DNA of 38,983 nucleotides. Origin: Desulfuromonadaceae bacterium (lineage in GTDB: Bacteria > Desulfobacterota > Desulfuromonadia > Desulfuromonadales > JAHYIW01). The stretch covers positions 1-38,983 of the forward strand of contig JAHYIW010000027.1 in NCBI GenBank assembly GCA_019429445.1, given 5' to 3'. Below the pieces are notes generated by a model. The model was not told the origin of the DNA. It searched no databases and saw only the letters and a program-made list of their open reading frames with translations. The position numbers and the translations under genes were made by a program. Shown here in pieces: positions 1 through 38,983 of this stretch. Numbering within the stretch: the first letter of the stretch is position 1; each line of letters opens with the position of its first letter.

Positions 1-39
1 ACGGGCGTTTTGTGCTAACTGCCGGATTGGTTTTCTCAT
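1..39 (-). CDS. 5' end of an unidentified gene downstream of hsdS (partial)
   Basis: An ATG at 39-37 overlaps the hsdS stop codon as ATGA, and the frame stays open for 13 codons (MRKPIRQLAQNAR) to the window edge. The 4-base stop/start overlap is the same arrangement seen between other genes of this operon, which argues for a real translationally coupled gene. Nothing in 13 residues identifies it. By position it could be hsdR or another accessory gene of the restriction locus, but that is a guess from context only. No strong ribosome binding site is visible inside the end of hsdS. Confidence 0.45.
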   Translation of the reverse strand, partial: MRKPIRQLAQNAR

Positions 40-1400
40 ATCAGGCCGTCCACTTCTGGTTTTGAGGTGTCGGGCTTGGGAAAGCGGAGCAGCAAATCGC
101 GGTAATACTCGTATTGCTTTTGGCGCAATTCGATTTCGCGGGGCAGGCCTTCGCTGATGGAGTTGGTGAGGGTGTCGAATTTGTCGAGGATGGCGACGAT
201 ACGGGATTGTTCTGCGAGTGATTTTTCAGGGTCGTCGGCATAGGGAATAGGTAGCTTGAAGCCTTTTATAATGCTAGAGTTTAGGTCGCCTCTAGCCCCC
301 TGACCAAGCGCCTTAATGTTTTCATAGTTAAAACAAACCCAATGATATACGTAGCTATATAATGCTTTTGCGCTGTCTATTTCCAAACAACCGCAGTGCT
401 GATTGGTTGTTAGCGGTATTTTATTAATTGCAGACCTGCCTGCCGTTGCTCCAGAGATTGCAATTATCACGCAATTTTTAGGAATCCATTTGGCGGATGA
501 ATTTTTCAATGCAGAAAGAGTTACCTTAACCTCCGTTTTTTCAATGTCAGAAAACTTAACCTCTTGGGTTCTTAGCCATGGAATCTCACCGCCTTCATAA
601 TATTCTGGTTTACCAGCTGTTGGGGTTCCACCTGAATACCATTTTTTAGTTACATCCCCCAACGTCTTCCACTCCACCTGCCTTTTGTCACCCTGCGCGA
701 AGTCGCAGGGTCCAGTGGATTCCGCGACTTCGCGCGGAATGACGGGGTCTTCAAAGCTCAACAACTGGTCACGATAGTAGTTGTATTGTTTTTTGCGGGC
801 GGTCAGCTCGGCGGTCAGCTCGGCGGTCAGCTCGGCGGTCAGCTCGGTGAATGCGTCCAGAATACGGACGATTTCGGCTTGGATTTCCAGCGATTTTTCG
901 GGGTTTTCTGGGCAGGGGATGGGAATGGTCAAAGTTTTAATAATGTCTGCGTTCAAATTACTTACAGAACCGCTATTAATTTTACTTAGCCAATAGTTTT
1001 GAACGCTTTTTGAAGCTAGATAGTGATATAGAAAATCTGAGTTTAACTTATCTCCAAACTCGCTAATTGAAGCCCATCCATCATGAATAGCTCCTGTGAT
1101 ATTGAGAATATAGGGTCGACCAAAGCTCATTGAGTTAGAGATGATAAAATCACCCTTATTTAAAACCCTAGATTTTTTAGCACCTTCTTTAGTTATTTTT
1201 TGAGCCGTTTTCTGAACATATTTAAAGCCAGATTCAGTATCACCAATTTTTATCCATGGAACACCGCCTTCATCGTCTGTAATGAATTTAGAAATAGGTC
1301 TAGGCGATGCTCCTCGTTGAATTTTTGCAATTTCTCCGAGCGCCTTCCACTCCACCTCAACCCCATCCAGCAGCTTTTCCATAAAGCGTGTATTATTCAT
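36..1400 (-). CDS. hsdS: Type I restriction-modification specificity subunit HsdS (type IC-like)
   Basis: HsdS gives a type I restriction-modification complex its DNA target. The 454-residue protein has the expected two halves, each a target-recognition domain followed by a conserved helical spacer. The first spacer contains four ELTA/TAEL tetrapeptides followed by ARKKQYNYYRDQLL, and the second has LRQKQYEYYRDLLL. This spacer is typical of the EcoR124/EcoDXXI (type IC) family. I chose the ATG at 1400 because AGGAGG lies six bases upstream; the frame remains open further upstream without a ribosome site. The start overlaps the stop of the BRO-N gene as ATGAATAA, so translation is probably coupled. 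The first recognition domain is clearly AT-rich compared with the rest, a common sign of domain exchange. A 57-bp palindromic element adds 19 in-frame codons just after the first spacer. The DNA target cannot be read from sequence. Confidence 0.93.
   Translation of the reverse strand: MNNTRFMEKLLDGVEVEWKALGEIAKIQRGASPRPISKFITDDEGGVPWIKIGDTESGFKYVQKTAQKITKEGAKKSRVLNKGDFIISNSMSFGRPYILNITGAIHDGWASISEFGDKLNSDFLYHYLASKSVQNYWLSKINSGSVSNLNADIIKTLTIPIPCPENPEKSLEIQAEIVRILDAFTELTAELTAELTAELTARKKQYNYYRDQLLSFEDPVIPREVAESTGPCDFAQGDKRQVEWKTLGDVTKKWYSGGTPTAGKPEYYEGGEIPWLRTQEVKFSDIEKTEVKVTLSALKNSSAKWIPKNCVIIAISGATAGRSAINKIPLTTNQHCGCLEIDSAKALYSYVYHWVCFNYENIKALGQGARGDLNSSIIKGFKLPIPYADDPEKSLAEQSRIVAILDKFDTLTNSISEGLPREIELRQKQYEYYRDLLLRFPKPDTSKPEVDGLI
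687..743. repeat. REP-like palindromic element inserted in frame inside hsdS
   Basis: The 57 bp form an imperfect palindrome: two 23-base arms (687-709 and 721-743) around an 11-base centre, with 18 Watson-Crick pairs and two G-T pairs between the arms. Each arm can also fold alone, with stems ccctgcg/cgcaggg and ttccgcg/cgcggaa, giving the double-hairpin form of REP-like elements. The length is exactly 19 codons, so the hsdS frame is preserved; the peptide begins VIPREVAEST. It sits right after the first conserved spacer and before the second recognition domain, where added length may be tolerated. The base composition differs sharply from the AT-rich recognition-domain DNA nearby. That it is a dispersed mobile element is inference; no second copy is in this window. 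Confidence 0.7.
798..845 (-). repeat. Four perfect tandem copies of a 12-bp repeat encoding the HsdS TAEL spacer
   Basis: The unit ggcggtcagctc (plus strand) is repeated at 798-809, 810-821, 822-833 and 834-845 without a mismatch. On the coding strand each copy encodes Glu-Leu-Thr-Ala, giving (ELTA)4 in the central helical spacer of HsdS. In the EcoR124 family, two versus three TAEL repeats lengthen the nonspecific gap of the target from 6 to 7 bp (established knowledge). Perfect short tandem repeats are prone to slippage, and each 12-bp change keeps the frame, so this is a plausible site of specificity switching. Confidence 0.93.
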
Positions 1401-2247
1401 GGATATCCTCCTGACTGTGATCAGGCAGATGCAGCATGCTTGCATCTTTGGCATTCAGGGGAGAAACCACCTTTTTCAAGGTTTTGGACTCCAGCTCCAA
1501 GCGTGCGTTTCGGGCCACCTCGCCGCCTTGCCGTGCCACCTTTTTGTGCGCTTGAAATGAATCAGGATCGGTCACTTCGGAAATTTCCTTGGTGGAGATT
1601 TCAGCGAGCATGTTCAGCACCAGCTCTTTGTTGGTCATGTTGTCGCGCAGGTTTTCCTTTTTTAATCCCTTGAATTTTTTGTACTCTCTGGCCGTCTTGT
1701 CCGCCCAGGTTTGATAAATGATGTCGGTGAGTGTGGCAAACTGTACGCCTTCCTCCAGGCCGTGCTTTTTCCATTCATCAGTGAGTTCTTTACGGATTTC
1801 AATGGATTTTAATCGCTGGTTGATCCAGTTGTCCGAATAACCCAGGCGCTTGTAGTCTTTCATCGCCTGTTCAATCGAGAGTTCAGGATCCTGAATCTGG
1901 TCGATGCGTTCGCTGGCGACCTGTGCCATCCACAGTTTGAACGGCTCAGCTTTAGGTGAAGGAATGGATTGGATCAGGCGAAAAAGCTGTTCGGTATGGG
2001 CACAATCGGTTTTTCGCATTTTGCCGTCAGCCGCCTGCATTTTGAAAGCGTGACAATCTGTCACGGTTTGATTTCCCTCTTTTTTCAGGCGTTCTTTGAG
2101 TTTGCGCCAATACGCTGTCGGGTTCACGCTGTCCGTCAATACGGCAACCACGTCAACGATGGAAAAATACCACTCTTCCGTTGCATCATCCCACAACGAA
2201 CGAATCGTGCGATCTTCAAAAGCTTTTATGGTCTCTTTGTTACTCAT
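1393..2247 (-). CDS. BRO-N / DinD-like protein encoded inside the restriction-modification operon
   Basis: The 284-residue protein starts with a region (about residues 8-110) that looks like the BRO-N fold found in viral BRO proteins, phage antirepressors and DinD-like proteins: IRSLWDDATEEWYFSIVDVVAVL followed at a short distance by NPTAYWRKLKERL. The rest is charged and probably helical, with no catalytic motif I recognise. BRO-N domains are generally DNA-binding; the role of this protein next to a methylase is unknown. Its ATG overlaps the rhuM stop as ATGA, and its own stop overlaps the hsdS start by 8 bases, so it is an integral operon member rather than a later insertion. Assignment rests on motif recognition without a database search. 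Confidence 0.72.
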   Translation of the reverse strand: MSNKETIKAFEDRTIRSLWDDATEEWYFSIVDVVAVLTDSVNPTAYWRKLKERLKKEGNQTVTDCHAFKMQAADGKMRKTDCAHTEQLFRLIQSIPSPKAEPFKLWMAQVASERIDQIQDPELSIEQAMKDYKRLGYSDNWINQRLKSIEIRKELTDEWKKHGLEEGVQFATLTDIIYQTWADKTAREYKKFKGLKKENLRDNMTNKELVLNMLAEISTKEISEVTDPDSFQAHKKVARQGGEVARNARLELESKTLKKVVSPLNAKDASMLHLPDHSQEDIHE

Positions 2248-3254
2248 GCGTCACCGCCTTTTTTACGGCTCTCTTTTCTTGCCTGTTTTTCCAGTGAAGC
2301 AATGGTTTTCAGGTAGTCTTTTTCCACATTGTCCAGTGTTTTGGCTTTGTATTTCTGGTATTCCAGCTTGGCTTTGTTTGCTGCTTGGGAATGCGAGATG
2401 TTGCCGGCATTGTCCAGTACCTTGCGCCCGGTGGAGTTCAGGATGTTGTCCAGCTCGCGAACATAATCGGCCATACGCATTTCTCGCTCTTCAATGGCGT
2501 TCAATTCAGCCAGATCAAAATACGCAGAAACCAGGTTGTTGAGCACCCGCAATTCCTGCTCGCTGAGGTAGTTTTTGGCAATCATGGCTTCGACCTGTGT
2601 GGGCTGGCTGCCTTTGAAACTGCTTAAGCCCGCAAAGGGTTTATCGCTATCCACGCGCAGGTAGATGACTTCTCTGGCGGTATGGCCGTGAGCGGCATAG
2701 TGCAGTTTGTTTTGTACGATTTTAAAAAACGTGAGGCTTTGCTCGCTATCGGGGGTGTAGTCTGTTGCGGTGGCGTAGAGGTCGAGCACTTGACGGTACA
2801 TCACTTTTTCACTGGAGCGAATATCGCGAATGCGACCCAGCAATTCTTTCCAGTAATTTCCACCACCGAGGTTTTTCAGGCGCTCGTCATTCAAGGAAAA
2901 ACCTTTTTCCAGGTATTCCTTCAAAACAGTGGACGCATAGCGCCTGAATTGCACGCCACGCACCGAACGTACACGATAACCGACTGCCAGAATCACATCG
3001 AGGTTATAGAGTGCAATCGTGCGTGAAACCTCGCGCTCGCCTTCTTTTTGAACTGTCAACTGCTGGTTGACAGTTGCTTTTTCGTTCAGCTCCTGGTCGT
3101 CAAAAATGGCCTGAACGTGCTTGCTGATATTTTGTTTGGTAGTTTGAAAAAGCTCTGCAATTTCTAATTGAGACAACCAAACCGTGCCGTTTTCCAGGCG
3201 TAAATCAATTTTGGTCGTGCCGTCTTCGGTGGTGTAAATAATGACATCGCTCAT
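2244..3254 (-). CDS. RhuM-family protein
   Basis: This 336-residue protein matches the virulence RhuM family by its N-terminal pattern, VWLSQLEIAELFQTTKQNISKHVQ, which looks like a helix-turn-helix, and by the hallmark LDVILAVGYRVRSVRG followed by FRRYASTVLKEYLEKGF. The C-terminal third is rich in Lys and Glu and probably helical. The family was named from Salmonella; its biochemical role is not established, and members are often found within or beside type I restriction loci. The gene begins 3 bases after hsdM ends and its stop overlaps the next start as ATGA. It could regulate or modulate the restriction system, but that is inference from position. Confidence 0.82.
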   Translation of the reverse strand: MSDVIIYTTEDGTTKIDLRLENGTVWLSQLEIAELFQTTKQNISKHVQAIFDDQELNEKATVNQQLTVQKEGEREVSRTIALYNLDVILAVGYRVRSVRGVQFRRYASTVLKEYLEKGFSLNDERLKNLGGGNYWKELLGRIRDIRSSEKVMYRQVLDLYATATDYTPDSEQSLTFFKIVQNKLHYAAHGHTAREVIYLRVDSDKPFAGLSSFKGSQPTQVEAMIAKNYLSEQELRVLNNLVSAYFDLAELNAIEEREMRMADYVRELDNILNSTGRKVLDNAGNISHSQAANKAKLEYQKYKAKTLDNVEKDYLKTIASLEKQARKESRKKGGDA

Positions 3255-3257
3255 GCC

Positions 3258-4808
3258 TTAAGCCCCCTCGTCTTCAATCTCCGCCACGATGGCATCAATC
3301 TCCACGCGAAGTTTGTCGATCCTGGCGACGGTGGTTTTCAGTTCGGCATTGAGCTGGGAAATATCCACTATTTCGCGATTGTCTTTGGCTTCGACGTAGC
3401 TGCTCACCGACAGGTTGTAGTCGTTGGCGGCGACCTGCTCAAAGGGTACGGATTTGGCGAGGTGATCGACATTGGCTTTGCTGTCGAACGCCTGCATGAT
3501 CTGTTCGATGTGGCTATCTGTGAGGATGTTGGTATTGGTCTCTTTTTTAAACAGGCCGCTGGCATCAATAAACTGGGTGTTGGTATCGGTTTTGTGTTTG
3601 GAGAGCACCAGAATAGTCACCGCGATGGTGGTGCCAAAAAACAGGTTGGGCGCGAGGGAGATCACGGTTTCGACATAGTTGTTATCCACCAGATATTGAC
3701 GGATTTTGGCTTCAGCACCGCCACGGTAAAAAATACCGGGAAAGCAGACAATGGCTGCTCGGCCTTTGCTGGATAAATAACTTAAAGCATGTAGTACAAA
3801 GGCAAAGTCAGCTTTTGACTTGGGCGCGAGCACTCCGGCTGGGGCAAAGCGATCATCATTAATCAGGGTGGGGTCGTCTGCGCCGATCCATTTCACCGAA
3901 TAAGGCGGATTGGAGACGATGGCGTCGAAGGGTTTGTCGTCGCCAAAATGCGGATCTCGCAGTGTATCACCCAACTGGATATTGAACTTATCGTAGTTGA
4001 TGTTGTGCAAAAACATGTTCATCCGCGCCAGGTTGTAAGTGGTGTGGTTGATCTCCTGCCCCCAAAAACCGTCTTCAATGATGTGGGCGTCAAAATGTTT
4101 TTTGGCTTGCAGCAGCAACGAACCGGAACCACAGGCCGGGTCATAGATTTTATTGACGCTTTTCTGTTTGTGCATGGCGAGCTGCGCAATCAGCCTGGAG
4201 ACGTGTTGCGGAGTGAAAAACTCACCACCCGATTTACCGGCATTGGCGGCGTAGTTGGAGATGAGAAACTCATAGGCATCACCGAACAGGTCGATATGGT
4301 TGCCTTCAAAATCACCAAAATCGAGCCCAGCCACGCCTTTGAGCACAGCCGCCAAACGTGTGTTCTTGTCTTTCACCGTATTGCCCAGGCGGTTGCTGGT
4401 GGTATCAAAATCGGCAAACAGGCCTTTGATGTCCGGTTCAGAGGGGTAGCCATTGGCGGAAGATTCAATCGCAGCAAAGATGGCGGCGAGATCCGTATTC
4501 AGGCTCTCGTTGGTGTTGGCATCTTTGGCGATATTAGCAAACAATTGGCTGGGGTAGATGAAGTAGCCCTTGGTTTTAATGGCATCGTCTTTGATCTCCG
4601 GGGTGATAACGTTGTCGGCAAGCGCCGCATAATTGATGCTGTCGTCATCGGCCTCAATATAGCTGGCAAAGTTTTCACTGATAAAGCGATAAAACAAGGT
4701 GCCGAGTACATACTGTTTAAAATCCCAGCCATCCACTGAGCCTCGTACATCGTTGGCGATTGACCAGATTTGGCGTTGCAGGGCGGCGCGTTGTTGGGTA
4801 CTTGTCAT
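3258..4808 (-). CDS. hsdM: Type I restriction-modification DNA methyltransferase subunit HsdM
   Basis: HsdM is the adenine-N6 methyltransferase subunit of a type I system and pairs with HsdS to methylate the target. The 516-residue protein shows the type IC N-terminus ([21 protein letters not shown], residues 11-31), the S-adenosylmethionine motif DPACGSG at 223-229 and the catalytic NPPY at 300-303 (in SNPPYSVKW). Length fits the EcoR124 type. The ATG at 4808 is preferred, preceded by aggaataacacc; an upstream extension of 24 codons has no ribosome site. It is the first gene of a minus-strand operon hsdM-rhuM-broN-hsdS. No obvious sigma-70 promoter is visible in the 259 bp upstream, so its promoter is unresolved. 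The restriction subunit gene hsdR is not in the window. Confidence 0.96.
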
Positions 4809-5067
4809 GGTGTTATTCCTGTTTTGATACATTTTGACTGGTAAGCAGTTCACAAAAACTATTGAATCTACAAATGCCACTTTTTATGTTTCATCAAACA
4901 AACTCAACATCTGCACAATTAGGTGATTGAGTCCATGCCACGACAAAATTAAGGGAATTATTACATTTTCTTATCCTGAATTTGCCGTTTTCATGTTCCG
5001 TGCGCAGCAAAACGTGTAGCAAATTTTTACCTGATATTCCGCAATGTTGCAAAATATCTAATATATT

Positions 5068-5739
5068 CTACTGCTCCAGTAACTTCCTGGCTAAACTATG
5101 CAGCTCCGAGTTGGCGAGTGCAACCACTTTCTTTTTCACTGTTCGGGAATAATATTCCTGCTCCGTCTTAGTCAGAGGGTCGCCCTCCAGCTTCTTCCTG
5201 AACAGCTCCTTCTGTTTTGGGGAGAAGACCTGTGACAGGGCATATTCCAGCGAGAACTCTTCGTAACGGTCCTTGCGTCTCCGGTCTTTTTCGACTTTCT
5301 CTTCATAGTACAGTTCAAACAGACCCCTGACTCGCCCGGGATCGCATTCCTCGTTCATCCAATCTGGCGTCTGGTAGCGGGCCAGGGCATTGCGCCAGGT
5401 CTTTACCCGACTCATATCGTCAGCGGAGAAGTTTTTCTTTAGCTTGCTCAACCATGAAAATGTCAGCTTGTAATAAGCATAGACTGCGGTCGAAAGTAAT
5501 ACGAGTCGGTGGTAGCGTTCCTTCAGGTCATCTGTGGAAAGTTGCCGTTCAACCTGGCTAGAATCAAACTGGTAGCTTTCTCCTGCATTGGCCAGAAGGA
5601 CGGGAAACCCTTCCCATAGACGGGTATCGTTACTCTTGACTACTTCGGCCAAGGTCTCGTTCACATCCAACTCTTCGCTCGGCTCGAACATCGGAAATCC
5701 GAGTTTGGAGAGACTTTTGAGGAGTTTGTCGTCAGTCAT
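5068..5739 (-). CDS. Uncharacterised 223-residue protein in the selC-side accessory block
   Basis: I do not recognise this protein. It has an acidic N-terminal part (GFPMFEPSEELDVNETLAEVVKSNDTRLWEGFPVLL), an aromatic-rich middle (YHRLVLLSTAVYAYYKLTFSWLSKL, about residues 75-100, which could be an amphipathic helix) and a basic, charged C-terminal part with LTKTEQEYYSRTVKKKVVALANSELH. The last segment could be a helix-turn-helix like motif. There is no signal peptide or clear membrane span. A ribosome site (gggaagg) lies 8 bases before the ATG. The gene overlaps a 34-codon upstream frame as ATGACTGA, so the two are probably coupled, and both lie behind a strong promoter with three phased palindromes. 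It may be a defence or toxin-antitoxin type component by neighbourhood, but that is speculation. Confidence 0.8.
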   Translation of the reverse strand: MTDDKLLKSLSKLGFPMFEPSEELDVNETLAEVVKSNDTRLWEGFPVLLANAGESYQFDSSQVERQLSTDDLKERYHRLVLLSTAVYAYYKLTFSWLSKLKKNFSADDMSRVKTWRNALARYQTPDWMNEECDPGRVRGLFELYYEEKVEKDRRRKDRYEEFSLEYALSQVFSPKQKELFRKKLEGDPLTKTEQEYYSRTVKKKVVALANSELHSLARKLLEQ

Positions 5740-5836
5740 TATTTATACCTTCCCTTAGTAGTGACAGGAAGTGGTCTATGTTTGGGCGTAAGCGTTCTTC
5801 GGCGACGTCATAGCTGACCATTTTCGAGGAGTTCAT
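5732..5836 (-). CDS. Small 34-residue leader or partner frame upstream of the 223-residue gene
   Basis: An ATG at 5836 opens a 34-codon frame (starting MNSSKMVSYDVAEERLRP) that ends in TGA at 5734-5732, overlapping the next gene's ATG by 8 bases. It is the first frame after the predicted transcription start near 5905. A weak ribosome site (agg) sits 10 bases upstream. It could be a regulatory leader peptide, a small antitoxin-like partner, or the leftover C-terminus of a larger deleted gene such as a nucleotidyltransferase; the sequence alone does not decide. The overlap pattern resembles the one between broN and hsdS and supports translation. Confidence 0.5.
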   Translation of the reverse strand: MNSSKMVSYDVAEERLRPNIDHFLSLLREGINND

Positions 5837-5858
5837 TTTTATCTAACCTGTATTTAGT

Positions 5859-5920
5859 TTGTACCATTTTGTGCAAGTCCTTGTACTTAAATATACAAAC
5901 ATTTGTACAAATATATACAA
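5859..5920. promoter_or_regulatory. Three 18-bp palindromic operators in exact 22-bp phase
   Basis: Three inverted repeats of the form TTGTA-N8-TACAA lie at 5903-5920 (ttgtacaaatatatacaa), 5881-5898 (ttgtacttaaatatacaa) and 5859-5876 (ttgtaccattttgtgcaa, one arm base changed). Starts are 22 bp apart, about two helical turns, so a dimeric regulator would bind three sites on one face of the DNA. The promoter-proximal site contains the predicted -10 box and a second perfect 12-bp palindrome (5901-5912), so binding should repress the minus-strand operon. The regulator is not identified; it could be either product of the downstream pair or a protein encoded elsewhere. Confidence 0.72.
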
Positions 5921-5940
5921 TATTAGTTTTACAGTGTCAA
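5912..5940 (-). promoter_or_regulatory. Near-consensus sigma-70 promoter for the 34/223-residue gene pair
   Basis: On the minus strand TTGACA (5940-5935) is followed by a 17-base spacer and TATATA (5917-5912). Transcription would start near 5905 and run into the three TTGTA-N8-TACAA palindromes. No other gene lies between it and the 34-codon frame, so it most likely serves that pair. Confidence 0.72.
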
Positions 5941-6063
5941 GTGAACAATAAATTCCCCAAAAGATGCGCTCCGCCCAGTAAGAGTGGAGCGTTTGAAGTG
6001 ATTTGGTTGCGGGAATAGCTACATGACAAGCGGTGATTTTCGTAAAAATAAGGAGCGGAAAAT

Positions 6064-6105
6064 AAAAACGGGGACTCAGCAAAATCTTGCTGAGGCCCCG
6101 TTTTT
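6064..6105 (-). terminator. Strong, bidirectional intrinsic terminator after selC
   Basis: A 19-bp stem with one mismatch (6064-6082 pairing with 6087-6105, loop 6083-6086) begins with an A run and ends with a T run, so it works on either strand. It lies nine bases past the CCA end of selC and probably ends the yedF-selC transcript; in the other direction it would insulate selC from the accessory block. Confidence 0.9.
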
Positions 6106-6113
6106 ATTGGTAT

Positions 6114-6209
6114 TGGCGGGAGCAGATGGGAATCGAACCCACCGGGGACGGGATACGCCCCCCACCGGTTTTGAAGACCGGGCGTGGCACCAGATCACGA
6201 ACTGCTCCC
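6114..6209 (-). tRNA. selC: tRNA-Sec (anticodon TCA)
   Basis: The minus strand carries a 96-base tRNA with an 8-bp acceptor stem (GGGAGCAG with CTGCTCCC), a long variable arm, the T-loop GGTTCGATTCC and an encoded CCA (6116-6114). The anticodon TCA is at 6174-6172 in the loop CTTCAAA. The long acceptor stem, the long variable arm and the UGA-reading anticodon identify selenocysteine tRNA. The gene follows yedF by 11 bases on the same strand and probably shares its transcript. selC is a well-known insertion site for genomic islands, and the restriction block begins just beyond its 3' end, although no integrase or duplicated tRNA end is visible here. Confidence 0.97.
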
Positions 6210-6220
6210 GTAACGAGGAT

Positions 6221-6805
6221 TTAAAGCCGGATCACCCGTCCCGCCTGATGCAAAGTTTCAACGGTTTCGAGCAGGTTGCCGATCCGGCCGACAGCCAGTT
6301 GGTCCTTGATGCCGTAAAATTCCAGACAGAGACCACAAGAGGCGATATCGACCCCGTTGCTGGACAGGGTGTTGAGTGTCGACAGTAGATCGGAACCGGT
6401 GACGGTGAGCTTGACTCCGCCATTGACGAACAGGATGGTGTCCGGATGCGTTGTGGCATCAATCAGGGTCATCAGAAAATTTTTCAGCAGAATGTGACCG
6501 AGTTCATCACTGCCGCTGCCGAGGGTTTCGCCGGTAACGAAAAGAACGGTTTTGCCCGGCGCGGCGGTGGTTGCGGTGGCGACGGCGTGGCTGCCGGAAA
6601 AGGTTAAATGGAGGGTGTAGCTGCCGTTTGTCTCGTCCGTTGCAACCTCGTAACCAAGGCTTTGTGCGAGGCGACTGACATTCTCACGTGCCGACGCATC
6701 GGCGACCAGGACAGTCAGACTGTTCCCCGGTTCAGCCAGTAGCTGCTTGCGGGTTTCGATCACCGGGGTGGGGCATTGCCAGTTGCGACAGTCGAGGGTT
6801 TTCAT
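6221..6805 (-). CDS. yedF: Selenium metabolism protein YedF (TusA-like plus DsrE-like domains)
   Basis: The 194-residue protein has an N-terminal TusA/SirA domain with the CPxP motif (CPTP, residues 11-14) and a C-terminal DsrE-like region with CGLC at 157-160 followed by LEFYGI. This two-domain form is the selenium-associated YedF family, thought to handle selenium or sulfur as a persulfide or perselenide carrier; the exact reaction is not established. The ATG at 6805 is chosen because AAAGGGA lies five bases upstream; the ATG two codons earlier would touch the ribosome site. It is 11 bases from selC on the same strand and is driven by a good promoter at 6833-6861, so the selenium-linked genes form one unit. 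Confidence 0.93.
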   Translation of the reverse strand: MKTLDCRNWQCPTPVIETRKQLLAEPGNSLTVLVADASARENVSRLAQSLGYEVATDETNGSYTLHLTFSGSHAVATATTAAPGKTVLFVTGETLGSGSDELGHILLKNFLMTLIDATTHPDTILFVNGGVKLTVTGSDLLSTLNTLSSNGVDIASCGLCLEFYGIKDQLAVGRIGNLLETVETLHQAGRVIRL

Positions 6806-6832
6806 GCTCATCCCTTTCTGTAAATCGCGGTC

Positions 6833-6861
6833 ACTATAACGACTGTGATCGCCAAATGCAA
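6833..6861 (-). promoter_or_regulatory. Sigma-70 promoter for yedF-selC
   Basis: On the minus strand TTGCAT (6861-6856) and TATAGT (6838-6833) are separated by exactly 17 bases. The predicted start near 6826 leaves a leader of about 20 bases before the yedF ATG, which contains the ribosome site. Confidence 0.65.
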
Positions 6862-6880
6862 GATTGCAGGAGAGAGGTGG

Positions 6881-6899
6881 ACAAATAAATATTATTTGT
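6881..6899. promoter_or_regulatory. Perfect AT-rich inverted repeat between divergent genes
   Basis: The sequence acaaataa-ata-ttatttgt is a perfect 8+3+8 palindrome. It lies in the 141-bp gap between yedF (leftward) and the 84-residue gene (rightward), 20 bp upstream of the yedF -35 box. It could be an operator or part of the rightward promoter; no clear -35/-10 pair for the rightward gene was found. Confidence 0.4.
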
Positions 6900-6946
6900 T
6901 AGAATACCATAATTAGTAAAAAATAATTAAAGGATCGGAGGCAGAC

Positions 6947-7201
6947 ATGATGACGCAGGAACGGTTTTTGGCTGGAGCAGGGATGGTCGTGGGAATGGTC
7001 GCCGTGGTGATGTTTGTGTCATCGCTGACACTGTGGCGTGATTCGCCGCGTGAACTTTACGAAGCGGCAAAACGATACGAACAGCAGGCCGATAAAACAC
7101 ACGCGAGCGAACTTTATCAGCAGGTTGTCGCGAACTATCCTGGTTCGCACTTTGCGCGTTATTCCAACGATCGGTTACGCCATTTGCGTAAGGGCCGGTA
7201 A
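6947..7201 (+). CDS. Small membrane-anchored protein with one TPR/YbgF-like helix pair
   Basis: This 84-residue protein has a hydrophobic N-terminal segment (about residues 8-28, ending LTLW) that could be an uncleaved signal anchor, followed by a tail with a single TPR-like repeat: LYEAAKRYEQQADKTHASELYQQVVANYPGSHFA. The pattern LYQxVVxNYPGSxxA is typical of the repeats in YbgF/CpoB and outer-membrane assembly lipoproteins. With only one repeat it cannot form a full superhelix and may dimerise or act as an adaptor. The ATG at 6947 is preceded by GGAGG at five bases. It is divergent from yedF and convergent with rlmD. Function unknown. Confidence 0.8.
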   Translation: MMTQERFLAGAGMVVGMVAVVMFVSSLTLWRDSPRELYEAAKRYEQQADKTHASELYQQVVANYPGSHFARYSNDRLRHLRKGR

Positions 7202-7341
7202 GAAAATAACATGACCATCTTGCATCTCATCTTCCGGCCACCTTGTTTTCCTGCAGGCCCTAAGTGACGATGCCTGCTGCATTGCGCGGACTGCTCTGTT
7301 GGGGGATGCGGTTTTCGCGTCGTATGGTGAGCCGGGGCAGC

Positions 7342-8751
7342 TCAGGCGCCTGCAAGCAGGACGACCGTTTCCACGTGCGGGGTCTGCGGAAACATGTCGA
7401 CCGGTTGGGCAGTGATCGGCTTGAGACCGGCTTTGACCAGGATATCGAGATCGTGGGCCAGTGTATCGGGGTTGCAGGAAACGTAGATCAGTTTTTTCGG
7501 CCGCAGCGAGATGATGGCTTGCAGAACACTTTCAGCGCACCCGCTACGGGGCGGGTTCACAACGACAATCGGTCGCAGTGGCAGCTCTGCGGCCATCTCC
7601 TCGAGTAGATCTTCAGCCATTCCGGCATAAAAAACACAATTTTTCAGATTATTCAATACGGCATTGCGGCGCGCGTTGAGAATTGCTTCCTCGTTACTTT
7701 CAATGCCGATCACCTGTCCGGCAACGGCAGCGAGATGCAGGGCGATGCCGCCGATGCCGCAGTAAAGGTCGAGGACGGTATCGCTCGCAGTGGGTTCGGC
7801 CCATTTTTGCACCAGCTGGTAAAGATGGGTCGCCTGATCGTGATTCACCTGAAAGAAGGCGGTCGGGGAAAGACTCAACTGAACAGCACCGACCCGGTCA
7901 AAAAGATCATCAACGCCTAAAAGTTTGAACGTTACGCGGCCAAAAATGACATTGCCGTCTGACATATTGACATTTTCGTGGACGCCGACAACTTCAGGGA
8001 TTTTGCGCTTGAGCCACTTGGCCAGCGCGGTCATTTCGTTATAGTTGCGCTCGGTGGTGACGAAGGTCACCAGCGCCTTGTTGTTGGTCGGACTGACCCG
8101 AATCGCCACATAACGCAGCAACCCGCGTTTGCGGCGGGGATCGTAGACAAGAACTTTTTGTTTGATGATTTCTTCGCGCACCACGGCGACGATCCGGTTG
8201 ATCAGTGGATGATGGAGGGGGCAGTTGTCGATATCGACAATATCGTGGCTGCCGCGCCGGTACAGACCAATGCGCACGTCACGCCGGTTACCACCGATCG
8301 CCAGTTTGGCCTGGGTGCGGTAGCCGAGCGCTGCGGGGGCATCCAGTACGGGCTGTACCGAGATAGACTCCAGCGTTGGCATGGCGATCAGGGCGTTGCG
8401 GACGCGATCGAATTTAAAGCGGCGCTGCGCCCGACTGTGGAGCGCGATCAGCGGACAACCGAGACACTTGCGTGCAACCTTGCACGGCGAGGGGATGCGT
8501 TCGCGACTGGGAGTGAGGATGCGCCGCAGGTCGGCGATGATCCGACGTTGACCGCGATGGACAATGTGCACCAGCACCCTTTCGCCCGGCAGTGCACCGG
8601 CGATCAATACCTCGCGGTGTCCGTCGCGCGCGACGCCGATCCCCTCGACATTCAGTCTGTCGATCGTGAACTCAACCGTATCGACCGACTTGCGCGGGGG
8701 GCGGGGGACGGTATCGGGTGCAGGTTTGATGCTCTTTTTGGGTGGTTTCAT
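7342..8751 (-). CDS. rlmD: 23S rRNA (uracil-5-)-methyltransferase RlmD/RumA family
   Basis: The protein methylates a uridine at C5 in RNA, most likely U1939 of 23S rRNA. The 469 residues contain an N-terminal TRAM domain (about residues 24-80), the iron-sulfur cysteines C90, C96 and C99, the S-adenosylmethionine motif DLYCGIGGIAL, a VVVNPPRSGC motif and the catalytic cysteine in YVSCNPDTLAHD. The start at 8751 has GAGG five bases upstream. A Lys/Pro-rich stretch of about 22 residues precedes the TRAM domain. Paralogous TrmA/RlmD-type enzymes have different targets, and sequence alone does not settle which uridine is modified; the intact cysteine cluster favours RlmD-type over TrmA. Confidence 0.9.
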   Translation of the reverse strand: MKPPKKSIKPAPDTVPRPPRKSVDTVEFTIDRLNVEGIGVARDGHREVLIAGALPGERVLVHIVHRGQRRIIADLRRILTPSRERIPSPCKVARKCLGCPLIALHSRAQRRFKFDRVRNALIAMPTLESISVQPVLDAPAALGYRTQAKLAIGGNRRDVRIGLYRRGSHDIVDIDNCPLHHPLINRIVAVVREEIIKQKVLVYDPRRKRGLLRYVAIRVSPTNNKALVTFVTTERNYNEMTALAKWLKRKIPEVVGVHENVNMSDGNVIFGRVTFKLLGVDDLFDRVGAVQLSLSPTAFFQVNHDQATHLYQLVQKWAEPTASDTVLDLYCGIGGIALHLAAVAGQVIGIESNEEAILNARRNAVLNNLKNCVFYAGMAEDLLEEMAAELPLRPIVVVNPPRSGCAESVLQAIISLRPKKLIYVSCNPDTLAHDLDILVKAGLKPITAQPVDMFPQTPHVETVVLLAGA

Positions 8752-8777
8752 GCAGGCCTCTTCTAATTTGTCCGCAC

Positions 8778-8804
8778 CTTATACCCGGCATAAAAAAGAT
8801 TCAA
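8778..8804 (-). promoter_or_regulatory. Possible promoter for rlmD
   Basis: On the minus strand TTGAAT (8804-8799) and TATAAG (8783-8778) are separated by 15 bases, shorter than ideal; reading the -35 one base earlier gives CTTGAA with 16. The placement 27 bp upstream of the rlmD ATG is reasonable. Confidence 0.35.
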
Positions 8805-8878
8805 GCGATTATGGTGGCGATGGTGGCAGAGCGGGTTGCTTTGCCCAGGACAAATGAACCGCCGCGAAATTACGCGCT

Positions 8879-9487
8879 CTATTTACTGCTCGCGTGCGGC
8901 AGTGACCAGTTGTAGCGAATTGCGAGCAAGCGGATGACGATTACGGTCAAAGCCGTGATCAGCAGCGTCAGCTCCTCTGGCAGGGGGGTATGGCGTAACA
9001 GATAAAAGAGTGCTCCCCCGGCCAGACATGCCGAGGCATAAACTTCGTTACGCAGCACCAGCGGGACTTCGTTAGAGAGCATATCGCGAACCATGCCGCC
9101 AGCCGTGGCGGTGATCACCCCCATCATGACAACGCCGAGCAAGCCAAGATTGAAGGCGAGAGCCTTGTTTGTCCCGATGACCACAAAGGTGCCGAGACCG
9201 ATGGCGTCAAAATACAGCAAGGGCTGGGCAATGAATGCCATTTTGCCATGAAATAGAAAAACGGCGAGGGAGACGACAAGAGACAGGTAAAGGTAGGTTT
9301 CATTATGGAAGATAAAGGGAGGTGTGTCACCAATGAGCAGATCGCGCAGGGTGCCGCCGCCAGTGGCGGTGACCATGCCGAGGAGGAGGACGCCGAAGAC
9401 GTCCATGTCCCGGCGTACCCCGGCCCAGGCACCGGAAGCGGCGAAGGCGGCAGTGCCGAGGAGATCAAGCAAATAGAGTAAGGTCAT
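8879..9487 (-). CDS. UPF0126 / TRIC-like membrane protein (YicG family)
   Basis: The 202-residue protein is almost entirely membrane, with about seven predicted spans and an internal duplication: each half carries a glycine-rich motif, GGGTLRDLL in the first and AGGMVRDML in the second. This is the UPF0126 pattern, structurally related to TRIC trimeric cation channels; some members have been linked to transport of small molecules such as glycine, but the substrate here is unknown. The ATG at 9487 is preferred because the mature family starts with a hydrophobic segment (LLYLLDLLGTAAFAASG); an upstream extension of 31 codons is polar and lacks a good ribosome site. The gene stands alone. Confidence 0.88.
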   Translation of the reverse strand: MTLLYLLDLLGTAAFAASGAWAGVRRDMDVFGVLLLGMVTATGGGTLRDLLIGDTPPFIFHNETYLYLSLVVSLAVFLFHGKMAFIAQPLLYFDAIGLGTFVVIGTNKALAFNLGLLGVVMMGVITATAGGMVRDMLSNEVPLVLRNEVYASACLAGGALFYLLRHTPLPEELTLLITALTVIVIRLLAIRYNWSLPHASSK

Positions 9488-9502
9488 GGCGGAATTCTCT
9501 GA

Positions 9503-9531
9503 TTGACAATTTTTTTCGGGAAGGCTAAAAA
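9503..9531 (+). promoter_or_regulatory. Possible rightward sigma-70 promoter
   Basis: TTGACA (9503-9508), a 17-base spacer and TAAAAA (9526-9531) resemble a promoter. It points toward the lipoprotein gene and ispE, but the palindromic element at 9622-9784 lies in between and could interrupt that transcript. Confidence 0.35.
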
Positions 9532-9621
9532 ACACCTCATCAAGGGATACCTCAACGTCATCGGTGTGTACCTTGATCAACCCGCCGAGATTAAGTCAGT
9601 ACGCGAGCAATTGCAAGGGCG

Positions 9622-9784
9622 AGTACCCTGTAACCCATAATCTTTCGCATCTTGCTTGTTCTTTGCCGCGTCAGCTACGTTCCGATTTCAGCTGTTTAGC
9701 TACGGCTAGGCAACAGAAATCGCGCCTTGCTGACACGTCAAAGCCCTGCGCAATCCCTCGAAATCCTATGGGTTACAGGGTACT
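9622..9784. repeat. 163-bp MITE-like fold-back element with 18-bp terminal inverted repeats
   Basis: The ends agtaccctgtaacccata (9622-9639) and tatgggttacagggtact (9767-9784) are perfect 18-bp inverted repeats. Inside, ctttgccgcgtcagc pairs with gctgacacgtcaaag with two mismatches, cgatttc/aaatcg pair further in, and the exact centre is TAGC-TACG-GCTA (9697-9708), a stem closed by the very stable cUACGg tetraloop. The whole element can therefore fold on itself. It encodes no protein. Length and ends suggest a non-autonomous mobile element. It shares its central motif and architecture with the element at 20374-20525. Confidence 0.75.
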
Positions 9785-9869
9785 AGTGTCGGGTGTCATT
9801 TAATTCGGCAAGGGCGGTGAAGGTGCGTTTGCCGATGGCTTACGGGCAATCAAAGCAAGGAGAAAAGGG

Positions 9870-9971
9870 ATGAATAGAATCTTCTGGTTGGTGCTGTTAG
9901 GGATGGCTGTGCTGCTGCTGGCGGGTTGTCTCCCCGATATGCCGGGACCGCTTGGCATTCCGGGGATTTAG
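9870..9971 (+). CDS. Tiny 33-residue lipoprotein
   Basis: An ATG at 9870 preceded by aaggagaaaaggg opens a 33-codon frame. The product begins MNRIFWLVLLG, has a short hydrophobic core and a classic lipobox (LLAGC, cysteine near residue 20), and leaves only about 14 residues after the cysteine (LPDMPGPLGIPGI). It would be exported, lipidated and cleaved to a very short Pro/Gly-rich lipopeptide, similar in size to entericidin-type lipoproteins though not visibly related. It lies 24 bp upstream of ispE on the same strand and may be cotranscribed. The clear ribosome site and lipobox support a real gene; function unknown. Confidence 0.72.
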   Translation: MNRIFWLVLLGMAVLLLAGCLPDMPGPLGIPGI

Positions 9972-9995
9972 GTCGGGCCAGAAATCGCCAAGCCA

Positions 9996-10844
9996 ATGAC
10001 TCAAACCATCCTCAAGCTGCAAGCTCCGGCCAAGATCAATCTCTGTCTGCACGTGCTGGGCAAGCGCCCGGACGGTTACCACGAGCTGGCGATGTTGATG
10101 CAGCGGGTTTCGCTCTATGACGAAATTACCCTGGAGCTGACAGCAGAGCCGGGCGTTAATGTGGTTTGCGACGGTTTGGTGCTGGCTGCCGGGGAAGAAA
10201 ATATCGCGGCCCGGGCAGCGCAACAACTGCTGGAAATAAATGATCACTCTGGCGGGATAAGGATCGTTATCGACAAACACATTCCCGTCGCTGCCGGACT
10301 CGGTGGCGGGTCGTCCGATGCCGCAACAGTTTTGACCGGTCTCAACCAGCTGCTGGGGCTGGGACTGTCACGCGCCGAATTAATGCGGATCGGGGTGAAG
10401 CTGGGGGCCGATGTGCCGTTCTTTATTTTCGGGAAAACGGCCTGGGCGACAGGGATTGGCGACCGGTTACAAGCGGTTGCGGGGCTGCCTGATGTCTGCT
10501 ATCTGTTGGTCAATCCAAAGGTCGCGGTGGCGACGAAGTGGGTCTATGAAAATTTGGTATTGACATCGAAAAATGATGCGGCTAGACTGCCGAGGTTTTC
10601 TGGACAGGCTGCCAAGTTGATCGCTCTGCTGCACAATGATCTCGAAGCCGCAACGCTCCCGAAATTCCCGCAGGTGCAAATTGTAAAAGATCGATTGCTT
10701 GCCGCTGGTGCTCAGGGAGTGCTGATGTCGGGGAGCGGCGCGACGGTTTTCGGAGTTTATCCTTCTCGCAGCGCGGCTGATGCTGCGGCCGAGGAGTTAC
10801 GGAGCGCGACCGACTGGCGAGTTTTCTCAGTTCAGCCAATCTGA
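9996..10844 (+). CDS. ispE: 4-diphosphocytidyl-2-C-methyl-D-erythritol kinase IspE
   Basis: IspE phosphorylates 4-diphosphocytidyl-methylerythritol with ATP in the cytosol, the fourth step of the non-mevalonate isoprenoid pathway. The 282-residue GHMP kinase has the N-terminal PAKINLCLHVLGKRPDGYHEL segment (residues 10-30), the ATP-binding loop PVAAGLGGGSSDAA (about 97-110), and the C-terminal glycine loop MSGSGATVFG. No strong ribosome site precedes the ATG, but there is no better start in frame, and the family begins at this point. It is followed by tRNA-Gln and prs, an order usual in Geobacter relatives. Confidence 0.96.
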   Translation: MTQTILKLQAPAKINLCLHVLGKRPDGYHELAMLMQRVSLYDEITLELTAEPGVNVVCDGLVLAAGEENIAARAAQQLLEINDHSGGIRIVIDKHIPVAAGLGGGSSDAATVLTGLNQLLGLGLSRAELMRIGVKLGADVPFFIFGKTAWATGIGDRLQAVAGLPDVCYLLVNPKVAVATKWVYENLVLTSKNDAARLPRFSGQAAKLIALLHNDLEAATLPKFPQVQIVKDRLLAAGAQGVLMSGSGATVFGVYPSRSAADAAAEELRSATDWRVFSVQPI

Positions 10845-10859
10845 TAAATAAAAGATTAA

Positions 10860-10934
10860 TGGGGCGTCGCCAAGCGGTAAGGCACCGGATTTTGATTCCG
10901 GCATTCCCAGGTTCGATCCCTGGCGCCCCAGCCA
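10860..10934 (+). tRNA. tRNA-Gln (anticodon TTG)
   Basis: A 75-base cloverleaf starts TGGGGCG and closes with CGCCCCA, discriminator G and encoded CCA (10932-10934). The anticodon TTG (10892-10894) sits in the loop tTTTGAT between ccgga and tccgg; the T arm is CCCAGGTTCGATCCCTGG. It lies 15 bp after ispE and 106 bp before prs. Confidence 0.97.
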
Positions 10935-10984
10935 CTTTTCAAGGAGTCTGTGGTTGATTAAAACCACACTCCGCCAGTCAATCA

Positions 10985-11011
10985 GTAGGTCATGGCCGTG
11001 CCATGACCTAC
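10985..11011 (+). promoter_or_regulatory. Perfect 12-bp hairpin between tRNA-Gln and prs
   Basis: The arms gtaggtcatggc and gccatgacctac pair perfectly around the loop cgt. The sequence is followed by only a short T stretch (cacctttt), so it could be a weak terminator after tRNA-Gln, an RNA-processing signal or an operator for prs. The perfect symmetry at DNA level also allows a protein-binding site. Confidence 0.5.
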
Positions 11012-11040
11012 ACCTTTTCAGAGCCGGGGAGTTCCAGAGT

Positions 11041-11979
11041 ATGGGCCATATTAAGATATTCGGTGGTAATTCGAATCGCGAACTGGTTGCGCGAATCTGC
11101 GCGGATATTGGTATCGAACAGGCCAGGTCGACGGTCAAGGCATTTTCCGATGGCGAAGTGATGGTCGAAATCGGCGAGAACGTGCGTGGTCGCGACGTTT
11201 ACGTGATTCAGTCGACCTGTGCTCCGGCCAACAATACGCTGATGGAACTGCTGGTGATGTTCGATGCCCTGCGGCGTGCTTCGGCGGCCCAGATCACAGC
11301 GGTTATCCCTTACTTCGGCTATGCTCGTCAGGATCGCAAAGTTGCTCCGCGCACCCCGATCACCAGCAAGCTGGTGGCGAATCTGCTCTGCACCGCCGGT
11401 GCTGACCGGGTCGTTACGATCGATCTGCACGCCGGGCAGATTCAGGGTTTTTTCGATATTCCGGTGGATAATCTTTATGCCGCACCGGTGTTGCTCGAAG
11501 ATATCAAATTGGCTCTGCCCGGACGCGTGGTGGTGGTTTCTCCGGACGCCGGTGGCACCGAGCGGGCACGGGCTTTTGCCAAGCGCCTCGACGCGGGGCT
11601 GGCCATTATCGACAAACGCCGCAGCGCCGCCAACGTGTCCGAAGTCATGCATATTATCGGTGATGTCGCGGGTGAAACCTGCGTGATTGTCGATGATATG
11701 ATCGATACCGCCGGGACCTTGTGTAACGCCGCAAAGGCGCTGAAAGAGCACGGTGCCAAGGATGTCTATGCCTACGCAACCCATGCGGTACTGTCCGGTC
11801 CGGCACTGGAGCGGATCGAAAACAGCTGCCTGACCGAGGTTGTGGTGACAGATACCATCCCTGCCCTGGACAAGATGACACGGTGCTCGAAGTTGCGTTC
11901 ACTGTCGGTCGCCGGGCTGCTGGCGGAAGCGATTCGCCGGATTCAGGGGGACGAATCGGTCAGTTCGCTTTTCGTTTAA
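11041..11979 (+). CDS. prs: Ribose-phosphate pyrophosphokinase (PRPP synthetase)
   Basis: Prs makes phosphoribosyl pyrophosphate from ribose 5-phosphate and ATP for purine, pyrimidine, histidine, tryptophan and NAD synthesis. The 312-residue length is typical of class I enzymes. Visible signatures are the start [13 protein letters not shown], the flexible-loop region [16 protein letters not shown], the divalent-metal site around [18 protein letters not shown] and the PRPP-binding loop [14 protein letters not shown]. The ATG at 11041 has GGGGAG about 11 bases upstream; the open frame extends further but the family begins here. It lies between tRNA-Gln and rplY. Confidence 0.97.
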
Positions 11980-12128
11980 GTTGTTTGCTTTACAGTGCCC
12001 TGGCGGAAATGATTTTCGTTCGCGCGCTGTGGTTTCTTTGGGGGAAACCGATTCGCCGCGCCATTTTGGCGCACTTTTATGGTAGGCCGCGACATGTTGT
12101 CGTGAGCTGAGAGTAATGGAGATAGACC

Positions 12129-12737
12129 ATGGCAGAAGAATTGAATGTAACCTTGCGTGAAGCAACCGGTAAAGGCGTTGCCCGCACCCTGCGTCGCCAG
12201 GAACTGATCCCCGGCGTCGTCTACGGCAAAGGGATCGCTCCTTGCGCGATTACCATCGACCCGAAACCGCTGAAAAAAATAATTTCCGGTGAAGCTGGCT
12301 GGAATACGCTGATCACCCTCGCTGGCGACGGCCCGTTTTCGGGTAAAGTTGTGGTTCTCAAGGATGCCCAGATTCACGCCATTCGTCGCAACTTGACTCA
12401 TGCCGATTTTCTGGTGATCGATCTGTCGCAAAAAGGCAGTTTCATGGTACCAGTTCAGCCGATTGGCAAGTCCGAAGGTGAGAAGGTCGGGGGTAGCCTC
12501 CAGGTGATCCGTCATGAGCTTGAAGTGCTTTGTCTGCCGACCGATGTGCCGACTTCGATCGATATCGACGTGACAGCGTTGAATATCGGCGACGTTCTGC
12601 ACATTGCCGATGTCGCTGTTCCCGCAGGCCTCGAATTCCCTCACGATGTCAATTTCACGGTCATTACCGTGGTTGGTCATAAAGAAGAGGCGGTTGACGG
12701 CGAAGAGGAAGAAGTCGCCGAAGAGACCGAAGAATAG
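12129..12737 (+). CDS. rplY: 50S ribosomal protein bL25, long Ctc (general stress) form
   Basis: bL25 binds 5S rRNA. The 202-residue protein is the long two-domain form: an N-terminal L25 domain (LREATGKGVARTLRRQELIPGVVYGKG, residues 9-35) and a C-terminal TL5/CTC domain (VPVQPIGKSEGEKVGGSLQVIRHELEVLCLPTDVP), ending in a strongly acidic tail (EEEEVAEETEE). GGAG lies upstream of the ATG. It is followed at once by pth, a common pairing in bacteria that links ribosome assembly with peptidyl-tRNA recycling. No single promoter stands out in the 149-bp gap after prs. Confidence 0.95.
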   Translation: MAEELNVTLREATGKGVARTLRRQELIPGVVYGKGIAPCAITIDPKPLKKIISGEAGWNTLITLAGDGPFSGKVVVLKDAQIHAIRRNLTHADFLVIDLSQKGSFMVPVQPIGKSEGEKVGGSLQVIRHELEVLCLPTDVPTSIDIDVTALNIGDVLHIADVAVPAGLEFPHDVNFTVITVVGHKEEAVDGEEEEVAEETEE

Positions 12738-12748
12738 GGTTGAATTCC

Positions 12749-13321
12749 GTGACGTTGGTTGCCGGGCTGGGTAACCCCGGCCCGCAATATGCTGCAACCC
12801 GGCATAATGTCGGGTTCATGGTAGCGGAACGCCTGGCCGCGCGGGCCGGAGTGTCGCTGCAACAGAAAAAATTTCAGGGTTATTTTGGTCGCGGCCGTCT
12901 GGACGGTGAAGACCTTGCTATCCTGCTGCCGCAGACATTCATGAATTGCAGCGGTGCGAGCGTCGGCCCGGCCTGCAAATTTCTGAATCTTGATGCTGCG
13001 CACTTGATTGTGGTTCACGATGATATCGACCTCCCTTTTGGTGCACTCCGCATCAAGGTTGGCGGGGGACACGCCGGACATAATGGTCTGCGCGATATTG
13101 TCAAGGTGCTCAGTGGCGATTTTTGCCGGATCAGGATCGGCGTTGACCGACCGCAACATGGCAATGTTGCCGACTATGTTCTCAAGCCGTTCGCTGGCGA
13201 GGAACGACAAAAACTCGAAACAGTACTTAATGACGCGGTCGCGGCGCTGAAAGTTCTCCTTACTCAGGGGGCGCAGCAAGCCATGAATGAGTTTAACGGC
13301 CGCAATATTTTAAACGAATAA
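12749..13321 (+). CDS. pth: Peptidyl-tRNA hydrolase
   Basis: Pth releases peptides from tRNAs dropped by stalled ribosomes. It has the family start [21 protein letters not shown] with the catalytic histidine in RHN, the [11 protein letters not shown] motif with the catalytic aspartate, and [13 protein letters not shown] prefer the GTG at 12749, which gives the usual short N-terminus (190 residues) and places AGGG nine bases upstream; a TTG three codons earlier (12740) touches that site. The gene begins about a dozen bases after rplY and is probably cotranscribed. Confidence 0.95.
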
Positions 13322-13349
13322 TTATCAGGGGAAAGAGAGGATCAGGGAA

Positions 13350-15371
13350 ATGGAAGTTCAATATTTCGCACCGATTCTGGGTGTGATCGGATTTGTTATT
13401 GCCATTATTCTGTACGGCATGGTCAAGGCGCAACCGGTCGGTAATGCGCGGATGCGTGAAATTGGCGATGCCATTGCTGACGGCGCCATGGCTTTTCTCA
13501 GTCGCGAGTATAAAGTCTTGGCGATTTTTATCGCCATCGTTTTTGCGCTGATCACCATCGGCATGAATTATCAGACGGCTCTGGCGTTTCTCGGTGGTGC
13601 GCTGTGTTCGATGACCTGCGGTTACATCGGGATGAAAGCCGCAACTCACGCCAACGTGCGGACGACGGAAGCCGCTCGCCAATTCGGGCAGGCCAAGGCG
13701 CTGGAAGTTTCTTTTAACGGTGGCGCGGTTATGGGGCTGGCGGTTGCTTCGCTCGGTCTGGTCGGCGTTGGTGTGGCCTTTATTATTTTCGGTGACCTGG
13801 CGTCTGCCGGCTATATCAACGGTTTTGCTATGGGCGCGTCTTCGATTGCCCTCTTCGCGCGTGTCGGTGGCGGAATCTACACCAAAGCAGCGGACGTCGG
13901 TGCCGACCTGGTCGGTAAAGTCGAAGCCGGAATCCCTGAAGATGATCCGCGTAACCCCGGCGTTATCGCTGACAATGTCGGCGACTGTGTCGGCGACACG
14001 GCCGGGATGGGTGCGGATATCTTTGAATCGTATGTTGGTTCGATTATCGCTACGATCGCGATTGCGGTCGCTGCCAGTCCGGCGCTGCTGAACAAGTTGG
14101 GCGCGAACGGTGTGGCCCTCGAAACAGTGCGTGCCAACGCGATGCTCCTGCCGCTGTCGATGGCGATGATCGGTCTGATCTTTTCGCTGATCGGTATCGG
14201 TTCGATGAAGTTGCTCAAGGGGATCAACCCGGCCAAGGCTCTGCACGCCACGACTTTTGTCGCAGCGTTCGGTTTTCTGGTGGCGGCATACTTTGTCATT
14301 CAGTATCTTGGTATTGCGGCCGGTGTTTTTTGGGCGATCCTTGCCGGCACCCTGGCGGGTATCGCGATCGGTCAGGTGACTGAATATTATACCGCTCACG
14401 CTCCGGTGCTGCGTATCGCCGAGGCCAGCAAGACCGGTCCGGCAACCAACATCATTCATGGTCTGGCCGTCGGGCTCGAAAGTACCGCTGTGCCGATTCT
14501 GATTATCTGTGTATCGATCTTTGTCGCCAATTATTGTGCCGGTCTCTATGGTATCGGTATTGCTGCGGTCGGCATGCTGGCGACGGTCGGCGTGACCATG
14601 ACCGTCGATGCTTACGGTCCCATTGCCGACAACGCTGGCGGCATCTCGGAGATGGCGGGCCTTGGCAAAGATGTTCGTGAAATCACCGACGGGCTTGACG
14701 CCATTGGCAACACCACGGCGGCCATCGGTAAAGGGTTTGCAATCGGTTCCGCCGCACTGACGGCGTTGGCCCTCTTCTCCGCCTATGCGACCACCGCCAA
14801 GATTGAAGCGATCAATCTGATCGATCCGATGGTGGTTATCGGTTTGCTGCTGGGTGGGGCTCTGCCGTTCTTTATCGGTGCCCTGACCATGACCAGTGTC
14901 GGTCGGGCCGCCGGGAAGATGGTCGACGAAATTCGTCGTCAGTTCCGCGAAATTCCGGGGCTGCTTGAAGGCCGCGACGGGGTCAAGCCTGATTCACAAA
15001 AGTGTATCGATATCTCCGCCAAAGCGGCCCTGAAAGAGATGGTTCTCCCTGGGGTGGTGGCGGTGGTTGCGCCGGTTGTGATCGGCTTTGTACTCGGCAA
15101 GTATGCTCTTGGCGGGATGCTTGCCGGTGCGACCGTGACTGGTGTCATGCTGGCGCTGATGATGTCGAACGGAGGCGGTGCCTGGGATAACGCCAAGAAG
15201 TACATTGAACAGGGCAAGGTTGAAGGTGAAAAAAAAGGTGGCGCTGCCCACGCTGCGGCTGTTATTGGTGATACCGTTGGCGACCCGTTCAAAGACACCT
15301 CGGGTCCGTCAATGAACATCCTCATCAAGTTGATGAGTGTGGTCGCGCTGGTTATTGCCCCACTGCTGTAA
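13350..15371 (+). CDS. hppA: Membrane-bound ion-translocating pyrophosphatase, potassium-dependent type
   Basis: HppA couples hydrolysis of pyrophosphate to pumping of H+ or Na+ across the inner membrane. The 673-residue protein has about 16 membrane spans, the substrate-binding motifs [11 protein letters not shown] (182-192) and DNVGDCVGD (208-216), and the C-terminal [15 protein letters not shown]. At the position that separates the two subfamilies it reads [10 protein letters not shown], with Ala457 and Gly460 rather than Lys and Thr, the signature of potassium-dependent enzymes. Whether it pumps H+ or Na+ I cannot tell from inspection. Pyrophosphate made by nearby biosynthetic reactions such as peptidyl and isoprenoid synthesis may feed it, but that is only a general link. 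It is followed by a terminator. Confidence 0.96.
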
Positions 15372-15398
15372 ATAATTTGTTACATTTTGTCTGATCAC

Positions 15399-15431
15399 GA
15401 TAGCCGGGGCATTGCCCCGGCTATCGATATT
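15399..15431 (+). terminator. Intrinsic terminator between hppA and ychF
   Basis: A perfect 12-bp stem (gatagccggggc, loop att, gccccggctatc, 15399-15425) is followed by gatatttt. The stem is very strong and the T tract is weak. It lies 27 bp after the hppA stop and just before the ychF ribosome site. Confidence 0.7.
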
Positions 15432-15448
15432 TTAAAGGACTGCCAACT

Positions 15449-16546
15449 ATGGGATTCAAGTGCGGCATTGTCGGTTTGCCGAATGTCGGTAAGTCGACGA
15501 TTTTTAATGCCATCACCTCCGCCGGTGCGGAATCGGCCAATTATCCGTTCTGTACCATTGAACCGAATATTGGCATCGTCAGTGTCCCCGATCGGCGGCT
15601 CGATGCTCTGGCGGCGATTGTTAATCCCCAGCGGGTCCTGCCGACAACTATTGAGTTTGTCGATATTGCCGGGCTGGTCAAGGGAGCCAGTCAGGGGGAG
15701 GGGCTGGGGAATCAGTTTCTCGGTCATATTCGTCAGGTCGATGCCATTGCACATGTGGTGCGCTGTTTCGAAGATGACAATGTGGTGCATGTGGATGGTT
15801 CTATCGACCCGCTGCGGGATATCGAAGTGATCCAGACGGAACTGAACCTGGCTGACCTTGATACGGTTGAAAAACGCGTTGCCCGCACTGAAAAACTGGC
15901 TAAAAGTGGTGACAAGGCGATGCAGTCACTGCTGGAAGTGTTGCTCAAACTCCGTGAAATGCTCAACGTTGGACGTCCGGCACGCGCTGTGAACTTGACC
16001 GATGATGAGTGCAAACTGGTGCGAGATCTTCATCTGATTACCGCCAAGCCGGTACTCTATATTGCCAATGTCGCAGAGGCCGACCTCGCTGACGCCGATC
16101 ACCCACTGGTGACCAAGGTGCGCGCACATGCTGCGGCCGAGGGTGCCGAAGCGGTGATGATTTGCGGCGGCATTGAAGAAGAAATTGCCGAACTGGAAGG
16201 TGCGGAGAAAGACGAATTTTTACGTGAACTCGGTTTAGACACGTCGGGGCTTGAGCGGATGATCCAGGCGGGGTATCGATTGCTCGGCCTGATCACGTAC
16301 TTTACTGCCGGGGTCAAGGAAGTCCGCGCCTGGACAGTCAAAAACGGCAGCAAGGCTCCGCAGGCCGCCGGGGTGATTCATACCGATTTTGAAAAAGGGT
16401 TTATTCGCGCCGAGGTCATCGGTTACGACGATTTCATTGCTTCCAAAGGGGAAAGTGGCGCCAAAGAGAAGGGGCTGATGCGCCTTGAAGGCAAGGAGTA
16501 TCTGGTTAAGGACGGTGATGTGATGCATTTCCGTTTTAACGTTTAG
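15449..16546 (+). CDS. ychF: YchF/EngD (Ola1-type) P-loop NTPase
   Basis: YchF is a conserved translation-associated NTPase of the Obg family that prefers ATP. The 365-residue protein has the P-loop GLPNVGKST at residues 9-17, the switch region with [10 protein letters not shown], a coiled-coil insertion ([21 protein letters not shown]) and the C-terminal TGS-like domain. The G4 motif is NVAE in place of NKxD, which is the feature that explains its relaxed base preference. AAGGA precedes the ATG. Neighbours on either side are pth/hppA and the rpsF operon. Confidence 0.96.
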
Positions 16547-16574
16547 CCGCGCAACAAAGCTCCGTTAAAAATCG

Positions 16575-16603
16575 TTGAAAAGAGATCAGTGTTGTGTTAA
16601 TAA
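16575..16603 (+). promoter_or_regulatory. Sigma-70 promoter of the rpsF operon
   Basis: TTGAAA (16575-16580), 17 bases and TAATAA (16598-16603) form a good promoter in the gap after ychF. Transcription would begin near 16610, giving an 85-base leader before rpsF. Confidence 0.6.
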
Positions 16604-16621
16604 TCACAATTCGCTAAAAAT

Positions 16622-16685
16622 GGGTGTCACGGTGACACCCGCTCCTTGCTCCGGAACGGCCGGGGCTACTCAACCCGTAAGGAGG
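16622..16685 (+). promoter_or_regulatory. rpsF leader with Shine-Dalgarno-sequestering stem (possible S6:S18 control element)
   Basis: The leader has a 5' hairpin (gggtgtc-acggt-gacaccc, 16622-16640), then ctcctt at 16642-16647 that can pair with aaggag at 16679-16684, which is the rpsF ribosome site itself. Between them lies a GC-rich region with ccgg-aacgg-ccgg. Many bacteria control rpsF by binding of the S6:S18 complex to a leader structure (established knowledge); whether this leader fits that consensus I could not check. Confidence 0.5.
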
Positions 16686-16694
16686 AACACTTAC

Positions 16695-17090
16695 ATGCGT
16701 ACGTACGAATCAATTTTTATTATTAACCCGGAGGTCGTCGGTGACGCTTACGTTGCGATGCTCGACAAGTTCAAGGGGGTGCTCGAAGATCAGGGCACCG
16801 AAATCCTCAAGATCGAGGAGTGGGGTGTGCGCAAGCTGGCCTACCCGATCAAGAAGGAATCCCGTGGTAATTTTGTCCTCTTGATCTTCGAAGCCGGCCC
16901 GAAGGTGGTTGCTGAATATGAGCGTCGGCTGCGGATCGACGAGTCGATCATGAAATTTCAAACCATCCTGCTCGAAGATGGTTATCAGCCGCCGCCGGTC
17001 AGTGAGCAGCCGGTCACTGAAGCTGCTCAGGAAGCAGCGGACGACGAAACGGATGAGGATACTGAAGAAGAAACCGAAACTGCAGAATAA
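16695..17090 (+). CDS. rpsF: 30S ribosomal protein bS6
   Basis: bS6 pairs with bS18 on the 30S platform. The 131-residue protein starts [14 protein letters not shown], contains the [23 protein letters not shown] core and [17 protein letters not shown], and ends with a long acidic tail ([14 protein letters not shown]). AAGGAGG lies nine bases upstream of this ATG; the frame extends 40 codons further upstream through the leader and promoter, which cannot be coding. First gene of rpsF-rpsR-DUF2232-rplI. Confidence 0.97.
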
Positions 17091-17113
17091 TTACGCCAAA
17101 AAGGATTAATCAT

Positions 17114-17380
17114 ATGAGACCACAAGGAAGCAAGCCCAGTACTCCCCGCCGTCGTTTTGGAGGCCGTCGTAAAGGTTGCCGTTTTTGCGGCGATAAAACC
17201 CTGAAACTCGATTACAAAGAAGTCAGAACGTTGCGCATCTTTATCTCCGAGCGGGGCAAGATTGTGCCGCGGCGGATTTCCGGCACGTGTGCGATCCATC
17301 AGCGCAAGCTGACGCTGGCAATTAAACGTGCGCGGAACATTGCACTGTTGCCATTTACAACCAGTCACGCGGTTGGTTAA
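17114..17380 (+). CDS. rpsR: 30S ribosomal protein bS18
   Basis: The 88-residue protein contains the conserved core [50 protein letters not shown]. It keeps four potential zinc ligands (C22, C25, C59, H62), so it is the zinc-binding form of bS18. It follows rpsF by 23 bp. Cotranscription with rpsF matches formation of the S6:S18 pair. Confidence 0.97.
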
Positions 17381-17403
17381 AAAAAGACGAAAGCCGCGTT
17401 GTA

Positions 17404-18345
17404 GTGAATAATCGATCCCTGCTTTATAGTGGTGCAGCGGTCAGCGTGAGTTTGTTGCTCCAGTCTCTGGGTGGTCTGCTCGGTCTGTTCGGTATGGCGT
17501 TTACCCTTTTTTCACCTCTGCCGACGGCTTTTATTGTGCTTACCTGCGGCATTGGCTACGGTGCGATCGTTGTCACCTTGACCACGGTCGGTTTGTTGTT
17601 CTTGAGCGGGGAGGGGGTGAGCGTTGCCGGTGTTTATCTGCTGCAATACGGGATCGGGGGTCTGGTGCTTGGTGCTTTACTGCGCACCCGGTGGCACTGG
17701 GATCGGGCGATCATTGGAACATTGCTGGTGAACATCAGCTGTGCCGCTCTGGTTCTGGGGGTCGTATCGTTCAATCTGCAAAGCGGCCCGCTGGAACTGA
17801 TCGACACCTTTGTGCAACGGGAAATCATCACGGTCAGCGCGGTCTACGAAACAACCGATCTGACGCCGCAACAGCAACGCGATGTTGCGGCGGTGCTTGA
17901 CAGCGTTCGGAATGTTTTGCAGCGGATCTTTCCCGGCCTGACAATTGCCGTTTCCGGGGCTGTCCTGTTGTTGACTGTTTGTGGTTTAACCTTGGTTGGC
18001 GGCGGTCGCTACACGATCACCGGGCCAGCGTTTGAGCAGTGGAAAGCGCCAGAACCGGCAATCTGGGTATTGATTTTCTCCGGTTTCATGAGTTTTTTTC
18101 TGACCGGTGCGGCACAAAGTGTGGCACTCAATCTCCTGACCGTGATCCTGCCCATTTACTTTGTTCAGGGGGTGGCCATTGTCAGATGTTTTTTCCGGAG
18201 ACGTAACGTCCCCGGGTTTATTCAGGGGATCAGTTATGTACTGATTCTGTTTCTGAATCCGCTGCCGCTGATTGTCACCGGTTTCGGTGTTTTCGATCTG
18301 TGGGCGGATTTTCGTAAACCGCGCAACAAAAAGCCTGGCGAATAG
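17404..18345 (+). CDS. DUF2232 (YybS-like) membrane protein
   Basis: The 313-residue protein has about eight membrane spans with a more polar central segment (VYETTDLTPQQQRDVAAVLDSVRNVLQRIF). The fold and position between rpsR and rplI match the DUF2232/YybS family, which is found at this spot in Geobacter relatives and in Bacillus. Its function is unknown; a transport role is possible from the spans. The start is a GTG at 17404, 23 bp after rpsR, without a clear ribosome site, so the N-terminus is less certain than the identification. The cytoplasmic C-terminus is basic (RKPRNKKPGE). Confidence 0.85.
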   Translation: MNNRSLLYSGAAVSVSLLLQSLGGLLGLFGMAFTLFSPLPTAFIVLTCGIGYGAIVVTLTTVGLLFLSGEGVSVAGVYLLQYGIGGLVLGALLRTRWHWDRAIIGTLLVNISCAALVLGVVSFNLQSGPLELIDTFVQREIITVSAVYETTDLTPQQQRDVAAVLDSVRNVLQRIFPGLTIAVSGAVLLLTVCGLTLVGGGRYTITGPAFEQWKAPEPAIWVLIFSGFMSFFLTGAAQSVALNLLTVILPIYFVQGVAIVRCFFRRRNVPGFIQGISYVLILFLNPLPLIVTGFGVFDLWADFRKPRNKKPGE

Positions 18346-18360
18346 CTACTGGAGGATATT

Positions 18361-18810
18361 ATGGAAATCATTCTGACTGAAAATGTTGAGTACCTGGGAA
18401 CGATTGGCGATGTCGTCAAGGTCAAGCCGGGGTACGCACGCAATTATCTGTTGCCCAAGGGGTTGGCTCTGCAAGCGAGTCAACGGAACGTCAAGGAACT
18501 CGATCACCGCAAACGCCAGCTGGAGCGCAAACTGCAAAAAATAACGCAGGCCGCTGAAGTGCTCAAGCAACGTATCGAAAAATCACCAATCACCCTTACT
18601 CACCGCGCCGGTGAGGGGGGCAAGCTGTTTGGCTCGGTGACGACGATGGAAATCGAGGCGAAACTTGCCGAAGCCGGGATTGAAGTCGACCGCAAAAAAA
18701 TTCAGTTGCCCGAACCGATCAAGAATCTTGGCGACCACGATGTCGCCGTCAAGCTTGATGCCGGAGTGACGGCAACGGTCAAGGTTTCAGTGTTCGCTGC
18801 TGCTGAGTAG
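18361..18810 (+). CDS. rplI: 50S ribosomal protein bL9
   Basis: bL9 is a two-domain protein with an elongated central helix. The 149 residues start MEIILTENVEYLGTIGDVVKVKPGYARNYLLPKGLA, the diagnostic N-terminal domain, followed by a charged connecting helix (ELDHRKRQLERKLQKI) and the C-terminal rRNA-binding domain (GKLFGSVTTMEIEAKL). A strong ribosome site (TGGAGG) precedes the ATG. It is the last gene of the rpsF operon and is followed by a terminator. Confidence 0.97.
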   Translation: MEIILTENVEYLGTIGDVVKVKPGYARNYLLPKGLALQASQRNVKELDHRKRQLERKLQKITQAAEVLKQRIEKSPITLTHRAGEGGKLFGSVTTMEIEAKLAEAGIEVDRKKIQLPEPIKNLGDHDVAVKLDAGVTATVKVSVFAAAE

Positions 18811-18868
18811 CCCTTGCTCAAAGGTTCACCGGTGCCGCCGCTTGCGGCGGCTTGAAACAGCCCGCCAG

Positions 18869-18907
18869 CCGGGAGGTGCGGACGTCCGTTCCTCCCGGTT
18901 TCTTTTT
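18869..18907 (+). terminator. Intrinsic terminator of the rpsF-rplI operon
   Basis: The arms ccgggagg (18869-18876) and cctcccgg (18891-18898) enclose an inner palindrome cggacgtccg and are followed by a T-rich tract (tttcttttt). A smaller GC hairpin (gccgccgc/gcggcggc) lies just upstream. Both are between rplI and dnaB. Confidence 0.85.
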
Positions 18908-18921
18908 GGAGCACGAATGCT

Positions 18922-20286
18922 ATGAACGATTCCAGTCATCGTTTGCCCCCTCAGAACCTCGAAGCGGAAATGTCCGTTCTTGGCGGCATTCTGCTCGAAA
19001 ATTCAGCACTCAATAAAGCCCTCGAACTGTTACGCCCCGAAGACTTTTATCGTGAAAGCCACCGCAAAATTTTTTCTGCACTGATTAAACTATCCGACAA
19101 GAACGAACCTGCCGACCTGGTAACCCTGACTGCCCAACTTCAGCTGGAAAACGATCTGGATAGTGTCGGCGGTGCCAGTTACCTCGGCAACCTGGTCGAT
19201 TATGTGCCGACCGCCGCCAACATTGTTTACTACGCAAAGCTGGTAAAAGAAAAATCGATTGCCCGCCGGATGATTGAGGTTGCCACCGAAATTGCCGGGC
19301 GCGGTTACGAAGGAGGCGAAGTCGAAGCGGCGCTCGATTGGGCTGAAAAATCGATTTTTGAGATTGCGAATATGAAATCACGTCCTTCATATTTTTCCAC
19401 CAAGGAAATAATGAAGGACACCTTCAAGATGATCGAAAAGCTCTATGAACGTAAAGAGCACGTCACGGGTGTTCCCACCGGATATGTCGAACTTGACAAA
19501 ATGACCGCCGGATTGCAGCCGGACGATCTGGTTATCCTCGCTGGCCGTCCATCGATGGGTAAAACGGCTTTTGCCCTGAACCTGATTGAACATGCCGCGG
19601 TTCACGCCACAGAAAAGGCGCCGACAATCATCTTCTCGCTGGAAATGGGGAAGGAGCAACTGGTACAGCGGATGCTCTGCTCTATTTCCCGGGTTGATGC
19701 TTCACGGCTGCGCACCGGCCATCTCGGTGAATCAGATTGGCCCAAACTGACCAATGGCGCCGGGCTGCTCTCCGAAGCACCAATATATATTGACGACACC
19801 CCCGGGATTACAGTTTTGGAACTACGTGCCAAGGCGCGGCGGCTCAAGGCGGACAAGAATCTCGGTTTGATCGTTGTCGATTATCTGCAACTGATGCAGG
19901 GGCATAATGCAGAAAGTCGCCAGCAGGAGATTTCGGAAATTTCGCGTTCGCTCAAGGGGCTGGCGAAAGAGCTGCATGTTCCGGTGGTCGCGCTGTCGCA
20001 GCTGAATCGGTCACTCGAAAGCCGCTCCGACAAGCGCCCGATGATGGCGGACCTGCGTGAATCGGGGGCGATTGAGCAGGATGCCGACGTCATCATGTTT
20101 GTTTACCGCGAAGCGGTTTATTGCGAGGATTGCCGGAGTAAAGAGCGTGAGTGTACTAAAAACCACGAACATGACGCTGAAATAATTATCGGCAAACAGA
20201 GAAACGGTCCGATCGGTACCGTTCACCTGACTTTTCAGGATCGCTTCACGCGGTTTGAAAATCAATCGCGGCGCGAAGATCTTTAA
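18922..20286 (+). CDS. dnaB: Replicative DNA helicase DnaB
   Basis: DnaB is the hexameric 5'-3' helicase of the replication fork. The 454-residue protein has the N-terminal domain (PPQNLEAEMSVLGGILL), Walker A GRPSMGKTA at 208-216, Walker B (LGLIVVDYLQLM) and the QRNGPIGTVHLTF C-terminal motif. Just before that motif a Cys/His-rich stretch (CEDCRSKEREC then NHEH) interrupts the usual loop and could bind a metal. A GGAG lies 11 bases before the ATG, somewhat far; an ATG five bases earlier ends after two codons. It follows the rplI terminator, as in many bacteria where rplI and dnaB are adjacent. Confidence 0.97.
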   Translation: MNDSSHRLPPQNLEAEMSVLGGILLENSALNKALELLRPEDFYRESHRKIFSALIKLSDKNEPADLVTLTAQLQLENDLDSVGGASYLGNLVDYVPTAANIVYYAKLVKEKSIARRMIEVATEIAGRGYEGGEVEAALDWAEKSIFEIANMKSRPSYFSTKEIMKDTFKMIEKLYERKEHVTGVPTGYVELDKMTAGLQPDDLVILAGRPSMGKTAFALNLIEHAAVHATEKAPTIIFSLEMGKEQLVQRMLCSISRVDASRLRTGHLGESDWPKLTNGAGLLSEAPIYIDDTPGITVLELRAKARRLKADKNLGLIVVDYLQLMQGHNAESRQQEISEISRSLKGLAKELHVPVVALSQLNRSLESRSDKRPMMADLRESGAIEQDADVIMFVYREAVYCEDCRSKERECTKNHEHDAEIIIGKQRNGPIGTVHLTFQDRFTRFENQSRREDL

Positions 20287-20309
20287 GCTGTTTGGTTTTT
20301 GTTTTTTCG

Positions 20310-20330
20310 TGGGTCGCTGCCCAGTTTTTT
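20310..20330 (+). terminator. Weak possible terminator after dnaB
   Basis: A short stem tggg-tcgctg-ccca (20310-20323) is followed by gtttttt. The stem has only four to five pairs, so the call is tentative; the long T run supports it. Confidence 0.3.
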
Positions 20331-20373
20331 GCACCTTACGCGATTGTCATCATCGGCAGAATAGGTTAGGAGT

Positions 20374-20525
20374 CTGTCCGACAATGAGATCCCGGCTGCA
20401 AACCCAGCTGTTTGGCCCATATTTCAGCTCATTTTTACTTCATAGCTACGGCTATGAGGCTGTAAACGAGCTAAAGTCTGGTCTCAAGCTTCTGGCCTTT
20501 CGCTTCGGCCTCTATTGTCGGACAG
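20374..20525. repeat. 152-bp fold-back element with 12-bp terminal inverted repeats
   Basis: Ends ctgtccgacaat (20374-20385) and attgtcggacag (20514-20525) are perfect inverted repeats. Inside, agctcatttttac pairs with gtaaacgagct with few interruptions and the exact centre is catagctacggctatg, again a stem closed by the cUACGg tetraloop. It encodes no protein and sits in the dnaB-corC gap. The terminal repeats differ from those of the 9622-9784 element, but centre motif (TAGCTACGGCTA, 20443-20454) and overall design are the same. Confidence 0.7.
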
Positions 20526-20581
20526 CTTCCTGGGGTCTGAACATGAATGTGATTTTATATGCTCTGGAGCGTGGCTGACGC

Positions 20582-21847
20582 ATGACCGAAAATCAACTCT
20601 GGCACCTTGCTGGTCTGGTTCTGCTTTTTGTTTTTTCCGCTTTCTTTTCCGGTTCGGAAACCGCCCTGATGGCGATAGATCGTCTGCGGGTCAAATATCT
20701 GGTTGAAAAAAAAACTCCCGGTGCGGTGCAGCTCGAAACGATGTTGCTCCGTCCTGATCGGTTGCTTGGCGCGATTCTGATCGGCAATAATCTGGTCAAT
20801 GTCGCGGCATCCGTTTTTGCTGCAAGTTTGCTTGTTGACCTGTTCGGTGAGCGGGGTGAGGTGCTGACGGTTGCCGTGTTGACTCCTCTGCTGGTGCTAT
20901 TCGCTGAAATCTGTCCCAAAACCTACGCTGCCCGGCAAGCGGAGAAGATGTCGTTTCTGGTGTTGCGCCCGATTGCTGCTGTCATGTGGATATTGTCTCC
21001 AGTGGTTGCGCTGACCACCCGCCTGGGGGCTCTGCTGACGGGGGGGGGCGCGCGTGCCAACGCGCATGAACCGTTCATGTCGCATGACGAAATTCGCACC
21101 ATGATCGCGGTAGGTGGAGAAAGTGGCGTGGTCGCTGAAGAACAGCATCGGATGCTGCACGGGATTTTCGAGCTTTCCCAGATGCAGGTTCGCGACGTGA
21201 TGATTCCCCGGACAGAAGTTGTCGGGATCGACCTCTCTTCATCATTTGCGGAAATTCTGGAGTTGGCACGTGCCTCGCGGCACTCACGCTTTCCGGTTTT
21301 TGCAGGCAATCTTGACAACGTGGTTGGGATCATCCACTCGAAGGAGGTTCTTCGCTACGTCGATCGACCAGCCGATTTTGATTTGCAGAAAGTAATCCGC
21401 GCACCCTATTTCGTGCCGGAATCAAAACGGATTGAACCGCTCTTGCAATCGTTTCGGCGGCGGCGGGTACATCTCGCCGTGGTTGTCGATGAATATGGTG
21501 GCGTTGAAGGGATCGTCACCCTCGAAGATGTCATTGAAGAAATCGTCGGTGAGATCCAGGACGAATATGATGCCGATGAAGTGGAGGTACGTGACCTCGG
21601 TGAGGGGTGCTACCTGATCGATGGCAGCGCGCCACTGCGTTCCCTGAATCGTCAGTTTGGCCTGGAGTTTTCCGAAGAGCATGCCACGACGATCGCCGGT
21701 CTGTTGCTCCAGACCCTGGGGCGCATCCCTGAAGAAGGCGACCGCTGTTACGTTGGAAGTATTGAATTGGTGGTTTTGAAGCTGGTTGACCGCCGTATTG
21801 AAGAGATTGAGATGCATTTGCCGTCGCCGCTCTCCTCGTCTGGCTGA
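20582..21847 (+). CDS. CNNM/CorC-HlyC family membrane protein with CBS pair
   Basis: The 421-residue protein has an N-terminal CNNM (DUF21) membrane domain with about three to four spans (starting LAGLVLLFVFSAFFSGSETALMAIDRLR), a CBS-domain pair (about residues 205-325, with VRDVMIPRTEVVGID and VHLAVVVDEYGGVEGIVTLEDVIEEIVGEI) and a C-terminal CorC_HlyC domain. Related proteins export magnesium or sodium; many are annotated as hemolysins without support. GGAG lies some 10 bases upstream of the ATG. It stands between dnaB and the dcw promoter. Confidence 0.9.
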   Translation: MTENQLWHLAGLVLLFVFSAFFSGSETALMAIDRLRVKYLVEKKTPGAVQLETMLLRPDRLLGAILIGNNLVNVAASVFAASLLVDLFGERGEVLTVAVLTPLLVLFAEICPKTYAARQAEKMSFLVLRPIAAVMWILSPVVALTTRLGALLTGGGARANAHEPFMSHDEIRTMIAVGGESGVVAEEQHRMLHGIFELSQMQVRDVMIPRTEVVGIDLSSSFAEILELARASRHSRFPVFAGNLDNVVGIIHSKEVLRYVDRPADFDLQKVIRAPYFVPESKRIEPLLQSFRRRRVHLAVVVDEYGGVEGIVTLEDVIEEIVGEIQDEYDADEVEVRDLGEGCYLIDGSAPLRSLNRQFGLEFSEEHATTIAGLLLQTLGRIPEEGDRCYVGSIELVVLKLVDRRIEEIEMHLPSPLSSSG

Positions 21848-21908
21848 CCGCCTCATCGTTCACTCCCCCTCTGCTTTTCCCTTGCCCGATGAAAAACAGG
21901 AAATTTCC

Positions 21909-21937
21909 TTGACAGGCCCCTTTTGCCTCCCTATAGT
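21909..21937 (+). promoter_or_regulatory. Consensus sigma-70 promoter of the dcw cluster (PmraZ)
   Basis: TTGACA (21909-21914), a 17-base spacer and TATAGT (21932-21937) form one of the best promoters in the window. It lies about 57 bp upstream of the mraZ ATG, with a predicted start near 21944, and the first MraZ box overlaps its -10 element. Confidence 0.85.
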
Positions 21938-21970
21938 GGTGAAAAGTGTCAAAATGTGTATAATAGTGTC
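21936..21970 (+). promoter_or_regulatory. Four 10-bp-phased GTG boxes, probable MraZ operator
   Basis: GTGGT (21936), GTGTC (21946), GTGTA (21956) and GTGTC (21966) recur every 10 bp, separated by five AT-rich bases. MraZ is known to bind direct repeats of this spacing upstream of its own gene (TGGGN repeats in E. coli, AAAGTG-type repeats in mollicutes). The boxes overlap the -10 element and the start site, so MraZ should repress the cluster. Confidence 0.82.
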
Positions 21971-21993
21971 AAATGTTTGGCAAGGGACGGCGG

Positions 21994-22440
21994 ATGAACT
22001 TCAGCGGAGAATTCAATAATTCGATCGACCCCAAGGGGCGGGTGAGTATCCCGGCGAAGTTCCGCGACGTATTGAAGGATGTCTATGGAGACGAACAGTT
22101 GGTCGTTGCCAAGAATTCCGAAGGGGGGCTGACCGCCTACCCGGCGTCCCAATGGCACAAAGATGTCGAAAACTTAAGGAACAATGTCTCCGGTGGCGCG
22201 GCACGGGCAACTTTGCGACTGGTTGTTGCCTCTGCGGTTGAATGCACATTTGACAAACAGGGGCGGATCCAGATCCCGCCCTCGTTGCGTTCCTATGCGG
22301 CACTTGAAAAAGAAATTGTCATCCTCGGGGTGTTTGACAAAATTGAAATCTACAGCCACATCCAGCACTCGGTGGTCATGAACTCCGCACGGCAAGTATT
22401 GCGTGAAAACCCGGATTTTCTTGACGAGCATGGTTTTTAG
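21994..22440 (+). CDS. mraZ: Transcriptional regulator MraZ
   Basis: MraZ is a double-AbrB-fold DNA-binding protein that forms a ring and represses the dcw promoter. The 148-residue protein has the two repeats, GEFNNSIDPKGRVSIPAKFRD (start of first) and VECTFDKQGRIQIPPSLRSYA (second). I start at 21994, after caagggacggcgg, because the conserved family begins MNFSGEF; an ATG seven codons upstream lies within the operator. rsmH follows 5 bp later. Confidence 0.96.
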   Translation: MNFSGEFNNSIDPKGRVSIPAKFRDVLKDVYGDEQLVVAKNSEGGLTAYPASQWHKDVENLRNNVSGGAARATLRLVVASAVECTFDKQGRIQIPPSLRSYAALEKEIVILGVFDKIEIYSHIQHSVVMNSARQVLRENPDFLDEHGF

Positions 22441-22445
22441 CCGAG

Positions 22446-23387
22446 ATGAGTGCGACATTCAGACACGTCGCAGTTTTGCAGCAAGAGGTTATTAACTGGC
22501 TCCAGCCCCGTCCCGGAGGGATTTATCTTGACGCGACACTGGGGGGAGGCGGACATGCCCGGTTGATTCTGGAGCAGAGTTCCCCTGATGGACGCCTGCT
22601 TGGACTTGATCGGGATCCGGCGGCATTAGCTGCTGCCGCTGCCGAACTTGAGCCCTTTGGCGAGCGCGTGACGACGGTGCATGGTAATTTCGCTCAGGTG
22701 CAGGAGCTGGCAGCACAACATGGTTTTGATCAGTTTGACGGCATTTTGCTCGATTTGGGGGTATCTTCGCATCAACTCGACACCGTGGCCAGAGGGTTCT
22801 CGTTTCAGGGTGATGCACCGCTTGATATGCGCATGGACACGAGCGGAGGAAGAACCGCAGCAGATCTTGTCGCTGAACTGTCAGCGCAGGAATTGACCAG
22901 AATCTTTTTCGAATACGGTGAAGAGCGCTGGGCGCGAAGGATTTCACGACGCATTGTCGAAACCCGAACGGAACATCCCCTGAACACGACCCGAGCATTA
23001 GCGGCACTGGTCGCCGAGGTTGTTCCAAAAAGTGCCGACACAATGCGTATCAATCCGGCAACGCGCGTTTTCCAGGCGCTGCGCATCGAGGTGAACGGCG
23101 AGCTTGACGCACTGCGGGAGGGGCTCGCGGCAGTTGTTCCGTTGTTGCATTCAGGCGGGCGTTTGGCGGTCATCAGTTTCCATTCTCTCGAAGATCGGAT
23201 CGTGAAACACTTTATGCGTAATCAGGCGCTTAGCTGCGAGTGTCCACCGCGGTTGCCGGTGTGTTCATGCACTCGCCAGGCAACGCTGAAAATACTGACC
23301 CGCAAAGGGGTCAGAGCCGCAGCCGTGGAGGTTGCGAATAATCCTCGTTCACGGAGCGCGATGCTGCGCGTGGCGGCAAAAATTTGA
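22446..23387 (+). CDS. rsmH: 16S rRNA m4C1402 methyltransferase RsmH
   Basis: RsmH (MraW) methylates N4 of C1402 in 16S rRNA. The 313-residue protein starts FRHVAVLQQEVINWL and has the S-adenosylmethionine motif DATLGGGGHARLIL, DLGVSSHQLD, FSFQGDAPLDMRMD and the C-terminal SFHSLEDRIVKHF. It contains the usual cysteines near the C-terminus (CECPPRLPVCSCTR). No strong ribosome site is visible; it starts 5 bp after mraZ, so coupling is likely. After it the cluster is interrupted by a 280-bp gap. Confidence 0.96.
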   Translation: MSATFRHVAVLQQEVINWLQPRPGGIYLDATLGGGGHARLILEQSSPDGRLLGLDRDPAALAAAAAELEPFGERVTTVHGNFAQVQELAAQHGFDQFDGILLDLGVSSHQLDTVARGFSFQGDAPLDMRMDTSGGRTAADLVAELSAQELTRIFFEYGEERWARRISRRIVETRTEHPLNTTRALAALVAEVVPKSADTMRINPATRVFQALRIEVNGELDALREGLAAVVPLLHSGGRLAVISFHSLEDRIVKHFMRNQALSCECPPRLPVCSCTRQATLKILTRKGVRAAAVEVANNPRSRSAMLRVAAKI

Positions 23388-23420
23388 TCGAATAGTGATG
23401 GCGTCGCAAAAAGTCCGCCC

Positions 23421-23519
23421 TACGGCGTTACGCTGATTTTTCAGGACCTCGACCTCCCTGATGCAGGCCTTCGCCCCTGAAAAACCACCAAGCCTTGGAG
23501 GACGAAATTTTTGCTTAGC
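23421..23519 (+). repeat. Dispersed 99-bp repeat, copy 1 (between rsmH and ftsL)
   Basis: Positions 23421-23519 match the reverse complement of 38885-38983 at 96 of 99 positions with no gaps. It contains an internal partial inverted repeat, tttttcagg with cctgaaaaa, and no coding frame. After it, 92 bp of extra sequence separate it from the block attcttttttgcgagtgca (23618-23636), which in copy 2 follows after only six bases. So copy 1 looks split by an insertion. Confidence 0.85.
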
Positions 23520-23525
23520 GACTCA

Positions 23526-23605
23526 CGCCCCGTGGGGCGAATTTTCATAGAGTAACTTCAATTTTCTAAAGAATGTGATTTCAGATAGTTACCTTGAAGT
23601 TACTC
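23526..23605. repeat. GC hairpin and 12-bp inverted repeat inside the copy-1 insertion
   Basis: The palindrome cgccccgtggggcg (23526-23539) is followed by aatttt and could end some rsmH transcripts. Downstream, gagtaacttcaa (23550-23561) and ttgaagttactc (23594-23605) are perfect inverted repeats around a 32-base centre. They mark the extra DNA that separates the two blocks of the dispersed repeat and may be another small element or a regulatory hairpin ahead of ftsL. No convincing promoter was found here. Confidence 0.5.
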
Positions 23606-23667
23606 AGAAGCCACTTAATTCTTTTTTGCGAGTGCAACAATAGTGACCTGTCAAGGAGTGCATTGCG

Positions 23668-23976
23668 ATGGCTGATATTCTTATTCCGAAAATAAATGGT
23701 TTTGAACTGAAGCGGCCAGCCCTTGCCCCGCTCCTCGTTTTTGCGCTCATCCTGCTGACCCTGTCCCTGTTTTTTGTCTGGTCGCGACTGCATGTTACAA
23801 ATCTTGAATATGCCATCTCCAGTCTTGAAAGTGAACTGCGCGGGCTGGAGAAGGAACAGAGCCGTTTGCGCCTTGAAACGGCCAGTCTGAGAAGCCCGGA
23901 ACGCATCGAACGTTTGGCGCGAATGGAATTTAATCTGTTGATACCGGTGGCGGAGCAGGTCGTAACTGTGGAGTAA
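23668..23976 (+). CDS. ftsL: Cell division protein FtsL
   Basis: FtsL is a small bitopic divisome protein that works with FtsB and FtsQ. The 102-residue product has a cytoplasmic N-terminus, one membrane span (about residues 22-41, LLVFALILLTLSLFFVW) and a coiled-coil periplasmic part (VTNLEYAISSLESELRGLEKEQSRLRLETASLRSPERIERLA). The sequence is too variable for a motif call, but size, design and place between rsmH and ftsI are diagnostic. AAGGAG precedes the ATG. It is one base from ftsI. Confidence 0.9.
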   Translation: MADILIPKINGFELKRPALAPLLVFALILLTLSLFFVWSRLHVTNLEYAISSLESELRGLEKEQSRLRLETASLRSPERIERLARMEFNLLIPVAEQVVTVE

Positions 23977-23977
23977 A

Positions 23978-25972
23978 ATGGACCAGGAAAAGCGCGAGAA
24001 ATGGATCAGGGTACGAATTCGCGGCATTGGCTGGGTTTTTGCGCTTTTCTTTGTGTTGGTTCTGGTCCAGGCATTCCAACTGCAGATTGTCCAGGGGGAA
24101 GAACTTCGGGCACGATCTGAAAAACAATATCAAAAAACCATTCCACTGACCCCGCAGCGGGGAACGATTTATGATCGTAATGGAGAAGCGCTGGCAGTCA
24201 GCCTTGAAATGGATTCGATTTACGCCGACCCGGATCAGGCAGCAGGTGAGGCGAGCACCAACTTACTGCATAAACTGGCCGAACTGCTTGATCTTCCACG
24301 CAAGACCCTTGCCGCTCGTCTGAACGAAAAACGTGATTTTGTCTGGTTGAAGCGTCAGGTCGTTCCCGATGTTGCTGCGCGGGTCAAAGAGCTGTCTTTG
24401 CCTGGAGTCAGGACGATCCAGGAGCACGGGCGCTACTATCCAAATGCTTCGCTCGGTGGGCAGGTGATCGGCTTTACCGGTCTTGACCCACGGGGGCTGG
24501 AGGGGCTGGAGCTTAAATATGACACGTTGTTGCTCGGTCGCGGCGGTTATCTGGTGACCGAGCGTGATGCCCTGGGGCGTGGCCTGAGCAACGATCCGCT
24601 GGTTAAGCCGGGACGTGGCGGACACGACCTGTTTTTGACGCTCGACAAAAATATTCAGTACATTGTTGAAAAGGAGTTAAAAGGAGGCGTTGAGGCGGCG
24701 CGCGCAAAAAGCGGGACGGCGGTGGTTGTCGAACCGAAGACCGGTCAGATTTTGGCAATGGCGACCTGGCCAACCTACAACCCGAATGCTTTCCGCCAAT
24801 ATCATCCTTCCGCATGGCGCAATCGTGCGATCTGCGACAACTTTGAGCCCGGTTCGACGGTCAAAACTTTTCTGATTGCAGCAGCGCTCGATGAAGGGGT
24901 CATTCAACCCGAAGATGAGATCTATTGTGAGAAAGGCTCCTATCGCGTTTCCGGGAAGTTGATACAGGATCACCATTCCCACGAAAAGCTGAATCCTGCC
25001 GACATTCTAAAGTACAGTTCAAATATCGGTGCGGCAAAAATCGGTAAAATGCTCGAACGTGAGTCTTATTATCGCTATCTGCGGCGGTTCGGTTTTGGCG
25101 AAAAAACCGGTATTGATCTCCCTGGGGAGGTTGATGGCTTGTTGCGCCCTGCAAAAGACTGGTTCGAGATGGATCTGGCTGCAATTTCTTTCGGTCAGGG
25201 GATCAGTGTCACCCCGCTGCAATTGACGATGGCGATCGCTGCTATCGTCAACGACGGGCGGCTGATGGTCCCCTATCTGGTTGATCGCTCTGTCTCTGCA
25301 GATGGTGAGTTCGTTGATCGGCATTATCCCCATTATGTCCGGCAGGTGGTTTCGACCGCCAATGCGCGATTGGTGCGCGACATGCTGGAGCGCACCACCG
25401 GGCGCGGCGGCACGGCTACGCTCGCGGCGGTTCCTGGTTACCGGGTGGGGGGGAAAACCGGGACAGCACAAAAGGTTGATCCGGTTGTCGGTGGCTATTC
25501 AGCCGATAAGCGGATCGGCTCGTTTGTCGGTTTTATTCCGGCGGATAACCCGCAACTGGTCATTACGGTGCTGATTGATGAACCGCAAGACACCACCTAC
25601 GGGGGGCTGGTCGCGGCTCCGGTTTTTGCCGGCATTGCCGGACAGGCGATGAATTATCTCAAAATTCCACCGACCGAACCGGTTGCCCGGCGCTCATTCG
25701 AATCGCTGGCTGAAACAGTTCCGGGTGAACCACCGGTGAACAAGAATATCCTGATGAACGCGACGGCTGGCGCGAGCGGGATGCAGCGCATGCCGGATTT
25801 CGCTGGCCTGAGCTATCGCCAGGTATTGCGCAAGATGAAACAGGCGAATATCAATGTCAAATTTGTCGGCAGCGGGCGGGTGGTGGCGCAGCAACCGCAG
25901 CCCGGCGAGTTGATTACCTATCAGGACCGGGTTCAGGTGACGTTGTCCGCTCCTGACAGCCTGGTGTTTTAA
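23978..25972 (+). CDS. ftsI: Septal transpeptidase FtsI (PBP3) with C-terminal PASTA domain
   Basis: FtsI cross-links septal peptidoglycan. The 664-residue class B penicillin-binding protein has an N-terminal span (about 16-36), a dimerisation domain (TPQRGTIYDRNGEALAVS), and a transpeptidase domain with S293-TVK, SSN (347-349) and KTG (493-495). A single PASTA domain follows at about 600-660 (MPDFAGLSYRQVLRKM onward). A PASTA tail is unlike E. coli FtsI and more like Gram-positive or SpoVD-type proteins. Start is one base after the ftsL stop. Confidence 0.96.
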   Translation: MDQEKREKWIRVRIRGIGWVFALFFVLVLVQAFQLQIVQGEELRARSEKQYQKTIPLTPQRGTIYDRNGEALAVSLEMDSIYADPDQAAGEASTNLLHKLAELLDLPRKTLAARLNEKRDFVWLKRQVVPDVAARVKELSLPGVRTIQEHGRYYPNASLGGQVIGFTGLDPRGLEGLELKYDTLLLGRGGYLVTERDALGRGLSNDPLVKPGRGGHDLFLTLDKNIQYIVEKELKGGVEAARAKSGTAVVVEPKTGQILAMATWPTYNPNAFRQYHPSAWRNRAICDNFEPGSTVKTFLIAAALDEGVIQPEDEIYCEKGSYRVSGKLIQDHHSHEKLNPADILKYSSNIGAAKIGKMLERESYYRYLRRFGFGEKTGIDLPGEVDGLLRPAKDWFEMDLAAISFGQGISVTPLQLTMAIAAIVNDGRLMVPYLVDRSVSADGEFVDRHYPHYVRQVVSTANARLVRDMLERTTGRGGTATLAAVPGYRVGGKTGTAQKVDPVVGGYSADKRIGSFVGFIPADNPQLVITVLIDEPQDTTYGGLVAAPVFAGIAGQAMNYLKIPPTEPVARRSFESLAETVPGEPPVNKNILMNATAGASGMQRMPDFAGLSYRQVLRKMKQANINVKFVGSGRVVAQQPQPGELITYQDRVQVTLSAPDSLVF

Positions 25973-25986
25973 CGTTGAGAGCAGCG

Positions 25987-27498
25987 ATGCAACTGACAGA
26001 CTTGATATCAACACTCAATCCGCTGAAAGTTTACGGCGCACCTGCCGCAACGGTGACCGGGATTTGCTATGACTCGCGTCGTGTTGTGGCAGGGGATGCT
26101 TTCTTTGCTCTGCCGGGGGCCCATACTGACGGGCGTCATTTTATCGCCGAGGCGATTGCGCGCGGCGCCGCAGTGATTGTCGCGGAAGCGGAGATCGATC
26201 TCCCCGGTTCCGTGACCGGGATTGTCGTTGAGAATGCCCGTCTGGCGATGGCTCATGCCGCCGCCGCGAGATTTAATCATCCGACCAGGGATGTTCCGGT
26301 CATTGGTGTCACCGGAACCAACGGAAAAACAACCGTCACCTACCTGCTCGAATCAATATTGCGTAGTGCCGGGTACCGGCCCGCCGTGCTCGGTACAGTG
26401 AACTACCGTTTTGAGCAGGAACAGCGACCGGCCCCGCACACAACCCCGGAAGCGGTCGATCTGCTCGGCACCTTCAACGATTTTCGGACACAGGGGGCTG
26501 ACGCGCTGATTATCGAGGTTTCGTCACATGCCTTGACGCAACATCGGGTTTCCGGGGTTGAGTTCACGGTTGGCGTATTCACCAATCTGACCCCGGAACA
26601 TCTTGATTACCACCAGGATATGGAACATTACTTCGCCGCGAAGCGGATTCTTTTCAGTGCGTTATTAGCGCAATCGGGTGGGCGATCGGTGGTCAATGGT
26701 GAAGATCCGTTTGGAGCGCGTCTGGCGAGAGAAATCGGGGCGTTTATAACGTGCGGAGCGGGCGGAAATGTTCGTTTGCATGACGCCGAAATTTCTCTCG
26801 ATGGAATCCGTGGCACACTGCGCACCCCGACCGGGGAGGCCCCGCTGAGCAGTCGCTTATTGGGTGACTTCAATCGCAGCAATATCGAATGTGCCGCTGG
26901 AGCAGCGGTTGCACTGGGGATTGCTGCCGAAACGATTGCGACCGGGATTCGCGCCGCGCGGCAGGTGCCGGGACGCCTGGAGCGGATCGAAAATACTCTT
27001 GGTGCCGAAATTCTCGTCGACTATGCCCATACCGGTGACGCCCTGGAGCAGGTATTAAAGACGCTGCGCAAGCTGCAACCACGCCGACTGTTGGCGGTTT
27101 TCGGTTGTGGTGGTGACCGGGACAAGATGAAACGACCGGTGATGGGGGAATGTGTTGCGCGCTACGCCGATCTGGCAATCCTGACCTCGGACAACCCGCG
27201 CAGCGAAGATCCTGAGGCGATTCTGCACGATGTCCGTCGTGGTGTCGAACGGGTACACGATCATCAGTTGACGGTCGATGAAGCACGTTCCGGACGCCAT
27301 CAGGGGTATCTGTCTTTTGTTGATCGGCGCGCAGCAATTGAGTTCGCCGTTTCACTCCTGAAGCCTGGAGATCTGCTGCTGATCGCGGGGAAGGGGCATG
27401 AGGATTATCAACTGATCGGTGGCGAACGCCGCCATTTTGATGATCGCGAGGAAGCACGCGCCGCATTGGCGCAGCGGGAGATGAAAAGATGCAGTTGA
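25987..27498 (+). CDS. murE: UDP-MurNAc-tripeptide ligase MurE (meso-diaminopimelate adding)
   Basis: MurE adds the third residue to UDP-MurNAc-dipeptide in the cytosol. The 503-residue protein has the ATP loop GVTGTNGKTT, the carbamylated-lysine region, and DNPR (in TSDNPRSEDPEAI), the motif that marks specificity for meso-diaminopimelate rather than lysine. I start at the ATG at 25987 (family start MQLTDLI); a TTG four codons earlier is less likely. Its last 10 bases overlap murF. Confidence 0.96.
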   Translation: MQLTDLISTLNPLKVYGAPAATVTGICYDSRRVVAGDAFFALPGAHTDGRHFIAEAIARGAAVIVAEAEIDLPGSVTGIVVENARLAMAHAAAARFNHPTRDVPVIGVTGTNGKTTVTYLLESILRSAGYRPAVLGTVNYRFEQEQRPAPHTTPEAVDLLGTFNDFRTQGADALIIEVSSHALTQHRVSGVEFTVGVFTNLTPEHLDYHQDMEHYFAAKRILFSALLAQSGGRSVVNGEDPFGARLAREIGAFITCGAGGNVRLHDAEISLDGIRGTLRTPTGEAPLSSRLLGDFNRSNIECAAGAAVALGIAAETIATGIRAARQVPGRLERIENTLGAEILVDYAHTGDALEQVLKTLRKLQPRRLLAVFGCGGDRDKMKRPVMGECVARYADLAILTSDNPRSEDPEAILHDVRRGVERVHDHQLTVDEARSGRHQGYLSFVDRRAAIEFAVSLLKPGDLLLIAGKGHEDYQLIGGERRHFDDREEARAALAQREMKRCS

Positions 27499-28865
27499 AT
27501 CTCGCCCAGATTGCCCGCTGGCTCGGGGTTGATGTGCCTCCTCACCGCGCTGTTGTGCCGATCAGCGGCATCAGTACCGACAGCCGCACGATACGACCGG
27601 GCGAACTCTTTGTGCCGTTGCGCGGTGCGCGCTTCGACGGGCATCATTACCTGCCGCTGGCGGTGGCCAACGGAGCGGCTGCCTGCCTCTCGGCGGAGCC
27701 GTTCAAGGCGGATATTCCGGTGATCGTGGTTGCTGACACCCTGGTTGCGCTGGGCGATATCGCTTCGGGCTGGCGGCATTTTTTCAAATTGCCGGTGGTT
27801 GCCATTACCGGATCGTGCGGCAAAACCACGACCAAGGAAATGCTGGCCGAGATTTTAACGGGAACCGGTCCGGGGCTGAAAACGGCCGGTAATTATAACA
27901 ATCTGATTGGTCTCCCCCTGACCCTGTTGCGACTGACGGCCAGGGACCAGTGGGCCGTCGTCGAGTTAGGGATGAATCGACGGGGGGAAATTTCACGGTT
28001 GACCGACATTGCAGCTCCTGATTTCGGTGTCATTACCAATATCGGCCCCGGACATCTTGAAGGGCTGGGCGATCTTGAGGGGGTGGCGCGTGCCAAAGGC
28101 GAACTGTTTGTGCGTCTTTTGCCGGGGAGCGTGGCGGTGGTCAATGCCGATGACGAACGCATTGTCAGTTTACCGGTGGCCAATGGCGTTGAAAAAATAT
28201 CATTCGGGCTCACGGCGTCCGCCACAGTCCGGGCAACGGAACTCGTCGCGGATGAAACGGGGTATCGTTTTCTGCTCCAGATGGGGGGCAGGCAATGGCC
28301 GGTCACCCTGCAAGTTGCCGGGCGGCACAACGTCCACAACGCCCTGGCCGCTGCCGCGGTGGCTGATCAGCTGCATGTTTCCGTGGAGCAGATTGTCGCT
28401 GGACTGGAACGGTTTCGTCCCGCTGCCGGGCGCATGGCGTGGACAGTGTGTGCCCCCGGTTGGTCATTGCTTGAAGATTATTACAATGCCAACCCGTTGT
28501 CGATGAGCGCCGCATTGTCAACGCTGGCAGAAGCTGGTGGACGACGCATAGCCGTTCTTGGCGATATGCTCGAATTGGGGAGTGAATCAAGTTTTATGCA
28601 TCACGAAATTGGTGCATACGCCGCTGCATGCGTCGATCAATTAATTGTCCTTGGGGCTTTTGCCGAAGATATCGTCGGCGGGGCGATGTCCGCTGGATTG
28701 GATGCATCAAAAATCATCTGTGTGACCGATCACCGTGAGGCGTTTGAGCAATTGTGCCCATTGCTTCGGCGTGGTGATCGGGTGCTGATCAAAGGTTCCC
28801 GCGGGATGCAGATGGAAAAGATTGCCGAACTGTTGCGTGGCTATACGCCGGTGGAAGGAGCCTGA
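27489..28865 (+). CDS. murF: UDP-MurNAc-tripeptide D-Ala-D-Ala ligase MurF
   Basis: MurF attaches the D-Ala-D-Ala dipeptide made by Ddl. The 458-residue protein has the N-terminal substrate domain (GISTDSRTIRPGELFVPLRG), the ATP loop AITGSCGKTTTKEM, and YYNANPLSMSAAL in the C-terminal part. The ATG is embedded in the end of murE, so translation is coupled. mraY follows after three bases. Confidence 0.96.
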   Translation: MQLNLAQIARWLGVDVPPHRAVVPISGISTDSRTIRPGELFVPLRGARFDGHHYLPLAVANGAAACLSAEPFKADIPVIVVADTLVALGDIASGWRHFFKLPVVAITGSCGKTTTKEMLAEILTGTGPGLKTAGNYNNLIGLPLTLLRLTARDQWAVVELGMNRRGEISRLTDIAAPDFGVITNIGPGHLEGLGDLEGVARAKGELFVRLLPGSVAVVNADDERIVSLPVANGVEKISFGLTASATVRATELVADETGYRFLLQMGGRQWPVTLQVAGRHNVHNALAAAAVADQLHVSVEQIVAGLERFRPAAGRMAWTVCAPGWSLLEDYYNANPLSMSAALSTLAEAGGRRIAVLGDMLELGSESSFMHHEIGAYAAACVDQLIVLGAFAEDIVGGAMSAGLDASKIICVTDHREAFEQLCPLLRRGDRVLIKGSRGMQMEKIAELLRGYTPVEGA

Positions 28866-28868
28866 CGC

Positions 28869-29945
28869 ATGCTCTATCATCTACTTTACCCGTTACACGA
28901 ACAGTTTTCGGTACTGTATGTTTTTCGTTACATTACGTTTCGGGCCATCTACGCGACGATTACCGCTCTGTCGATCTCCTTTATCCTCGGCCCCTGGTTG
29001 ATCCGTAAACTGGCGGAGATGCAGATTGGTCAAAATATTCGTCGCGTGGGTCCCGAATCGCATTTCAAAAAGGAAGGCACCCCGACCATGGGCGGGACGC
29101 TGATCCTCTTTGCCATTGTGTTGCCGACGTTGCTGTGGGCCGATCTGACCAATATCTATGTCTGGTTAACCTTGCTGGTGATCGTCGGTTTTGGCGCGGT
29201 GGGGTTTGTAGACGATTATCTCAAGGTCAAGAAGAAGAACAGCGACGGCATGTCGGCGCGGAGCAAAATTTTCTGGTTGCTGGTGATTGCTGCCGGGGCT
29301 GGGACGATCCTTTACCTGTATCCGCCGTTTCAAACAACGCTGGTGTTTCCGTTTCTTAAGGGTGTCCGTCCCGATCTGGGGGTCTGGTATATTCCTTTTG
29401 CCGTACTGGTCATCGTCGGTGCTGGCAATGCGGTCAACCTGACTGACGGGCTTGACGGATTGGCGATCGGACCGGTGATTATTGCCGCCGGAACCTATCT
29501 GCTCTTCGCCTATCTGGCGGGGAATGCCAACCTCTCGACCTATTTGCAGATCAGCAGTGTTCAGGGAGCGGGCGAACTGGCGGTTCTGTGTGGCGCCATG
29601 ATCGGCGCGGGGCTCGGTTTTTTGTGGTTTAACAGCTATCCGGCGCAAGTTTTTATGGGTGATGTTGGCAGTTTGGCTCTGGGCGGCGGGCTGGGAATCA
29701 TCGCGGTCATCACCAAACAGGAAATGGTGCTGGTGATCGTCGGTGGAATTTTTGTTGTCGAAGCGTTATCGGTGATTGTTCAGGTCGCCAGCTTCCGCTT
29801 GCTGGGAACACGCATTTTTCGTATGGCACCGATCCACCATCACTTTGAACTCAAGGGCTGGGCGGAACCGAAGATTATTGTTCGATTCTGGATCATCAGC
29901 ATTATTCTGGCGTTGATCGGTCTGTCGACGCTCAAACTGCGTTAA
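28869..29945 (+). CDS. mraY: Phospho-MurNAc-pentapeptide translocase MraY
   Basis: MraY transfers phospho-MurNAc-pentapeptide to undecaprenyl phosphate on the inner face of the membrane, forming lipid I. The 358-residue protein has ten predicted spans and the catalytic motifs [34 protein letters not shown] and the histidine-rich [11 protein letters not shown]. It is the integral-membrane member of the Mur pathway genes around it. Confidence 0.97.
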
Positions 29946-29955
29946 CGGGACACGC

Positions 29956-31326
29956 ATGGGAGTGAACTATCAAAATCAGCAGGTGGTCGTGGTTGGCGCA
30001 GGTAAAACCGGTCTTGCGCTGAGCGACTATTTTTTGCGTCAGGGAGCACAGGTGATTCTGTCTGATCGTCGGCCGTGCGAACAAATCGACGCCGCCAAGG
30101 AACTGATCGCTAACGGAGTGATTCTCGATTGCGGCGGACATGACAGGGAGCTCTTTTGTCATGCTGATCTGGTTGTCGTCAGTCCCGGAGTTCCCCTTGA
30201 TCTGCCCGCGATCGTCGCCGCCAAAGAGGCGGGGGTGAGGGTGGTTGGTGAAGTTGAAATTGCCTACCGCGAAATTTCTGCGGAACTGCTGATCGGAATA
30301 ACCGGCACCAATGGAAAATCGACCACGACCTCATTGCTGGGGGCAATTTTTGCCGACTGCGGGAAACAGACCTTCACCGGGGGGAACCTCGGCACCCCGC
30401 TGATTACGGCAATGAGTGACAGGTGGGATGTCCTGACGGTTGAGTTGTCGTCATTTCAGTTAGAAGCGATAGAAACGTTTCGCCCGCACTACGCGCTGCT
30501 GTTGAACTTGAGCGAAGATCACCTCGACCGCTATCCCGCTTTTGCCGCTTATGTTTCGGCAAAAGCGCGACTGTTTGAAAATCTGCACGCTGACGATGTC
30601 GTTATCTATAACGCAGATGATTCCGCAGTGGTCGCCCTGCTTGCCGAAGTCAGGGCATCAAAGTGTCCTTTTTCCGGCAGCGGTGTCCCTGCGGCGGAGA
30701 TATGCATAGGTCGTGATCAAGAGATGATCGTCTGGCGCAACGGTTCGCATGAAGAACATTTTCCGCTGCGCGAACTCAGGTTGCGCGGGGCGCACAATGT
30801 TGAGAATGTGATGGCAGCGATGCTGCCGCCACTGCTGGAAGGCTGTCCACCGCAACAGGTCTGGGCGACGGTGCGGGAATTTGGCGGCCTGGCGCATCGC
30901 ATGGAGTATGTTCGTGAGCTGGACGGTGTGTGCTGGTATAACGATTCAAAGGGGACGAACGTCGGTAGTGTCGTCAAAAGCCTTGCCGGGCTGGAGTATC
31001 CGGTGACGTTGATCGCCGGTGGAAAAGATAAAGGGGGCGATTACGGACCACTGCTTGCGCCGTTGCGTGATGGCGTTGCCCATCTGATTCTGATCGGCGC
31101 GGCGACCCGGCGCATGACGGCGGAGCTGGGCGCGGTGACACATACGATTGCTGCGGCGGACCTTGACGAAGCGGTACGCCTGGCCCGCGTATTGACCCCG
31201 GTCGGCGGTACAGTGCTGCTGTCCCCCGGCTGTTCGAGTTTCGATATGTTCAGTGGTTATGAAGAACGCGGTGAACGTTTCAAGGCGGCAGTCAATGCTC
31301 TTGACGAGCAAACGGCGGGGGTGTGA
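29956..31326 (+). CDS. murD: UDP-MurNAc-L-Ala D-Glu ligase MurD
   Basis: MurD adds D-glutamate. The 456-residue protein has an N-terminal Rossmann-like start (VVVVGAGKTGLALSDYFL), the ATP loop GITGTNGKSTTTSLL, HRMEYV and the late YNDSKGTN and LSPGCSSFDMF motifs. The stop overlaps the ftsW start as TGATG. Confidence 0.96.
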   Translation: MGVNYQNQQVVVVGAGKTGLALSDYFLRQGAQVILSDRRPCEQIDAAKELIANGVILDCGGHDRELFCHADLVVVSPGVPLDLPAIVAAKEAGVRVVGEVEIAYREISAELLIGITGTNGKSTTTSLLGAIFADCGKQTFTGGNLGTPLITAMSDRWDVLTVELSSFQLEAIETFRPHYALLLNLSEDHLDRYPAFAAYVSAKARLFENLHADDVVIYNADDSAVVALLAEVRASKCPFSGSGVPAAEICIGRDQEMIVWRNGSHEEHFPLRELRLRGAHNVENVMAAMLPPLLEGCPPQQVWATVREFGGLAHRMEYVRELDGVCWYNDSKGTNVGSVVKSLAGLEYPVTLIAGGKDKGGDYGPLLAPLRDGVAHLILIGAATRRMTAELGAVTHTIAAADLDEAVRLARVLTPVGGTVLLSPGCSSFDMFSGYEERGERFKAAVNALDEQTAGV

Positions 31327-32432
31327 TGGAACTGCACAACCGTTACGATACGACAATCTTGTTGCTGGCGGTGGCGTTGACTTGTTTTGGTATCGTGATG
31401 GTTTTTTCCGCATCGTCCATTATGGCACAACGGCATTACGGGGACGGTTTTTTCTTTCTCAAGCGGCAAGGGGTTTTTGCGGTGATCGGCTTCATGGCCA
31501 TGGCCATCGGTATGCATATTAATCTGGACCTGGTTCGCAAACTGTCCGTGCCGTTATTGCTTTTTTGTTTGCTGCTGCTGATCGCGGTGGTGATCCCGGG
31601 GGTCGGCAAGAATATCGGCGGCGCAACGCGCTGGCTGCGGATCGGCGGAATAAATATCCAGCCCGCCGAACTGACCAAGATTGCACTGGTGATCTACATG
31701 GCGCACTCTCTGGCGAAGAAACAGGATAAGGTCAAAACTCTGGCGCTGGGCTTCATTCCCTATATGGTCGTGTTGTCATTCATTTTATTACTGCTCCTTT
31801 TGCAGCCCGACCTCGGCAGCGCCCTGACTCTCGGTGCGGTGGCGATGATCATGCTGCTGGCGGCCGGAACGCGTTTGACCTACCTTTTTTCGGCGGCCAT
31901 TTTAACGTTACCGTTCTTCTATTTCATGATAATGAACGTCGATTATCGTCGTCGCCGGATCCTCGCGTTCCTTAATCCCTGGGATGATCCGACCGGCAGT
32001 GGTTTTCAGATTATCCAAAGCTGGATTGCCTTCGGCAGTGGCGGACTGGTTGGCAAGGGGCTTGGTGAAGGGAAGCAAAAACTCTTCTACTTGCCCGAAG
32101 CGCACACCGATTTTATCTTTTCGGTGGTCGGCGAAGAGCTTGGCTTTATCGGTGTTGGCGTGGTGATGACCCTCTTCATGGTTTTCGTTTATCGCGGCAT
32201 CCATACGGCAGTCTGCGTTGACAACGATTTTTTACGTTTTCTGGCTTTTGGTCTGACGCTGCTCATCGGTCTTGCCGCATTTGTCAATATTGCCGTGGTG
32301 ATGGGCATGGTTCCGACCAAAGGCATGGCCCTCCCATTTATTTCTTATGGGGGGACAAGTCTGGTCACGAGCCTGTTTGCGGTCGGATTGCTGTTGAACA
32401 TTTCCCGCCAGCTGCCGGGAGAAGCGCGATGA
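31326..32432 (+). CDS. ftsW: SEDS glycosyltransferase FtsW
   Basis: FtsW polymerises septal glycan with FtsI as partner. The 368-residue protein has about ten spans and the SEDS motifs GGATRWLRIGGINIQPAELTKIA, QPDLGSAL, the catalytic-loop WDDPTGSGFQIIQSWIAFGSGGLVG and GLPFISYGG-type segment (ALPFISYGGTSLVTSL). ATG at 31326 is preferred; a GTG one codon earlier is possible. The stop overlaps murG as ATGA. Confidence 0.96.
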   Translation: MELHNRYDTTILLLAVALTCFGIVMVFSASSIMAQRHYGDGFFFLKRQGVFAVIGFMAMAIGMHINLDLVRKLSVPLLLFCLLLLIAVVIPGVGKNIGGATRWLRIGGINIQPAELTKIALVIYMAHSLAKKQDKVKTLALGFIPYMVVLSFILLLLLLQPDLGSALTLGAVAMIMLLAAGTRLTYLFSAAILTLPFFYFMIMNVDYRRRRILAFLNPWDDPTGSGFQIIQSWIAFGSGGLVGKGLGEGKQKLFYLPEAHTDFIFSVVGEELGFIGVGVVMTLFMVFVYRGIHTAVCVDNDFLRFLAFGLTLLIGLAAFVNIAVVMGMVPTKGMALPFISYGGTSLVTSLFAVGLLLNISRQLPGEAR

Positions 32433-33502
32433 AATTGCTTCTGGCCGGTGGTGGCACCGGCGGTCATTTGTTCCCCGCAGTGGCGTTGGCGGAACGATTG
32501 ATGGAAGTCGACAGTGAGTCACAGGTTCTCTTTGTCGGTACCGAGCGGGGGCTGGAAGCACGTATTTTGCCGCAACTTGGCTGGCGGTTGAAAACCATTG
32601 ATATTCGTGGGCTGATGGGGCAAGGCTGGAAACGCAAAGTGATGTTAGTGCCGCTGCTGATGCGCAGCATAATGCAATCGATCCGTATCCTGACTGAATT
32701 CAAGCCGGATATCATCGTTGGTGTCGGTGGCTATGCCTCGGCTCCGGTGTTGCTGGCGGCGACGCTGACCGGGCGCCACTATCTGATTCATGAACAGAAT
32801 GCAACGCCGGGATTGACCAATCGTCTGCTCGGGCGCTGGGCGGTGCGTGTTTGCGTTTCGCACCAAAGCACTGAATCCGCCTTTGCACGCCAGCGGACCG
32901 TGGTCACCGGCAATCCGTTGCGGCGCGGTTTCAGTGATTGCCCGCAACTGCCTGACGGGCCACCGTTGCTGCTCGTTTTCGGCGGCAGTCAGGGGGCACG
33001 GGCGATCAATGATGCGCTTATTGCGGCCCTGCCGACGCTGACGACGGAACAACCGCAGCTGAAGATCATTCATCAGACCGGTGAGGATGATTGCTGCCGG
33101 GTGCGGGCGGCGTACCAGGTAAACGGTCGGAACGGTGACGAGGTTACCCCGTTTATTACCGATATGGCCCGCGCCTACGCTGCCGCCACGCTGATCGTGT
33201 GCCGTGCCGGGGCGACCACCATTGCCGAATTGACGGCCGCCGGTCGTCCGGCGATCATGATCCCGTTTCCGGCGGCGGCGGCAGATCACCAGACCGTCAA
33301 CGCTGCGATGCTGGCACAAAAAGGGGCGGGGCTGCTGTTGTCACAACGCAAACTGACCGGCGCAACATTGAGTAAGCTGGTTGACGATCTGCTCCATGAT
33401 CGTCGTCGGCTTGAGACGATGGCGGCTGCCGCGCGCAGCCTTGGTCGCCCCGCTGCAACCGACGCGCTGTTGCGTGAATGTCAGTCGCTGGTCGAAGGAT
33501 AG
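32429..33502 (+). CDS. murG: Undecaprenyl-PP-MurNAc-pentapeptide GlcNAc transferase MurG
   Basis: MurG converts lipid I to lipid II on the inner face of the membrane. The 357-residue GT-B enzyme begins [21 protein letters not shown], has [40 protein letters not shown] and [22 protein letters not shown]. It starts within the ftsW stop (ATGA) and is followed by murC after five bases. Confidence 0.97.
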
Positions 33503-33507
33503 AAACG

Positions 33508-34866
33508 ATGTACGGAAAAATTCGCCAGATTCATTTTGTCGGCATCGGCGGGATCGGCATGAGCGGGATAGCCGAGGTGCTGCTCAATCTCGGCTATCGG
33601 GTCAGTGGTTCAGATTTGCGTGAAAGTGAATTGACGGCGCGTCTGGTGAGTCTCGGTGCGCAGATTGTCTATGGCCATCGAACTGAAAACATCGCTGGCG
33701 CGGACGTGGTCGTGACCTCGACGGCGGTGCGTGCCGAAAACCCCGAAGTTGTCGCGGCGCACCGGGCGCTGATCCCGGTAATTCCGCGGGCGGAAATGCT
33801 TGCCGAGCTGATGCGGATGAAATATGGCATTGCCATTGCCGGAACGCACGGCAAAACCACGACGACAAGCATGGTGGCGACGGTGTTGTGTCACGGCAAT
33901 ATCGATCCGACCGCGGTGATCGGCGGACGACTCGATGCCTTTGGTTCGAACGCCAAGCTCGGTCAGGGCAAGTTCATGGTCGTTGAGGCGGATGAATCGG
34001 ATGGCTCCTTCCTGAAGCTGTCGCCAACGATTGCGATTGTGACTAATATTGATGCAGATCACCTTGACTACTACCGTGACCTCGATCAGATCAAGGAGGC
34101 TTTTGTTCATTTCATCAATAAAATCCCGTTCTTCGGCCTCGCGGTGTTATGTCTGGACGACATCAATATTCAGGATCTGATCCCGCAGGTAAAAAAACGG
34201 TTTGTCACTTATGGTCTGACCAGTCAGGCCGATTTTCAAGCGAAAGATATTGTTTATGCCGCCGACCGGACGTCATTCAAGGTGCATTACCAGGGGGACG
34301 CGTTGGGCCAGATCGAGATTGCCATGCCGGGACGCCACAATGTTCTCAACGCGTTGGCGACCGTGGCGGTGGCGATGGAGCTTGATCTGCCGTTTGCAAC
34401 GATCGCGGCAGGGTTCAAGGATTTTTGTGGAGTAAACCGTCGCTTCCAGATTAAACGCAACGATGCCGAATTAATGGTGGTTGATGACTACGGCCATCAC
34501 CCGGTAGAAATTCGTGCCACACTGGCGGCGGCGCGCGGGGGGTGGAAACGGCGTCTGGTGGCGGTTTTTCAGCCGCACCGCTACAGTCGTACCGAGGCTC
34601 TGTTTGACGATTTCACGACCGCATTCTATCAGGCCGATCATGTGGTGGTGACCGATATCTACGCTGCGGGGGAGGATCCTGTGCCGGGGGTATCGGGACA
34701 GCACCTGGCGACCGGGATTGCCGACCACGGGCACAAAAGTGTCGTCCATGTCGCGACCCTGGAAGCCGCCGTCGAGCACCTGCGTGGGGTACTGCAACCG
34801 GGAGACATGGTGATTACACTGGGTGCCGGAGACGTCTGGCAAGTCGGTGCGGCTTTGCTGACGTGA
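33508..34866 (+). CDS. murC: UDP-MurNAc L-Ala ligase MurC
   Basis: MurC adds the first amino acid. The 452-residue protein starts [19 protein letters not shown], has the ATP loop [34 protein letters not shown] and FQPHRYSRT. The ATG at 33508 (after aggatagaaacg) fits the family; the open frame extends ten codons into murG. The end overlaps murB as GTGA. Confidence 0.97.
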
Positions 34867-35783
34867 CAAAGACGCTCATGTCAGCCACGTTGACAACGCA
34901 ACTGCGCAACGCCGTTGACGGGACGATCGAAACAGATGTCGCGCTGTCGCAATACACCACCTGGAAGGTAGGCGGGCGAGCTGACTGGTTGATCACCCCC
35001 TGCACTATTGCCGGGCTGGAAAAGGTGCTGACGTTGTTGCGTGCGACGGCTGTTCCCTGGCTGGTTGTCGGTGGTGGCAGTAACCTGCTGGTTAAAGATG
35101 GTGGTTTTCGTGGTGCGGTCATTGCGATGCACCGACTGCGCGCGATCGATATTCGGTCTGACGGACAGGTGCAGGTTGAAGCGGGAGCGACATTGGCACA
35201 GGTGATCACAAAGGGGATCAAGGCGGGGTGGGGTGGGCTGGAAAGTCTGGCCGGGATCCCTGGGACAATTGGTGGCGCGACAGTTATGAACGCCGGAGCT
35301 GACGGCGTGGAACTGGGCAGCGTGATTCGTGAGGTGCAGCTGCACAACGGTGAAGATCGACAGCACTGGAGTCATGACCAGTGTGGTTTTTCGTACCGCA
35401 GCAGCGCGTTTCAAAGGGACAGTGTGGTGACAGCCGTTACTTTGGCACTCACGGCCGGAGATTCGGCGCAACTTGAAACCCGTTACAGGGAACGGTTGGC
35501 AGCCCGTCGCGAAACGCATCCTTACGGTTTGCCCAATGCCGGATCGGTGTTTAAAAATCCCCCCGGCAAAGTCGCCTGGCGGATGATCGATGCGGTCGGA
35601 TTGCGTGGTGCCCGGCGGGGTGATGCGCAGATATCGCCTTGTCATACAAACTTTATTGTCAATCTAGGGGCCGCCCGTGCAGCAGATATTCTCGCCCTGA
35701 TTGATTTTACGCGTCAGCGCGTCGCTGCAGAATTCGATGTTGAGCTTGAAACGGAAGTGAAAATTGTCGGGGAAGATGGATGA
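34863..35783 (+). CDS. murB: UDP-N-acetylenolpyruvoylglucosamine reductase MurB
   Basis: MurB reduces enolpyruvyl-UDP-GlcNAc with NADPH and FAD. The 306-residue protein has [27 protein letters not shown] (FAD), [16 protein letters not shown], the SYRSSAF region, the catalytic serine in [11 protein letters not shown] and the C-terminal glutamate in ETEVKIVG. The start could be the GTG overlapping the murC stop (34863) or the ATG at 34878; the former matches the GTGA overlap style of this cluster. The stop overlaps ddl as ATGA. Confidence 0.95.
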
Positions 35784-36733
35784 CGATTGAGGAATTGAAA
35801 ACCAAACGGATTGCCGTGCTGATGGGCGGTACCTCTGCGGAACGCGCCGTGTCGCTGCGCACCGGGCAGGCAGCGCTTGACGTTTTGCTAAAGCAGGGAT
35901 ATCAGGCGCAAGCGATTGATGCAGGGTTCGACCTTGACCAGCAACTGCGGGCGGAGGGGATTGAGGTAGCGTTTATTGCCCTGCACGGACGCTTCGGCGA
36001 GGACGGCACGGTTCAGGGGTTGCTGGAGATGATGCGGATCCCTTACACCGGGAGTGGCATTCTCGCATCAAGTCTGGCTATTGATAAGGTCGCAACCAAA
36101 AAAATGCTGATTTTCCACGGGGTGCCTACCCCGCACTTTCGGGTTGTGCAGGAGCACGACGCGTGGCGTGACAATCCGGGAGACGGGGATCGTTTCCCGC
36201 TGGTGGTCAAACCGGCGCTTGAGGGCTCGACGCTTGGCATCAGTCTGGTGCGCAATCGTGATGAACTGATTGCGGGGCTCGAAGAGGCATTCAACTTTGC
36301 AGCGGTAGCGTTGATCGAAGAGTATATCGACGGCATGGAAATCACGGTCAGTGTGGTGAATGGCACGGTGTTGCCGATCATCCAGATCGCCCCGCAGGGC
36401 GGATTTTATGACTATCATGCCAAATATACTGCCGGACAGACTGAATATATTCTACCCGCACCACTGAGTGAGGAATTGACTGCGCGGATCAAGGAGCACA
36501 CCGCGACGGTCTACACGGCACTGGGATGTGCAGGGGCGGCACGGGTCGATTATATGGTGCGCGGGGAAGAATATTTTTGTCTGGAAGTGAATACTATTCC
36601 GGGGATGACGGCGACCAGTTTGCTGCCGAAAGCCGCAGCACATGCCGGGATGTCATTTAACGCGCTGGTTGAACAAATCCTTTGCGGCGCGGCGCTTAAA
36701 GTTACGCAACGCAACCGTGATCAAAGGGGCTGA
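35780..36733 (+). CDS. ddl: D-alanine-D-alanine ligase
   Basis: Ddl makes the D-Ala-D-Ala used by MurF. The 317-residue ATP-grasp enzyme has VLMGGTSAERAVSLRTG at its start (most homologues read AEREVSL, so one conserved glutamate is alanine here, though the substrate-binding AER glutamate is kept), IALHGRFGEDGTVQG, VVKPALEGSTLGIS and the metal-binding LEVNTIPGMT. The start overlaps murB as ATGA. It lies between murB and ftsQ as in many proteobacteria (ddlB position). Confidence 0.96.
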   Translation: MTIEELKTKRIAVLMGGTSAERAVSLRTGQAALDVLLKQGYQAQAIDAGFDLDQQLRAEGIEVAFIALHGRFGEDGTVQGLLEMMRIPYTGSGILASSLAIDKVATKKMLIFHGVPTPHFRVVQEHDAWRDNPGDGDRFPLVVKPALEGSTLGISLVRNRDELIAGLEEAFNFAAVALIEEYIDGMEITVSVVNGTVLPIIQIAPQGGFYDYHAKYTAGQTEYILPAPLSEELTARIKEHTATVYTALGCAGAARVDYMVRGEEYFCLEVNTIPGMTATSLLPKAAAHAGMSFNALVEQILCGAALKVTQRNRDQRG

Positions 36734-36744
36734 CGGGGAGCGGA

Positions 36745-37590
36745 ATGTCTGACCTGAAACACACAAAACCGCCAAAAATAAAGGCCAACCGGCGTCAGCG
36801 GCAAAAGCGTGACGGAATTGCCTGGCGCAAGTTGTTTCATGTTGCCCTGCGTTACACGGTGCTGGTCAGCATCGGTGGCATGCTGCTGGTCGGGGGTATC
36901 GTGGCCGTCGAGATGGTTGCGACAGCCCAATGTTTCCGCGTGCAGGATGTTCTGGTGAGTAACAATCAGCGGATTGATGAGGAGACGATCATCGCCTGTT
37001 CAGGGATGACCGAGGAACAGAGCATCTTTGCCATCGATCTGGCCGCGGTGGGCGCAAAAATCGAAGAACATCCGTGGATTGCGGTTGCCGAAGTTACGCG
37101 ACACTTCCCCCACGCAGTAAAGATCAACGTCAGGGAAAGGCAACCACTGGCAATTATCAATCTCGGTTACCTCTATTATGTTGATGCCGGCGGGGAGGTC
37201 TTCAAGGTGCTGGATCAGGATGACGTCCTTGATTATCCGGTAATCACCGGAATTGATCGCGATTTTCTGCTGAATAATCCGCATGAGGCAGAGCAGATGA
37301 TTGCCAGTGCGATTCGCCTGGTTCGGGCGCTTGTACAGCGCGATGTATTTACGCTTGACGATGTGTCGGAATTTCGTGTCAGCGGCGAGCGTGGCGTTGA
37401 ACTTTACACCCTCGTCGGGGGGGTTCCGGTCAAAATGGGACACGATGGTTATGATGAAAAGCTTGACCGTCTGGAACGGGTTTTTGATCGACTCCGTACA
37501 CGACTGACAGGATTAAGATCAATCGACCTGAATGTGGCTGACCGGGTTATCGTCAAGGTTGCGAAAAGCTCGGGTCAAGTCAACAGTTAG
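36745..37590 (+). CDS. ftsQ: Cell division protein FtsQ
   Basis: FtsQ recruits and controls FtsL, FtsB, FtsI and FtsW. The 281-residue protein has a basic cytoplasmic N-terminus (KIKANRRQRQKR), one span (about residues 36-60), a POTRA domain (about 66-135, FRVQDVLVSNNQRIDEETI onward) and the FtsQ beta domain with RERQPLAIINLGYLYYVDAGGEVF. The gene starts 11 bases after ddl. Confidence 0.94.
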   Translation: MSDLKHTKPPKIKANRRQRQKRDGIAWRKLFHVALRYTVLVSIGGMLLVGGIVAVEMVATAQCFRVQDVLVSNNQRIDEETIIACSGMTEEQSIFAIDLAAVGAKIEEHPWIAVAEVTRHFPHAVKINVRERQPLAIINLGYLYYVDAGGEVFKVLDQDDVLDYPVITGIDRDFLLNNPHEAEQMIASAIRLVRALVQRDVFTLDDVSEFRVSGERGVELYTLVGGVPVKMGHDGYDEKLDRLERVFDRLRTRLTGLRSIDLNVADRVIVKVAKSSGQVNS

Positions 37591-37611
37591 CCTGCGAGGA
37601 AGGGGCAAGAT

Positions 37612-38841
37612 ATGAGTACAAAAAGAGAAAGTTTGATTGTCGGTCTCGACATCGGCACGACCAAGATTTGCGCAATCGTCGGGAGTCTGACAGATGAAGG
37701 GCTCGATATTGTCGGGATCGGCACCAGCCCGTCAAAGGGGCTGCGCAAAGGGGTGGTGATCAATATCGAGAGCACCGTCGAGGCGATTCAAAAAGCCTTG
37801 CAGGAAGCCGAACTGATGGCCGGATGTGAGATCAAGTCGGTCTTCGCCGGAATCGCCGGGGGACATATCAAGGGGATCAACTCGCAGGGGGTGATCGCGA
37901 TCAAGAACCGAGAGGTGAGCAAGGAAGATATCACCCGCGTGATCGATGCCGCCAAGGCCATTGCGATCCCGATGGACCGCGAGGTGCTGCATATTCTGCC
38001 GCAGGAATTCATTATTGACGACCAGGACGGGATCAAGGAGCCGCTCGGCATGAGCGGGGTGCGGCTGGAGGCGAAGGTTCATATCGTTACCGGTGCCGTT
38101 GCCAGTGCCCAGAACATCGTCAAAAGCTGTCAGCGGGCGCGGGTCGAAGTGGCCGATATCGTTCTGGAGCAACTGGCCTCGGCCGAAGCGGTGCTGTCGG
38201 CAGACGAAAAAGAGCTCGGGGTGGCGGTGGTCGATATCGGTGGCGGAACCTCCGATATTGCGATCTATATTGATGGCGCAATCAAACATACCGCGGTGTT
38301 GTCCCTTGGCGGAAACCACCTGACCAATGACATTGCAGTCGGCCTGCGGACCCCCAGTGCAGAGGCGGAGAAAATCAAGCGTGAATCAGGATGCTGCCTG
38401 ATTTCCATGGTCGGCAAGGATGAAACGATTGAAGTGCAGTCGGTCGGCGGGCGTGAACCGCGTATTCTGTCGCGCCAGCTGCTGGCGGAAATCCTGGAAC
38501 CGCGTGTCGAGGAGATTTTCTCGCTGGTGAATCGCGAGATCATCAAGAGCGGATATGAAGATCTGATCGCTTCAGGTGTGGTGCTGACCGGGGGCTGTTC
38601 AATTTTACCGGGGATGCCGGAACTGGCCGAGCAGATTTTTAATCTGCCGGTTCGACGCGGGCTGCCGCGTGAAATCGGCGGGTTGGTCGATGTGGTCAAC
38701 TCCCCGGCCTTTGCTACCGGGGTGGGGCTGGTGAAGTATGGCAGCCGCAATTTACAACTGCGCAATTTTAACATCGGCAATGAACAGCTGTTCGACAGAA
38801 TTTCACGACGGATGAAAGAGTGGTTCGGCGAATTTTTTTAG
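37612..38841 (+). CDS. ftsA: Cell division actin-like ATPase FtsA
   Basis: FtsA anchors FtsZ to the membrane. The 409-residue protein has the actin-fold phosphate loops VGLDIGTTKICAIVG and VVDIGGGTSDIAIY, the 1C domain region (RVIDAAKAIAIPMDREVLHILPQ), GVVLTGGCSILPGM, and a C-terminal amphipathic membrane helix (ISRRMKEWFGEFF). AGGAAGGGG lies upstream of the ATG. ftsZ normally follows and is probably just beyond the window, after the repeat at 38860. Confidence 0.97.
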   Translation: MSTKRESLIVGLDIGTTKICAIVGSLTDEGLDIVGIGTSPSKGLRKGVVINIESTVEAIQKALQEAELMAGCEIKSVFAGIAGGHIKGINSQGVIAIKNREVSKEDITRVIDAAKAIAIPMDREVLHILPQEFIIDDQDGIKEPLGMSGVRLEAKVHIVTGAVASAQNIVKSCQRARVEVADIVLEQLASAEAVLSADEKELGVAVVDIGGGTSDIAIYIDGAIKHTAVLSLGGNHLTNDIAVGLRTPSAEAEKIKRESGCCLISMVGKDETIEVQSVGGREPRILSRQLLAEILEPRVEEIFSLVNREIIKSGYEDLIASGVVLTGGCSILPGMPELAEQIFNLPVRRGLPREIGGLVDVVNSPAFATGVGLVKYGSRNLQLRNFNIGNEQLFDRISRRMKEWFGEFF

Positions 38842-38859
38842 ATTTAACTCACGAATTGA

Positions 38860-38983
38860 TGCACTCGCAAAAAAGAATGAGATGGCTAAGCAAAAATTTC
38901 GTCCTCCAAGGCTTGGTGGTTTTTCAGGGGCGAAGGCCTACATCAGGTAGGTCGAGGTCCTGAAAAATCAGCGTAACGACGTA
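38860..38983 (-). repeat. Dispersed repeat, copy 2, inverted (after ftsA, cut by window edge)
   Basis: Positions 38885-38983 are the reverse complement of 23421-23519 with three mismatches; tgcactcgcaaaaaagaat (38860-38878) is the reverse complement of 23618-23636. Only six bases separate the two blocks here, so this copy looks like the intact form of the element. It continues beyond the window. No gene is visible in the 142 bases after ftsA. Confidence 0.85.

What the first reader, a model, noticed from the sequence alone, without database searches (positions are those of the whole stretch)
5859..5940. Three palindromic operators in exact 22-bp phase over a near-consensus promoter
Seen directly: TTGACA-N17-TATATA on the minus strand, followed by TTGTA-N8-TACAA at 5903-5920 and 5881-5898 and a near match at 5859-5876, each 18 bp and 22 bp apart. 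The first overlaps the -10 box. This is the arrangement of a cooperatively binding dimeric repressor, on genes (34 and 223 residues) I cannot name. Tight control of a strong promoter is what one expects of a toxic or defence component.
Basis: partly seen in the sequence, partly recalled or inferred. Interest (0 to 1): 0.82.

Follow-up and report, generated by a model that had tools for sequence, protein, structure and literature searches.

The report
Three operators guarding a toxin-like operon
Three evenly spaced palindromes sit on the promoter of a two-gene operon, probably a nucleotidyltransferase toxin and its repressor, and the same arrangement recurs in dozens of related bacteria; in this genome the toxin gene has been mostly deleted while the switch and the presumed repressor remain.

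Summary
In detail: a TTGACA-N17-TATATA promoter on the minus strand is followed by TTGTA-N8-TACAA at 5903-5920 and 5881-5898 (exact) and 5859-5876 (one mismatch), in 22-bp phase. The phasing is not chance. In relatives the array stands before a two-gene operon: 37 of 40 testable loci have at least two sites in 22-bp (33) or 23-bp (4) phase. Of 277 genomes of the class, 14 hold the exact tandem array, 13 of them at this operon. Gene 1 in relatives is a ~195-residue DUF6036 nucleotidyltransferase whose predicted fold is close to the MenT1 toxin. Gene 2 (223 residues here) is an unnamed all-helical family with a near-invariant basic C-terminus. In the window gene 1 is destroyed: about 460 bp are missing, and the '34-residue gene' is the scrap left. 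Gene 2 and all operators persist. Gene 1 is broken with gene 2 intact in 7 of 277 genomes, the reverse in 1. I read it as a new variant of nucleotidyltransferase toxin-antitoxin operon, gene 2 being the probable antitoxin and autorepressor, here an orphan. DNA binding and toxicity are inferred, not shown.

The parts
5935..5940 (-). -35 box TTGACA
   Evidence: in relatives with an array TTGACA is exact near the first palindrome in 22 of 37, and within 1 mismatch 15-20 bp before it in 27 of 37
5912..5917 (-). -10 box TATATA, inside the first palindrome (17-bp spacer)
5903..5920 (.). operator O1, TTGTA-N8-TACAA, exact
   Evidence: conserved in relatives
5881..5898 (.). operator O2, exact, 22 bp from O1
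   Evidence: conserved in relatives
5859..5876 (.). operator O3, one mismatch, 22 bp from O2; overlaps the old start codon of gene 1
   Evidence: the least conserved of the three in relatives
5808..5867 (-). N-terminal relic of gene 1 (nucleotidyltransferase): ATG inside O3, 19 codons, then stop
   Evidence: same start as MEYRLDKNELLE in L029
5732..5836 (-). 34-residue ORF: C-terminal scrap of gene 1, first five codons out of its frame; about 460 bp missing upstream of it
   Evidence: 75.9% identity to residues 169-197 of the intact protein of L030; first operator to gene 2 is 181 bp here against 634-645 bp in near relatives with intact gene 1 and an array
5068..5739 (-). gene 2, 223 residues, intact; presumed antitoxin and autorepressor with near-invariant C-terminus
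6114..6209 (-). tRNA-SeC gene directly upstream of the operon (context)
   Evidence: tRNA-SeC upstream also in L029, L032, L033, L036, L056, 5 of 47 loci scanned

Best explanation
The palindromes are the operators of a self-regulating two-gene operon. Gene 1 encodes a MenT/AbiEii-like nucleotidyltransferase (DUF6036), most likely a growth-stopping toxin. Gene 2 encodes an all-helical protein with a degenerate HEPN-like middle and a basic, near-invariant C-terminus that may be a sigma-region-4-like DNA-binding domain; it most likely neutralises the toxin and binds O1-O3 side by side on one face of the helix (22 bp is about two turns), covering the -10 box, the start site and the start codon of gene 1. 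When gene 2 product is scarce the promoter opens and both are made again. In the window the core of gene 1 is deleted, so promoter, operators and gene 2 form an orphan autoregulated unit. Shown by computation: the array, its conservation at this operon, the identity of gene 1, its deletion here. Inferred: that gene 2 is the binder, cooperativity, toxicity, antitoxin role.
For: Array conserved before the operon at 37 of 40 testable loci while the 8-bp centres vary; consensus pooled over both strands TTGTAYNWATWNRTACAA. In 277 genomes, 13 of the 14 with an exact array have it at this operon. Distant homologues (gene 2 34-36% identical) keep the same half-sites though the phase is 23 bp, so the 18-bp palindrome looks like the unit. 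Gene 1: Pfam DUF6036 27.4 and 36.8 bits against cut-off 23.6; model pLDDT 91.7; MenT1 first by VIA-align (Z 13.5, rmsd 3.8, 172 aligned), also MenT3 and MenT4; G34, G35, T36, S46, T47, D49 in 30 of 30, D51 in 29 of 30. Gene 2: residues 170-223 have 89% mean column identity against 51-78% elsewhere and are basic (12 K/R, 7 D/E); third-base identity at fourfold sites is not raised over 170-210 (0.36-0.37 against 0.34-0.44 over 1-169; 0.47 in the last 13 residues), so the constraint there is on the protein. Decay: gene 1 broken with gene 2 intact in 7 of 277 genomes, gene 2 broken with gene 1 intact in 1; in G238, as in the window, nearly all of gene 1 is gone and operators plus gene 2 stay.
Against: No binding or toxicity data. 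The window's gene 2 matches no model in Pfam, PADLOC, NCBIfam or PHROGs at E<=1; its model is moderate (pLDDT 80.1, pTM 0.59), Foldseek finds nothing at E<=0.001, and the sigma match (Z 5.9, rmsd 3.0, 63 aligned) is in the range the tool calls common for helical proteins. Foldseek ranks the H. pylori nucleotidyltransferase 4ok0 above MenT1 for gene 1, and the gene 1 model also aligns to the AbiEi antitoxin (Z 8.9), so fold alone does not say toxin. One exact triple array (L085 in G182) stands without gene 2 or a DUF6036 gene in that genome. Three of 40 loci lack a phased pair. Seven against one is a small asymmetry (one-sided binomial 9/256, my arithmetic); two of the seven are frameshifts that could be assembly errors, and losses may be recent drift. 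Rv2827c, the best studied analogue with several repeats, binds them with negative cooperativity (PMC7319586, passages). Gene order is toxin first, unlike AbiE.
Confidence: 0.6

Rival explanations
1. The operators are read by a regulator encoded elsewhere; gene 2 is only the partner of the nucleotidyltransferase.
For: Gene 2 has no certified DNA-binding domain; the array L085 exists in a genome without a gene 2 match; 32 phage contigs carry tandem sites of the same sequence without gene 2 in the stretches held.
Against: 13 of 14 exact arrays in the class sit at this operon, one place per genome, which suits a dedicated cis-encoded regulator; the array persists beside gene 2 after gene 1 is broken in 5 of 7 such genomes (G000, G084, G068, G037, G238).
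Confidence: 0.18
2. Polarity is the reverse, as in HEPN-MNT modules: gene 2 is a HEPN ribonuclease toxin and gene 1 the nucleotidyltransferase antitoxin that modifies it.
For: 4 of 40 members of gene 2 match HEPN_Swt1 weakly (best E 2.3e-4); an RN-x3-H-like stretch lies at residues 116-121; pairing of a polymerase-beta-type nucleotidyltransferase with a HEPN-like protein.
Against: Arg and His of the motif are both present in only 16 of 40, and the window has RNALAR, while the nucleotidyltransferase centre is near-invariant. Gene 1 is lost with gene 2 kept more often than the reverse (7 against 1 of 277), including members that keep R and H (L029, L032, L021).
Confidence: 0.12
3. The window copy is a decaying remnant with no present role; operators and gene 2 are simply not yet lost (compatible with the best explanation for the family).
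For: Gene 1 is destroyed here and no DUF6036 match exists in the genome; in the other genome of the genus (G001; locus L036 appears to be the same) the -10 box, operators, gene 1 and the first 40 or 41 codons of gene 2 are gone beside tRNA-SeC; 15 of the 53 genomes with a gene 2 match hold only fragments (my count).
Against: Gene 2 has no stop or frameshift and the three sites have 0, 0 and 1 mismatches; five of seven genomes that broke gene 1 kept the array.
Confidence: 0.35

Closest known systems
AbiE (AbiEi-AbiEii), type IV toxin-antitoxin
   Same: Two-gene operon with a polymerase-beta-type nucleotidyltransferase; promoter with phased inverted repeats to which the antitoxin binds (PMC3985639, PMC7319586, passages).
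   Different: Here the nucleotidyltransferase comes first; gene 1 is DUF6036 and no AbiEii model was listed for it; GG-x13-DxD spacing against x15; gene 2 matches no AbiEi model; 18-bp palindromes in 22-bp phase against 23-bp repeats 3 bp apart.
MenAT of mycobacteria (MenT1-MenA1 and others)
   Same: Best VIA-align match of gene 1 (MenT1, Z 13.5); conserved S/T-x-D-x-D centre; antitoxins of unrelated families are usual (PMC10435456, PMC11375011, passages); Rv2827c binds four repeats at its own promoter, with negative cooperativity (PMC7319586, passages).
   Different: Gene order; three palindromes of another sequence; another bacterial class; gene 2 matches no named family; toxicity untested.
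HEPN-MNT, type VII toxin-antitoxin
   Same: Pairing of a nucleotidyltransferase with a protein holding a HEPN-like stretch.
   Different: HEPN catalytic pair present in only 16 of 40; gene 1 listed only DUF6036 above the noise in Pfam; decay points to gene 1 as the harmful partner.

Membership tests
DUF6036 nucleotidyltransferases (Pfam PF19502) | score above Pfam's gathering cut-off | tested here: met
   two intact relatives scanned, L005/L030 27.4 and L066 36.8 bits against 23.6; the window itself keeps only a scrap
AbiE type IV toxin-antitoxin | toxin of the AbiEii/DUF1814 family | tested here: not met
   two intact gene 1 proteins scanned against Pfam up to E 10: DUF6036, and for one a sub-threshold Phage_TAC_19, nothing else
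AbiE type IV toxin-antitoxin | antitoxin of the AbiEi family with N-terminal winged helix, encoded first | tested here: not met
   gene 2 is second and none of 40 members lists such a family; its most conserved part is C-terminal
AbiE type IV toxin-antitoxin | phased inverted repeats on the operon's own promoter | tested here: met
   binding itself not testable
MenT-like toxin fold | overall fold | tested here: met
   Z 13.5, rmsd 3.8, 172 aligned to MenT1, ANT(2'') next at 11.2; Foldseek ranks 4ok0 of H. pylori first and MenT1 third
MenT-like toxin fold | catalytic S/T, Asp, Lys, distal Asp (MenT1 T39, D41, K137, D152; PMC11375011, passage) | tested here: met
   S46, T47, D49, K135, D143, D146 invariant in 30 of 30, D51 in 29 of 30; equivalence judged by eye, not by structural alignment
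HEPN-MNT type VII | conserved Arg-x4-6-His in the HEPN partner | tested here: not met
   Arg and His both present in 16 of 40; window has RNALAR
Any toxin-antitoxin system | one product toxic, the other neutralising | not testable with these tools
   needs expression in a laboratory strain
Autorepressed operon | an operon product binds the operators | not testable with these tools
   co-conservation only

The most novel reading that the evidence does not exclude
A new toxin-antitoxin family of Desulfuromonadales and their kin: toxin-first operon, MenT-like DUF6036 nucleotidyltransferase, and a new antitoxin-repressor class (degenerate HEPN fused to a sigma-region-4-like reader) that closes its promoter by assembling on three palindromes phased at two helical turns. 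In several lineages the toxin has been deleted while the self-regulated antitoxin stays, possibly as standing immunity against incoming copies of the toxin.
Probability: 0.35. Interest if true: 0.62.

Novelty: new variant of a known kind. Interest (0 to 1): 0.52.

Why it matters
It gives an unnamed, well-conserved protein family (the window's member matches nothing in four family libraries) a testable job, and an operator code that can be recognised in genomes. It would add another kind of partner to nucleotidyltransferase toxins, tie operator phasing to a two-turn assembly, and offer natural toxin-deleted, antitoxin-kept loci with which to ask whether orphan antitoxins protect cells.

Tried and rejected
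Standalone role for the 34-residue ORF: rejected, it aligns to the C-terminus of the nucleotidyltransferase. Gene 2 as mobile element or recombination site because C-terminal fragments abound: fragments occur in many genomes, but fourfold-site identity shows no DNA-level constraint over residues 170-210 (the last 13 residues, with few sites, are higher), and the scan patterns favour the conserved C-terminus, so I read them as decay. Gene 2 in plasmids or phage genomes: no tblastn match up to E 1 in either collection; a pattern-limited scan of IMG/VR gave two contigs, each with a C-terminal-domain protein only. Link between phage tandem sites and that domain: 32 contigs with sites, but 1 of 32 records has a weak match, read as chance from its sequence, against 1 of 22 control records (which also held the two domain-bearing contigs and left out two control loci of an already listed contig), and 0 of 32 have TTGACA within 1 mismatch at the expected place, about 10% expected; rejected for now. 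The two domain-bearing contigs have no array in the stretches held. Fold of gene 2: Foldseek nothing at E<=0.001; VIA-align Z at most 5.9, so absence of a better match proves nothing. A third gene in the operon: 18 loci examined, two (L033, L045) with no downstream ORF to judge by; in 13 of the other 16 the next ORF of 90 or more residues begins at least 234 bp after gene 2; it is nearer in L064 (51 bp, same strand), L054 (122 bp, same strand) and L056 (190 bp, opposite strand). Neighbours: one protein from each of 10 loci gave a mixed list (kinase, aminotransferase, AAA ATPase, helicase-like and others), so defence-island placement is not general. Literature: DUF6036 in no held paper; nothing recognisable as this operon in the titles and abstract starts listed; passages, not whole texts, read of PMC7319586, PMC3710099, PMC10435456, PMC3985639, PMC11375011.

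Full report
What is there. On the minus strand the window has TTGACA (5935-5940), 17 bp, TATATA (5912-5917) and then three palindromes TTGTA-N8-TACAA at 5903-5920, 5881-5898 and 5859-5876 with 0, 0 and 1 mismatches, each 22 bp from the next. The first contains the -10 box. Downstream lie a 34-residue ORF and a 223-residue ORF that overlap by 8 bases. Upstream is a tRNA-SeC gene; beyond gene 2 lie hsdM, a RhuM-type gene, a Bro-N gene and hsdS on the same strand.

Is it chance? Single sites are as common as expected: 12 loose matches against 8.8 in the window, and two exact sites in the genome against three of the reversed control pattern. What is unusual is that both exact sites are here, in phase. 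The exact tandem array was found in 14 of 277 genomes of the class, with 0 for the reversed-pattern control in the listed rows.

What the operon is. The window's 223-residue protein matches no model in Pfam, PADLOC, NCBIfam or PHROGs at E<=1, but 24 of 147 searched genomes, the own one included, and 47 loci of the genome collection hold relatives; both counts include fragments. I took the 52 loci with gene 2 matched from its first residues, dropped 10 duplicates and looked at the 42 left. In 31 of 42 the region before gene 2 encodes an intact protein of about 195-208 residues, in 2 (L034, L044) it is cut by a contig end, and in 9 (window, L029, L032, L035, L039, L047, L021, L058, L067) it is broken or missing (my count). 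Its end is the sequence that the 34-residue ORF preserves. It is a DUF6036 nucleotidyltransferase above Pfam's cut-off in the two members scanned. In the window only its first codons (5808-5867) and its last 29 residues or so remain; the first palindrome lies 181 bp from gene 2 instead of 634-645 bp, so about 460 bp are missing. The genome has no DUF6036 match at E<=0.001.

The array belongs to the operon. Of the 42 loci two lack upstream sequence. Of the other 40, 33 have at least two sites (each with at most 2 mismatches) at 22 bp and 4 at 23 bp; 3 have no such pair (L039, L021, and L051, which has a single exact site). All three sites are within 2 mismatches in 22 of the 37. The loci are related, not independent. 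The 8-bp centre varies; the consensus pooled over both strands is TTGTAYNWATWNRTACAA. Block-shuffled upstream regions never gave a comparable triple. TTGACA is exact in 22 of 37, and within one mismatch 15-20 bp before the first site in 27 of 37. In the distant group (L064-L067) the sites are 23 bp apart and lie upstream of a TTGAC-containing stretch, so the way of control may differ there. Looking from the other side, 13 of the 14 genomes with an exact array have it at this operon; the exception, L085, has a triple array between a Fic-like ORF and a small helix-turn-helix ORF (these two names are my reading of the sequence), with neither a gene 2 match nor a DUF6036 match in that genome.

Gene 1. 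The AlphaFold2 model (30 sequences, pLDDT 91.7) is nearest to MenT1 by VIA-align (Z 13.5, rmsd 3.8, 172 aligned), with ANT(2''), MenT3, MenT4 and JHP933 further down, and also the AbiEi antitoxin at Z 8.9; Foldseek ranks the H. pylori protein 4ok0 first and MenT1 third. G34, G35, T36, S46, T47 and D49 are invariant in 30 of 30, D51 in 29, D90 in 28, and K135, D143, D146 are invariant. These resemble residues needed in MenT1 (T39, D41, K137, D152; PMC11375011, passages) and the AbiEii motifs (PMC3985639, passages), with GG-x13-DxD spacing as in the polymerase-beta consensus rather than x15 as in DUF1814.

Gene 2. Forty sequences show a variable middle (51-57% mean column identity over 61-130) and a C-terminus (170-223) of 89%. 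Four of 40 match HEPN_Swt1 weakly; the Arg and His of the HEPN motif are both kept in 16 of 40, not in the window, so the family as a whole is unlikely to be a HEPN ribonuclease. The model (pLDDT 80.1) is all helical, with helices 174-185 and 191-222 at the C-terminus; VIA-align puts 149-213 on residues 339-416 of sigma A (Z 5.9, rmsd 3.0, 63 aligned). That is weak by the tool's own scale; that this part of sigma is region 4, and that it hints at a helix-turn-helix, is my recollection and reading.

Which partner is harmful? From, in 277 genomes: gene 1 broken with gene 2 intact in 7 (the window's genome, G084, G068, G037, G100, G238, G223; G068 and G037 by frameshifts, which could be assembly errors), gene 2 broken with gene 1 intact in 1 (G232, frameshift at codon 197). 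G217 and G219 are cut by contig ends and left out; G248 has both broken. In 5 of the 7 the array persists. In G238 nearly the whole of gene 1 is gone between array and gene 2, as in the window but with other ends. The asymmetry is small but in the direction expected if gene 1 is the toxin.

How it most likely works. Gene 2 product, alone or with gene 1 product, sits on three palindromes two helical turns apart, covering the -10 box, start site and the start codon of gene 1, and so limits its own synthesis; loss of gene 2 product frees the promoter and the nucleotidyltransferase. AbiEi (positive cooperativity) and Rv2827c (negative cooperativity) regulate their own operons through promoter repeats in a comparable way (PMC3985639, PMC7319586, passages). 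In this genome the presumed toxin is gone and an autoregulated orphan would remain.

Context. Five of 47 other loci scanned have tRNA-SeC upstream as the window has, so this is a recurrent place; one neighbour from each of 10 loci gave a mixed list. In the other genome of the genus (G001; L036 appears to be the same locus) the -10 box, the operators, gene 1 and the first 40 or 41 codons of gene 2 are missing beside tRNA-SeC.

Verdict. I score it as a new variant of a known kind.

Noticed in passing
L136-L167 (IMG/VR contigs): 32 viral stretches carry two TTGTA-N8-TACAA sites at 22 or 23 bp; 26 of 32 have an ORF of 60 or more residues starting within 250 bp on a fitting strand (my count, no random control), and 4 of 9 neighbours scanned are packaging genes (terminase small subunit, two large subunits, portal). 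Some stretches are copies of one another. Same sites at 26/27 bp: 0. A permuted half-site at 22/23 bp gives 24 stretches, many from a few families, and at 26/27 bp 0. No TTGACA at the place seen in the bacterial operon. Regulator unknown.
   Followed up: partly
L134:3947-4204 and L135:3794-4192: Phage contigs encode an 85- and a 132-residue protein 44-45% identical to the gene 2 C-terminus; in L134 a gene that looks like a terminase large subunit (my reading) follows after one small ORF.
   Followed up: partly
L085:1501-1562: An exact triple array without the operon, in a genome with neither a gene 2 nor a DUF6036 match: relic or another regulator's target.
   Followed up: partly
36-4880: Type I restriction-modification genes hsdM and hsdS with a RhuM-type and a Bro-N gene between them, both matching PADLOC candidate families (PDC-S05, PDC-S13); hsdR was not looked for.
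   Followed up: no
L043:2686-6669: Three separate C-terminal remnants of gene 2 upstream of a full copy of the operon, and a tandem C-terminal copy just after gene 2 in L042: repeated gain and decay at one place.
   Followed up: partly
L036:5725-6546: Beside tRNA-SeC a deletion runs from just after TTGACAC to about codon 41 of gene 2; apparently the same locus as in G001, the other genome of the genus.
   Followed up: yes
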